From: Plasmopara viticola
Taxonomy: Eukaryota > Oomycota > Peronosporomycetes > Peronosporales > Peronosporaceae
Assembly (NCBI GenBank): GCA_001695595.3
Contig: MBPM02000005.1
Span: 1,488,001 to 1,552,000, forward strand
DNA length: 64,000 bases
Reading direction: 5' to 3'
Positions 1 through 64,000 of this stretch are shown piece after piece. The position numbers and the translations under genes are program-made. Positions within the stretch are counted from its first letter, which is position 1. Each line of letters begins with the position of its first letter. The notes below the pieces were generated by a model. That model did not search any database and had not been told where the DNA came from. It worked only from the letters and a program-made list of their open reading frames with translations.

Positions 1-1708
1 ATACTGGGTGCAGACTTAAACACTAAATGCAGCTGATGAACACACTTTCACTACTAGTAAAATGCACTATCACTTCCTTTTTGTAGCAGAAACTCAACCT
101 CATTGCTGGTTTAACTTCCACCAGTATCTGCGTGAAGTACCAAGAGCTTGTGGTTATTACTCTGCTGTTTTCGTTTTCATATTAAATTGCTTGCGCCTGG
201 CTTTGATTACAATATATATAGTCCACTTTATATCTTGCGAGTCAGTTTAACTGCAACAATTTCATTAGTCGTACGTGCTGAAGCTAAGACCTGAAACAGC
301 TCCACAGCTTGGTACCGCGCGTGTAGTAGGCCATTATATGAAGTCGTGCTTTTGCACCATGCATTCAGTCAGCATTGATGCCAGTTAGCATACCAAGACA
401 TTTTACTGATCATTGCCTGACTGCAAAATTAAATTGAGTCGATTGTCAAGGTGCAAAAAATACTGGATTACCCTGCATATTGCATTCTATTGCCCCCTGG
501 ATCATTAAAGACCAAAATATATCGGTCGTTTGTCTTCCTGTCCGTCTCTGTGCACGATTCTGTGTGACTCTGTCCGACTTGGTTCACTTTAACGCTCACA
601 CGAGTAGATTGTTACCCAAACTCTTGCAAACATTGTGAAATTGATCCTTTCTTTTACGGCGAGTAGAATCTGTCTACAAATGCTCAGTTAGACCCGATAC
701 GCATTGCACTTCGTAAACGAACTAGAAACTTTGCCGTTAAACCTATGTTTACATTAAAAGTGCAAGCATTATTGTGTTGACATCCGCGATACAGCCACTG
801 CAAATTTATATCGACTGCCAAATTTTATTCATCCAAAGTTCGACTCGATCAAAAAACGAAGAAACAAATCTTTCGACCTATGCAGCCAAAGATACAAAAA
901 GTGTTAAGTTTCAAAGGTTGCACCGAGCCGTATAAAGCAAAAAAGAACCTTTCGCAGGTATTATCAGCTGCAAGAGGAACTACAGAGCGCACTCAAAACA
1001 TATATTTTGGTCGACTGTGCGTTAAGTAGCCAAAAAGTCGGCTTATGCATCCGCAAATAAAGATTAATTCGATGTCTTTGAGTTAATGTAACCGCTGTCT
1101 TACACAATCTGCTCATTCTGGCTGGCGAGAATACCGATGTGAATGGGTTCGACCCTATGCTATACAAATATTCGTCTACTGTAATTGTGCTTCTTTGTGC
1201 CTCACAAGTTAGTGTCAGTGCGACGTGCTTTATCGGCCGATGCTTGAAGTTACTTCTAGAACAGCAGAGAGAAGCCCTATTATGCACAACTAGAAAAAAA
1301 ATCACTGCATTTTTATGTCTATCGCGTAGTTGTACTTAATGTCATTAAAAGGATCGGCTCCACAGTAAGTGACATAATTTTTGCTCCACACAATAAAGCT
1401 GACTTGTTAGTCATTGTCAAGCACACAATCTTTGTGATTAAAGGACATATCAAAGCCATGAAACCGTCAGATCGATGCACGATGCAATCAGACCATGGAA
1501 AAAAATTTGGAACATCCCATGTTTACTAAGCAATATCTGAGAGAAGAATACTATGGGTAGTACTTTTTCACGCTCGGATTATATATCATTAAAGCCTTAT
1601 AACAGAAGAGACGTTCAATATGGAGCCGCCTTTTTGCCGCGGCGCCGCACGTCACTCGTTAATCTGTGCGAAGGGAACGCGATAAATTTGTTCCCAAGGA
1701 CATAATTT
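1..1708. other. Intergenic stretch, no gene recognised
   Basis: AT-rich sequence. The longest open frames (113 codons on the minus strand at 964-1305, 66 codons on the plus strand at 1139-1339) overlap each other and show no recognisable domain, signal peptide or splice context. The last 100 bases are GC-richer and include GTCACTCGTTAAT near 1650, a possible initiator for the downstream PX gene. Confidence 0.6.
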
Positions 1709-4599
1709 GTGCAGATCCCATTAATGCCAATGGAAACAGCGACCGTCACGAGTATTTCAAAGGCGCTGCGGCTCCCACGGCCTTTTCTAAATGAAACAAA
1801 TTGTGCGTTTCAGCAGCTGGAAACTTGGCAACAACTTGCGGCATTAGTGGCAACAGAATGCGTGAAAATCAAGCCATTGGGCTACTACCGAACGCCGGAT
1901 AGTATCGACATGTACGGAACTGGCTATCATACTATTTCTGATTGCTACGCTCTGATGAGGCTAATAGTATGATATATGATATATGTGATTATGCCCGTGT
2001 TTTTCTTCTCTCGTATAGCTACGTGTTTGAGTGCTCCATGGGCGATTGGTCCAGTGCTCGTCGGTACAGGTGGAAGGTCTACCGGCGGTATCGACACTTT
2101 AAAAATTATGTTGCTCACTCTTCGGAAGTGTTGGTGAGTCAGTCGGTCGGTATTCCGCAATTATCGCATTCATATCTAGAAATCTTTTATGCGCAAGACT
2201 GCAAAGACCGACTTGTGGAGCTACACACGTGGCTTGAAAGAGTCGTGGCAGTAACGCAACTTTATTGCAAAAAACTGTGTGAAAAGCGACAAAAAGTGGA
2301 GCTAGACAAGTTCGTGAAATTACAGCAACAAAGGCTCGCGCAATTAGAGACACCAGGCAAGCCAGTGATATCCAGAAAGCAAAAGAATCATAGTAGCAAT
2401 GACGTGACTGTGGGTATGACTTTCGACTCTTTTGAGTCAAGCCGAGTAGGTACGAGTAAACCCTTGTCCAAAGGTTCACAACGACGAAGTACTAGATTAA
2501 ATTTGAGGACGATTGAGCAGCAGCAAGATCCAAGACTAGATGTTAGACGGTTAGAAAACGCAGAGGCACTGCCGATTCTCATGCTAAGTTGCTTCCTTTT
2601 TGCGGGAGCCAACTGTCCGTTTCCGCACGTTTTTCAAGCTATACCGCGTTTTGCGTTGGCTTTACAGGAGCTGAACGTAAAGATTGACCAAAATGTGTAT
2701 CCTTCAAGACTGAAAAATCGTACAATTACGAAAGCTGGTTTGGGCCTACGCTTAATGCCGAGTCACGAGCAAGATGCAAAGTACTTTGGAGCCACAGTTG
2801 CAGGATTGCTTCGAAACCAAGAGGAAATGGATCCAGCTTTGATCAATGTGTCTGTGGGCGCACAATTAGTGCAAGTGAATGGGATTGATACCATCACGAT
2901 GCCGTTTGACCAGATCCTCGTTCAGTTGCGTCATGCAGGGGTACCATTGCGTTTAAAATTCCTCTATAATCGTCATAATAATTGTCCAAGAAGTGCTGGA
3001 ATCGCACTTAAAAGTAGTGGAAATACCACAACGTTACCGTGTACGAATCAGGTACCGAGTGGCAGTACCACCACTTTAGTGACTAAAACGCCATTGACTC
3101 ACTGTAGTGTGAGTGATGACAGACAGTCAACATCCAGTCTATTTTCCGCAATGTTTGGTGATTGGTTTGGCACTCGAAGGGTTTCTCAAACTCAAGGCAC
3201 AATGGGTACTGATTTAAACAATACGCTTGAAAAGCAACGAGGGACGTCGGCTGGGATCACATGGGAATCCACTTGGCACCCTAATGCGACAAGTTTGAAT
3301 TCTTGGGACGATATCAATGGAGCGTCTCGCGACCTTATTTCGCATGGCTTTTACTCGAAGTTATCATCGTCGCTGCTTTTCGAGTTAAATACTGCAAACA
3401 AGTCATCGATCTATTTTCCAGATCACGAAAATTGTGGTAATAATGAACATGAAGACAGCAGGAATCGTACCTTCCAAGGAGTCTGGAGTACGGCAAGTAC
3501 TTCCATGGGCTTAACTTTCAGTGCTTGTACAATCTACGGCGTTGAAGCGGTAATGCTGGCCTCTGATCCAGTCTTCTTCGCGTCCAGACCTGAGCATTGC
3601 GATAGCGAAAAGCGTCTTTGCAGAGGCTTTGTATTGGTTGCAATTAATCACAAGAGCACGTTTGGTGCCTCGATTGCCACAGTGTTTACACGCCTTTGCT
3701 CTGCGTGTCATCCGACGACATTGTGCTTTCGTTGGTTTGACAATTATAGTCCTCTCTTGCAAAAGGTTGTCAAACCTTATGACGGAAAGCAATCCTTTCG
3801 AGATATAATCTTTAATAATCGGCTGGATTGTATAGTGGAAGCACAGATCGGATTGAGCAACTGTCTGCAGCGTGCACTGACCGAGAACGCTGCTCTCCGT
3901 GATGAATTGAGTGTACTTCAAGATGCCCATCGCGAAGTGCGGCTCGCGCATGAGCGTGCTGCCCAGCGTGAGTATCTCCTTCAAGTGACAATTAAGCAGC
4001 TCAACTTGAAGCTTGCAAAATTGACAGAAAAAGTAGCTTTAGAACGTGCTAATTTGGACCAATCAAAGCGTCGAATGCAAGAGGCAGAGGCAGCAATGGC
4101 TGTCAAGACACGAGAACATGATGCAATGATGGTGCGAACACGAGAGACTGCAATGACGCGTTTAGCAGCGCAGCAAGAGCAACTGGTGAAAGAGTCGAAG
4201 CGTTCGATTGAAATGGCCACGCAATTGGTTGAAAAGCGAGCTCAGAAACGACTCGAGACCGCCGTGAGTGCATGTCAACGAGAACATGACGAATACCTGC
4301 AAAAATTGGCAGAAGAACACTCGGAAGAAATCCAAAGTCTTGCGCAGCAAGTTGCCGTATGGCGGCGTCAAGTTGAGATTCTGACAGAGGCTGAAAAACG
4401 TGATTATACGGCACTCATGAGCCTTGGCAGTAATCCCTACAGTGATTACCAGCGCTCTCGTTTCGGCTACATGAGTTCCGAGTTGCCATTTACTGATTTG
4501 AAGATCAACGACCAACGAAAACAGGAAAAGACATGTGACTCGAGTATTAATGTTAAGAAGCATAAATTGACGCAGTGGCAACGACAACTTGTCGAATAG
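1709..4599 (+). CDS. PX-domain protein with two PDZ-like regions and coiled-coil tail
   Basis: Two-exon model: exon 1 1709-1911, exon 2 2019-4599, 927 residues. The intron (107 nt) starts GTACGG and ends TCGTATAG; this pairing keeps phase and joins CVKIKPLGYYRTPDSID to YVFEC, which restores a PX fold (phosphoinositide binding), residues about 51-155, with the basic motif R90-R91-Y92-R93-H94-F95. A PDZ-like segment follows at about 286-385 (GLGLRL at its start, then QLVQVNGIDT and a closing LRLKFLY strand). A weaker second copy of the same pattern lies at about 565-645. Residues about 680-860 are a long charged coiled coil. PX proteins usually bind PI3P on endosomes, so a membrane-tethered scaffold or trafficking role is inferred. 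The start could also be M7. The ATG at 1942 lies inside the intron and is not used. The gene model is fairly sure; the second PDZ is tentative. Confidence 0.75.
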
Positions 4600-5117
4600 T
4601 TGCACGGACCGCGAGTATCATTATTTGCAGGTGAATGTCATTACTTCGAAATGTGGACCTGTAATACTTTTGTGATAATAAAATGGAAAAACGCCATGAA
4701 TAGGCCGTTCGGAATAATGTACATGCGTAATCTTTGGTGTAATGTACACGGCAATCTTTGGTTACATGCTAACTTTATCGGAAAAGTAAGATGGGAGAGG
4801 AAGCGCCTCTCGGCAGAGGGGGGAGGACGTGGGTTCGTGGACTAAAAGTAACTCAGCTCACAATAAAGTATCATTAGTAAGAGGCGGAAGCCATGAGCCT
4901 CGGAAGAATGGCAAGTCACTATTTCTTATCTTTGCAAAGAGCCAGAGTTTTTGTCGACTTATTCGGCACTGTGTACCAAATGTGAAATGTATTTAATTTG
5001 ATTATTACGGTAGAGCTCGGTGGGTGGTTGACTCTCTTCTGTACCAACTAGTCAGTAAGTGGCGTTTGCTCAGTCTTAAAAGGGCCCGAAAGCAACACGA
5101 CACGCAGCTCTTTCGCC
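4600..5117. other. Intergenic spacer between two plus-strand genes
   Basis: It holds the 3' end of the PX gene and the upstream region of the Arb2/kinase gene. An 81-codon frame at 4600-4845 has no features of a protein and is judged chance. No repeat or RNA gene is seen. Confidence 0.6.
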
Positions 5118-7757
5118 ATGATTAAGGTCAAGTGGGACTCTACCAAGAACGCCACTACAAGCTCAAATGACACAACACCAGCTAGTAGCACTGAACGCCC
5201 GACACTCACGGCGCTTATGGACGGGATTGTCATCACGAGCACCAGCAGTAGCAGTAGCAACGTGGCCACCACTCGACGTCCACCTCTTCCAAAATGGGAC
5301 ATGGGGACCATCTCCGAAGACACAATGCCCACGACGTTTACTGCCGCGTCTACTGGTTGGGTCAATGATCGCTACGAATTGACTGAAAGTGGGGAAGTAC
5401 GCAACAAGGCGAATCGCCAGCGTATCTCCAAGCTCGAGATTCGCGAACATGGCGAAGAGATTCTTCGTGGTCTGATTGATCACGTCCACACGCGCATGTT
5501 GCAAGAGCTGCTGTTTATGGAACAAGCGATTCCTCCACTTGAATTTGAGTGCGCTCCGGTTGCATCGGGCTTTGATCCCGGTGCTAGCGCGACTGGAAAT
5601 CGCTTGAGCTCGGTGGGATCTGTCCGCTCGAGCTCGTCTAGTATCTGTTCGACCAACGACGGCTTTCGTATGATGATTGACACGACTGAACCACGATGTA
5701 TCTTTCACACGAGCAAGAACTTTAGCGTCGCGGAGAAGCTCTTGGTCTTTGTCTGTTCGTTCCGTGGACTCAGTTGTGGGATCTGGAGCCGCAGTGTGTT
5801 ACTAAAAGATGGTGTCCAAGTCGGTTCCATGTTGCCCTATTTTCAGAAAGCGATTGAAGCCGGGTACGGTGTGTTGGTCATGAACCCAAACATGAATACC
5901 CAATTAATGGTCACGCAAGATGGAACCGTCGAGAAAATGCCCATTCGAGGCTCTAGTAATGCCGAGGAACATTGTGACCACGTCTGGCGCAATTATATCT
6001 TTCCATCCGCGGCCCATAAAGTGCACTTTATTGCTTATGGGTACGGGGGTGTTTTGGTTACCCAATTGATTGCCAAATACCGCTATGAACTCAAAAGTCG
6101 TCTCGGGAACGTCGCGTTTATTGAGAGTTCGCACAAAGTTGATCCATCGTGGAACTCGGGCTTCAAACGCTTCTTCTCGCAGCACAGTATTTCATGGTCT
6201 AGGTCGGACAGTATCCTCAATACGGAGCTCAGTCGCGACGCCACTGCAATTGCATCGACGAGTGGACCCAGTGGGATTGGCACGACATGTAGTGGTGACG
6301 ATGCTTTCTCCTCTGGTCCTTCGTCTCCATCGTCCCGCTTTCCAAAGAGTCCAAACGCTCAGTATATTGGTGTCGGATGCATTTGCTTGTCTGCAGGACC
6401 GTGTGAAGGAGCGAACGAGAGTCCGGCGTACACGACCAAGCAAGTCCTCGAGACAGTTTTCGCCTTCTTGGCGTCTCCAACGCCCTACGAATTTCAGCGG
6501 TGTGCTGCACGTGAAGTGCGCTTGAATGCGCTTTTAAAAGAACAGCAACAAGCTCAAAAGGAAGCCTCGACGGGAAACGAGGAGAGAAAAAGCGGGGCGA
6601 ACACTCATGCCCCACCTAGGGCCCCTGACGGTCTTGCCGACAGGGAAGGGAAACCTCGCGAAGATGATACATTGACGATTAACGACTTTGATCTATTACG
6701 AGTCGTGGGGCGAGGGGCGTTTGGCAAAGTGATGCTGGTACGGCGAAAAGTCGTCAAACCCCAAAAGGGAGCGCGATTATTGAGTCCACGCACAATGTTG
6801 TCCATGGGCATGACACCGCGCCAAATTGCGGGGGCGGCAGGAAGTGACGGTGGCAAAGTGTATGCCATGAAAGTTGTTAAGAAAGCGGCGGTGTTTGCGA
6901 AAAATCAGGTGGAACACACCAAAACGGAACGGCGAATTTTACAGGGCATTGACCATCCTTTTATGGTAAAATTGCGCTACGCGTTCCAAACGGACGCCAA
7001 GTTGTACTTTGTCATGGATTATTACAATGGCGGCACGCTGCACTTTCATTTACGCCGCGCCATGCACTTTGATGAAGTGCGGACGCGGTTTTATGCGGCG
7101 CAATTGGTCTTGGCCATCTCCCACCTCCATACGTACAATATTGTGTACCGGGACCTAAAACCAGAGAATATTTTATTGGACGACCAAGGGTACATTGCAC
7201 TCACGGATTTTGGTCTGTCGCACGACCGGTTTGACAGTAACGACGGGATGCAGACCTTTTGTGGGACCCCCGAGTACATTGCACCGGAGCTCATTCGTCG
7301 TGTCCCGTATGGCAAAGCCGTGGATTATTGGTCCATGGGCGTCTTGATTTTTGAAATGCTGGCGGGTTACACGCCGTTTTATCACACGAACCGAAAGCGT
7401 AATTTTCAAAATATTGTCAAGCTCCCGCTCCGGTTCCCCTCTGAGTTTTCGGACAATGCCCGATCATTGCTTCGTGGTTTGATCTGCCGGAATCCCGCCA
7501 AGCGACTGGGCTCTGGTCCATGTGGTGTCCAAGAGATTCTGGATCATCCGTTCTTCGCCAAAGTGGACTGGGAAAAACTATACAAGCGAAACGTTGTGGT
7601 TCCTTTTCGACCCGTGGTCATGTCAGACGGAGAAATCAACAATGTGCCGGAATTTTTCAAGCGACAAGAAGTGGTCGACTCGGTCGTTTCCGATGCACCG
7701 ATTGGCAAAAGCCACGTCTTCCAGGGCTTTTCGTACACAGATCCATGTAATTTGTAA
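5118..7757 (+). CDS. Arb2-domain / AGC-family protein kinase fusion
   Basis: Single exon, 879 residues. Residues 1-190 are Ser/Thr-rich with a short conserved-looking block (YELTESGEVRNK). Residues about 195-480 match the Arb2/FAM172 alpha/beta-hydrolase-like fold: GIWSRSVLLKDG, GSMLPYFQKAIEAGYGVLVM, NAEEHCDHVW, then the nucleophile elbow IAYGYGG and the ESSH segment. In FAM172 proteins the elbow is HSYGG, so the serine is Gly308 here and hydrolysis is unlikely. Residues about 522-790 are a complete kinase: GRGAFGKV, AMKVVKK lysine, YRDLKPEN (D near 678), DFGLS near 695, T-loop TFCGTPEYIAPE. The C-terminal AGC tail ends in the hydrophobic motif FQGFSY. A ~30-residue insert lies between kinase strands 2 and 3. 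The kinase should be active and PDK1-type regulated; substrates are unknown. I infer that the Arb2 part is a binding or regulatory module. Confidence 0.88.
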   Translation: MIKVKWDSTKNATTSSNDTTPASSTERPTLTALMDGIVITSTSSSSSNVATTRRPPLPKWDMGTISEDTMPTTFTAASTGWVNDRYELTESGEVRNKANRQRISKLEIREHGEEILRGLIDHVHTRMLQELLFMEQAIPPLEFECAPVASGFDPGASATGNRLSSVGSVRSSSSSICSTNDGFRMMIDTTEPRCIFHTSKNFSVAEKLLVFVCSFRGLSCGIWSRSVLLKDGVQVGSMLPYFQKAIEAGYGVLVMNPNMNTQLMVTQDGTVEKMPIRGSSNAEEHCDHVWRNYIFPSAAHKVHFIAYGYGGVLVTQLIAKYRYELKSRLGNVAFIESSHKVDPSWNSGFKRFFSQHSISWSRSDSILNTELSRDATAIASTSGPSGIGTTCSGDDAFSSGPSSPSSRFPKSPNAQYIGVGCICLSAGPCEGANESPAYTTKQVLETVFAFLASPTPYEFQRCAAREVRLNALLKEQQQAQKEASTGNEERKSGANTHAPPRAPDGLADREGKPREDDTLTINDFDLLRVVGRGAFGKVMLVRRKVVKPQKGARLLSPRTMLSMGMTPRQIAGAAGSDGGKVYAMKVVKKAAVFAKNQVEHTKTERRILQGIDHPFMVKLRYAFQTDAKLYFVMDYYNGGTLHFHLRRAMHFDEVRTRFYAAQLVLAISHLHTYNIVYRDLKPENILLDDQGYIALTDFGLSHDRFDSNDGMQTFCGTPEYIAPELIRRVPYGKAVDYWSMGVLIFEMLAGYTPFYHTNRKRNFQNIVKLPLRFPSEFSDNARSLLRGLICRNPAKRLGSGPCGVQEILDHPFFAKVDWEKLYKRNVVVPFRPVVMSDGEINNVPEFFKRQEVVDSVVSDAPIGKSHVFQGFSYTDPCNL

Positions 7758-8089
7758 GTCCAAAAGAGAGACTGAGTCAAGGGTCGAAGCCGTGAAGTTG
7801 AATGTGCTAGCGTAGACCAGAAAGTAGCTGGATTTTGTCGCGTAAGGTAGCAAGTCACACTACGACGAAAGCGTTAAATACATGTTGTAGCGTTTGTGGA
7901 GATAGAGCTGTTTGTCACCTCTTTTTATCTAAAAGCAGGGTAGTCGGACCAGCAAAAAGGCCTCTTTACGCTGCTAAAAAGGCTGTATTAGGACGCCATA
8001 CACTTTCCATGTAATCCATAGCGTATGTAAAGGTGCAGTTTTATTATTCAAATCTTTATACAAGGTCCCTTTTACCGAATCCTTTAGGT
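7758..8089. other. Convergent 3' spacer
   Basis: Short region between the stop codons of the plus-strand kinase and the minus-strand carbonic-anhydrase-like gene. It presumably holds both 3' ends. No other feature seen. Confidence 0.6.
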
Positions 8090-8982
8090 CTACAGAGATC
8101 CCTGGTTGAAAAAGTAGACAACGTCGTGCTTATTGAGGGGTTGAAGGGGGCGAATGTTGGACTGCTCGGGAAGCATAGCGTATAGCGCTTTCAGACTCTG
8201 CAATTCCGCGGGCGAGATCGCGAACGGATTCAACAGGACCCACCAATCGACGTCATCGCTGCACCCGGGCGTCGTTAAACTTCCGCTATAATTGAGCAAG
8301 TGCGTCGTTTTCACGAAATTACTCAGCATCTCGGCGTACTTGATGGAGTTTCCGCCCATATTCGACGAACCGTTCTCCATGCTTTTCAAGAGGTTTTGCA
8401 CAAATACGTTCGGTTGCGCGACATTGGTAGCTTGAAGAAACACCCCCACGACGAGGTGTTTGTTGCTTCCATCCATGGCCTTGTGGATGAATTGAAGCTC
8501 AGCATCGTAGCGTTGATTGTTGACCGTGTGCTCCGACGGTAGATGCAAGTAAAAGTCCACGAGTGAGTACTCGCGCATGTCATTCGTTGACTTGGCTATA
8601 CATTCTGCCACATAATAAAAGCAAGCCCAATGGTGTTAGCTCGGCGCCATGATCAACTTGAAGCATACTCACTTTGATCGTCTTGAATCTCCCATTTGAA
8701 TAAATTGTTCAGTTTCTTGACGACCGATTCATCGCAATCACCGCCGAATTGAACAGGGGGGTTGTTGATGTTCCACACTTCAATGTCCGAGATGTTTTGC
8801 ACGAAAAAGTTGATGGGGGACTGATGCTCTGATTTGCAGACCGAGTTCTCAAAGTGCCAGTCGTCATGGTCAAAATCATCGATCGGTGTACGGTTTATTC
8901 CCATTGGAGTGTTTGGATCGCGCTGGGAGGCCACTTGGCTCAGTGCCAAGAGAGGCAAGGCGAAAGTCGAAATGCGTGTCAT
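8090..8982 (-). CDS. Secreted alpha-carbonic-anhydrase-like protein lacking two zinc ligands
   Basis: Two exons: 8982-8673 and 8604-8090, with a 68-nt intron (GTGAGT...GTGGCAG), 274 residues. A signal peptide (MTRISTFALPLLALSQVASQ) is followed by an alpha-carbonic anhydrase domain: WHFENSVCKSEHQSPINF, FYLHLPSEHTV, AELQFIH, LLNYSGSLTTPGCSDDVDWW. In the active family the three zinc histidines sit in H-x-H and in E-L-H. Here the first is Tyr122, the second His124 remains and the third is Gln141, so zinc binding and CO2 hydration are probably lost. This parallels animal carbonic-anhydrase-related proteins, which keep the fold for binding. It is a close paralogue of the intact enzyme at 17525-18440: the intron phase and the 310-nt first exon are identical. 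The rest of the gene is undamaged, so it looks maintained rather than dead. Export or cell-wall location is inferred from the signal peptide. Confidence 0.88.
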
Positions 8983-9020
8983 GATGTTTGTTGAGTGGAA
9001 AGGAAATTTGAAAGTGAAGT
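8983..9020 (-). promoter_or_regulatory. Core promoter and 5' leader of the ligand-less carbonic-anhydrase gene
   Basis: Reading on the minus strand, ACTTCACTTTCAAATTTCC begins exactly 38 nt before the ATG. It resembles the oomycete initiator plus flanking promoter region (TCAYTTY followed by an A/T-rich AAATTT). The paralogous gene carries ACTTCAGTTTCAAATCTCC at the same distance. Confidence 0.5.
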
Positions 9021-12000
9021 CTTGAGGACGCTTTTGAATGGCAAGCGTCCTAGCTAACCTTTTGAAAGCTATAGGCTATTTGAGGGTCTAGATACGTATC
9101 ATGAATTACCCGGCGAAACGACCGCGCCTTTCCGCTTCGTAAAGTAGTATTGGTTTTGACAGCGTATAAGGACCCATGACGAGTAGGCTAAGAAGCTAAG
9201 CGTATCTTTGCTAAAAAGCCGACTTTTTAATACAACGATTTAAGAGCGACCATTGCACTAGATAAATCAGACGCGCTGATTTCTTAAATTTATGTGAAAG
9301 CCGAAAAAATCAGGACAGAGGTTGCTCGGAAAATCAGGAAACTGAGACTCTTTACTCGTCCGAGTTGCAACACAAGATGAGGAGCAATTGCGTTTCAAAG
9401 GAGCCAAGCTTCTGTGAAATAGCATTGCTTCAGAGCAAGACAAGACAGAGAAACGGCTTGGACAGGCTCAGCATGCAAAGACCGAGCTAGGTGAGCACCA
9501 GTGGCGCTTGTCACTCTTTTCGGATAAAGCTTTTAGAAACGACTGCGATTTACAAGCTCGCCCTCGTCAAATCATACGTATCTAAACACCACTGCACACA
9601 TTGTCACAAGCACTACAATGTTTGTGGCACCCACTTGGAAAGTACACGACAATTTTGCGAGAGTTTAGGCGTTCGAATTGCATGGTGCCATGTAGTTTTT
9701 TAACCAAACAGAGGGCACCGGTTTACAAACGACACCCGAATGACTGTTTCTCGATCGTATTCTATCTCGTTCTTTGTTGAGAGAGTAAACAACGCGGTAA
9801 CTCTTCGGCGCGTCTCAAGCGGGCCGGCTTTCGAAACAATTAGGATTTGTATTAGTATGCATAATGAGAAAATGAATTTCTGTTTAAAGTGTGGTAGCAA
9901 ATTCGGTCGCAAATTAAAAATGGGAGGCAAGATTAATCCTTTGTGCGGAACATTGGGGCAGATAATTAATGTCACTGACTGACGAATGAAAGCAAAATTT
10001 ATGATAGGGTCAGATTGTCAGCAGCTTATCCATGTTCATCGCAGGCAAAAAATTGAAAAACAGGCGGAATCAGATGCCTAAGTCGTGGTTAATGTAAGAG
10101 ATGGTGCCAGTGCTAGAGGTTCCATTTCAGGCCTTTTTGTTTGGGTGGTGGTGATTCTGTAAGTGGTAAGTCAGGTGATACTGTCATCGGTTATAGTGTT
10201 TTAGGCATGGAGGTGATATTGATGATTCCGCTGCGAAAAGTGCTCACGCAACAATCGAGCAAGCAGTGAGTTGCTGCAGCTGATCGACTTTCGCACGCAT
10301 TAAAAGGCTAAAATCCTGTGCAGTTGGAAAATGAGTCTACAGTCGGGTCTAATTAAGAAAATGCATAAACATCTACCTGCTTATATTGCTGCGAAAACAA
10401 GATGTGTGTGGATCGACTGTTTAATCAAAGGAGATCTTATCAGTATTGCGTAAAATAGGAGTTCCACGAATTTAACGTGTCACAATAATGGGTGTCTTAC
10501 TACATCAGTCAAGCGCGAATGTCAACAAATGGAAAGTTAACAAAAAAGCAATACGTGGTCCCACTGCTAGTCAGAAATTACTGTGCTAGACAGTAAGTGT
10601 GAGTGTATGTGACCCAATTATAAAAGGGCTATACAATTTTGAGATTAGTGACAACATTTGGAGTGAAGCAGATAGTAATCTGCGACTCGTATTCGTTTCA
10701 AAAACCGAGCAAAGGTCAGAGACTTATATCAACTAACTTAATAGCAGCGACAGCAATGCCGCACCTGTAGATGTTGCCAAAAGATTCAGCTCTGATCCAT
10801 AGAGGTCAAAAAAATGGTCATGATGTCTGCCTTGATGCGGACGATAGAACAAAGAGAGGCTCTTAACGTCTGAAAAGTCGGTAAGATAGCATACGAATGG
10901 GCACTCACGTACAATTTCTGAGCTCAAGCCGTCCTTTACACCTGGTTTAAGCTCAAGCGTCAGCTGGTGTATATCCCTTTACCACCATTTGTTCATGGTT
11001 CTACTTTCTTTCTGCTCGCCGTTAGTAAAAAGCTTTGGCGAAAATAGTGTCGGAGTTACGCAATCTGCTAATTGGGATAGCCGGTAAACTTTCCCAGAGA
11101 AGATTGGAGACACCATCTTTATGGGCAGTGTGTGCACAGGCGCGGCCCAGGCGTAGATACTCCTTGTGCCCCAGCCTATTTACGAAGACCTTGAAAGTGG
11201 CGTTGAATGCCACGTTCGATTGCTTTGAGGAATGTGATAAAAAGGAGTCTCACAGAGCCATGCAGTCTGGTGCTCATGAATCTCAGCTATGCCAACAATA
11301 AGGGAGTATGCATTTGGACTGTAGGCCATCATTCGGTCATCCAGCGACACTTCAGCTATGGTGATACCTGCCATTTGCAGTCAAGATGGCTCTTACACCA
11401 AGTGCTCCAGAATTCAAGGTGCCAAAATTTCTCAACCATCAGTCGCCTAAAGTTTCGCGGGAAACGACAACAATTAGCTGATGTGAAGGCCTTGCTAATA
11501 ATGAAGTAAGTTCGTTTCGGCCGCTGCAAGAAACTAAAGCACTATTGATCCAAGCTTTCAAAAGCTACGTGCTAGAAACACGGATCGTGTCGGCAAGCCT
11601 TTCTTGCAGATGATTGAAATAGTTTTTGATAAGCTATGTTTTACCCTCGCCGAATTTGGTAATCGATGATTTACTGGAATATGCCTTTGTACGAGCACAT
11701 TGACGTGACATTGACACTGCTTAGATAGCGATATCACTGTATCGTGGATCCCAGTAAGTTTAGGATCAAAGTTTTATGACTCTGATAGTTTCGAGCAGTG
11801 GTTGCTCTTAGACCTCGATAAGAAGCATGAAATAACTCAAAGTATTAAATGGCTGAAGTGCTATGAGATCTGGGCCGATCGAATGCCGAAACTTTAAAGC
11901 CCCTCACTTTATTTTCGCAGAGCTTTGGTGTCGTAAATTTACCTTTTGGTGGAGAGAAGGAGGGCTATCGGTGCAAATTCTGGACCGTGTCGGTTAGCAT

Positions 12001-13489
12001 AATGGACCTTATTTTTTTAAAATTGGTACTGACTGTGTCGGAAAAAGGATTTCGTGATATGAACACTGCTTTTTCTCAAATGTCATTTGCTGCATACAGT
12101 GATGACGCATTTCGTGTTAAGCCAAGACAGTATGGGCGAGACCCTATCAGTGTGCGTAAATTAAATCGGGCGGTGCTATTCATCACAGCACTACTTGCAT
12201 GTCATTTGTGTGCCAATACACGCGCAGTAATAGGATCTCGTTCAGACTGCTTTGGATTCAAGCCGACCATGTAATTTATACCGAATAGTGCTCATAAAGA
12301 ACAGCATTCTCTGTATGCCGCAGATGACGTGACATCTTTCGACCAAGGCATTAATGACAAGATTCTGCCGATGCACAATGAGCGATACATAATCCATTCG
12401 TAAACTCGCGTCATGGATAGCGTTGGATACATACTTTGCAAGGTAAGGCTGACTTGAAGCCAAGGCATTGGTATGATGTACGTGAGAAGGCACGAAACCT
12501 ACTGCCGTTTGGATATAAATAAATCCGTTCGGCGAGGTCTCGATGAGAAGCGCTCTACATCAAACGTCAATGTAGATGTCGGTGCATCAATGCACGGTCA
12601 TTGCAACACGAATACGAAAAATGCACCAATTTGCATACGACAGTCTCGCAATGGGAAAGATGGCAACGCATGATGCCGATTGAGAAGCGCATATCGATTT
12701 GTGCTACTTAAAAGTGTTTCTAGTAGACATGTCGAGAGATGACCAAAATTTATAATATCCGACGCAGTTATTAGGCTATCGACTTCTTACCACCTTGATC
12801 TACTGGTCTTAAACTAAATACGAGGTTTCTGGTGCACGGAGTGAGTCCTCTATCCCAGAAAATCCATCAGATACGCATTTCCGTATTTTAAAGGAACACC
12901 AAAACATGAACCGCCTATGGCGGAACCGCCTGACAGAGGTGTACGACAAAAGTTCATATAAAAGTTGGGAATCAAATACTGATTGATACGGTAGTGATTC
13001 TTCTTTGCCAAGGAAGCTGTATGACGGTATTGACATCTATGCAAAGAACGAAGCGGAAGAGGAAAGTTATTCCATTTCTCGCCGACATTTGTGTCAGAAA
13101 GCCTAGCGGCTAGTGATTCATCCTGCATGCTTACCACAAGCTAAATGCGGAAATCGTCTTGACAAATACTGACTTCAAGGATACAAAGTAGATCAGTATG
13201 GCGGGATGGACAATACACATTGTGCCCCCACTCAACCAGTAATTTTAAGGTCTCATGCAAGAGAGTGACAAACCATTGGTCGCGGTGATTATATGCTTTT
13301 GAGGTGTTAAGTCATGCTCTCGAGTGCGCTTGCGACAGTTGGCCGTCTAGTGACGACCGACAACGCTTAGGAAGTATGCAATGCATAGTCATTATTCAAA
13401 GAAATGTTAGTTTATAGTCGTACAGAGTAGAGAGTTTCCAAGAAGCCTAGCGCCTTCTTGCAAAGAGCGCTCATGAGAATGCGCACAAC
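9021..13489. other. Gene desert
   Basis: About 4.5 kb without a recognisable gene. Open frames reach at most 100 codons (11207-11509 plus, 11035-11301 plus, 11987-12274 plus, 12850-13137 minus). None has a family motif, and the frames overlap on both strands. The right end (from about 13.2 kb) is probably the heavily decayed upstream reverse-transcriptase part of the Gypsy remnant that becomes readable at 13.49 kb. Confidence 0.55.
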
Positions 13490-14070
13490 TAAACTTACGC
13501 TAATGCAGATAAATGTATTTTCGATGCAGAAAAATTCACTTCTTCGAGTTCTAAGGCAATTGTGGATTGGATCGCTCAATCGCCTATAAAGAACTGAAGA
13601 AAGCGAAATTGACTGGCCTACTACCGAGCTGTTGTCCGATCTTATTCAAAAGATGTGGAACCCTATAGTCTGGAGACAAAGCCAAGAAAAGTCTTTAACA
13701 ACCATTCAGTGTTGTCCATGACGCGTCAAATTTTGTCATTGGCACCACGGTGCTGTAATCAGACGGTCAGCCGAGTTATAGCGTTCGAATTTTGGCAGTC
13801 ACAATCTGCCAAGAAGAAGTATTATGTCTATGTTAAAAAATTGCTAAAAAAAGCTGTCATCAGCTCAAGGCTTACTCGATATATTACAAGTCATCCATCG
13901 CCTATACTGATCGCACGTCATTACGCATTGCGACAGAGTCGCGGCACCTTTTGTAGAAATTGGCCATATTCCTCTTCTCTTGACGGAGTATATCGTCAGG
14001 TAAAACTCAGGCCAGAATAGCTTTATGCTTTGGCTGATGAATTATCGAGTTGACAAACAATGCTATGTCT
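13490..14070 (+). mobile_element. Decayed Ty3/Gypsy polymerase: end of RT plus RNase H
   Basis: Conceptual translation on the plus strand shows NADKCIFDAEKF, then KAIVDW near 13.55 kb, which is the segment after the RT catalytic region in chromovirus-type Gypsy elements. It continues with an RNase H core (FSVVHDASNFVIG near 13.70 kb, YTDRTSLRIATESRHL near 13.90 kb). Frameshifts and stops interrupt it throughout, so it is dead. No LTRs or integrase could be recognised; the sequence to 14.8 kb may be further remnants. It lies between the two carbonic anhydrase paralogues. Confidence 0.65.
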
Positions 14071-14866
14071 CATGGCAAAAATGTGACCTTGTTTGTATCA
14101 AATTGAATCCACGGCGCATATTTGCAGACGACACGGGCTTAGCTCAAAAAGTTAAACTACCCGGGTAGGCAATTTTGAGCGCGAGTTTATTTTAAAGGGA
14201 AGTTATAAGCTGCTTGATAATAGGCTGGATGTATCCACAGCGGACCGTCTGCACATTGATTTCAGTCTGATTGAGAGAACCAAGTCGTGATAGGCGTGTT
14301 TAGCAATGTATGTATGAAAAGTGACAATGCGTTAGAATAGCATGCTCTTACTTGTGATATTTGCACCTAACAACCTTCTCGATGCCCTATCAGGCTAGAC
14401 GCAATTTTACCTGAATGTCAAACCTCGCGTTTCTCTAGCTTCCTGGAGGAAAAAATACCCGAGCGAATCACTGATATCAGCTTTCATATTTTGCGTGAGC
14501 AAGCGGACTCCTTTGCGTATAAAATTTCAAAACACGTACGGGACAAAAGACGCGAATGACAGGACTATACAAACAATTTCTGGACGATAGGAACAGCTTC
14601 TAAATGATAGAATAGACAGAAACGCCAACTTCCAAAAATTAAACAATCATATATGTCTAAATATAGAAAGCTACCCACAAATGCAGTAGTTGCTATCTTC
14701 AAAACCAAATGACGCATAATGTCCTCGCCGATACGGTTCGCCAGCTGCTGGTCTACGTCTGCTAGCGTGCAACATCGTAGCGAAGAGCATTCAGTACGTG
14801 GAATGGTGTCCGCTTTCTTTTTTTGATAATAAAAGCGAAGTCGTTTTCACGTATAGTGAACTCTTG
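14071..14866. other. Intergenic, probable transposon remains
   Basis: No intact frame. Short scattered matches to a Gypsy continuation are too weak to call. No RNA gene seen. Confidence 0.4.
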
Positions 14867-14926
14867 CGCGACTCCGACTCCATACTTCTCAACAGGTACT
14901 GGTGTGAGTATAGAGTCGGAGTCGCG
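14867..14926. repeat. Hairpin: 20-bp inverted repeat with 20-nt loop
   Basis: Left arm 14867-14886 (CGCGACTCCGACTCCATACT) and right arm 14907-14926 (AGTATAGAGTCGGAGTCGCG) are complementary at 19 of 20 positions. The loop contains AGGTACTGGTGT, which recurs directly after the right arm at 14929-14940. It may be a foldback or small transposon end. Confidence 0.75.
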
Positions 14927-15140
14927 AAAGGTACTGGTGTTGTGAAGGAGATATCTTCAGCCTAAAAATCTGTACGATTTATACTACAATTCGACAAAGG
15001 GCCTTGGCCTTTGAATGCGATCGACCATGACGATTAGCGTCATCGGCAAACTACGCACTTTGCCGATAGGGTTGGAGGTGAGAGGAGCTCAATCATTGAT
15101 GCTTGGTAACCAAGACGGATCACAGGAGCATGATACTGCG

Positions 15141-15443
15141 ACCATAGGTCTCAAATATACAATTGATTGGCACTTGATGGTGAGTCTAATGCCGATATAA
15201 CTTCCACTTGAGGTCTCTGTCCAGACACCCACTCGTACAACGACTTTTTTGCAAAGTGCTATGAAGCTTTAATCTTCATGTATTTTATACCAGCCCTCAG
15301 ATCATATTTTGGCATTATCAGACATCCCGGTATGATTTACAATGTCGGCTCTGATTTCCGCTCTTTTGACTCGTCAGGTGTTCTAACTTTTGCGAATAAA
15401 ACAATATAGCTGACGTACGTTTAGTGCCGCTGACACCCATAGC
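15141..15443. repeat. Copy 1 of a ~300-bp tandem duplication
   Basis: Starts ACCATAGG and contains GGTGAGTCTAATGC (15179-15192), CATATTTTGGCATT and AATGTCGGC. It ends with a TACGTTTAGTGCC...CACCCATAG block. The same ordered blocks recur in the next copy with substitutions and indels, so the duplication is old. No coding frame is shared. Confidence 0.7.
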
Positions 15444-15450
15444 CACTCGA

Positions 15451-15779
15451 CCATAGATTGCAAATGGCACTTGACGGTGAGTCTAATGCTGAGCAAACTC
15501 ACACTTAATGTCTTTTTCACTCGCACAACACTTTATTGAGTACAAAGTGCAAGCAGTGTGTACATTTCATTGTACTTTTGTACCCAGCGCTGTGACCATA
15601 TTTTGGCATTCTCAGATATCCCGATATGTTTGCAATGTCGGCACTGATTGTCTGCTCTCTTGACACGTCAAACGATCACGGTGTTCTGCGTGGGACAATT
15701 TTGCGAACACAACAGCATAGTTGTAAAAGCTGCGAACTTTTTACGCCTAACGTACGTTGAATGCCGGAGGCACCCATAG
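15451..15779. repeat. Copy 2 of a ~300-bp tandem duplication
   Basis: Starts ACCATAG and carries GGTGAGTCTAATGC, CATATTTTGGCATT, AATGTCGGC and the closing GTACGTTGAATGCC...CACCCATAG block in the same order as copy 1. It is about 25 bp longer. Confidence 0.7.
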
Positions 15780-16577
15780 TACCCAGCATAGCTTACTGGG
15801 TGCTCACAGCTGCTTTGTTAAGCATGAACAGGTTGCTTGCTCACAAAGTTAGGATTAATAAACATTCGTTTTGCCGTGTGCTCTCACGCTCTATACACTT
15901 TTTTGTAGTAGTCTTGGCTCATCAAATACAAATGTAATTTCGGAGAGCGGGTACGGAATTGCTAGGCACGCAGTGTGAAACTAGCCGCACGAAGGCGCGC
16001 GGCGTGCGACGTACGGACTTGTAAGTATGTGGTTGGAGGAATGTAGCATATGAACGTTTCCTTCCACTGACTATTTGGCTGTATAAAACACTTAAGCAGG
16101 GCTTAGAATTTTATCTATGGGAGCACTTACTTTTTTAACCCTCCGCGGCTAGAGTTAATGGGTCGCAGTAGACCCTGCCATGTGTGGCGTGAGTATGCTG
16201 TACGCGCAATTAAAGCGCCGCTAACGCCGATGCGTACTTACGCCTGGATGTTGGGCTACTGTAAGCCTGACTGTTTTTGACCTTCGACAATGCACTATGG
16301 AAAGACGACAAAGTAGACAATTAAACCAGGGCACGCGCTTTGGTGGCGAAAGTGAAAAGAACCCACTGTGTTACACTTGCTGGTGCCGTGCGGCTTAAGT
16401 CAATAGATGCTTTGAAAATCAATATGAAGCAGGACACAGTTTTGAGAAATCAAGAAAAAACATTACGTGTTCGACTAACGCGCGAATCCTTACCAATAAT
16501 TATCAATTGTGTCAAGATTTACATCAAATCCTAGAGTAAAAGCTAAGTGTAACTCTTGAAGTCGAGCCGATTGCAAT
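15780..16577. other. Intergenic, nothing recognised
   Basis: No frame above 64 codons and no repeat noticed. Confidence 0.55.
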
Positions 16578-17223
16578 CTACGGTTTGTTTTGGCTCTGGA
16601 TTCGAGCAAAGTTCAGAATCACGCTCACAGCACCGCATCTAAACATATGTTTGCTCAAAGCAAGAAATAAAAGCAGCACCTCTTCACAACTAGAAAAAGC
16701 CATCAACAACTCCCTGTCCTGAGATCTTGACCCCAATAGTGTGCCCCGAGCCAACGATCGATTGGCGTTTAAAGCATGGAATTTCGTGTCAAAAATAAAT
16801 TGGCGAACCTGAAAAATAACTTGTGGTGGCAATTGAATGGATTAAACCTTACGTGAGCGACCTTTTACAGCAATGAAGTGGCTATGAAATTGGCAAACTA
16901 CAATTTGTTGCAGTATTGCATTGTTCACCTGACTCAACAAACATGATTTAGACCTGAACTTTGATAAAAACACCAACGTTATCACCGAAGAAGATACTGA
17001 CTTTCGATCGAACAGGTTTGAACTCTTGCAGCAGCAAATGCTCGCTTCTACTATGTGCATAATCCATATAAGGTTGTTGCCACAGGTCGGTCACTTCGAT
17101 TGGAAAGCTTCGGAAGTTGTCAAAACAAATATCATTGCGTAACTTCAGCGAAGTTGCCGACAAAAGTCGCAAGAGAGTTGACCAGCCACGCAATGAGTAA
17201 AATCCACGCGATGCAGACGCCAC
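16578..17223 (-). other. Possible two-exon gene remnant, unknown
   Basis: On the minus strand an open frame (17223-16954, no ATG at its start) ends at CAG|GTCTAA. A second frame (16808-16578) begins after TTATTTTTCAG. Joining them is phase-correct and removes a 145-nt stretch, giving about 166 residues that end in SLARGTLLGSRSQDRELLMA and a Leu-rich helix-like segment. No family is recognised and no start codon was found. It may be chance or a fragment. Confidence 0.2.
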
Positions 17224-17524
17224 TTCTCCAACTACACGACGGACAGCTGTTTCAAGTCAACAAAACATCGTGACAAGTCATAATATGTATTTATGGAGTG
17301 AAAGGTCATAAGAGGCTAAGCGCTGTAAATCTATCTTCCAAATTATAAAGTATGCTAAGCGACATTACCTCAATCATGACATCTTTGCAAATCTTCTGAT
17401 CCTAAATTATGCACCACTTAAATCATTGTAGATACAACGTTGCTTCAATTTCTCGGCTCATACGAAAATTACACGCTTTCAATTAAAAGTCTACTTTTCA
17501 TACATTTTATCCCGGCCCTCTCTG

Positions 17525-18440
17525 TTAACTCGAGCATTCCTTCGGAAGTCGACGATCATAGTAAACAATTTCGCGATCATTCAGCGGTTGAATAGGACGA
17601 TTGTTCGACGCGTTGTTTGTCGCCGGGAGTTCACCGTAGAGCGTTCGCATCCTCTGGAAATCGGCAAAGGTGATTGCAATCGGGTCCAGGAGTACCCACC
17701 AATCGACCGTCTCGCTGCAACCAGGCGTCGTCAAACTGCCACTATAATTCAGCAAATGACTCTTGTGCACGAGGCTGTTGAGCAGATCGGCATAATTGAT
17801 CGTCTTCTGGTTCAACTCCGTAGCCTGAGCATTCTCCATATCACCCAAAAGGTTTTGAATAAACCCGTTTGGTGGTGGGTTCGTCACAGCTTGGAGAAAC
17901 ACACCCAAGACCAGCAATTGATCACTTCCATCGACTGCCGTGTGAACAAAATGAAGCTCGGCATCATAGTGTTCGTTCTCAATCGTGTGCTCTGACGTCA
18001 TGTGCATGTGAAATTGAAGAAACGAGTGCTCGCGCTCATTGTGATTGATTGACTTGGCCGTACAGTCTAGGAAGACAGAATAGTATTGTTAGTCGTGGAC
18101 CATGATGGGACCAACAATGATGAGACGTACTTTCATCTGGATGGATGTCCCACTGGTACAAATCATGCAATTTCTTGACTGTGACTTTCTCACACGCCCC
18201 ACCGAATTCTAGTGGAGGGGTCGCAACGTCCCATTGTTTCGTAAGCGAGATATTGTGCAGTGGGAAATTAATCGGCGATTGGTGGAGCCCGCCACAATCC
18301 GGATACGCCAAATGCCAGTCCTCGGGACCATCGACGTCCGGCGTTGTGGCCTTGTACCCCCACTTTTTCAAGGAAACGAGATCAGTTGCCGCTTGACTTA
18401 GTGCCAAGAAACCCAAGCCAAGGACGTGCAAGGTTGTCAT
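17525..18440 (-). CDS. Secreted alpha-carbonic anhydrase, intact zinc site
   Basis: Two exons: 18440-18131 and 18066-17525, with a 64-nt intron (GTACGT...TTCCTAG), 283 residues. It catalyses reversible hydration of CO2 to bicarbonate. A signal peptide (MTTLHVLGLGFLALSQAA) precedes WHLAYPDCGGLHQSPINF, QFHMHMTSEHT, AELHFVH and LLNYSGSLTTPGCSETVDWW. All three zinc histidines are present (His123, His125, His142), and so is the SLTTPG threonine region. The start at 18440 is preferred over an upstream in-frame ATG at 18533 because it begins the signal peptide and sits 38 nt from the initiator, exactly as in the paralogue. The first exon is the same length as in the paralogue. Extracellular or wall-associated CO2/pH handling is inferred. 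Confidence 0.9.
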
Positions 18441-18478
18441 ATCGATTGCTTGTGAAGATGGAGATTTGAAACTGAAGT
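18441..18478 (-). promoter_or_regulatory. Core promoter and 5' leader of the intact carbonic anhydrase gene
   Basis: On the minus strand ACTTCAGTTTCAAATCTCC starts 38 nt before the ATG. It is an oomycete initiator-like element conserved in sequence and distance with the paralogue at 8983-9020. Confidence 0.5.
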
Positions 18479-18786
18479 CATGGGAAATCACTCGCAAAAA
18501 TGTCAAGAAGCACCTCAACTGAAACGATGGCAAGAATGCTCTTTCCGTCCTCTCTCTATACTTTATCTTTTTTAGAAACTCTACGACTTGTTCAAAACGA
18601 CCACAAGTTAAAGACAGTAGAAGTGCAATGAATCGTCACATTCAAGACAGCCGCCGTAGAAGAATCGCATCATTCGTCTTGAGAAGAAGCCTCTTTAATT
18701 TAATGAGACTCGCCCACTCATCGAATTAGCCAGGGTGAGCGACTTCTTCCTATTTTTGTGTCGACCACGCTAACTCGCTGTCCGCA
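18479..18786. other. Divergent promoter region
   Basis: Shared upstream space of the minus-strand carbonic anhydrase and the plus-strand microprotein gene. No other feature seen. Confidence 0.5.
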
Positions 18787-19052
18787 ATGGTGAGTGATCG
18801 TCGCAGTGGAGTGAACGTCGGCGGCGGGAGTTCGCGTGGGCGAGCCCTCTTTGCCCTCTGTGGAGGATTCGCAGGCGCCTACTACGGCTTTTACCTGCAA
18901 AGCAAGTACATGGAAGAGCGTCGGGTAACCAATCGAACGACGGCGTCCACCTCTCGTTTCTTTTTCTCACGTTATTTGTGTGAAAGGTCATGGCCTTTGT
19001 GGAAACGGAGGCACGCAAGCGTCTTCAAGCCGAAATCATCGACACAGAGTAA
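18787..19052 (+). CDS. Spliced 67-residue single-pass membrane microprotein
   Basis: Exon 1 18787-18924 and exon 2 18987-19052, with a 62-nt intron (GTAACC...GTGAAAG). Splicing is phase 0 and converts a meandering 143-codon frame into a compact protein: a basic, Gly/Ser-rich N-terminus, a hydrophobic helix at about residues 19-37 (RALFALCGGFAGAYYGFYL), then a charged helix (KYMEERRVMAFVETEARKRL) ending IIDTE. The short, basic start followed by one helix with GxxxG spacing suggests a mitochondrial or ER small membrane protein, but no family is recognised. The downstream continuation of the unspliced frame is low-complexity and is not taken as coding. Confidence 0.6.
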
Positions 19053-20800
19053 TATCAGCAACAAATACACGACCCACCGACGACCTCATACTTGGTTCAA
19101 CTCTCCAAGCGACTTTCCTCGTGCCATCATTTCTCGGTCAGTTCTGGCTCCAGTACTTGCATCCTGGTCTCAATCTCTTGTCTTCTTTTTCCAGCCGCCG
19201 CTCACCACTGCCACTTGAGCAAGCAACCTCTTCTCATGCGTCTCTTTCACGTCCTCTAGTTGAGCCATCAATCCAAGTGGAGTCCCTTTTCGACCCTGCT
19301 TTTCCGCCTCTTACTTTAGAAGGGTCTTTTCCGTCTCGACGTCCGTTGCTTCCATCCACGTTGATTACTTGACGCCTTCATACACCCTTCTTCTCGTCCA
19401 CACGCACCACTCATTTCTAAGCCTTGTCCATGCTTTTCTCTTCGCGCTTTCCAATGCTCTTGATACTGCGCACGTTCCTCGTCCTGCATCTAGTCCTATG
19501 CTTTTCTTGTGCGTCTTTTCATGGAGATTGTTCGTGTGCGTCCTGGCCACTTGCACTTGACGCTAGAGATGGTTTACTTGCAGTGGCACCGTTTTGCAGC
19601 GTGTTTCGTCCATTCATGTCTTGCTGATCCTTTTCATGTAAGGTTTGCACCTCCAGGTGGTCGATTTGACAAGGCAAGGCATCACTAATATCAATACTTA
19701 TCGCGCTTGGCTCGTGTTGCATGTTGGAACGCACTTTTTGGACATGGCAATAACATGATGTGTACGTGACTTGAGCCAAATCTTCTCGACCAATGTATCG
19801 CGCAATATCTTATTGTCATTCTCGACTTTTTTTAGTTGTAAATTTCTCTCGCCAATCTCTCTTCCAACCCATCCATTGAAGCACAGCGTCAAGTCGCACA
19901 GTACTTGGCCACTTCTCGCGTAGTTTATTCGAAATAAAGACGGTGGAACGTCGATGAAAAATAAACAAGCACTTGCTTGTAAAAGTGCACTGGTTTTGAT
20001 CGACCGAATTCCATGTGCAATCTATTGGCCGCTTCTTGGCCAAATTTTGGTCACCCAAGTGCGAGAAGGGACTCGTTTGCTAGAAAAACGCCAATTCGGC
20101 GTCGGCAAGCAAATGAGGATCATTGTTCCTTCGCACTCGCTGCCCAGTGGCTTTTAAAATTGCTTTTTTGCTGAGATTGCAATAATTAAGAGGTTGGCAA
20201 GACCAGAAAGTGACCATGAAAAAGTTGGACAGAACGGATCTGGGCATTTTTGAGGCTAGGATGCCACTTTTACCACCACCGCGCGGGTTTAAGGGCGATC
20301 TAATAGGGAATCGAGGCAATAGAACGGCTGGAACGATTATATCATATAGCGTTAGGTGGGAAAGGTGCCTTAATTAGAGTATCTGATTTCGAGTATCGTC
20401 GGCAAGATTAAATATCTTGATTTGCATTGGAGTGAGTACTTTTTAACAAATGCTTTATGATAGCCATTGTCAAAGGAAATGTACTACTTTTTCCTGTACA
20501 TTACCACATGTACAACTCCACTGGTTCACTATTATAACCGCATCATGAAATCATACTCTCGACCATCTGAACGCGACATGTCATGTCTTCTCGCTATAAA
20601 GACGCATCCAAGTGCGTGCAAACGACTCCTCCGTCTTGCAATCATGTTAACCCGGCCTTTCAACTATATATTTTGAGGTCCGGTGGTTACTGGTTCCAAT
20701 CGCCCAAAGTTGGTACAAAAGAGTGGTACACGCACGCGCGTATTTTTAGCACCTTGTCCACCGCGTACGCGTTAAACGTCGCGAACGTCCCAGAAGCGAC
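19053..20800. other. Intergenic; possible broken coiled-coil gene on the minus strand
   Basis: The minus strand has three overlapping frames (20058-19816, 19892-19698, 19779-19519) that together read like one polar, helix-rich protein (LQLKKVENDNKILRDTL, then QIDHLEVQTLHEKDQQDM). No consistent splicing joins them, so this is either a pseudogene or chance. The rest holds the channel promoter. Nothing else seen. Confidence 0.3.
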
Positions 20801-23800
20801 ATGAGCGACGTGGACGACGAAGCCACCGCTTCATGTTCGGACGATCGGCAACTCTTTGCGTTTCGTGACAATCTGCGCGACAATGCCGTTTGTGCCAAAG
20901 TCCATGGGGTACGCGGTGTACCCACGAGTGGTACCTTGCAACTCCTCGAAGATAAAGTGACGGTACGATGGCAAATGGACCCATGGCCTTTCACCAAATA
21001 CGTACCGCTGGGTCTTCTCCACTACGTGCAAGTCCCCGACATACAATTTACCCTTTCCGACCTCAAAAGTGTACGCACAGGACGTCAGACGACGAATTTT
21101 GTACGCACGTTGAAATACGTGCCGGTCGAAGCCGTCCCTGCCAACGACGACCTCTGCCTCTCGCTCTGTTGCTCTCACGCCACTGACGACGCCAAAGTCC
21201 GATTTTTCGATCTCGAATTCCGCGACAAAACCACGCGGGACGTTGCCAAAGCCTTCTTTCGCCACCAAGCCCAGCTCCATGCCGAGGACGAACCCACGAG
21301 TTACTCCGACATTCACCTCCCATCGGGTCTCTCGACGACATGCTATCAACTCAGTGTCCATCCGTCGTTTCAACTTGGTGTCTTCCTAATAGTCGTCGGC
21401 AGTATGGTGGCGATCGGGGCACACGATCCAATGGCACGTGGTGGCATGCCACTCGTCGACACGTTGCTCTTGTTCTTCCTCACTCTCGAACAGCTGATCA
21501 AAGTCATTGGCTTGGAAGGCTTTGCAACCATGGTGCACAATAAATGGGACGCGTTCGAGTTTGTCATTGTCGCCATCAGCTGGCTCGCGGTCGTGCCCGT
21601 CGCGTCGCTCCGTGGCTGGAACCTCTTGCCCTTGCGCATCTTTCGCGGCGTGCGGCTCTTTACCCACTGGCCACGGTTCCAAGAAACCCTCGACACGTTC
21701 CTCGTCGCGTTGCCTTTGGCATGGAAAGCCGTGCTGTGTTATACTTACTACCTCGTGCTCTTTGCCATCTTGGGCATGTACCTCTTTGGTACGTCGCTAT
21801 CGCATCGCTGTGCGCTGGCAACGGAGTCCGAGCCGGGCCTTTTCACGGAAGAAACGGGGACCTATGTCCCCGAGACGCCCGTTCATTTCTGTACGCCCAA
21901 CGCACACACATCGGGGTGTAAAGGCAAGATGGAATGTGTTTTCATGGTACCCCCCGACTGGGGGTACACGGGCTTCCATTCGTTCCAAGCCTCGTTTCTC
22001 ACCGTTTTTCTCATCACGTTACGGTCGGGCTTTGGCCCCGCCCTCGATGGGACGCAACAAGCCACGTCGTACTTTGCCCTCGTCTACTTTATTGGCCTCC
22101 TCGTCGTGGTGAGTTACATGATCCTCTCGCTCTTTGTCGGGATCGTTCGCGAGAGTTACATTACCGTCTCGATCCGGCGTACCGACACCAGGGTCCACCA
22201 AGACCACGCACGCCAATTGTACCTGGCCAAAAAACGGGTACAATTCCCCCAAGGTACCGAAACGTGCCCAGACCTGGTACAATGGGGCACGCAGACGTAC
22301 CACACTTACCGGGCCCACGTCCTGCACGTCATCTTGCACTCGTTCCTATTCACGCGACCCGACGATACCTTTCTCAGCTGGTGCCGCTTGCGGCACGATC
22401 GGATTTTCTTTCTGCTCGACGTCGATAGTCCGCTCATGGATAAAATCGCGCGCCTCGCCGACTCGCCCGCGTTGGAACATTTCATGAACGTCATTGTCTT
22501 TTTCAATTCCATCCTCTTTGCGCTCGAGTACCACGGCATGGACGCGACGTACGCCACGCGTCTCTACACGATCGAAAACGTCTTGGTGCTAATCTACGGC
22601 GTCGAATTCCTCGTCCTCGCAGCGGCGGCCCACGGCCTCGTCCACTACCTGCAAAATCCATGGAATCGCTTGGATTTTTTCCTCCTCGTCGTCGCGGCGC
22701 TCGAAGGCCTGCTCCTCGCCACGTCGCTCGTCCTGTACACCGACAGCTACGCCCGCGGCATCTTTGTCCTCCGCTTGTTTCGCCTCGTGCGCCCGTTTCG
22801 CGTCGTGCGGCACAACAACCGCCTGTTGCTCGTGCTCGACGCAATCTTGGCGTCCTTGCCAGCGTTCCTCAGCTCCATGGCCTTTTTCCTCCTCCTCAAC
22901 ACGGTCTTTGCGGTCGTGGGCATGAACGTCTTTGACGGGACCGTGCCACCCGCGCACTTTGCCACGTTTCGCGACAGTATGCTCACTTTGTTGAAATTCG
23001 CCAACGGCGCAAGTATCTGGCCGATTTTTCACGCGTCACTCCACGCCACGTCCGTGGGCGTCGCGCTCGTCTACTACTTGACGTACGTCGTCTTGTGTCG
23101 CTTCTTGGCCCTGAATTTCATGCTCGTCGTCTTGCTCCGGAATTTTGCCATGAAAGGCGACGAACGGCGCAAGACCTTGAGCGGATTGTTTCAAGACCGC
23201 ATGTTTGTCTTGCAACGCATCCATCGCTTTGACCTCGAGACGTTCGTGCACGAATTCGGCAATCTGTACCACGAAGACGTCATGAACATTAGTCTCTCTG
23301 GCAGTCCCAAGCGACGCGTAGAACGCGCGCTCTCGGCGTCCGAAGCGTTCAAAGCTCGTCTCTTGAACGTCGTGCCCACGTCGGATTTTTTAAAATTAAA
23401 GGGCTATTACGGCACATCACGCAACTATCCACACGGGCGCAAATATCGGCTGCTGGATGGACAGTATCCGTCGAAAAATCTCGCCGTCGTGACCCCAATG
23501 GAAGAAGCAACGAAGCCGACTGGATCCACCGAAAATCCAACTCGCGAGGACGTAACAGAGCTATTCGCTTCGAGAGGATTTTTGGGCCAGGCCAAGCCCT
23601 GTTGCAATGGCCATTGGCTCCTGGCCGACGTTTCGCTCTTCGTCTTCCCGCCCCAGTCGTGGGTCCGCCTGCAAGCCCGACGATGGGAGAAAGAGACGGA
23701 AAAGTACATTTTCGGCGCCATTGTGCTCCGGACCATCATGTTGACGGTCCAGTCGCCGCTGTACTCGACGCTCATTCAAGAATTCACGACGCTCAGTGAC

Positions 23801-26176
23801 GTCGTCTACGCCTGCATTTTGTTTTTCGAATTTGCCGTCAAAGTCATTGCTCGAGGCTTCTTCTTGACGCCCCAGAGCTATTTATCCAACACGTGGAACC
23901 AAATTAATCTCGTCGTCCTCCTCGCGTGCGCCTTGCTCTTGCTCTTGCCCCACTCGACCATGATCTCGCTCTTTCGCCTCGGCCGCGCGTTCGGGCCCAT
24001 TCGCGTCTTTTACCGCGTCCGGACGTTTCGCGTCATTACCGCCGCGTTAAAAGAATCCGCGCGGCCGATTTTCTACTGTGTCGTGCTCTCCCTGTTTGTC
24101 TTTTATTCGTTCGCAACGCTTGGGATGCAGATTTTTGGTGGCCGCTTTGCCTACTGCAACGATTTATCCATTGACTCGAAAGACGCGTGTGTGGGCGTGT
24201 TTCAAATGAATGCCACGCACGTCTTGACGCCGCGGGTCTGGGGCAATCTCTCGGGCTTGCACTTTGATACGATCACGGGGGCCATGGCGTCGATTTTCTA
24301 TCTACTCTCCATGAAAAAGTGGGTCCCTGTCGTGAACAGTGCCATGGATTTCATCGATGAAACGGAGGTGACCAAAGACCATCCCGTCGCGGCCATTGCG
24401 TCGACGTACTTGGCCGGCTTTTTCGTCGCCTTTCTCTTCTTTACGCGCTTTTATCTTCTAAAAGTCTTTGCGGGGATCCTCATCAACAACTTTCGGTGTT
24501 ATAACGGCACGCTCTTGCTCACGACCGTGCAATTACTGTGGTTTCGGAAAAAACAAGCGATTTTGGCTTTGCGGCCCAAATATCCATTGCCCACCAGTAG
24601 ATTCATGCAAGTGGCCCAAGGGCAGATCCAAACCCGCGGGTTTCGTGGAGCGATCAGTACCATCGTGCTGGTACACACGTCGGTACTCGCGTGGTACCGC
24701 GCGCCGCTTGCGACGTCTCCACTCGATGCAACGATCGATTCGCGGGTCTGGTGGCTCCATTACGTGTTCTCGCTCCTCTACGCGTTCGACGCCGTCGTGC
24801 GCGTCGCGGCCGTGGGCTGGCGCGATTTTGTCTTGAAAGGATTTACGTGGCGCACGTTCAATACGTGCACGGCGTTTCTCATGCTCGTGGGGCCCCTCGT
24901 GGCGCCGTCGCCCGTGCTCTTGATCTTGGGCATGACGCGCGCGTTTGATTTCAAGCACTTGTCGCTCGTGCTCGACCGCTCGCAAGCTCTTGGGACGTTG
25001 TTCCAAACGTTGTTGGCCAGTGTACCATTGATCCTCAAAGTCACGCTCTTACTGGGGTACGTCTTGTTTGTGTTTGCCATCGTCGGGGTCCAAGTCTTTT
25101 CGTTGACGCGCTGGGCCAATGGCTTGACTGCCAATTTAAACCTCACGACCTTTCCAAGTGCCTATGCAACGTTTGTCAAATTCGCGGCCGGCGAAGACTG
25201 GTACGCCACGTATGTGGCGTCCCGTGTCGCCCCGCCCCAATGTGTCGCAGGGCGTGCGTCCAGTGATTGTGGCTCGCCGGTCATTAGTGCGTTGTTTTAC
25301 AATAGTTTTTACGTCCTGGTTGTCCTAGTGCTACAGAATCTCTACGCTTCGACGATGGTGGACACGTACGTGTTAATGTCCGCCCGCGCCGATGCAAAAG
25401 AGAAGATTTTGGGCTTCCAAGCCGCCGATTTGCACCAATTTCAGAAAATTTGGAGTGAATTCGACACGGATGCGTTGGGATTGGTTCATAAAAAACATTT
25501 ATGGGCCCTCTTGAATCGACTGGACCCACCATTGGGACTGGGTACGTTCCACGCCATGCGCGCACGTCTTGCGACCGAAGACATGACGCCCGACAAGTGG
25601 CACGCGCTCTCGCTGGCGGTACATCAACGACGACGCGAAATGTTTCATGATATTGAAGCACGACTCGCGGAACTCACGTACCGAGTGCGGCTGGGGCTCG
25701 GGACGTCCGATGGGTTGACTGGCAATGGGAATATGAGCCCGAGTGCCGACTTGACGTGTCCTGTGAACATGGTGCGCTTTACGGACGTCCTCTTGGTCGT
25801 GACGATGCGGGTGGTGCCGCTTGAAAGCTTGACTGTGCCGGAAAAAGTCGACGAACTGGCCATGCGTGGCTATGCCTTTCGGCACCGCAGAGCCATTATG
25901 ATCCAGTCGAGTTTTCGTATGTATCGAACACGACGTCGCATTGGGGCGAGGTTACGTAGGACGCGACGGGCAAGTCAAGGCGATGCATTGGAACACGTGC
26001 CAAGAAAGCGGTACGAGCACGAGCTGGGACCGCAAGGACAAGGGACAGAGAGTGTGGAAGTGATTGAATGCGAGCAGTTGCAAGAGAAGGCGACGGTGCG
26101 AATGGAAAAGAGTGTACTCATCACTTTGCAACAAAGCACCGACCCGGATCCTGTGCGATCAATCCCTGAACGCTGA
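20801..26176 (+). CDS. Four-domain voltage-gated cation channel alpha subunit
   Basis: Intronless, 1791 residues. It has four six-helix repeats as in CaV/NaV/NALCN channels: I about 190-446, II 556-777, III 970-1230, IV 1283-1523. S4 helices are RIFRGVRLF (I), RLFRLVRPFRVVR (II) and FRLGRAFGPIRVFYRVRTFR (III); repeat IV has only GMTRAFDFKHL. The residues two before the pore tryptophan/phenylalanine read Ser (TLRSGF), Ser (GASIW), Lys (SMKKW) and Glu (GEDW), unlike EEEE calcium or DEKA sodium filters. After IVS6 comes the conserved EF-hand-like segment (IWSEFDTDALG...LDPPLGLG) and, near 1700, an IQ motif (MIQSSFRMYRTRRRIG) for calmodulin. Residues 20-170 before the first helix look like a PH/GRAM-like beta domain (inference). 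It should sit in the plasma or flagellar membrane; ion selectivity is uncertain. Codons are GC-rich compared with flanks. Confidence 0.9.
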   Translation: MSDVDDEATASCSDDRQLFAFRDNLRDNAVCAKVHGVRGVPTSGTLQLLEDKVTVRWQMDPWPFTKYVPLGLLHYVQVPDIQFTLSDLKSVRTGRQTTNFVRTLKYVPVEAVPANDDLCLSLCCSHATDDAKVRFFDLEFRDKTTRDVAKAFFRHQAQLHAEDEPTSYSDIHLPSGLSTTCYQLSVHPSFQLGVFLIVVGSMVAIGAHDPMARGGMPLVDTLLLFFLTLEQLIKVIGLEGFATMVHNKWDAFEFVIVAISWLAVVPVASLRGWNLLPLRIFRGVRLFTHWPRFQETLDTFLVALPLAWKAVLCYTYYLVLFAILGMYLFGTSLSHRCALATESEPGLFTEETGTYVPETPVHFCTPNAHTSGCKGKMECVFMVPPDWGYTGFHSFQASFLTVFLITLRSGFGPALDGTQQATSYFALVYFIGLLVVVSYMILSLFVGIVRESYITVSIRRTDTRVHQDHARQLYLAKKRVQFPQGTETCPDLVQWGTQTYHTYRAHVLHVILHSFLFTRPDDTFLSWCRLRHDRIFFLLDVDSPLMDKIARLADSPALEHFMNVIVFFNSILFALEYHGMDATYATRLYTIENVLVLIYGVEFLVLAAAAHGLVHYLQNPWNRLDFFLLVVAALEGLLLATSLVLYTDSYARGIFVLRLFRLVRPFRVVRHNNRLLLVLDAILASLPAFLSSMAFFLLLNTVFAVVGMNVFDGTVPPAHFATFRDSMLTLLKFANGASIWPIFHASLHATSVGVALVYYLTYVVLCRFLALNFMLVVLLRNFAMKGDERRKTLSGLFQDRMFVLQRIHRFDLETFVHEFGNLYHEDVMNISLSGSPKRRVERALSASEAFKARLLNVVPTSDFLKLKGYYGTSRNYPHGRKYRLLDGQYPSKNLAVVTPMEEATKPTGSTENPTREDVTELFASRGFLGQAKPCCNGHWLLADVSLFVFPPQSWVRLQARRWEKETEKYIFGAIVLRTIMLTVQSPLYSTLIQEFTTLSDVVYACILFFEFAVKVIARGFFLTPQSYLSNTWNQINLVVLLACALLLLLPHSTMISLFRLGRAFGPIRVFYRVRTFRVITAALKESARPIFYCVVLSLFVFYSFATLGMQIFGGRFAYCNDLSIDSKDACVGVFQMNATHVLTPRVWGNLSGLHFDTITGAMASIFYLLSMKKWVPVVNSAMDFIDETEVTKDHPVAAIASTYLAGFFVAFLFFTRFYLLKVFAGILINNFRCYNGTLLLTTVQLLWFRKKQAILALRPKYPLPTSRFMQVAQGQIQTRGFRGAISTIVLVHTSVLAWYRAPLATSPLDATIDSRVWWLHYVFSLLYAFDAVVRVAAVGWRDFVLKGFTWRTFNTCTAFLMLVGPLVAPSPVLLILGMTRAFDFKHLSLVLDRSQALGTLFQTLLASVPLILKVTLLLGYVLFVFAIVGVQVFSLTRWANGLTANLNLTTFPSAYATFVKFAAGEDWYATYVASRVAPPQCVAGRASSDCGSPVISALFYNSFYVLVVLVLQNLYASTMVDTYVLMSARADAKEKILGFQAADLHQFQKIWSEFDTDALGLVHKKHLWALLNRLDPPLGLGTFHAMRARLATEDMTPDKWHALSLAVHQRRREMFHDIEARLAELTYRVRLGLGTSDGLTGNGNMSPSADLTCPVNMVRFTDVLLVVTMRVVPLESLTVPEKVDELAMRGYAFRHRRAIMIQSSFRMYRTRRRIGARLRRTRRASQGDALEHVPRKRYEHELGPQGQGTESVEVIECEQLQEKATVRMEKSVLITLQQSTDPDPVRSIPER

Positions 26177-26344
26177 CTAATCCCCTGAATGCGGGCTGGT
26201 TTTTGAGAAACGATGAAATTAACTTAAAATGAATCGCGACAACGTCATGTTTAAACACGCGGTCAGAGAAATAGAACCAAATAATAAAGTACCAATTACG
26301 ATCAAATTTAGCGAGCCCACCCGTGGAGCTTTCCGCACGTGCTT

Positions 26345-27298
26345 TCATGTACGACGCGTGCCAATCTCGGAAGTCCACGAGTGGGCGTTTTCAAAACCAT
26401 TCGCAGCTACTTGAAAATCTTGCCACGTCTGGCGGATTTCCTCCTTTGTACTCATGACAAATGGTCCGTACTGGACGACCGGCTCTTCCAACGGCTGTCC
26501 CGTCATGACAATGATTTCGAGAGGCTCTTCCGCTTGGAGTTGCACCCCGTCGCCCTTCTTGTCGAGCACAATGGCTTCATGAGGTTCAATCGAGTGGTCC
26601 CCTATTTTACCAGTCCCCGAAATCACATAGACAAACACATGGTGCGTCGCTGGAACCGCATACTCCAACGTCGCACGGTGCTGGAGGAGAAAGTGGACGT
26701 ACGACACGGGCGCCACGGTTTCAATGGGGCCCCGTTGGCCAAAGACAGTGCCGGCAAACACAATGGCTTCAATGGTCTTGTCTGCATTGAACGCATGGGG
26801 CACCGTCTCGCGACGAATCTCTTGGTACCGTGGCGTCACCATTCGACTGTCGTGCGGCAAATTGATCCAGAGCTGCAGTCCGTGCGCCGGCACTTCATTC
26901 CGTGGCATTTCAGCGTGGACAATGCCTTTCCCGGGCGTCATCCATTGCAAATCACCGGGCCGCAATTCGCCCTTGTTGCCTAAAAAGTCTTCGTGGCACA
27001 TGTGGCCTTTCGACGTGGGCAAGACGTACGTGACGGTCTCAAACCCGCGGTGGGGATGGTCGGGAAACCCACCGGGTCGACCCACGTAGAATTCGTCGAG
27101 CATAAGGAAGGGATCGAGCGTCCGCAAGGGCGGCGTCCCGATCGAACGGTGGACGCGGGCTCCGACGCCTTCGGCTTGTTCGTGCGCGACGAACTGGAGC
27201 GCAATTGGACGAGGACGAAACATGGTTGGGATCACGTGCAAGGAGGAAACGAGGACGAAGAGAGAGAAAAAAAGCTGTTTCGAGATTGAAGACGACAT
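26345..27298 (-). CDS. Pirin-family protein with N-terminal signal-like segment
   Basis: Single exon, 317 residues from the ATG at 27298. Pirins are bicupin proteins with one metal (usually iron). Human pirin is a nuclear redox cofactor, and several homologues act as quercetin dioxygenases. All four metal ligands are visible: His81 and His83 (DHPHRGFETVTYVL) and His128 and Glu130 (KGIVHAEMP). The C-terminal cupin half (VFVYVISGTGKIGDHSIEPH) is complete. Residues 1-25 (SKQLFFSLFVLVSSLHVIPT) form a hydrophobic segment like a signal peptide, which is unusual for pirin. Starting at Met26 would give a normal cytosolic pirin of about 292 residues, so two products are possible. It is convergent with the channel gene, separated by 168 nt. 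Confidence 0.88.
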   Translation of the reverse strand: MSSSISKQLFFSLFVLVSSLHVIPTMFRPRPIALQFVAHEQAEGVGARVHRSIGTPPLRTLDPFLMLDEFYVGRPGGFPDHPHRGFETVTYVLPTSKGHMCHEDFLGNKGELRPGDLQWMTPGKGIVHAEMPRNEVPAHGLQLWINLPHDSRMVTPRYQEIRRETVPHAFNADKTIEAIVFAGTVFGQRGPIETVAPVSYVHFLLQHRATLEYAVPATHHVFVYVISGTGKIGDHSIEPHEAIVLDKKGDGVQLQAEEPLEIIVMTGQPLEEPVVQYGPFVMSTKEEIRQTWQDFQVAANGFENAHSWTSEIGTRRT

Positions 27299-27539
27299 AT
27301 AAACGGAGGTCACGGAGTGCCGAAAAGGTACAATTGGCCACTTTAAAGATGTCGCGAGATTGCTCTAATCGTGCCATACATGCGCATATAGTTTTTCAAA
27401 GGTTTTGTTACTACCAGGGTTATAATAATCTTATCAGCCTTTACTCCGCAGTTATATTTGCTTTCTGTACGTAATTGATCGCTGAATATTATGCTATATG
27501 CTATAAAGCCATAGACTCGTTTTAAAGCTCGCGGTAGTG
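27299..27539. other. Pirin upstream region
   Basis: Holds the pirin promoter on the minus strand; no recognisable element beyond that. Confidence 0.5.
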
Positions 27540-27880
27540 GGTCTTCTATCGCTTCGCAGTCTTAGGAAGTCGCAGACACCACACCTTACGTTTCGTGTAT
27601 GAGAACGAGTGTGTGATGTTAAAAGCAAAGTATGTAGAGTCGTTAGTCCTCGCAAAGTTGGCACTCATATGCAAAAACATACAACATTTAATTCCATGAG
27701 GGCACGGACAGCATGCAAATGCCGTCGTCGAGAGTGTGAAAATTTCTCGTATAGCCACTGGCGCTTCTGTAATTAGGCCGTTGAATTTGAAAATGGCAGA
27801 AAGTGTTGTGAATCGTGACCTTTGTCACTTTGCAATGCATTATATCCAACACTTCTATTGGTGTCACCACTTATGCAGCT
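27540..27880 (-). pseudogene. Broken copy of the GYTGDYY small-protein family
   Basis: On the minus strand the frame at 27870-27688 reads ASGYTRNFHTLDDGICMLSV, matching AMGYTGDYYTPSYDICMLSV of the intact member at 36998-37531. The flanking DNA (GACACCACAC..., GAACGAGTGTGTGAT near 27.57-27.62 kb) matches the copy near 30.53 kb. Stops and frameshifts elsewhere make it non-functional. Function unknown. Confidence 0.55.
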
Positions 27881-27955
27881 ACTGCTTGATTTTAGACGAT
27901 TAGTTTCAGTGACAGCAGCTGATGCGATTACTCGGATGACCGACAATCCAAACCA
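27881..27955. other. Spacer
   Basis: Nothing seen between the pseudogene and the ~40-bp repeat. Confidence 0.4.
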
Positions 27956-27996
27956 AAACAGGATTGGTGCTATGTATACGCTGACGTTGTAAGTAT
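27956..27996 (+). repeat. ~40-bp dispersed repeat, copy A
   Basis: Contains AACAGGATTGGTGCTATGTA followed by TACGCTGACGTTGTA. It is shared with copies at 29117-29152 (inverted), 30047-30090 and 36330-36369. Confidence 0.65.
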
Positions 27997-29116
27997 TGCG
28001 ATAAATCCCATACGAAGTCCTTCATTTCTAAGTAATGGATATTCGCGGTAGCGTCCTTCCTTGGCTCTCTTGGATTTATTGTCTTTTCATCAGATAGATC
28101 ATAAAATTAGCAATAGAATTGAGATTACCGCTACAACATGAATGGAGCGGCAACACTAAAGCATAATTTGTGCCTTGCAATGGCAGTTTAGCATCCTGAT
28201 GTGGCGATGCAAGGTGTATAGCGCTTATGGTGTCTTTGTAATAAATGCTTTTTTAGTGAATAGTAGGATGATAGAACTGACCTTGGTAAGGTGAGTGTAA
28301 GGTCCATTTCAATGAGCACAATGCAAATACGTGGCAAAGTTCTCTTAGCTGGTCGAACATTGGCGAATCAATCTTTCATCTCGTTTTGCACACGCTGCCA
28401 AAGTTCTAACAAAGTGTAATTTCTATTTAAATTGCTAGTCATTATGTTCTCGAAGCTGCAAGTAGGCTTAATTAGTTGGATAACTACTTTGGAATTTAAG
28501 AATTTAGGGCAAGTAAGCTTTTATGTGATAAACGTGCGTCCATGCTAGTGTATAAGGTGAAGTCAACGATTTGTTGCTCTCTGAATATGCCACGGGCACG
28601 CTGTGTGAGCTCCGCTGCAATCTCTCAATATACTTTTCTTCAAGATTCGAGTTGTTCCAATCTTGATCTATAGATAGTCTTTTAAGCTTCGAATCGTGCT
28701 TTTGTTTGCGTTTTCTCCTGTAACATAAAATAATAATGATGCTTTGATAGATACAAAAGCATCATCTTATTCATTGTAATGTCCGACAACTTTGGGAAGT
28801 TTGAGGTTTTTATTGGGCCCAAATGTGCGTACATGACAAATCGTCCTCCGATGAAAAAAACCTGAAATGTCTTTTTGCATCAATGTAAATTGTCAATTCA
28901 TGCTTGTAAAATGTTACGTCACTAGTATTCCATATCGCTATTTAAGCAATTAGCATGACCACTTGTGCTTCAAGTTGTAACGGTAGCACAGCAGCGACGA
29001 AAGCGACAATCGATCCATGGTGCCCAACTGCAAAATCTAACAGATTGTCCCTCCTGACTCCGTCGTTGCATAGCTCACAAGATTAAACAGACATCATCTC
29101 TCTGTATACAATAAAT
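27997..29116. other. Intergenic, nothing coding recognised
   Basis: AT-rich. GATGAAAAAAACCTGAAATG near 28.85 kb resembles GACGAAAAAAACCTGCAATG near 38.02 kb, which suggests the two regions share an old duplication together with the nearby small gene family. Confidence 0.45.
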
Positions 29117-29152
29117 ACAACGTCAATGTATGCATACATTGCACCAATCCTA
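29117..29152 (-). repeat. ~40-bp dispersed repeat, copy D (inverted)
   Basis: Minus-strand AGGATTGGTGCAATGTATGC then ATACATTGACGTTGT matches copies A-C. Confidence 0.65.
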
Positions 29153-29171
29153 CTTAAGTTCTTCTTTTTAC

Positions 29172-29480
29172 CTTGTACTGCAATCGAAGAGGATTGTTGG
29201 CCGTCCATCTAGTTGCATCAACCGCCGTCATTTGCTGGTGTGGCAACAAACTGCCACTTTCAAAGCCACGAAAACCGCCTTTTGTAAACTGTGGATTTTT
29301 AAATGCCGCAGTCCGTAATTCGCCTAATGTTGCCCCAACTGGAACTCTTACATGCTGGGCCATGCCATTACAGTCGCACACATACACTAGGACTGAAACG
29401 ATCGAATTTTTTGCCACTTGTGTCTGACTGTTTATTTGAGCTGCACGTGGTGTTGCACCAGTAGCGCCATACGTCACCAT
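29172..29480 (-). CDS. Possible first exon of an unknown gene, ubiquitin-like fold pattern
   Basis: An ATG-started frame of 103 codons on the minus strand ends at CAGTACAAG|GTAAAA, a plausible splice donor, 16 nt before an in-frame stop. The peptide has alternating hydrophobic strands and a helix (VLVYVCDCNG, QHVRVPVGAT, LGELRTAAF), then LLPHQQMTAVDATRWTANNP and LRLQYK. The order strand-turn-strand-helix and the closing LRLQYK resemble a ubiquitin-like fold, but no sequence family is recognised. No convincing second exon was found, and the repeat copy D begins just downstream, so the gene may be truncated by it. Confidence 0.35.
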
Positions 29481-30046
29481 GCCACCTTTGAAAGCCTGAC
29501 AAATTTACAATAACTCTTACAAGGACACCTCCGAAACATAATGTAGGTTCCCGATTTGACATAACCTTTTCCGCGAAATTTCTCACTACCTTACTTTAGT
29601 GGTGATCTACAAAAGAAGTGCCTTTTGAATAGCTTAGCTCCGACTATTTTGCTACGTACGCACTTTGTGCTCATCAGATTGAACCTTAAACCCATCACAA
29701 GGGAAGCTTGGGCCCATCATTTGTCGCCAAGGCACGACAAGCATTGTCCACGCCAGCGAATGTTATGACACTATTGTATGACAGAAAAGTTGTTGAGGGT
29801 CTTCAAGCTCGATCTGAGGTGGGTTTTAACACTTTTGCTAAGAATTAGGTGCGGTAGTTCGTAAAGTTTCGTTGCTATCGAGTATACGTAAACGTGAAAT
29901 TGTACATACAGATTCGAGAAGGTAATGTTTTTGGCGTATGAGATGGCGGTTGTTGCAGCATTAGCAAGCAATGGCGCGCTAGATAATTGATTGACAAAAA
30001 CCACTTGAATTGAAACATCTCGTGAGAAACCACTCTATTTAAAAGC
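29481..30046. other. Intergenic, nothing recognised
   Basis: No supported frame or repeat. Confidence 0.45.
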
Positions 30047-30090
30047 CATAACAGGATTGGTGCAATGCATACATGGACGCCGCATGTATT
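30047..30090 (+). repeat. ~40-bp dispersed repeat, copy B
   Basis: ATAACAGGATTGGTGCAATG followed by CATACATGGACGCCGCATGT; the most diverged copy at its 3' half. Confidence 0.6.
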
Positions 30091-30529
30091 GTGATTGGAG
30101 TGGTGATTCGTGTTTGGCTTTGGGTTTAGTACAGAGACCGAGTTTAAAGCATCTTGTTGTAGCCACACCACTGCTCGAAATGCTCTCTTCACAACTTGGA
30201 AAACAGGTGGTCATGCCAATTGCAATTATAGCGATGTAGGATGGCGTAATAATTACCAAAACATAGTTGACAGTCCACATGCAGTAGTACTGGAATTCAT
30301 GGACTTTGGAATCAAGGTCCATTGCGAGGTTGGAGCGTGTCTTCATTGTAGTTTTACAGCTAACATTTTAAAGCCTTTTATAAAAGTATTGCTATCGATC
30401 TACAAAAATGTCCTTGTTATTACTGTCTAATGCACATAGCTAATTCGTTATTTGATCTAAAGACATTGGTCCTTCCTAAAGCTCGCTTAAAAAGACCTTT
30501 TTTTCTCTTCACAGTCATCGAAAGTAGTA
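30091..30529. other. Intergenic, nothing recognised
   Basis: Overlapping frames on both strands up to 106 codons with no motif. Confidence 0.45.
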
Positions 30530-30730
30530 GACACCACACTCTCGTTACGTCTTTGGAAACGAGTGTGTAGATTATTAGCAGAACGTCATTGTTCTCACCA
30601 GATCGGCACCCACCCGCTTATGCCTTTAACGTTCAATTCAATGGGGCACGAACAGCATGCGAATGTTGTAGCTGAGGGTGTAGTAATCTTCTAATAAGCT
30701 AGTGGCGTCTCTTAAAAATTTGTCGTTGGT
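30530..30730 (-). pseudogene. Broken copy of the GYTGDYY small-protein family
   Basis: Minus-strand translation near 30.71-30.62 kb gives RDATSLLEDYYTLSYNIRML, aligning with EDAMGYTGDYYTPSYDICML of the intact member. Downstream DNA (GACACCACAC, AACGAGTGTGT) matches the copy at 27.55 kb. No intact frame remains. Confidence 0.55.
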
Positions 30731-31546
30731 TGACAAGGACCTTCGTAAATCGTGGTCTTCATCAGAATTCGCGGTAAAGTAAGCCCTAGTGTTGAAAGTT
30801 AAGCTTAACATCTACTTGCTGTGGGGTACGCTGACTACCGCTCACATAAATCACCTTCATGCGATTTCAGAAAGACTCATTCGTGCAGCCATTTTTCCAA
30901 ATTCGAGCCGCAACATTTCAGGTAAGAATCAGAAAAATTCTTCTGTGCTTCAAATATATATATAATTAGAAAAGGTGCTAGTGAGTTGATACCCATAGTA
31001 CCTCTTAATATTTTCAAGACGTCTGATAAAAAGACCATTTTAATATAAATTACGATTTTTAAAATTTGGTCTGGCTGTGGAGCTGGTACGTATACAAAGC
31101 AAGCTGATGTCGAAGTGGAGTGGAAAATCATGCCTATGTCGTATCAGCACTCTTTTTGCGACATTTGCCACAAAGGCACTGATATCGATTTCCTCCTTCA
31201 ACTGTCACATCGGAACGCTTCGATGCCATTGTGGGAAGATGTCTAAGTATTGTGGCTACTTGCTCGAGTTTTTGGTGATAAACTTGTTGAAGATCAGGGT
31301 TGATTGGCCCAATGAAGACGTATGATTTCACAAAAAGTGTCCCTATCGGTCCAACAAAATCATGACGACCTCACTCTATCACTTTAGTGGTCAGCAGCCA
31401 TATTAAGAACACCGTGCGTGATTAACTACGAGGCAAATTTCGGATATTTGACATGAAGCCAATTTTCTTTCTTAACTTACGCTGAAAGTTTATTTCATCA
31501 CGCTTTCCATGCTACATTGCATCTCAAAGAACGACGGTTTCTATTG
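30731..31546. other. Intergenic, nothing recognised
   Basis: No supported gene. Short frames around 30877-31331 lie on both strands without motifs. Confidence 0.45.
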
Positions 31547-31822
31547 CTAACGAGCGTCAGGCAATGTCGTTGCTACGTAGTAGTTTCCTTCATAGCCCGT
31601 GGCATCCTTTGTAAACACGTCGTTGGATTCGGATACGACAGGGAGCTCAACAAATTCTAAGACAAAATTCGTAGTCCGATTCGCTGTAGTTTTGATCATT
31701 TTTAACGTCATTAAAAGCAATTTTTGTATAGGTTGAAAAGTCGTTGATACGAATTTGTCGTTTCCGTTCTGAGTACAATTGTGTGACACTACTATTGTCA
31801 TCAGCAGGTTGACCAACAACAT
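31547..31822 (-). pseudogene. Frameshifted copy of the GYTGDYY small-protein family
   Basis: The open frame of 91 codons begins at an ATG, but only its C-terminal part matches the family: ELPVVSESNDVFTKDATGYE, GNYY. The N-terminal half of the family (IEDAFPLPKVAPND, SEKHHDFHHRC in the intact copy) is found in another frame here (INDFSTYTKIAFND, SESDYEFCLRIC). An indel near 31650 has therefore split the gene. It also lacks the tail after GDYY. Confidence 0.6.
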
Positions 31823-32899
31823 CGACCGCGCTATAAAACTTTAGTGTTAAAAAACATATCTGAACTGGTACAATCCTAGAAATTTGTGGCTGTATAGCTC
31901 CAGACCAAAACTTCTAGACGTCTCAAAACCATTGGAAGTCAAGAGACCTTATCTGTTCAAGCTATCTTGGATGTGTAGAAGTTCAGATTGAATAAGGGAA
32001 AATGACATGCTATGCGATGGATTAAGTACATGGCACGAGATAAATGTGGCAGAGCTCTCCATTTAATAAAAACTTTATTAGTTTGCTCTAAATTAATATC
32101 CTCCTTCGTCGACCTCGACCCGCTCGCCGCCCAAGCCATAATTAACAACCAAGCTCTCGAGAAGCTTACTCCACGACCATGTTACATTGTGTCACTTTGC
32201 GTGTCACGTTTGAGCGCTCAAGGCAAGGATGCTCGTGTTCACATAATGAGAAGCAAGTCATCCTGTGCTTATTGAAACGAGCCAATTGATGGAAAGTACA
32301 AGGTTACGATAAGAAGGCTTTAGGTCAAACATGGCAATCATTGGTTGGTAAGTGCGTCTGCACACTTTTGTTGTACAAATATTTAGCTAATTTGTGGCTT
32401 AAAAATTATGCCCTGCAGTGAGTCCCTGTTCCGCTGCTGAGATCACGAAAATAAATTTTCTGATAGTCTCAATTGGCTTTGCTTGATCTACCTCCAATTC
32501 AGCTGAGCTGATTTATTCGGGTCCTTGTATGGATAAACGAAAGACCTGAGAGCCTGAAATTGTGGTTACAAACAAAAAGAAGATCGACAGGCCTCGAAAA
32601 ATCCTATGGATAACAACGGTAGAGCAGCTGCAGCTCGTTCTATTCGTCCGAAAGTATATTGAATTGTAAGGACTCAGAACACAGGGGCCAGAAGCTTGGG
32701 TCATGACATTCACGAAAATTTGGAGCGTCATATTTAGCAGATACAAGCGCTTTTGGAAGGTTGCAGCTTTACGGCAAACATCGCGCTTTAAAACACGGGC
32801 GCCGACTTCGCCCGAGGTGGTAAGTGCCACTTAGCTTTTATCTCCTTCTTGAGCAAGAAGACAAGACACATTGTCTACGCATCAGCTACGCCTATATTC
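31823..32899. other. Intergenic, nothing recognised
   Basis: Frames at 32012-32275 (+) and 32513-32830 (-) lack motifs. The right end may be the leader of the adjacent Gypsy remnant. Confidence 0.45.
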
Positions 32900-35720
32900 G
32901 CTCCACAACAACAGCAATATCAAGTCTAGATGCAAGCTCAAATGCAAGCCCAAATGCAAATGCAACAGACTAATTAGCACTTCCAATTTCTCGTCGCATC
33001 AAGAGGCGAGTAAATTTCTAAATTTTTGCTAAAGGTTTGGCGAGGAGACTGCTATGAATCATCGCAACGGAACATGACTGCTCAAATAAGCGTCGACTAA
33101 TGGCATAACAGCCGTCACGTTTGTGACGCTGACTTTGCGGAGTTCGTGCTTAGTTGGTATCGTGTCTTGATAACTGACTGCGAACGCATGAATGTGCACA
33201 AAACATAGCTGCTTTATAAAACACAATTGCGCACACGCTTTAAGCGCAAGGATTTCGAGTACGGCTTTCTTGATTGAATATTTTTACATGAAGATCGGCA
33301 ATGTATCTACGACGTATATTTTCGAAGAGACTAAGCGCTTCAAACATCAAGGATCCTAATCTTCCAGAAACAAATAGATGTAAGAAACGCTACATAAATA
33401 TGTGGGCACACGTTTATGAACTGAGCCTCCTAGCTAGACGCCTTCAGTATGTAAAAAGCGAGCTTAAAGCTTTATTAGAATCTGCAACCAAGCCTAAATT
33501 AGTCAGATAATGGCACCAAAATTTCAAACAGCGCAGTTAATCCGAGAATAGACCAAAGGGATGGTTCAAGTTGGAACTGTTCGACGAAGTATGTCTGCCT
33601 TTTTAGAGGTGTCGAGAAACCTGTAGTTTGGCGCATAATGCACGACTACTGTCAACTTGATCTAGCAGCAATTGTACCAGCGAAACCGATGCCGCGCAAA
33701 GAAGAGAATTTTCTGGAAGTCATTACTTTTGGTGCGTGGACATGCTTTAGAGGTCCTAACAGGTTCAACACGTGCATCGGACATTCCATATTCCGTCTTT
33801 GAATTTCGAACGCTTGTTTTAAGTATCTAGTCACTTTAGTGCGACATAGTGGTATCCAACTTACGGTCGACCAGATTTTGCAGGAAGTCCTTTGAGGTTT
33901 AAATAAACGTGATAAGAACCTGTTTCGACAAACTCGAAGTATTCACCCAAATAAAAACACTTTAGACCACGTCACGGCGTCAGACCGAGTATTCGTTCCA
34001 TGTTTTCAGAAGGCGCCCGAATGGACTCCGAAAGTTAAGAAATGGCCTGAGCTCAGACAAAGTAGCATATGAAGTACTTCTTAGGCACAACACTTTATGT
34101 CTCAAGGTTTTGTAAGAAATATGCACAATTCGGAGGACCACACTACGAAACACTATTAGGGAAAACATCCATGAGAAGCGAATGAGCTCTTGGACAAGCA
34201 ACGATGCATGTTCACAGAATTAAAGTGTCGCTTTTCACCTGCAAATAATCTAAGAGAGTTTTTGCAATCACTTGGAATCTAAATGATTTGTTCGGATCTT
34301 GCGGTCGGGATGTCTTTTTTCTCTAAAAGGAGGGCTATGGGTAAAGCTCCCCCATCTAGCTTGCAAGCGCTACTAAAAGCGGCTACAAATCTCGAGAACA
34401 TGACCACAATCAGAACGAAAACGAGTGCAGTGGCTCAAATTACGAAGACATCGCATACGTGGTATCGAGGCCTACAGGGATCGTGCCTATGTACTCAGTG
34501 CAGGGCGGTGATTTTCACATCAAACCGGTAAAGGTATTAACGACTGTATATGTCCGATGACAGGAATACGAATAATCGCGTCATAGGTGAGAACACGATT
34601 CTGTATTGGCAGATCTTTCAGAATTTCGCAAAGACAGCTTGGCTTTGCGTCAAAAGTACTACCGACCGAAATTGACGAAGCACATGCAGCGCTCTGTCAA
34701 CACTTGTGGAATGTGCCAGTGCAACAAGGGTACGCAGAAAAAAGCGCCAGAAAACTTCCGTCTCTGGATGTTTCGAGAGTCAGAAAGTGGACATATTTGT
34801 ACTCAATTTTGTCTCGAAAGTGCTATAACGCCGTCATGGTGATCGTCAATTGCTAAACAAAAAGGGCAAAATTCATTGTTACATAAACAACGAACGATAC
34901 TGCAGAAAATGCAGGGGTATTCATGAAGATCTAGATGAAGGGCCATGGCATGCCAAAAATCGTTGTGGTAAATTGAGATGCCAACCTCACACAGAAGCTA
35001 TGGCAAGAAAGCGTGTCTGCTTTAGTAACGCAATTTAATTTGTATTTGGCTTTTGGGCCGCAAATGAATGGACAATCTGAAGAGATGGGTGTCGTCAATC
35101 GAGCATAGAATTGTTGGGATGAATCTCTGCATTGGTGAAGACAGTCCATACCGATGAGCACGTTCTGCAATTGTATGTCACCTTTCAAAAAGGTTATCAA
35201 GATATGTGACGTCAGATATAAAATGTCACAATACAGAAAAGTAAGCTAAAGAAAGTCTTCTGCATCAAGATACTTTTTAAAGGTCGCGTTGGAACGATTG
35301 AGCGTAGCATAAAAAGCGCATATACTTTCATTATGACAATAGACTGGTCCAAGACCTCAAAGTTGGTGACATGGTGTTAAAGGCGGCAAGAATTCGGACA
35401 TTGATTGTTCAGGCAAGGATACTCGCCTTAGCTCATTTCCGAACGCAAGAAAAGATTTGCAAGATTCCTGAGACTTGGGACTATTAAAATAATCTAAACT
35501 GCATCCAGTGGTCCACAATTTACTGCTGAGATTGCTTCGTAAGGTCACCAAGCGTCAGTATAAGGTAAAGAAAGTCATGCCGACTGATGGCTCCAAGGTA
35601 CAACCCCCTTAAGAACTACATCAGAATAATTCGCTGTTCAAAATTTGGTGAGATCATAAAGAACGCCACTTGGGAGCTTGTGAAGAATAGGACTTGATTT
35701 TCCGGATCCATCGATTTTTT
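32900..35720 (+). mobile_element. Decayed Ty3/Gypsy retrotransposon
   Basis: In order on the plus strand: a Gln/Met-rich gag-like stretch near 32.93 kb, a gag-like helical frame (33301-33510), the RT start MHDYCQLDLAAIVPAKPMPR at 33637 on, and the later RT piece DHVTASDRVFVPCF near 33.97 kb. The integrase zinc-binding domain is at 34606-34842 (YYRPKLTKHM, CGMCQCNKGTQKKAP). Integrase-core fragments (NGQSEEMGVVNR near 35.07 kb) and a weak chromodomain-like tail (KERHLGACEE near 35.66 kb) follow. Many stops and frameshifts show it is dead. LTRs were not identified. Confidence 0.75.
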
Positions 35721-36329
35721 CAGGAAATCAAAGACATACTCTAGCATTCACAATGGGCATCTTTTCAAAAGATTTCATGTGTCGTAGATGTCGTCACCGC
35801 CAGTTTGCCACCAACGCCAACCACACCAAGATATTGCATTGTTACAAAAAAAATGTGCATCGGTAATTTCACCGGAATCTATTGCTGCAGAGTTTCAGAC
35901 TACTTTTTTTAGTACCAGACTTCCCATAATTATCGGATATCAAAAGATACTTTAGTTTAGAAGTCAATCAGAATCTGTAAGAAATCCATTTGGAGTATAA
36001 AGAACGATAAACTTGAGGTTGGTAGCAGTAGATGTCCGAGAGCCACCATACTCCTTTTTTTTAAGCTTCCTCTGCGACTGTGTTACAATTATAGTCACAC
36101 ACTACTTGAATTGTACTCGCTGGCTTGCACGTGTGAGTAATATAATAGTCCACACTTGATGGTGTTGTGCCATACGCCATTAGGTCTTTACGCTGAGCGC
36201 ACCTTTTAAATATGGTACCCCTCCGATGTCAACATTGCGCAAAATTTTGTATTTCACTTCCTGCCTTATTCCACAAAAAAAACGATATTATACTGTTCTT
36301 GTGACTTTATCTTTGATAATGACAAGAAA
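35721..36329. other. Intergenic, probable transposon tail
   Basis: No recognisable frame; it may include the decayed 3' LTR of the preceding element. Confidence 0.4.
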
Positions 36330-36369
36330 CAAAACCGTATTGGTGCAGCGTATACTCTGACGTTGTATG
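36330..36369 (+). repeat. ~40-bp dispersed repeat, copy C
   Basis: ACAAAACCGTATTGGTGCAG followed by CGTATACTCTGACGTTGTAT, matching copies A, B and D. Confidence 0.65.
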
Positions 36370-36997
36370 CCTAATAAATGATTAATGCCGGATCTAATCA
36401 CTGATGCCAACGATACCGAGACCTTGGAAGCAAACTTTTCCCTCAGCAGCTAAAAGGGTTGGATGAAAGTTGGATCTTGCTGGAATTTGACTTTATTGCA
36501 TAAGTTATGCCGATCACAGTAGTAGCGATAGAGGTATTAACAAGCAACAAGAAAAAAAGAGTCACATGTGGTAGTGTTGATGCTTACGGGCATTTCGAGT
36601 TTATGCTAATGTGAGGTATGCGCGTATCTATGGCGCCTATCAGCCAAGCTATGGCTTGGCTAATCCAGATTACCGTCACAAGGAGGTTCGAATTTGGAGC
36701 ATGGCAACTGGAAGTTTACTTTTAATGTTAATAGTCAATCAGCAACAAAGTTTTGACACGTACGATTTTCGTGCTAATTAAAGTTTAGATCTCAATTCAT
36801 GGACGCAGCTATCACTCAAGCGATCTCCACCTTTTATAGACCAGCACAGCACATTTAGATGTCATTGCAAGACAAACACCTCGTTAAAGTCTTAATTTTT
36901 GATAGTTGTAATTTTGCCATCCAGTTTGCTCGATTAGTCAGCAATTATATCTGAATCCGATACGTACACTGTACGTGATCGGTCACAAGGCAAGTTG
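36370..36997. other. Intergenic, nothing recognised
   Basis: 3' side of the small-protein gene; nothing recognised. Confidence 0.45.
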
Positions 36998-37531
36998 CTA
37001 CAGTCTGACATAGAGCCATTGTTCCGTCATAGACTTTGAGTCGCCAGCAGTTGACAGCATGCTCTCGTTGCTGCAACATTCTGGCTCTAAGAAGGAAAGT
37101 GTGTGGAGTTTTCTATGAACGTCTATGGTAGAGGCGCAGTCTTCTGTGGCTCCGCGATCTCTCGAAAACTGATCTGAAAATGAATCCACGAGAGTTTTGA
37201 TGCCGACGGATAGCATACAAATGTCGTAGCTGGGAGTGTAATAGTCCCCCGTGTAACCCATGGCGTCCTCTGTAACCCCTTCGTCGGCTTCAGAGATGAC
37301 GGGGAGTTTCGCACATCTGTGATGAAAGTCGTGGTGCTTCTCACTGTAACCTTCGTCATACCCGTCGTCGTTAGGAGCAACCTTTGGCAAGGGAAATGCG
37401 TCTTCAATACGCCCGCAATCGTTGCCGTCCACGAATCGATGCAGTAACCAATACACCGACGCCATTGTACCCACTGTACCCGCAGCCACGACGGCCTTCG
37501 TAACCGCTCGTGCTGCTCGCGTTTCCATCAT
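36998..37531 (-). CDS. Small membrane-anchored protein, intact member of a local repeated family
   Basis: Single ATG-started frame of 177 residues. A basic N-terminus (METRAARAVTK) is followed by one hydrophobic helix at about residues 12-31 (VVAAGTVGTMASVYWLL), then an acidic/His-rich segment (NDDGYDEGYSEKHHDFHHRC), the family core (LPVISEADEGVTEDAMGYTG, DYYTPSYDICMLSVGIKTL) and a Ser/Cys-rich tail. Three degenerate copies on the same strand lie at 27.5-27.9, 30.5-30.7 and 31.5-31.8 kb. That two encoded segments are recognisable in those copies supports a real coding history. Function, location and family name are unknown; the helix could be a signal anchor. Confidence 0.55.
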   Translation of the reverse strand: MMETRAARAVTKAVVAAGTVGTMASVYWLLHRFVDGNDCGRIEDAFPLPKVAPNDDGYDEGYSEKHHDFHHRCAKLPVISEADEGVTEDAMGYTGDYYTPSYDICMLSVGIKTLVDSFSDQFSRDRGATEDCASTIDVHRKLHTLSFLEPECCSNESMLSTAGDSKSMTEQWLYVRL

Positions 37532-40143
37532 ACGATCTGTGCTTTGACGCTAGTATTCAGCTTTGAGCTTGAGGCATCACTTCGACATCCGAGCGAAGGG
37601 GATATGTCGAAGTCTGGTGTATCCGGCCACTCTCACTAGCCAAGTGTTCTTTGATGATGCAAGACATGTGTTATGACAGCGAGTTACATCGAAGCAATTG
37701 GAAGAAAAAGAATTGCCACTTGGATGGGCTGTCGAGTTGCGATACGACGGTCAGTCTTTATTACCACGAAAAGCTATGTAGAAATGTCATTTACTTCTGT
37801 ACAGTACAGTTGTACTTATTTACAATCGTTGTTACTTATGACCGAATAGCGAATAGCATGCTTTGCATATCTTGCTCTTGTTCTCGCAAGTAAAGCCTCC
37901 GCTTCTCGACCAGCGCTCAATAGCAGTATTTTATTTAGAAAGTAGGTTTGTCGCTCACCAAGACGCAAGTTTAGGACCTGAATGGGGTAGTTGAATATGT
38001 GGTCATTTCATGACGAAAAAAACCTGCAATGTCGACAAAAATTAATTTGAGTAAGCAAAAATCAATAGTATAAAGAGTTAAAACGTGTCATTATACTCTA
38101 AGTATGAAATGGATTACTATGCAATAGGACCCAACGTCAAAGCTCTAAGGCTGCCGATAGAACAAGCAATGATAATGCACGAAGACGGCCGCAGCGACAG
38201 TAAATAAAGCACATATACTTCTGTTTAAGTAGCAGGTTTCGCTCATTGTTAAATTACGTGTGGCAGGAAGTATCATTAAATGATGTTCATCCTACTTGGT
38301 TCGACACTTAATCCTATCGCGATGATGGAAGGATCACGTCGGGCAATTACACACTGCTATCGTGCAATTAAGCGATTTCAAGGTGTCTAGTCAAAAATAA
38401 TATCATGCAACTGCATGTGCTGAGAATAAGCAACCGTGTTGAATCGGTGTTTCGGGCGGCGGAATTCTGACTCAGCAGCACGGATCAAGGCTGCGTTCGA
38501 ATGAGGCACATCCGTATGGCCAATGCACGTACCGATTGAGCTTCGCAACACCGTAAACGCTCGCATAAACATACTCTATAGCAACAATACCTTTGAAAAC
38601 AAATTAAAAAGTCGAACAGCAGTGGGTTGATTGCGTGGGCGTTTTTATGCTGCAATCCTTGGTAGCATATCGACTGTAGATTGCGCAAGCGCACGTTACG
38701 TCGTCGATCAGCCGTCTCGTGTGCTTGTGTTTTCTGATAAGCTGAGCGCAAGAATCACTACGGTGCAAAAAGCGCATCTCGAGAAGGCATGCAGAACAAC
38801 ACGACTTTCTGCCAGCTTTCTGTGCGATTGTGGCATTTATATATTTATGCAGGGGTTGTGATGCTTAAAGCTCAGGACGCCAAGTCACTAAGACAATAAT
38901 TATTGCATTCAAACTTTGATTGGCCGTAGGGCTTCCCATAACACTCGCAGAATCTATCCATCTTACCAAATGTCTTTTGACAAAAAATGACAAACTTTGA
39001 ATAGAAGGACATTTTTGCAAGATACTAATAAATAAAAAATCTTCATAGTAAGAATCATAAACTTTTCTAGCCTCTAGATACATAATACAAACTATATCAT
39101 GTGTATTGGCCGAATTGAAAGTATTTACGTTTGACTTATTGTCAGTAATTTTTCTGGCTGTCTTTTATCTTCTCAAAACAACGCTTTGGAAGCTTTAACT
39201 TATAGCTGCGCTTTCCCGCTCCGCTAACAGAGCACGTAGAAGCAAAATATTGCGGCGTTCTGGAACATGGCTGAGCTGCTTGATCGAATAAGGGAGTGCA
39301 TCTAGCAAACATAATTACAAAAATAGGTAGCACTCGGCGGCGAGCGTTCGAAAAAATCAATCGATTATATGCGGCTAGCTTGTGGTTCTGTATGCTCCTG
39401 CTATGTTGCAGCAGACAAATCACTTATCCTCTTGCTTTAGCAGAATAAGTGGAGCAATCGTGGACAGCAATTAAAAGCGTGATAAAATCTGAGCCGTCCT
39501 TGACTTTGGAAGAGTACTCTTTTGTCCACTCACCAACTATATGATCACTCATCGTGTGCAGCCCATATCTTTTATAGCGAGGAACGAAGCACCGCTGCTA
39601 GTATTATTGCCTTTGTTAGCAGAAGGCTAAATCTGTTTGTCTAAAGCTAAAGAAAAAATTTCAAAAAATGCTGCATGACGAAAGCCCGCATTTTTACCGG
39701 TTTGCATAATGAGACACTTTCGTAACGATATCTTGAAAGGATTCCTTAATTGCGGTACCAAGTTTGGTGCGAAGTGTAATTATATACATTGTTTTATACT
39801 ATCGCACACTTCCATCTCTAAAGTTCGACGAATGCTCACCGCATGATCGCATATATGCAAATTTTGCACAAGGTTCTATGCTGTGTGACACCTTACGTAG
39901 TCAGTCCTACGCCTACGCGGACACGTTGTCTATTAAACCTTGCAAAAACTTTGTAGTGAATTGAGCGACATTCCTGCATCTCCAGGGTGCGTAATTTGCG
40001 CTATCAAAAAGACTGGACGAATTCTACGGGCCCAAAAAAGGATTTGATATTTCCCCCCTATGCTGAAAATGCAGCTGGAATGGACCATGGTGTATGCGCT
40101 GGACGAGTAAAGTCAATTCTGTAAGGTTGAGGTAGCACAGACT
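37532..40143. other. Gene desert
   Basis: No supported gene. Part of 37.95-38.1 kb resembles 28.8-28.9 kb. Frames at 38485-38751 (-) and 39142-39423 (-) have no motifs. Confidence 0.5.
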
Positions 40144-40809
40144 CTAGAAACCCAAGGTTAGGTTTAGACGGTAACTTGCGATTTCCATTTTTAAATTGAA
40201 AACGAAAGTTGAAATCTTTATTCGAAAATCAAGGAAGCAGAGATAGTTGCAAAAGCAATGGTGATCACATTGTCGAGGTTGCGGTGTTTTCTCTTCTTTG
40301 AATGTTGTAAGCCGGGCTAAGAGCTGGGCGCACACCCGTACACCCGTGTCACTGCTTCGACTGGATGTTTTGTGTCTCGGAAATGCTCGTCCCCGTAAGC
40401 TTTGGGCCCCGCCAGCGCAAACTATACAGATTATTGTGTTCAAGGATGCGCTGGGAACCGGCCCACATTTTACTTCTTTTATCGCAGGCAATACCGCCGA
40501 AGAGAAGTCGTTAGAATTATTTTACAAGAGTAGTAAAGCTACAAACAAGCTGGAGAGTTTTGGTTTTTATTGATGGGCAATTTCTACTTGTAGCCACCGT
40601 GTTAGGGTGTCCGTTAGTTTGCTGGATTAGGCAATGTCCCAATCGAATAAATCCTTGCTAAGCATAGCAACATCTACTGTAATTGCTGCGGTAAGCAATA
40701 GTATGTGATCCGTGTCTGGAATATAGTAAATTTCTATCACGCAATTTACATCGAGATTGGCTAGCGTCCCCTTTTTTAAACTTGTGGTGGCCACCAAAGG
40801 AAGTGCCAT
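40144..40809 (-). pseudogene. Coding-like fragment related to 62.25-62.58 kb
   Basis: Minus-strand frames 40809-40627 (DTDHILLLTAAITVDVAML) and 40491-40144 (RVCAQLLARLTTFKEEK) resemble the pieces at 62.58-62.25 kb (RTDRVPLLAAVMVADVALP and RVSAQLLARLSK). DNA is also similar at the right end (GCTAAGAGCTG). Stops separate the pieces. The plus strand is also partly open, so the coding strand is not certain. Confidence 0.35.
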
Positions 40810-43800
40810 ACTAGGGGTAAAATAAAATTAATTTGATGGGTGAGTGACCATGCAAACTTAGTCTTTGAGAGCAAGGCAACTTTCAACTAGATAGGTAGCA
40901 ACGGTGAAATGCTGATTGTGCACACAAGTGTACGGAATTATAAAAAAGATAGTTCCAGAATTTTTTGGCATGTCGATATTTGTGACGGCATAAGATTGTG
41001 GTCAGCCAATGCAGGCTGACGAATGCTCTAAGAGCAAAGCAAATGGCGCTTAACTGGACTTAGGCATCCTTAAGTCAAGAACCTGGACATGAGCTTAACA
41101 AATCTAGACATGGCAGAGTACGTCCTTGTTGTTGATATGGGCATGCTGTGGCTAAAAGGCTAGGGCACTGGAATTAATTGGTGTTGCAAGGCCGAAAATT
41201 TAAACCTGATAATTTTGCTTTGTAAAGTCTAGCGAAACACGTTTCGGCTCTTAGGCTTCTTCAAAGTTTGAACCATGGCATGGCCCAATGTCTTCAAATT
41301 AAAAGATTCTTTATAGCTGACACCTCTGGTAGTGCCTATACTTAAAGCGCATCAATCGTGACACGACATCGAATTTAATTGTTAAAGTGTTATGTTAACA
41401 AGGACCTCTCGTTAATCACAGGGCTGTTTGTAAAACCTAGATATCGATTTTACATCGCATCCCCGTTCTCTCCTCGGCTTGTTGTGTCCTCGCTATCCAC
41501 CTTATATAGTGTGCTACTTACGCTATCTTGCTGAGCTTCGGTATGTATAGCTGATAATGCTATGTTGCCGACCTGGTGAGCTGTATTTCCATGTGGAACG
41601 TTTTAAAGCAACCAGTGCTACCAGCGAAGTTTGGCTACCCTTTAGTAAAAATCTTAATGACTAGTAAGCATTTCGTAAAGTGATAGCCGAAAACATCTAA
41701 CGATGGTTCTCTTTAAAAAGAAGAGAAATACATATATCCGCTGCTTCAAACGAGCTTTTTGCTCAAAGGCTGCGAACATTTTTCCTTGGCGCGAAGATTC
41801 CGAGACTTGGCCAGTTGCATACAGATAGAGTACTTAGATTTAGCGTACCGACAGTGGTTTCAATGGCTCCAGGAATTGGGTTCTACTTTCACCTTGTGCT
41901 AAGCATGCCACAAGGCAATGTTGTTGAGCAGCACGTCCTTCTGCACGTTACGCAGTGCATTGGATTTGATTGGCGGATAGTTCCAAATCTGAGAAAGCAA
42001 ATCAGATGTATCCCTCTTTGCCGTAGGCACGGCTAATATTACGCCATGGGATTCATTGGTGATGCCACAGGGGCCCAATGGCCTTTAAAGTCTGATCACA
42101 CAATCACTTTGACCATTACTGGCACAGGAATTGATGATACATATCTATTCGCCTCTTTGAAGAGGATTAGCCTGCTTGAGAGGCCGATGCAGGCCACCAA
42201 ATGCAACTTTTTCACCAATAAGAATAAAGCCGACACCAAAGACATCAATAGGCTCTTTTTCGAGCTTTAACAAACAAAAACAAATCGTGTGGGGCTTTTT
42301 GCAACGCCTCTGATCTTTTCATTTACTGCAACTCAATGAGACGAGACATGAATGAGACATCCGTTCGTAGCAAATAGGGATACACATAGCTCATTTATGC
42401 TCCGCTTAGCAGTAAGTCGCGCAGCTTTGGTCCACATAGCATGGCAAAAAGTCATATGCCATAAAATAGCAGTAATAAAGCTCCGAATGCCTGCTCTGGC
42501 TCTCGTCAGCATTTCATCCGATCATGCATTTTTGATCGATCCGATTTTCTTATCCCAGAAAACGAGAACATAGTCGTGAATATTCCACCAAGCTCAATTA
42601 GCTTGCTGACTTCTTGATTTGCCAGATCGAGCACAAGTGTTCAATCTGCTCCCTTTTTGCACCCTGTGACAGCTCTCCTCGCCGTCGTACGCATCTCCTC
42701 CGGAGTGCCACCGCTGTCGACAGATACCGCTCTTGTCTACCGCTGCCTCAGTCTCTCCTCGCGTGAGAAATCGCTTCGTCGGATTTCTTTCATCGGTCAC
42801 CAGGTTAATCTGCACATACCAACTTTATACTAATTTAACTATTAGTCGGACTATGTTCTTCTACTCAGCCAATGTTAATTTTTTCTGTGGTGTTGCAATC
42901 ACGCATTTGCCTTCGGGCCGAATGCGTGCAGATCTAACTCCTACCACAGTCGATTCCTAGACTTACTCGATGACCAGTCGAAATGGTTTCCGTGACTAGC
43001 TCGCTTCAGCACAGCCATTGGCGCACTGAACGGCAGGACAACCGCGTCCTTTCCGGCTGCCAAACAGGTCGACCGCGCCAAACCGCTCAATGCCGGGTAA
43101 TAATATCTTTAATGAAGGCATCACTCATTTCACTGATCCTGATGCATCGTATGGCGAATTACAGCCGGAATCTTGTCGCAATTAGGCTTCCGCAACTTCG
43201 TGCGCATTCCTCAACAATAGACTAACTTTGTCTGCACGTGTGATGAGGCTTAGTGCTGTCTTGGCGGTGTCACGCTCATGGTGTGCAACACATAAGCTGC
43301 AACGCCAGGGCTGTTCTCATCACAGCCACGCACGATATGGCACAGTTAAAACTTGAGCGCGCACCCGATAAACCCATGTATCGCGAATATTTGTTTCAAG
43401 CACTTCTACCAAATTCGATGCAAGTACCAGTGAATTGGGGATGAGCAAATGCATTAAATACATTGCCGTCGGGATTTACACCTCACGATGATGGATTTCC
43501 TAAATCAAACGGCAGTTTTGTCTCTATTTGAGACCAGTTTCTTGGAAGGAAAAATATCTGACTTGAAAATAGCCACTAGCATGGATATCGTTGCGCGAAC
43601 TTAGTTCTTAACGAATAATGCAATAGAAGTTCTTATTTCTCAAGAGACACGAATTATATTCTTGGATGCTGAAATATATTTGGTTCTTTAAATTTGAACG
43701 AAATATGTTAAAACTTTTTAGGTTACGAAACAACAAAGGTCGATTCACATTATTGATCTTTCTAATACATTTTTGACGAACCGAGCTATATTGCGCTAAG

Positions 43801-46304
43801 TGATTATAGTACTCGGACCTATAAGTCATCTACGAGTTCTCAGGTACTCTTCACAGCGTTGACCGTGCCTTTGAGCTTGCTGGTAACATTATTACAGGAT
43901 AGCGGATAGTCCATAGAGACTCCGCCAAACAGCGGCTGATTCGACGGTAATGCTCGTGTAACTCACGACTAAATAAGTCCATTTCCTCCTGAAGGGCTTG
44001 AAGAATATGGTCTCGCCCCGAAGAAGACAGGATTTGACTGTGAGGACTGACCCTGGGATTATGCTAAGGGCGTGCACTTAGTTGTGAAGAATTCGCAGTT
44101 TTTTTAAAAAAGGATACGCAGGGTCGTGATAAATGCGACCTTTTTTGGCGCTCCTTGATAGCCGATGCCAGCGGAATTCCATTTGAAGTGCTTAGTGATG
44201 CAGATATGCTTCTAAAGGCATCAATAATTGATTATTGTAATGTATTTACCACCACCGCTCAATAAGAGAGCCTCTTTTTACAATTGATTATTTCCGAGGG
44301 TGACTTGGTCTGAACTAATTACATCGGACGAAATATAAGGGTGCAATTAGTGTACAATTTGCTAACTTTGTGAGTCGGAGACACCTTACCCCAAGCTATT
44401 GACATAATGTCAAGCCAGTCGGTGAGACTTAAGCTTCAGGGGATCACTTTCACGATGTGGTAAAAATCCGCGATCTACTTCCGAAGTCCCGTCATCCCGG
44501 CCTCCAAAATATTTGCCAGATACAATATACTCGCTCTCACGAGTTTGTATAGCGGAGTAGCCGCTTCATTTCACAAGCTCCGAAAATTAATTAATCTTCG
44601 CCCACCATATCTTCAAGAAGCCTCAAGGGAGCGACAGCAATGCTTTAATAGCTTTAATGCCCGATAGTGAGCCCCAAATACATTGTATTTGTCGTTGGGT
44701 TAACTGACCATGTGAACGATGGACCTTAAAAGTTGCAGACACAAAGGCTAAGTATTATTTCTCGACGTTAAGTCTTAGGAAAAAGTAAGTGAAGTAAAGG
44801 ATACACCGTACAACATGTTCCACATGACCAAAGTTTCAAACACAGAGGAGATGGGATTGTCTACAGTCGGCACCAATGAAAATCGCCGTATATCGGGCAA
44901 ACACCGACGCCAATCGCCAACTCGCAAAACATCTTCTTCATCTTGCCAACGAAGAAGACAAGAAACTTTTGTATTGGTCGCACCCGGCCAATACAGGTAA
45001 TGTCACCGATTAGTATTCCCTTCTCCTTCGAGAGCCAAAAAAGCCACATCACAAGTGGCATATTACAAAAGAAATTTGGTTCTAACAGAACAAACTGCTC
45101 TGTCAAGACCTCATAGTGACCATTGTGCTTTTGGCACCGCGTAAACTTTTGTTTAGAACGGCGTCATAAGAAACCAGAGGATAATCCTCCTTGGGTACAC
45201 TTGTCGTGTCCGTATCTTTGTTATTGCTCAAATTTGGAAGCATTTCCTGCCCTAAGGAAGTGTAGAGATCTTTAAGAAAAAAGATTTCGAGCGGTCGGCG
45301 AACAGACCATATAAGGCTCATAGTACGCTGCGCAGAGCCGGCCTCTCTTGTTGGTACAGCCTTAGGCATAAAGATAGAGTAGAACACCTTTGGGCGCTAA
45401 AGCCTCCTTTCTCGCGGTTGACTTGGTCATCGTTATGACTGGAGTAACTCGTTGTGTAAATCTAAACTTGAAAAATAAAATTCGGTGGGGGCGCAATGGA
45501 TCTTTACATCAAAAGCCAATCTTTGACCCAAGAAACGTAAGGTAGTTTAGAAGATATTAACAAAAGGGTGGTTCTTGGTGCACGAAAGCTACTCAAAAGG
45601 TAGTTATCCTTGTTATATTACCGACAACGGGGACGTACGATTATACCATATCGTGACTCATAAGTCATGGAATCTTTCGAACATCTGTAGTCCAAAAAGC
45701 TTTACCTTTGTTAGTTGCTAAAGTCTGTTTGTATCTCATTTTCTCTCTAATGATCTCTATAAAATGACTGGCCATCATTGTGCTCCTCTTGCTGTAATCG
45801 ATAGCTTTACGGATAGCTCCATCCTAGGTGTAGCGCCCAATCTTTATTAACGTTCACGTGACCAATTAGTTCTTGCCTATGTGGCCTATAGACCTCAGCT
45901 CATATAACACGTACGCAGACCACGGCTGTTCCAATACGTAAATTATAAGTGCGTAGCCGACTAGATAGCGCGTAGCTGATGAAACTGTGCCATGCGCTCA
46001 TGCTATACATGGTGTCCTTTAATTGGTCAAACACCCGGCTATTGTGATTCGCTTAGCTGCCCTTCGCACGATACTCGCAGCTACGTGACTGTACCGAGGT
46101 GCTAACACCGAGCATCCAACCGGCCCTACTTCAGCAAGTTATTGCTGCTGCATATCCGAAAGTCCCTACCCTAATTTGCCCTAGTTAATTTTATTGAATC
46201 CAATTTTCAGTCTAAAAAAAATATAATATAGAGGGCGTGCAAAGGTACAAACAATTAATCCTATAAGCCCTAATCCTCCACGCCTTAACCCCTCCGTTTA
46301 CAAG
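40810..46304. other. Gene desert
   Basis: About 5.5 kb without a supported gene. The longest neighbouring frames (41815-42036 and 42046-42270 plus; 45103-45387 minus) have no recognisable domain. Probable old transposon debris, but no diagnostic motif was found. Confidence 0.5.
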
Positions 46305-46318
46305 TCATTTTGGCGGGA
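46305..46318 (+). promoter_or_regulatory. Initiator-like element overlapping an E2F-like site, PCNA promoter
   Basis: TCATTTTGGCGGGA: TCATTTT (46305-46311) fits the oomycete initiator TCAYTYY, and TTTTGGCGGGA (46308-46318) fits the E2F/DP consensus TTTSSCGS. It lies about 170 nt before the PCNA ATG. Confidence 0.5.
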
Positions 46319-46372
46319 GAGAATTCACCCCTCCCACACACTCCAAAACTACCTGTGTCTTTTTTCCCTCCC

Positions 46373-46386
46373 TTTTCGCGCCAAAG
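46373..46386 (+). promoter_or_regulatory. E2F-like site, PCNA promoter
   Basis: TTTTCGCGCCAAAG contains the near-palindromic TTTCGCGCCAAA, a textbook E2F/DP binding sequence, about 100 nt before the PCNA ATG. It implies S-phase control, as for PCNA in plants and animals (inference). Confidence 0.55.
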
Positions 46387-46421
46387 ACTTTTTCACGCGA
46401 ACACCACCCAAAAAAGTGTAG

Positions 46422-47344
<923 letters not shown>

Positions 47345-47577
47345 GTGCGCAATCGATGGAAATATGGTCAATCATATTTAGAACCCCAATATAACATTTG
47401 TTCGCTTACTTGGTCCATAGCGTTACTTAAGAACATCTTACCGAGTCGAAGTTCCTCGCAATGCCTTCAAGCAACTTCAAAATGACGTAAAATTTCTAAT
47501 TAAACTTGTCAAGGCAATATACTCGAGTCATCCTATCCTTACACACTCGTCTTCGGGCGCTAGGGATGTAAAGCTCC

Positions 47578-49249
47578 TTATTTTTTCCACGACTGAAGGT
47601 TGGAGTACGTGACGTAACAGAACGTGAGCAAGCCAATCACGATGACGAACGAGTCGACAATCTTGTCCATCCACGACGGCTTCGATTTCAGTTTAAGGTA
47701 GAATAGTGGCGGATACACTAAACTTAGCGGGACTGCATCCAATAACGAGATATAGAACTCAGAATAGACGAGTACCAGAAAGAAGCAAACAACTTACCAC
47801 AGCAAAAAGCACCAACAATTGACACAAAGAGGTCAAGGCGGTCCTGACCGAAATAAGCAACGCATATAGTGACAAGTACTGCCAAAGCACGAAAGCAGTT
47901 TTTTGCCACTTTCTGACCCGAAGCGCGTTTAGGGAACCCTAACATTTCCTCCATGATTTTCACAGCAGGGAAAAGAAACAGCGGATATGACAAAAGTTGC
48001 GCAAATGCGTATCCGAATTGTACTGAGCTAGACCAGCCATTGCGTGGCAGACTGGACGTGACCATGGAAGCAATGCCACTCCCAAACGTCAAGTAATTGA
48101 TACCAGCAAAGAAAGAGTAGAAGAAGAGCAACCCGACGACCGTCCACGAGAGCAAGCGCGGGAAGCGTTTCTGGCGTGCTTGGTTTAAAGAACTTTGAGT
48201 TGGTAATACCAGCCCTATGCCTTCAAAAGTAAAGACCGCCGTGCCAATGAAAACAGGATAATCATTTTGATTAAAAAGCACCACGTCTTGGGCTGGACCT
48301 TGAGTCGCTAGGAGCCAAAAGCTGTTGCTCAAAATAAACCCCAACCCGTACAGGATAAATACATCAGCAATTAAATTGCTAATGGAAAAGTAACTGATGT
48401 ACCGAATCCAAGACAGTGGAATGTACACGGCAATTTGAAGCAGAATCAGAATGGACGCATTTACAGAGTAACCCATAAATGCCAGCACTTCGGCCATGTT
48501 TTGGGCCACGAAAATCACATACGTGCAACAAAATCCTGCTTGCATGAGAATGATGGATATTTGCACCATACGTCGACCCCATGACCCGTATGCTTGAAAT
48601 CCAACATGCCCATAAGTCCCACCGACCATTTCACGGCATTGCAACAAGCGCAACATTGCATGGAGGGTCAATGCTGCGATAAACGCCAAACACAATGGCG
48701 AGAAGAGAATGCCCCCACTTCGAAAGCCTTCGGGCAAAAACAGCACGCCTGTTCCCACGAACGACTTGAGCAACGTTAGCAAAGCATGCCACAATGTCGT
48801 AGATTTGTCGCGATCATTTACAAAAAGTTGCGGGGCAATGAGTTTAGTTCTCTCTGAGGGTATTTCGAGCCTATCGCCACACAAGTCACACACAAAGTTG
48901 TAATTACAAGTGCGAAATGTTGCCCATACAAATTAGAGACGTACGCCTTCAAAGGGCGTGAGAGTGGCGTCGATAGCAGACTTTGCGCACGTTCCTCCAC
49001 GTTCATTTCGTCATACTCGTCATTGTCCTGACTCAAAATGTTACCAATGAACGGATCGTAGACACTATTGATACGGTCAACGATCTGATCCCGAAGCGCT
49101 TTTGACACCACGGGTCGAGGTGTCGTCTGCACATGGTGACGCCGAAATCCACCGGGCGCTGCGATAGCCAGTGCTCTGGGAATCGAATTGTCGGAAAACC
49201 CGGGCTCGGATTCTCGGCGACCCGTAATTTGAGGCGACGAAGCACGCAT
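47578..49249 (-). CDS. Amino acid/auxin permease family transporter, vacuolar type
   Basis: Three exons: 49249-48945, 48870-47798 and 47732-47578, with introns of 74 nt (GTACGT...GCGATAG) and 65 nt (GTAAGT...GGATGCAG), 510 residues. The phases match at both junctions. The last exon replaces an early stop in the unspliced frame and restores the family ending SIVGAFCCVPLSLVYPPLFY plus a final membrane helix. About 110 polar cytosolic residues precede roughly 11 helices; the first carries LLKSFVGTGVLFLPEGFRSG, typical of the AAAP/SLC36-like group that moves amino acids with protons across vacuolar or plasma membranes. Met at 49249 is the first in-frame ATG. It is divergent from CDC40 and convergent with PCNA. 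Substrate is unknown. Confidence 0.9.
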
Positions 49250-49543
49250 GCGTCGTAAATTCGTTTGGAGGCGAAAGTGAGCTACAGACGGCACAACACA
49301 GACGTGATCCGGCTGATAGCGCGTCCCGTCCTACAAGATGGCGAATGGTGGCGACCACTGGTGGAGAACGTAGCCTACATCCTACATGTGCATAAGATAC
49401 TAGGGCCTCTAGTATCTTATCATAGTTAATCTTAGTTGGCAAATAAAGTTGAATTATCCTTCAATATTGTGTATAACCGCCGAAAGCGATATTCAAAAGC
49501 AGAGACTGTGTACAGCACACTATATTAGGTTCATCTCGACACC
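49250..49543. promoter_or_regulatory. Divergent promoter of transporter and CDC40
   Basis: 294 nt lie between the two start codons, so both promoters must sit here. It contains the palindrome at 49393-49421. On the transporter strand GCCATCTTGTAGG is a conspicuous CCATCTTG-type element about 90 nt from its ATG. Confidence 0.45.
49393..49421. repeat. Palindrome with 12-bp arms
   Basis: ATAAGATACTAG (49393-49404), loop GGCCT, then CTAGTATCTTAT (49410-49421). The arms are perfectly complementary. It sits between two divergent genes and may be a binding site for a dimeric factor, a cruciform or a transposon relic. Confidence 0.8.
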
Positions 49544-51355
49544 ATGGAGGCGCTCGGAGCATACGCATCTAGCGACGACGAGCCAGCTTTATCGCCGCGA
49601 TCCACTGATACATCCCATTTGCCTCTACCGCTCGTCAACTCAGCTCCCTTTGTAGTGGTAACGGACAACCAAGAGCAAGCGAACAAGACGGCCTCCCTCT
49701 GTGCCGCTTCACAGACCCAATTGGCTGTAAATCTGCCCATAGACTCCACCTTGGCTCCATTCGTCGGGCCGCATGGCGGAGATGTGTCCGATATAACTCT
49801 TATGAATCCTCTTCGTGTAGGAAGTGGCAAGGAGGTGGTCACGGGGATCGTGGAGCATGCAGAAATGGAGGATTACAGCTTCGAAGCGCAGTACCACACG
49901 CACAACCAGACTTTAAGTCGCAATACAAGTCGGACTCGCGTCAAAGGAGCGCCGCCAGCTGCTCCTACACTTCCTGGCGAGGTTCTACCCGACACAATTG
50001 TTGTTCCAGGGGAAGAAGACGTATTTACACGACGAAATGCCAAGAAAAAAAGGGATCAGACAATCTGGAACGCACGAGCGGCAGCTGACGACCTGGGCGA
50101 TGAAAGTGCGACCGGTATTTGGGCACCGTACAAGGAAAAGGGTCTTTTTCCAACCGATGCTGAACGAGGCACGATGAACGAACAACAGAAAGCGCTGCGA
50201 GAGGAACACGAAGCGAAGCGCCGCAAGGCCGAAGCGAAGACGGAAGTGGACGAAGAGCTGGATTTCGACCGGATGGTGGAGAAAAAGCTCGCGCATTTGC
50301 TGCCTGCGCGACTGAAAGCTGGACAGACGGCGTTGGAAGGCAAGACGACGTTCTTGGGCGACAATGAGTATGATTACCAGGGACGTGCGTGGGTGGAACC
50401 GCCTCGGACACTCAAGCCGGACGATGGCGACCATCAAGTGTTTTTGCCCAAAAAGTGTATCCACAAGTGGACGGGACACACCAAGGGGGTCCAAGCAATC
50501 GAGTTGTTTCCACAGTATGGCCACTTACTGCTTTCAGGTAGCATGGACCATACTGTGCGCATTTGGAACGTCTATACTGAACGCAAGTGCCAGCGTATCT
50601 ACGAAGGCCACTCGGGGGCTGTGCGCGGTATCAACTTTAGTCCCGACGGCAACCAGTTTTTAAGTTGCGGGTTTGACCGGTTTATTCAGTTGTGGGACAC
50701 GGAAACGGGTCAAGCAGTGCATGCGTTCACGACACGTCGTGTGCCCTACTGTGTCAAGTTTTACCCCGTGGACAAAACCCAGTTTGTAGTGGGTGATTCC
50801 AACAACATGGTCGTGCAATTCGACACGCGATCGGGTGAGATCGTGCAAGAGTACAATCACCATTTGCAGGCGGTTAATAGTGTGACGTTTGTGGACGACA
50901 ATACGCGCTTTGTGAGTACATCGGATGACAAGAAAGTACTCGTGTGGGAGTGGGGCATCCCCGTGCCGATCAAGTACATTTCCGAGCCAAGCATGCACTC
51001 GATGCCAGCTGTGACGTTGCATCCGAGTGGGAGCTTCTTTGCTGGCCAATCGCTAAATAATCAGATTGACGTGTATACTGCGCGGGACAAGTTTAAACTG
51101 AACCGCAAAAAGGTATTTCGAGGTCATCAAACTGCGGGGTATGCGTGCCAAATTGGGTTTTCGCCCAATGGGCAGTATATCATGTCGGGCGACGGCGAGG
51201 GCAAATTGGTCTTTTGGGATTGGAAATCGACCAAACAGATGAAGAAAATACGCGCACATGATCGAGGCCCGACCATGGGGGCGATTTGGCATCCACTTGA
51301 GCCGAGCAAGGTGGTCACATGCGGTTGGGACGGTCTTATCAAGTACTGGGATTAA
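49544..51355 (+). CDS. CDC40: Pre-mRNA splicing factor PRP17/CDC40, WD40 protein
   Basis: Single exon, 603 residues. PRP17 acts in the second catalytic step of splicing in the nucleus. The N-terminus starts MEALGAYASSDDE, and the family signatures follow: MNPLRVG, VEHAEMEDYSFEAQYHT (residues ~105-120), GIWAPYKEKG, and a Lys/Glu-rich helix. From about residue 300 there are seven WD40 repeats, opening CIHKWTGHTKGVQAIELFP and LLLSGSMDHTVRIWNVY and ending VVTCGWDGLIKYWD. Length matches animal and plant homologues (570-600). No defect seen. Confidence 0.95.
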   Translation: MEALGAYASSDDEPALSPRSTDTSHLPLPLVNSAPFVVVTDNQEQANKTASLCAASQTQLAVNLPIDSTLAPFVGPHGGDVSDITLMNPLRVGSGKEVVTGIVEHAEMEDYSFEAQYHTHNQTLSRNTSRTRVKGAPPAAPTLPGEVLPDTIVVPGEEDVFTRRNAKKKRDQTIWNARAAADDLGDESATGIWAPYKEKGLFPTDAERGTMNEQQKALREEHEAKRRKAEAKTEVDEELDFDRMVEKKLAHLLPARLKAGQTALEGKTTFLGDNEYDYQGRAWVEPPRTLKPDDGDHQVFLPKKCIHKWTGHTKGVQAIELFPQYGHLLLSGSMDHTVRIWNVYTERKCQRIYEGHSGAVRGINFSPDGNQFLSCGFDRFIQLWDTETGQAVHAFTTRRVPYCVKFYPVDKTQFVVGDSNNMVVQFDTRSGEIVQEYNHHLQAVNSVTFVDDNTRFVSTSDDKKVLVWEWGIPVPIKYISEPSMHSMPAVTLHPSGSFFAGQSLNNQIDVYTARDKFKLNRKKVFRGHQTAGYACQIGFSPNGQYIMSGDGEGKLVFWDWKSTKQMKKIRAHDRGPTMGAIWHPLEPSKVVTCGWDGLIKYWD

Positions 51356-51663
51356 AGCCAGAGGAACAATAACAATAAATGCATGGACTACCGGTATATT
51401 TGGTCTGCTTTGGGTTGTGACGTGACGATTTGAACGTGAACCTTTTGTCCCACACTGTAATGGTGTACGACAAATCATCTCATTCAATATGGAACGTACA
51501 TTTTAGAAATGATTGGGGGGTTTTCGCGCTTTTTTGTAAACCTTCTATTTTCGACATTACCTACTTCAAATATATGGACACATGTAGAGAGATCGCCGTC
51601 GATGGTTCGTGCCATGGTGCGCTATGACTAAGCGTAAGGACTTGTGTCTGCGTTGCTCTTCTG
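51356..51663. other. Convergent 3' spacer
   Basis: Between the CDC40 stop (+) and the Myb gene stop (-). No other feature. Confidence 0.55.
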
Positions 51664-52374
51664 TCAAAGAACAGCTTCGGCGTGCACGACGGGAGCATGA
51701 ACGATGTCTAGAATATAATCAATCTCCTCTTCGGACAATACAAGGGGTTCCAAGTCCCTCCCTCGGGCTGCAAAGTGGGCAATCTCGGTCGGCGTGACGG
51801 GCGGAAGGCCGTATACTGGACTGTGTCCTGGTACAAAACAGCCGTGGAAATCCATGGGGTCGACCCCCCTCCTCACTGACACGGGAGGATGTAATATTGG
51901 TGGGGACCCCGCGACGGAACACGGCGACGCCGCGTCGTGGCGTTTGTGCTGGTCACGCCGACGCTTGAACGACCGCGGCGCTTTGACCGACGACCGCAAG
52001 CCACGCTTGCGACGTGCGATCTTTTCGCGGTATTTTTGGGCGTGGGTCATGGTTTGGCGAGTCGTGCGCGTCCCTACGTGCGCTGCAATCTCTTTCCACG
52101 GACCCGACGGGTACAATTCGAGACCTGCTAGAAAGCGATTGTGCTCGTCGGCCGTCCACGCGCGGCCATTTGTGGGAAGCGACGACGCGGAGTCGCCATC
52201 GGAGGAGCTTGACGGAGACGGCGGCGCTTCCGACGGGAGACGAATGAGCTCACGGCGCCCACAGAGGGCATTGGCACTCGGCGTGAACAATTGGCTCTTG
52301 ACATCCGCAGTGATTGTCATGGTACACAGCGCGCAAGGGGGCAAAAGCACAAATGGAGAAGAAGACGACGGCAT
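51664..52374 (-). CDS. Single-repeat Myb transcription factor, SHAQKYF type
   Basis: Single exon, 236 residues. A Ser-rich N-terminus is followed by one Myb repeat at about residues 71-118 (RAWTADEHNRFLAGLELYPS, GPWKEIAAHVGTRTTRQTMT, HAQKYREKI). THAQKYR stands in place of the plant and oomycete consensus SHAQKYF; the spaced tryptophans W73 and W93 are present. A basic stretch (RRKRGLRSSVKAPRSFKRRR) is a likely nuclear signal. The C-terminus ends with an acidic helix (LSEEEIDYILDIV), perhaps an activation or docking helix. Met19 (52320) is an alternative start. Such factors regulate development and sporulation in oomycetes; targets here are unknown. Confidence 0.85.
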   Translation of the reverse strand: MPSSSSPFVLLPPCALCTMTITADVKSQLFTPSANALCGRRELIRLPSEAPPSPSSSSDGDSASSLPTNGRAWTADEHNRFLAGLELYPSGPWKEIAAHVGTRTTRQTMTHAQKYREKIARRKRGLRSSVKAPRSFKRRRDQHKRHDAASPCSVAGSPPILHPPVSVRRGVDPMDFHGCFVPGHSPVYGLPPVTPTEIAHFAARGRDLEPLVLSEEEIDYILDIVHAPVVHAEAVL

Positions 52375-53622
52375 GGGCAGAGTGGTGTGGTCGGGGTGGG
52401 ACGACGTTGTAGTGGAGTTGACGTGCTCTCTTGTGATACAGAGGGCGAACGCACGCTGGTCAGTTGAAAAACGGTCTTTCAGGATTGCCCATCCCAGAGA
52501 AAATCCATTGTTTGTGAATGGGCTTCTCTTATCTAAGTAGTCTTGGGCCTCGAGATTGTGGAGAGTGGAGAGTGTCGCTTTAAGATGCGCTTGGATTATA
52601 TTTGAGGTCGTATCTGTTCTAGTGCCACTGTTGCTTCAGATAAATCCTTTGGCTGCCAACCTTCGGACGTTAGCATTCAGCTTTGTTGGATCGTCATGAA
52701 GAACGGCAAGATGAGACAAGCTAGACTTACGTCTGAGATCGTCACGGGGAAATTGGGAGGCAGTCATACATATGTGCGGCCGGATCAAAGGGTTACTTTG
52801 CCATCTAATGTGCATAACCTAGTAAGGAAATGGTACCAGGTAGAAGAAGAGACTTTACCCAATTTCTCATTCTCCTGCACATAGCCTACTTAATTAAGTT
52901 CTCGCGCATGGAACAAATACGCTTTGAACTCAGCTGACTTACTTTCCATAATTCAAAAGCCAAACATATTGTGAACGCTATCGAGTCAGAATCCAGGATT
53001 GTGCCACTGGAGTGTCCTATTGCGCTCGATGGCGTGAAAGGTCGGGTGAGGTCAGTGGCAACACTTGCGCCTGTAGCTCAAGTGTAGATGCTCGCCGACT
53101 GCTAACGGTTGCGGTATCTTTAACCGCAAAGCCGTGCGCAAACTGGACGGATCAGCAGATTGCTGTCCAAAGCATGAATAGCCACGGCAATTTGGTGACG
53201 TTGTTGCTATGAATACAAAAGGCGTAGAGAGCACCACTACGTCTTCGTGCGATCGGAAAGCTCGACCACCTCAAGACTTATCTCTATTTATCTGTGAAAA
53301 GGTGCTACTCCACCGAGCAATAGCAGCGCTTCAGTGACTCCACGAAAGCCTAAGGAAAGGGTTCGATGACGATCAAAACATGTTTCGAAACGGTGAGTGA
53401 CCACACGCTTGGCCGAATTATTCTCGTGTCAGAGATAAGGACAGCGTGTTGCCATGACGATTGAAAATGATTTAGAAAAGCCGTTTTGGGAACTGTTTCG
53501 ATGTCGGAAAGCTATGTAGTATAAGGAGTCGGAATGAATCACGATGGGAAGTTATTGACATTGAAGTCGACGTTTATGTGTGCAAAACACACATGCAATG
53601 AGTTGCGCAGTGACTTCTTTGC
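52375..53622. other. Intergenic, upstream of the Myb gene
   Basis: Holds the Myb promoter on the minus strand. A 62-codon frame at 52696-52884 (+) has no motif. Nothing else seen. Confidence 0.5.
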
Positions 53623-54345
53623 TTGAATTTTTCCTGTTTTTTTTATCTAATGTTCCGATTTGCCAGAGGACAAAGTTGTTCTGACGCAGCAGCTTTTCTT
53701 GAGAATGCATGCAAACGCACTAATAACAACTCGTTACATAAATCTCTTTTTGAGTTGAAAGATGGCTTTTTGTTAGAAAGAAGCTATAAAACAATGGTCT
53801 CCGACGGTATTACGTATATAAATAAAAAATTAAAAATTAATATTTTTTAAGATAACTCAGTCTTTTAGTTGCATTTAAGTGCACCTTGAGATCAAGGCTA
53901 GTGAGCCACATTTCCGAAATGCCTCCTCTGTATAAGGTGCAGTGGGACTCCGACACACTCAACAACACATTTTAGCCAATCTTAAGAGACTGATGATCAT
54001 AATCTTTATTTGAAAGATCTGGGTGGACTGTACGTTGCCCACATCTGCCAGATGCACAGTATGCGCTGTTGGCGGCATGTCCAGAGAGCTAGATTGGACG
54101 CATTTGAGGCCGCAGGAAGATTTGACGCTTTAAAAGAGCAGTATCATTCTCAGTCCTTCGCAGCAGGAGCGGGCTACAGTGCTCGAATTCCACGTGTAAA
54201 GCTCAAGTTTCAGAGCATGAGCAGTAGTGCCGCCGGGAGCACCTTCTGCGCGGTCCGAGCCGGTATAACTAGAGATTTTCTTAATTTTGCAAAAAATAAT
54301 CAAAACAACACTTTTGGGTCTAGACGGCAAAGGTGGCCACTATAG
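53623..54345 (+). pseudogene. Two coding-like plus-strand fragments, unknown parent
   Basis: Frame 53623-53850 contains AAFLENACKRTNNNSLHKSL and FELKDGFLLERSYKTM. Frame 54010-54345 contains GGLYVAHICQMHSMRCWRHV and ARLDAFEAAGRFDALKEQYH. Both have protein-like helical composition, but neither has a convincing start or splice context. I cannot name a family. They may be parts of one gene broken by the adjacent Copia insertion, or chance. Confidence 0.25.
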
Positions 54346-54689
54346 CGCATTAGATGAGGTGCGCATTGCGTTCTTACTTTGGCCAGGCTTAAACTGGACA
54401 TCTATACTTTTCCCAAGTGTTCCATATTCTAGAAGCACAGTCAAAACAGGCGTTCCTTTTGGCAAATTCTAAGCTAACATCATGGTCGGATTTCCTTGCC
54501 CACAAGCGAAGATTGTGCAAACTTACTTATATCTAATAATGAATATCACAATCATGACCATAACTCCCGAGACCGAGAGTCTGTCATCCGTGTTGCTGCC
54601 CCAATCTGCATCCGAGTATGCTTTAACCGCAGCGCTTCCACTTCCTCGGTGGACGAAACCGATTCATCGCGTGGTCTTTAAATACCGAA

Positions 54690-57480
54690 CTACTCGGATT
54701 GCTGCTTCCAATGTTGCAGTTCTGCGTTCTCCACAAAACGTGATAGCTGTGTCACCACGTAAGAATATCCGCCCGAGTACATGTCGTTATGTACAGCAAG
54801 CATCCAATCAAAGAGCGATAGGGCTTTGACCGCATTGTCGACCGTCCCTCTTTCCTTGTTGGTGACTGCTTTGACGACAGCTTCAATCCTGATACGCATG
54901 AGTGATCAACGCTCTTGGCATCTTGTTGACCGAATCGCTTGACTACGTCGTCACTAAGGCGAGTCTGTTTAATCATCAATGTTCAGCTGAGCTGTCGTGA
55001 TCAATTTCTATACCAAAAATATATTCCGCCTTACCCAGCTCCTTCATCTTGAAAGTATTTTTGGGCTCTTCTTTTACTTGATATAGTTCTTTGTTGGTTC
55101 TTGCTGAGATAGTCATGTTATCCACATAAGTTCAACGCAAGCGAAACCTTTTTTAACGCTCTGGACATAAAATATTGATATGCCCTGCGGCTCTTGAAGC
55201 CATTTCCGACAAAGACACGATACATTGTCTTGTTCTAGACAATTGATGCTTGCTTCAGTCCGTAAATAGCCTTCTTAAGTTGACATATGTATCCTTGAGC
55301 ATTGTGGACACCAAGCGGAACTTCCATAAAAACGTTGTCCGTCAACACGCTATTAAAAAAGCCGTGTCGACGTCCAGCTATTCCATTTGATAGTCGCATT
55401 TAGCACATACTGCGAGAATTATGCGGATTGATTTCATGTTGGCAATCGGAGAATAAGTCTCGAGAAATTCGACGCCTTAAAACCGTTCGCGACCAGTCGT
55501 GTCTTGTATCGCACAACAGCACCATTCTGATCACGCTTTTTGGCAAATACCCAACATGATCCGATTGTGCATTCACTCTTCCCTCATGGCTTCAATGTCC
55601 ACATTTGATTCTCTTAATGTGAGCGAGGCTCAGCATCCATTGGTCCACGCCATTTTGTTGCCTCGTCGCTTGTTATTGCTTGAGCATACGTAGCCGGTGA
55701 GTCCGTATCATCGTCAATACTTACGGCGTAGGCAAGAAGGACCTCCGCAATTAGTCCATCTTTGTCAATCCTAGCACGCTTCGTAGTCGGTGGGCCCTCA
55801 CTGCCTTCTGTCGACTCTTTATCATCGGAGCCGTCCCTTAGCATTAGCACCGGCTCACGTCTTATTCTTGTACGCTCCACTTCAAGCCGAAACACCAAAC
55901 GACCTTCTTGTTGCACTTGGGACGGCTGAATATACTCCGTTAGCCCAAGCCTGTTTCGTACAGGGCTCTCAGAAGGCATTAGCCGCTGTACACAGGCGCT
56001 TGGCGTACGATCCACATCATCCATTTCGATGTCCGCAATTGTCTATTTGACAGCTCCCATGGGATCGTCCAGAACTGGCTGTCGATCCACTTGATGCTGA
56101 ACATTGCCCTCATCAGCATCCTTCATTACGTAAACAATTGGTTCCGGCTTGAGACCTTACGTGGCGTAAATGACGCCCACCTCACGCTCTTATAACTTTA
56201 CAGAGCGGGTAAATTAAACCTTGGCAATCCCCAAGTCAATCACGCAATAGCCCTTGACATTCTCTGCATAGCCGAAAGTATACGCTTAAAGCTTTTGGGT
56301 TCCAGCTTGGTCCGTTCCACATCGTCAGTTTGAGCGTAGCTTTGCGAACCGAATACGCGCAGGTGATCCATTTGAGCGCCCTTGAAAGCTAGCTCGTACG
56401 GCGTGATGTCAGAACGGACCGTATTGCTGGAGATATTAATCAAATAAATCGCTGTATATACCGCTTCTGCCCACTTTTCTTCCTGTAGTGTATTTTTCGC
56501 TGGCTCTCTCCATGACAGTCCTGTTTATACGCTCCGCCACTCCGTTGTGCTGAGGGGTGTATGGAACGGACTGCCGGTGTACAATACCATTCTCTTGGCA
56601 TATTCCTGCCATTTTCTTGTTTACAAACTCGGTTCCGTTGTCGGATCGCAAACAACTTAGTCGTGCACCCCACTGATTTTCGTATAACGTCAAGAAAATC
56701 ATAATTTGCCAGCCATTTCACTCTTGCTCTTGATCAGAAAATGCGCAACATATCGTGAGAAGTCATCCCCAAACGTAAGAGCGTACTTGATACCACTCTT
56801 CGAGGAAGTGCTCATTGACCCCATGACAGCTGTGTGAGCACGCTCCAACGCACGTGCCGTCTTTGTCATCGAACGAGACGGAAACACTGTGACCGTCTGC
56901 TTGCATTTCAAACACCCGGCACACAATGTTTACACAATTTGCTTGATAACCGGAAAATCTTTAATTAATCGCTGTTGCTGGGGTGCCCCATGCGTGCATG
57001 CCAAAGCTCCCACTGACCCGGAATATTTAACGAGACATGCTTCTTCTTGCTCAAAGTCAAGAAAATACGACTTTCAAACTTTTGTGCCCGACGCAATTGC
57101 TTGCTTCTTGTTCCAGATGACGCATGATGATCACGAAAAATCCACACTCATAACACGTTCTGCCAGCTTGCCAACTGACAGCAACTTTTGTCGAGTCCGG
57201 GATTTTGCAGAACTTCAACCATGCGAATGCCCATTCCGTCCGAACCAGTAAGTGTCACCGTGCTGGCTACTTTGATGAGCACCTTCTTTCCGTTTGCAAT
57301 CGTAATTTCGAAGCTAGCTTCTAGGCCATTGTAATTAAAAAAGTCTTTTCTGTGAGGGGTCATGTGAGAAGTTGCTCCACTGTCGATCCGCCATCCTGAT
57401 GACTTCCATTCACCAACACCAAACACCGAGTTGTCGCTGTCGAATCTTTTACCAGGAGGCGATCGTTTCCGAGACACGAA
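54690..57480 (-). mobile_element. Decayed Ty1/Copia retrotransposon
   Basis: In order on the minus strand: aspartic protease (RIDSGATSHMTPHRKDFF, 57477-57148), GAG-pre-integrase (LWHARMGHPS near 57.0 kb), integrase zinc segment and core (CAGCLKCKQ; RSDNGTEFVNKK; TPQHNGVAERINRTV, 56926-56436), RT start (TYAQAITSDEATKWRG at 55.67 kb), RT box YVDNM near 55.12 kb, and the RT/RNase H connection SKPYRSLIGCLLYITTCTRA (54.82 kb). Many frameshifts exist. The second catalytic Asp of YVDD is Asn. Gag and LTRs were not recognised; the sequence to 54.48 kb may be RNase H debris. Confidence 0.85.
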
Positions 57481-58930
57481 ACACCTCGTCGAAGCATTAA
57501 CACGGGTGTGTACCCAGCACTTAGCCGGCTACAACATTTGCACCAAGACCGTACAGATCCGCGTACACCACTTAGCGTTTTAGGAAATATCCTGCTATCA
57601 AAATTATGCAATTGCTGAAAGAAATAGATAGATATGAAGCTAGATTAAATGCACATTATTAAGTCTAAATATATCATATCATAGATTAAGATCGATACAA
57701 TGTTGCATTAATGTAATATGTATGACACCTAATTTTGCACGCGAACCTTTTTTTAAGCCAATAAAGCGCAGCCAGTGTTTTTCCCACCACGCCATGTTAC
57801 ATCTCGGTCCACCATTGAAGGTACAATTTTATATTATACAACACGATGCTTATATGTCGTGGACTCTAGTGCCGTGAGCAACTCCAGTACAAGGAAAGTC
57901 TACTGGTGCTGGTTTGAAGTGCGCCTACGGGTAGAAAACATGGTCACTGCTTACATCTCAACGGCATTACGCGCATCGTTCGAAAGTGTCCTCGAGACGA
58001 TAATAGTCGGGTAAATATTACTCTCGAATATTGATGGCCGTCGTTCGAAGGTATATAGATATCTAGCAAGGTTCGAAAAAGTGCGCTCTTGGAACTCGCT
58101 GAGCTAATTGTCGTTCACGGCAAACAATTGGACGTAAGCTACTTGTGTATTGAAGCAGTGACTCAAAGAGCATTCGAATAGTAAAAGAATACACATCAGA
58201 ACCCAATGAGGCGTAAATTTGTCGCTTAACTGTATCAGACGTCAACTTAGAAGGCTAGAGAAAATCAATGCAAGATAGAGCGAGAGAAACTTCAAAAGTT
58301 TTACTATCAAGCATTTAAGAGAAAGTTTGGTGCCGCGAGAGACTTATACTTAGCAAGAATAAATGGGCGCATCTACGAATGCGCTCCTTTTAAATATATA
58401 CTGCTCCAAGTGGCGGTGAAAGATGCGAGTTACTGGCTGCTGGATTGAAATCGTGGATTTGCTCGAAGCGCTTCGTTCGTGTTACATTTGCGTAAGTGTA
58501 ACTTTGTCAATACCAGCTGGCTGTAGAACGAGACGTGCATGCGATGGCAGATTTATGAAAGCAAAGACTGTGGTGGATCAATGTGCATTCGTTTGATGCA
58601 CGTCTTGGGGATGTTTATCGTGGACACGAGCGTTTAAAAGCAAACTTTTTCAAGGTCTGACATATTTTCGTAAATTAATAAAATTGCGGATAAAGACCTT
58701 TGGGCTAGGTAACTTGCCATCTTTTTATAAACCCATCGTCCTGCTGGTGTAAAGATTATGTAAAAGTAGGTCCTCCGAGTCGACTAACATCTTCACTGTT
58801 GCAAAACGCCTCACGTGACAACGTGTACGTGTGCGTGTCTGACACGTTTGCTCCGTGCCCGATGTCGCCACTTTTTCATTGACATGCCTCGCTTGCGTGA
58901 CAGAATCCGTCGATCGCAACTGCCTTCTCG
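57481..58930. other. Intergenic
   Basis: Left part is probably lost gag of the Copia element; the right part holds the promoter of the PH-kinase gene. Frames of 60-79 codons (57775-58014 plus, 58063-58245 minus) show no motif. Confidence 0.5.
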
Positions 58931-61030
58931 ATGGCCGACGATCTTGTCGCTTATCCTGCCGCACCGTTGCCGTCTCAGGTCAGAGAGCCAACGTCTCGAT
59001 TCCTCGCCGACACGCTGCAATTTCACCGCACGAGTGACGCAGGCTCCCCGTCCTCGACTACAGATACGTCCGAAGCTTCTACGTGCATGGCGTCACCCGC
59101 TTTCTCGTTCATAGCAGAAGAAGAGCCATTGCCCCAACACGGTCGGGCTAGCTCGATGGGGTCCTCAGACTGGGAGGATTTGCACAAGATACAGAGTCCA
59201 AGTGGGAAACGGTGTTGCCGTAGTTTTCTATTGCATCGAGTGCCAATGGTCGCTGGATTCCTCAAGAGCTGGAAACGACGCTATTTTTGCCTGCAAGACG
59301 ATGGGCTCGTGTGTTATCCGACTCGGGAGGCCACGACACCGCTGTTTCACGTATTTTTTACCAGTCAAACCGTGTTGACTTCGAACCCACCATTTGTAGA
59401 GCGAAAGCGTAGCATCAAGACACCTTCTTATAACACGACAAGTCTAGACTTGGTTGCCACACATCGACGCGGTGGCCATTCGGATGCGCTGACGCTTACA
59501 CTTGAGCATGTGGAGGCCACGAATGCAGTGGAGAGTCCACTCGTATTAAAAGCAGAGAACGATGAGGACTACGTATTGTGGATGGAATGCTTGGCTCATA
59601 CGATAGACGTGCGTACAGGCGCAAGGCTTCAAGTCGCAGCTACGCTTAGCGACATGGACAAGATGTTTTGGCCAGCACAAAAGCAATTCGATGACTGGAG
59701 TGTTCGATTGCGTTTAAACGATGAGAACAATGGTCGGTATGACCCTAGGCAGGCTCAAGTCGAGTCGTTTGAAGCCTTTTCCTCGACGTATATGCTCTTG
59801 AAAGAGATTGGGGAAGGCTCGTTCTCGATTGTGCACCGTGCAGTGAATCGCAGGACGAGTCAAATGTGCGCAGTCAAATGTTGCAAGGTTTCGCAAGCGT
59901 TGGCCGAAGAGGAGCGACTGCTACGTACATTTTCGCACCCCAATCTCGTTCAACTCCACGGGGTATACAAGCGGAGCTCGCATCTTCATTACGTGGTCAT
60001 GGACTACTTAAAAGACGGCGATTTGTGTGACTTGCTGATTGAACGGCAGCGCCTGACAGAGACTGAAAGTCGACGCCTCATTCGTCAAGTAGTCGAGGGC
60101 CTCGCATACTTGCACCGACGCTGTGTACTGCATCGCGATATTAAGCCGGAAAATATTCTGATCCATGGCAATCTGGTAAAAATTGCCGATTTTGGACTGG
60201 CCAAGGAACTCGAAAAACCGACGAGTAAGCTCACACAGGGTTGTGGTACGTTGGAATACGCAGCGCCAGAGGTATTGTGTGGACAACCGTATGGTCTTAA
60301 ATCCGACGTCTTTAGCCTCGGGATTGTGCTCTATGTGCTGCTCTTTGGTGCTTTTCCGTTCAGTGTCGAATCTGCAGCGGCTTTACAGCAAAAGGAACCA
60401 TTTCTCTTGCATGACGACGTGCGCGATATGAGCTGCTTGAGCCGCTCGAATGTGCTGTGGCGATCCGTGAGCCCCTTGGCGCAAGACGTGGTGCTAAAGA
60501 TGCTCAAGGTAAACGATGCTGAGCGTATTTCTGCGAAGGACTTGCTGGGTCATCCTTGGTTCACAAACATTGACGAAGAAAGTGGCGGCGATGGCATTCC
60601 GAACGACTTTGAGCTCGTTCGAATCGAGGATTGCGAAGCATTGGGTTTTGCTGAGCTCCTTTCTCGTGGCTTCCAGGTTGTCAAATATGGTCACAAGAAC
60701 TCAACACTACCTCACTCTACTCTCCTGGCCGTCAATTATATGGAGGAGTGTATCACCTGGACTGCCCGAGACAAGTCAAAATCAATGCGAACGTCTGGAA
60801 GCAATAAGCGAGGGCGTGTCATCTCGCTTCGTGAGATTCAAGAAATCAATGAGGGCCATACAACCAAAGCATTTCTTTTCCGCGAGCAATCGAACGTCAT
60901 ACCACGACCAGAGCTTTGCCTTTCCATCGTTTGTCCATGGCGAACGCTTGATATTGTGATGGAGGCGCCGAGTCAGCGCGACTTTATGGTACGCGGTCTT
61001 CAGCGACTTCTTGGGATCGCTGTCCAGTAA
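58931..61030 (+). CDS. PH domain - Ser/Thr kinase - PH-like domain protein
   Basis: Single exon, 699 residues. A Ser-rich leader is followed by a PH domain at about residues 98-235 (VAGFLKSWKRRYFCLQDDGL ... DEDYVLWMECLAHTID). A complete CAMK/CDPK-like kinase lies at about 286-545: IGEGSFSIVHRA, AVKCCK lysine, HRDIKPENIL near 399, DFGLA near 418, activation loop GCGTLEYAAPE, and HPWF at its end. The tail (about 579-697) has the strand pattern and closing helix of a second PH-like domain: HTTKAFLFR, CLSIVCPWRTLDIVMEAPSQ, DFMVRGLQRLLG. There are no EF hands, so this is not a classic CDPK. PH domains suggest recruitment to phosphoinositides and lipid-linked control. Substrates unknown. Confidence 0.88.
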   Translation: MADDLVAYPAAPLPSQVREPTSRFLADTLQFHRTSDAGSPSSTTDTSEASTCMASPAFSFIAEEEPLPQHGRASSMGSSDWEDLHKIQSPSGKRCCRSFLLHRVPMVAGFLKSWKRRYFCLQDDGLVCYPTREATTPLFHVFFTSQTVLTSNPPFVERKRSIKTPSYNTTSLDLVATHRRGGHSDALTLTLEHVEATNAVESPLVLKAENDEDYVLWMECLAHTIDVRTGARLQVAATLSDMDKMFWPAQKQFDDWSVRLRLNDENNGRYDPRQAQVESFEAFSSTYMLLKEIGEGSFSIVHRAVNRRTSQMCAVKCCKVSQALAEEERLLRTFSHPNLVQLHGVYKRSSHLHYVVMDYLKDGDLCDLLIERQRLTETESRRLIRQVVEGLAYLHRRCVLHRDIKPENILIHGNLVKIADFGLAKELEKPTSKLTQGCGTLEYAAPEVLCGQPYGLKSDVFSLGIVLYVLLFGAFPFSVESAAALQQKEPFLLHDDVRDMSCLSRSNVLWRSVSPLAQDVVLKMLKVNDAERISAKDLLGHPWFTNIDEESGGDGIPNDFELVRIEDCEALGFAELLSRGFQVVKYGHKNSTLPHSTLLAVNYMEECITWTARDKSKSMRTSGSNKRGRVISLREIQEINEGHTTKAFLFREQSNVIPRPELCLSIVCPWRTLDIVMEAPSQRDFMVRGLQRLLGIAVQ

Positions 61031-61344
61031 ATTAAATCCAGAAAAGTGCAAGGCAATTTTTTTAAAGAGAGATTGCTCGAATGTTGCTCAAGAGCCTGGA
61101 ATTATAGGTTAGAAAATTAAGGAATCGAGCTCAATACTATTGTACCTCTCGTGGTCTCAAGAAGACCAAGCACAGCCGTGTCAAGCAAAATGGACAGGCA
61201 GTAATTAATATATGCACTAGTAGCAGCGAGTAGCGAAAGAGAGAGGTTCTGTGCGACTAAAGATTAGTGTTTGGGTTGAAATAATGCATCGTTGAGATTT
61301 TCTTGACTCCAAGAAATTGATTAAGACATTATACTAGATAGCTT
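61031..61344. other. 3' flank of the PH-kinase gene
   Basis: AT-rich; nothing seen. Confidence 0.5.
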
Positions 61345-61660
61345 GGAAAAATTTGGGGTGACGCCCTCCTTCCAAGCGCGGGGGCTAAATGCTCGCGCGC
61401 TTCGGGCAGGTGCTCTCGGGCATCTGCAGGTCTCTAACAAGTCTCACCCTCGACGCGACGGTCTCCAGCACCGGGCGCCACCTGGGCTCTTACCAAGTCA
61501 GAAATAAACAAAATAATGGAAGACCCTCACGACCTCGGTGCTGGCTGCACTGCCCGCCGAACGAGACCCGACGTATGCGGACACCACTCTATGCCGTGGA
61601 CTAGCCAGACTGAGCCTAGCACGTGCATAACTTGGCAACGCGATAACGTAATACAATACA
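61345..61660 (+). repeat. GC-rich LTR-like sequence, left copy
   Basis: Its first 40 bases (GGAAAA, two variable bases, then TTGGGGTGACGCCCTCC and TTCCAAGCGCGGGGG) recur at 63961-64000 with only the two variable bases different. The segment to about 61620 is much GC-richer than its flanks and ends near a short CAATACAATACAAT run. Its boundaries are uncertain. A 71-codon frame inside is judged non-coding. Confidence 0.55.
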
Positions 61661-62244
61661 ATACAATTATACTAGATCATACTCGTTGACCACAGTATAA
61701 GATGTGAAGGAGCTCATAGTTATATACCTACGGTGTGTCATTACATGAATTTTGCAGAAGTTCGCATATCTTTCTGTACGCTCTGTACAAGGTGCTGTAA
61801 GACCCCACCACAATTGGTAGCACCTCGTAGTCAACTTTACGCTTGCGCGAGTAGCTTATTACTTCTTTAAGACTTCGAGATAATGCGTACGACCTTCCCT
61901 CATCCATTGGACTCTCAGCATGCGCTGATCGAGAAAATTCACGACTCTTATGAATCGAAGGGTATTATCTAACTGAAGCCCTCTTTACCACCAAGCCGCT
62001 GGAACGCGTCATAATGTTCGAGCCCTACATGCCAATTTATGCTTGAGAGACCAGGCAGCTAGGCTCTAGGGCCTCTGACGATATCGATGTAGTAGCTCTG
62101 GCACATGCGCATATAACGGGGTCAAAGCGGGTGAGACTTGAAGCTCACGTCTTTTGAGAAATAAATCTTTCCCTTGCAATCTGAAAGATAAAAAGAATCA
62201 TGTACGCGGTCGTTATTTTAGCTGTCTAGGTACGCGCTGCGTTC
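61661..62244. other. Interior of the putative LTR-flanked unit, nothing recognised
   Basis: No frame with a motif. Confidence 0.4.
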
Positions 62245-62582
62245 TTACTTGGAAAGCCGAGCTAAGAGCTGAGCACTGACTCGTACGATTGATGTACTTA
62301 TGAGTTTAGTATCTAAAGGAAATGTCAACAGCAGTGTTCCTCCGGTGAACTTTAAGCTCCTCCAGTGCTTATTCTTTCTTGTCTGCAAACAAAGGAAGCG
62401 CAAACACTATAGGTGTAGATACATACTTCCTTAGCATATAGCGCTTCAAATAATGATGTTCGCGGGCCCGCTGCCTCGAGTGTATTGTCGGGCAAAGCAA
62501 CATCCGCCACCATGACCGCGGCAAGCAAGGGCACACGGTCCGTTCTTTGTCCCAAGGAGGGCGATTTCCGTGAGGCTGTCAC
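62245..62582 (-). pseudogene. Coding-like fragment related to 40.1-40.8 kb
   Basis: A minus-strand frame (62582-62427, no ATG) ends GAA|GTATGT. After a 44-nt stretch ending TTTGTTTGCAG, a second phase-0 frame (62382-62245) runs to a stop, ending RVSAQLLARLSK. Both parts resemble pieces at 40.8-40.3 kb. If real, this is the 3' end of a spliced gene with its 5' part lost. The plus strand is also partly open, so the coding strand is unsure. Confidence 0.3.
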
Positions 62583-63960
62583 ATACCTCGTTTACCAGGC
62601 CAGCGTCAAACAGCAGTAGGGCACGATGATCTCCTAAGAAAGTGGATGTTCAAAGTTTGCAGCTCTCAAACGAGACTGGTGCGTTTAAAAATTACGCGTC
62701 AGCAAATGGTTGTAGTAGATTGACGAATGTTTCAACAGAAACAAGCTAGATTTGGTTCGACTGGTTGATGAAATGGCTCTAGACGTTCCTATGTTTATCT
62801 GGAAGTGGTTGTCAAATTTAAGGATTTTGACAGCACAAAACAAACTCAGTATTTGTTCTTGGTTTGGATAAGTCTGACCTGATCCTAAGCATGTCGTGAC
62901 AAATTGACTTAGTAACTTCGAAATAAAAGTGCCTAATGAAATAATTAGGTGTCACAACATAGGGCATTGCGACTGTTTAATAAATTATTAAGACTCTGCT
63001 AAATGGTAAAATGATGTATAGGGTATGACACTTACCCGGTGCTGACGATAGAAAAGTACGAGTAATGAACAAAACAGCAATGCAAGGACATCTGCATGAC
63101 GGCAGGCGTGATGACGTTGAGAAAAATCTTCCTTGGCGGGAAATTGACTTTCGCAAAGTGACAACACATATCGATCTAAATATGGGTAACATAGTTTTTC
63201 AGGTCGGTAACATAGCACCAATAAAAAAATTGCGGGTTAAAAATATAAACGCTGACAAAATTGGTTCGTAAGGCAAGGTAAGCTCCGATAGCAGGTAAAA
63301 TGATTCACAAGAAGAGAACAAAGGAACAATATTAAATTAGTCCCTGGGAATTACAGATGAATCAGTTTCGAATAAGAGATCTTTGCAAAATGAGTTATTG
63401 AATCTAACTGGTCATTGTATCACCGCAGGAACGCTTGGAGTGAAGACAATGTCAGATACACTAAACATGCTAAATCTTGAAGAAACAAAGCAACTGCGGC
63501 TTTAGTCAGGTAGAAAGCCAAATAGGGCTCAGAGGTGGTGCTTATGTAGATGTAAATCATGCTTCAAGATAGTAGTATTTTTCCCATTCCAGATGAGGAT
63601 GTATTCATATTGCCTTATCGACAGCGTACACTAATGGGCTCAAAGCCCTCTCCCCACATGTCAAATATTATTTATCAAATACAATACTCCGATTTCGTAA
63701 TGCGAGATTCACCACACAATGTCAACCGAATGGCGGGGGAGGGGAGGGCAGCCGTTCCTCGCGCCAGGCACGGAAACTGATACGGCAATCCGCGTCACCG
63801 GCAAAATATTTGAGCTCATTGAAAGTTCTTTTCGTCGACGAGGGTAATGCGATATGTAGCTTAAGAACGCTCGTCATCAACCTTTTGTTTTGAAAAACTG
63901 AACGGAAAATGTCGACAAATTTATGCTCAAATTTATTGACAACAGACGTGCTTTTTTTTC
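62583..63960. other. Intergenic, nothing recognised
   Basis: AT-rich, short frames only. It ends in TTTTTTTTCGGAAAAGG just before the right LTR-like copy. Confidence 0.45.
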
Positions 63961-64000
63961 GGAAAAGGTTGGGGTGACGCCCTCCTTCCAAGCGCGGGGG
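63961..64000 (+). repeat. LTR-like sequence, right copy, cut by the window end
   Basis: 40 bases matching 61345-61384 at 38 positions, including an unbroken 32-base match. The copy runs off the window, so its length is unknown. Confidence 0.7.

What the first reader, a model, noticed from the sequence alone, without database searches (positions are those of the whole stretch)
5118..7757. Arb2/FAM172 domain fused to an AGC kinase, with the hydrolase nucleophile replaced
The N-terminal half matches FAM172/Arb2 (GIWSRSVLL, GSMLPYFQKAIEAGYGVLVM, ESSH) and the C-terminal half is a complete AGC kinase with hydrophobic motif FQGFSY. The elbow serine (HSYGG in FAM172) is Gly308 in IAYGYGG. FAM172/Arb2 proteins are linked to chromatin silencing and Argonaute, so a catalytically dead Arb2 module tied to a growth-type kinase would be a new signalling architecture.
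Basis: partly seen in the sequence, partly recalled or inferred. Interest (0 to 1): 0.75.

Follow-up and report, generated by a model that had tools for sequence, protein, structure and literature searches.

The report
Oomycete kinase with dead hydrolase domain
A water-mould gene joins an inactive-looking, enzyme-shaped module to a growth-type protein kinase; the pairing was first reported in 2010, but here it belongs to a larger gene family in which another kind still looks able to act as an enzyme.

The parts
5118..7757 (+). Whole Arb2-AGC kinase ORF, 879 aa, single open frame
5370..6497 (+). Arb2 (alpha/beta-hydrolase-like) module, residues about 85-460
   Evidence: model mean pLDDT 80.2, pTM 0.77 for residues 85-491; fold matches; alignment; the boundaries are my reading
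5679..6209 (+). Pfam PF22749 Arb2 match, residues 188-364
   Evidence: E 4.6e-28
6039..6041 (+). Gly308 at the nucleophile-elbow position (IAYGYGG)
6123..6134 (+). ESSH (336-339) after strand 6; its Glu is shared by every class seen except L022 (Gln), so probably structural
6399..6425 (+). Loop 428-436 after the last strand; no His where the Arb2-FYVE-kinase class has one in 30 of 30 covered rows
5547..5666 (+). Disordered insert 1 in the Arb2 module, residues 144-183
   Evidence: low pLDDT
6240..6368 (+). Disordered insert 2 in the Arb2 module, residues 375-417
   Evidence: low pLDDT
6573..6683 (+). Linker between Arb2 module and kinase, residues 486-522, open in frame
6687..7556 (+). AGC protein kinase domain, residues about 524-813
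   Evidence: catalytic residues
6753..6854 (+). About 34-residue insert between the glycine loop and the catalytic lysine (546-579)
   Evidence: my reading of the sequence
7254..7256 (+). T-loop Thr713 (TFCGTPEYIAPE)
   Evidence: that PDK1 acts on it is inferred
7719..7736 (+). Hydrophobic motif FQGFSY, site Ser872

Best explanation
The gene encodes a member of an oomycete family of AGC kinases whose N-terminal module is an Arb2 (alpha/beta-hydrolase-like) domain, placed where AKT has a PH domain and SGK3 a PX domain. In this class the module has lost its nucleophile and the usual His and is a pseudo-enzyme. I infer that it works by binding, most likely as a dimerisation or docking module that controls kinase activation or substrate choice, with Thr713 and Ser872 as the usual AGC switch sites. 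Shown here: fusion in one ORF, fold, conservation, absence of the two residues, intact kinase motifs. Inferred: dimerisation, control of the kinase, the switch sites.
For: Arb2 and kinase in one ORF and in 36 of 45 class members. Fold nearest to the Clr3 and Hda1 Arb2 domains. Elbow Gly in 44 of 45, Asp in 1. His at the post-strand-8 position in 1 of 41 covered rows of this class, against 30 of 30 in the Arb2-FYVE-kinase class. The Hda1 Arb2 domain forms homodimers by an arm that disrupts the substrate pocket (PMC5036196, abstract and passages); FAM172A also self-associates (PMC10205598, passages). In P. sojae the N-terminal region (2-321) of PsZFPK1 is needed for function, while its removal leaves the GFP pattern unchanged (PMC10381902, passages). 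L021 is its likely orthologue: FYVE core RRITCS against RRIPCS, Ala in the hydrophobic motif, and the same 164-residue spacing from T-loop Thr to that Ala. L021 has a Pfam Arb2 match (E 4.6e-15), and my profile places it at residues 44-371 of the L039 frame (L021 was among the profile's seeds), about the stretch that was removed in PsZFPK1.
Against: No dimer or kinase-contact model was made, and no experiment on this class was found. An Asp at a possible acid position is still present in 26 of 46 rows of this class, the window gene included, so the site is not wholly erased. That L021 is PsZFPK1 rests on features quoted in the paper; the PsZFPK1 sequence was not fetched. The GFP result is weak because the pattern equals free GFP. 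The kinase tree mildly rejects one clade of Arb2-bearing kinases (p-AU 0.043), so the fusion may have more than one origin or have been lost in places.
Confidence: 0.5

Rival explanations
1. The dead Arb2 module ties the kinase to chromatin or to Argonaute silencing.
For: Hda1 Arb2 binds histones (PMC5036196) and FAM172A binds AGO2 (PMC10205598); this genome has two Piwi-domain matches; PsZFPK1-GFP was strongest in the nucleus (PMC10381902).
Against: That nuclear signal was the same with the empty GFP vector. Sister Arb2 kinases carry FYVE, C2 and PH domains, which in other proteins bind membranes or lipids (general knowledge). No partner was tested.
Confidence: 0.12
2. The module is a lipid or small-ligand receptor derived from a hydrolase (like the plant receptor GID1), and ligand binding switches the kinase.
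Against: GID1 scores no better than many hydrolases in the same list. In Hda1 the pocket is disrupted by the dimer arm. No pocket was examined here.
Confidence: 0.23
3. The module is a relic with no present function, carried along with an ordinary kinase.
For: Two active-site residues are gone.
Against: The module is well conserved: 21 invariant columns in a 47-row alignment over the window, L016 and L014 classes, all of them before residue 460 (some rows lack a kinase, so kinase columns could hardly be invariant there). The N-terminal region of PsZFPK1 is needed for function.
Confidence: 0.07
4. Two genes, or a wrongly joined gene model, rather than one protein.
For: No RNA evidence was available; 9 of 45 class members are records without a kinase match.
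Against: One uninterrupted ORF in genomic DNA and the same order of domains in 36 of 45 class members and in the paralogues.
Confidence: 0.03

Closest known systems
Arb2-AGC kinase PITG_06776 of Phytophthora infestans and its orthologues (Judelson and Ah-Fong 2010, PMC3019232)
   Same: N-terminal Arb2 domain on an AGC kinase; reported in P. infestans with orthologues in P. ramorum, P. sojae and H. arabidopsidis (passages)
   Different: That paper's Table 2 counts 2 Arb2 kinases; here 8 distinct genes in one genome. I could not tell which class PITG_06776 belongs to.
PsZFPK1-5, FYVE kinases of Phytophthora sojae (PMC10381902)
   Same: PsZFPK4 (360424) is P0071, of the L015 Arb2-FYVE-kinase class; PsZFPK1 is the likely orthologue of L021
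   Different: The window gene has no FYVE match; that paper's main text does not mention Arb2 (0 occurrences).
Arb2 domains of histone deacetylases Clr3 and Hda1
   Different: Joined to a deacetylase, not a kinase; C-terminal to it rather than N-terminal.
FAM172A / ARB2A
   Same: Contains a large ARB2 domain (PMC10205598, passages)
AKT and SGK3
   Same: Best solved-structure kinase matches include RAC-beta and RAC-alpha (AKT), ribosomal S6 kinases and SGK1; N-terminal regulatory domain before an AGC kinase
   Different: PH or PX domain in place of Arb2.

Membership tests
Arb2 domain family (PF22749) | Profile score above the curated cut-off | tested here: met
   98.7 bits against 26.8
Arb2 domain family (PF22749) | Arb2-type alpha/beta-hydrolase fold | tested here: met
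AGC protein kinases | Intact kinase core: Lys, catalytic loop, DFG, APE | tested here: met
   Lys585, YRDLKPEN, DFG, APE
AGC protein kinases | C-terminal hydrophobic motif and T-loop site | tested here: met
   FQGFSY at 868-873, Thr713
AGC protein kinases | Phosphorylation by PDK1 | not testable with these tools
   needs an assay
Active serine hydrolases | Ser nucleophile at the elbow | tested here: not met
   Gly308; Gly in 44 of 45 of the class
Active serine hydrolases | His after the last strand | tested here: not met
   absent in the window gene; His in 1 of 41 covered rows of its class
Active serine hydrolases | Acid after strand 7 | tested here: inconclusive
   Glu of the L015 class is kept in 6 of 46 rows of the window class, the nearby Asp in 26 of 46, the window gene included
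FAM172A (ARB2A) orthologues | Orthology and AGO2 binding | not tested
   no FAM172A sequence was obtained
Published Arb2-AGC kinases (2010) | N-terminal Arb2 plus AGC kinase in an oomycete | tested here: met
   nearest named protein is from Plasmopara halstedii, 87% identity over the searched region 1-500

The most novel reading that the evidence does not exclude
Oomycetes evolved a family of hydrolase-kinases: in one conserved class (Arb2-FYVE-AGC kinase, PsZFPK4 type) the Arb2 module is a working Ser-acid-His hydrolase physically tied to a kinase, while the window class and others are pseudo-hydrolase sisters that use the same module only for regulation. It would be a working enzyme and its dead copies inside one kinase family.
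Probability: 0.25. Interest if true: 0.7.

Novelty: new member of a known kind. Interest (0 to 1): 0.42.

Why it matters
In the 2010 survey only 6 of the 20 AKT-group kinases of P. infestans had a recognised PH or PX domain (PMC3019232, passages); an Arb2 module could supply the regulatory part for several. It also gives a likely identity to the needed but unexplained N-terminal region of PsZFPK1, and offers a paired test of an active-looking and a dead hydrolase module on related kinases in a lineage of crop pathogens.

Tried and rejected
Rejected: 'new architecture' (2010 paper). Not supported: an Argonaute or chromatin tie. Looked for decayed Arb2 domains on other AGC-like kinases: my Arb2 profile against up to six ORFs in each of 25 loci (L028-L052) found the four loci that are already Arb2 genes and whose genes were in the profile's seed (L034, L036, L039, L041), and none in the other 21; an exon more than about 1.4 kb upstream would be missed, and only 30 of the 46 kinase matches came with a locus. 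PF09757 gave nothing but also rang in no control genome, so it shows no absence. Non-oomycete relatives: in the three protein searches the named proteins were oomycete and the rest unnamed; these searches need shared exact words and one search scored only the 7983 best candidates, so a wider spread is not excluded. P0061, P0064, P0053 and P0096 lie outside the named oomycete classes and bear no taxon name. FAM172 did not come up. Searching the PDB with alignment A2 showed only kinases in its 60 rows (of 2821), because full-length rows were in the alignment. NCBIfam: 13 kinase models, all below cut-off. Rfam: nothing at 4000-9500. Paper searches for Arb2 with oomycete and kinase, with Phytophthora, with FYVE and kinase, for PITG_06776, and for Arb2 domain with protein kinase (10 of 3,534 listed in the last): PMC3019232 is the one in which I saw Arb2 on a kinase; of the other papers listed there I looked only into PMC11878206 (passages). 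Further searches: FAM172A (25 of 168 listed), Hda1 Arb2, oomycete AGC kinase (15 of 30 listed, which gave PMC10381902), assembly name (nothing). PMC6502433 only cites an AGC kinase paper.

Rows dropped: the kinase tree (28 rows) left out L032 (copy), L040 (stops) and L034, L036, L039, L041 (same genes as the Arb2 loci). The Arb2 tree used 54 of 107 sequences; L022 was left out because only part of its domain is held. The places of L018, L019 and L021 in that tree are unsure (long branches). The motif count leaves out 8 of 45 window-class proteins without the motif, six of them the Saprolegniales-type P0040-P0045.

Full report
What is there. The window gene at 5118-7757 (+) is one open frame of 879 codons from ATG to TAA. 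Pfam gives Arb2 (PF22749) at residues 188-364 with 98.7 bits, cut-off 26.8, and Pkinase at 576-813 with 221.5 bits. The N-terminal half scanned alone gives Arb2 at E 1.3e-28. The window lies in an unnamed assembly of 92.9 Mb in 358 contigs; the nearest named protein is from Plasmopara halstedii, 87% identity over the searched region 1-500. Size and contig number suggest Plasmopara viticola to me, but that is recalled and unconfirmed (one search found nothing).

The family in this genome. PF22749 matches 11 places. L016 and L017 are 99.96% identical over 6,966 bases. L020, at a contig end, is 98% identical to the L019 region over 3,336 bases, and its Arb2 match carries two stops in frame. These look like second copies or haplotypes. 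That leaves eight distinct genes, each with Arb2 and a kinase in one open frame, and each kinase also matches the window's AGC kinase: the window gene; L014; L015 (FYVE); L016; L018 (PH repeats); L019 (C2, FYVE); L021 (FYVE below cut-off); L022 (FYVE below cut-off; Arb2 28.2 bits in the genome search but 25.7 in the protein scan, cut-off 26.8). My own profile scores L022 strongly, but L022 was in its seed. L018, L019 and L022 may have further exons that were not worked out. Of the other AGC-like kinase loci in hand, 0 of 21 carries an Arb2 match. On a kinase tree of 28 rows the Arb2 label needs 2 changes, against 7.9 in shuffles, but the test of a single clade gives p-AU 0.043, so one origin is neither shown nor firmly excluded.

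Prior knowledge. The P. infestans kinome paper (PMC3019232; passages read) says that AGC kinase PITG_06776 has an N-terminal Arb2 domain, that no other known kinase has one, and that orthologues occur in three other oomycetes; its Table 2 counts 2 Arb2 kinases. Its Figure 2 legend also names PITG_01365 with a FYVE domain; that this is the second Arb2 protein is my inference. PMC10381902 (first of five parts of the text, and passages) names five FYVE kinases of P. sojae, studies PsZFPK1, and its main text does not mention Arb2. PsZFPK4 has the number 360424, which is P0071, of the L015 class. PsZFPK1 has FYVE core RRIPCS, T-loop T602 and Ala766; L021 has RRITCS, Thr643 and Ala807, the same spacing of 164. 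Its N-terminal region 2-321, needed for growth, sporangium and oospore phenotypes and virulence, would correspond to about residues 43-362 of L021, where the Arb2 module lies. This is inference, without the PsZFPK1 sequence.

Mechanism. The strongest reading is an AGC kinase with a non-catalytic N-terminal regulatory module. For dimerisation: Hda1 Arb2 forms homodimers through an arm that disrupts the substrate pocket (PMC5036196, abstract and passages), and FAM172A self-associates (PMC10205598, passages). For a role other than localisation: a PsZFPK1 without the N-terminal region did not rescue the mutant, and the GFP pattern did not change, though that pattern equalled empty-vector GFP and is weak evidence. 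Chromatin or Argonaute function is possible but unsupported; the genome does have two Piwi-domain matches.

Verdict. The sequence observation is confirmed; the novelty claim is not. The surplus value is the family view, the split between an intact-looking and a dead hydrolase module, and the link to PsZFPK1.

Noticed in passing
window 20801-26176 (+): 1791-aa ORF with four Ion_trans stretches and a GPHH match, like a four-domain voltage-gated calcium channel.
   Followed up: no
window 58931-61030 (+): 699-aa ORF with a PH domain and a protein kinase domain.
   Followed up: no
window 8090-8611 (-): Carbonic anhydrase match just downstream of the finding; a Phytophthora kernoviae record (P0038) holds both Arb2 and carbonic anhydrase matches, perhaps a merged gene model of conserved neighbours.
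   Followed up: partly
window 1942-4599 (+): 885-aa ORF upstream with no Pfam match at E 0.001.
   Followed up: no
L018 13-4584: 1523-aa ORF with PH repeats, Arb2 and kinase; the kinase match stops at profile position 240 of 263, so a later exon is likely.
   Followed up: no
L016 and L017; L019 and L020: Near-identical copies on different contigs (99.96% and 98%), perhaps uncollapsed haplotypes of the assembly.
   Followed up: partly
P0061, P0064, P0053, P0096: Unnamed Arb2 proteins (P0061 and P0064 with FYVE; P0061, P0053 and P0096 with kinase) outside the named oomycete classes; elbow Gly in all four.
   Followed up: partly
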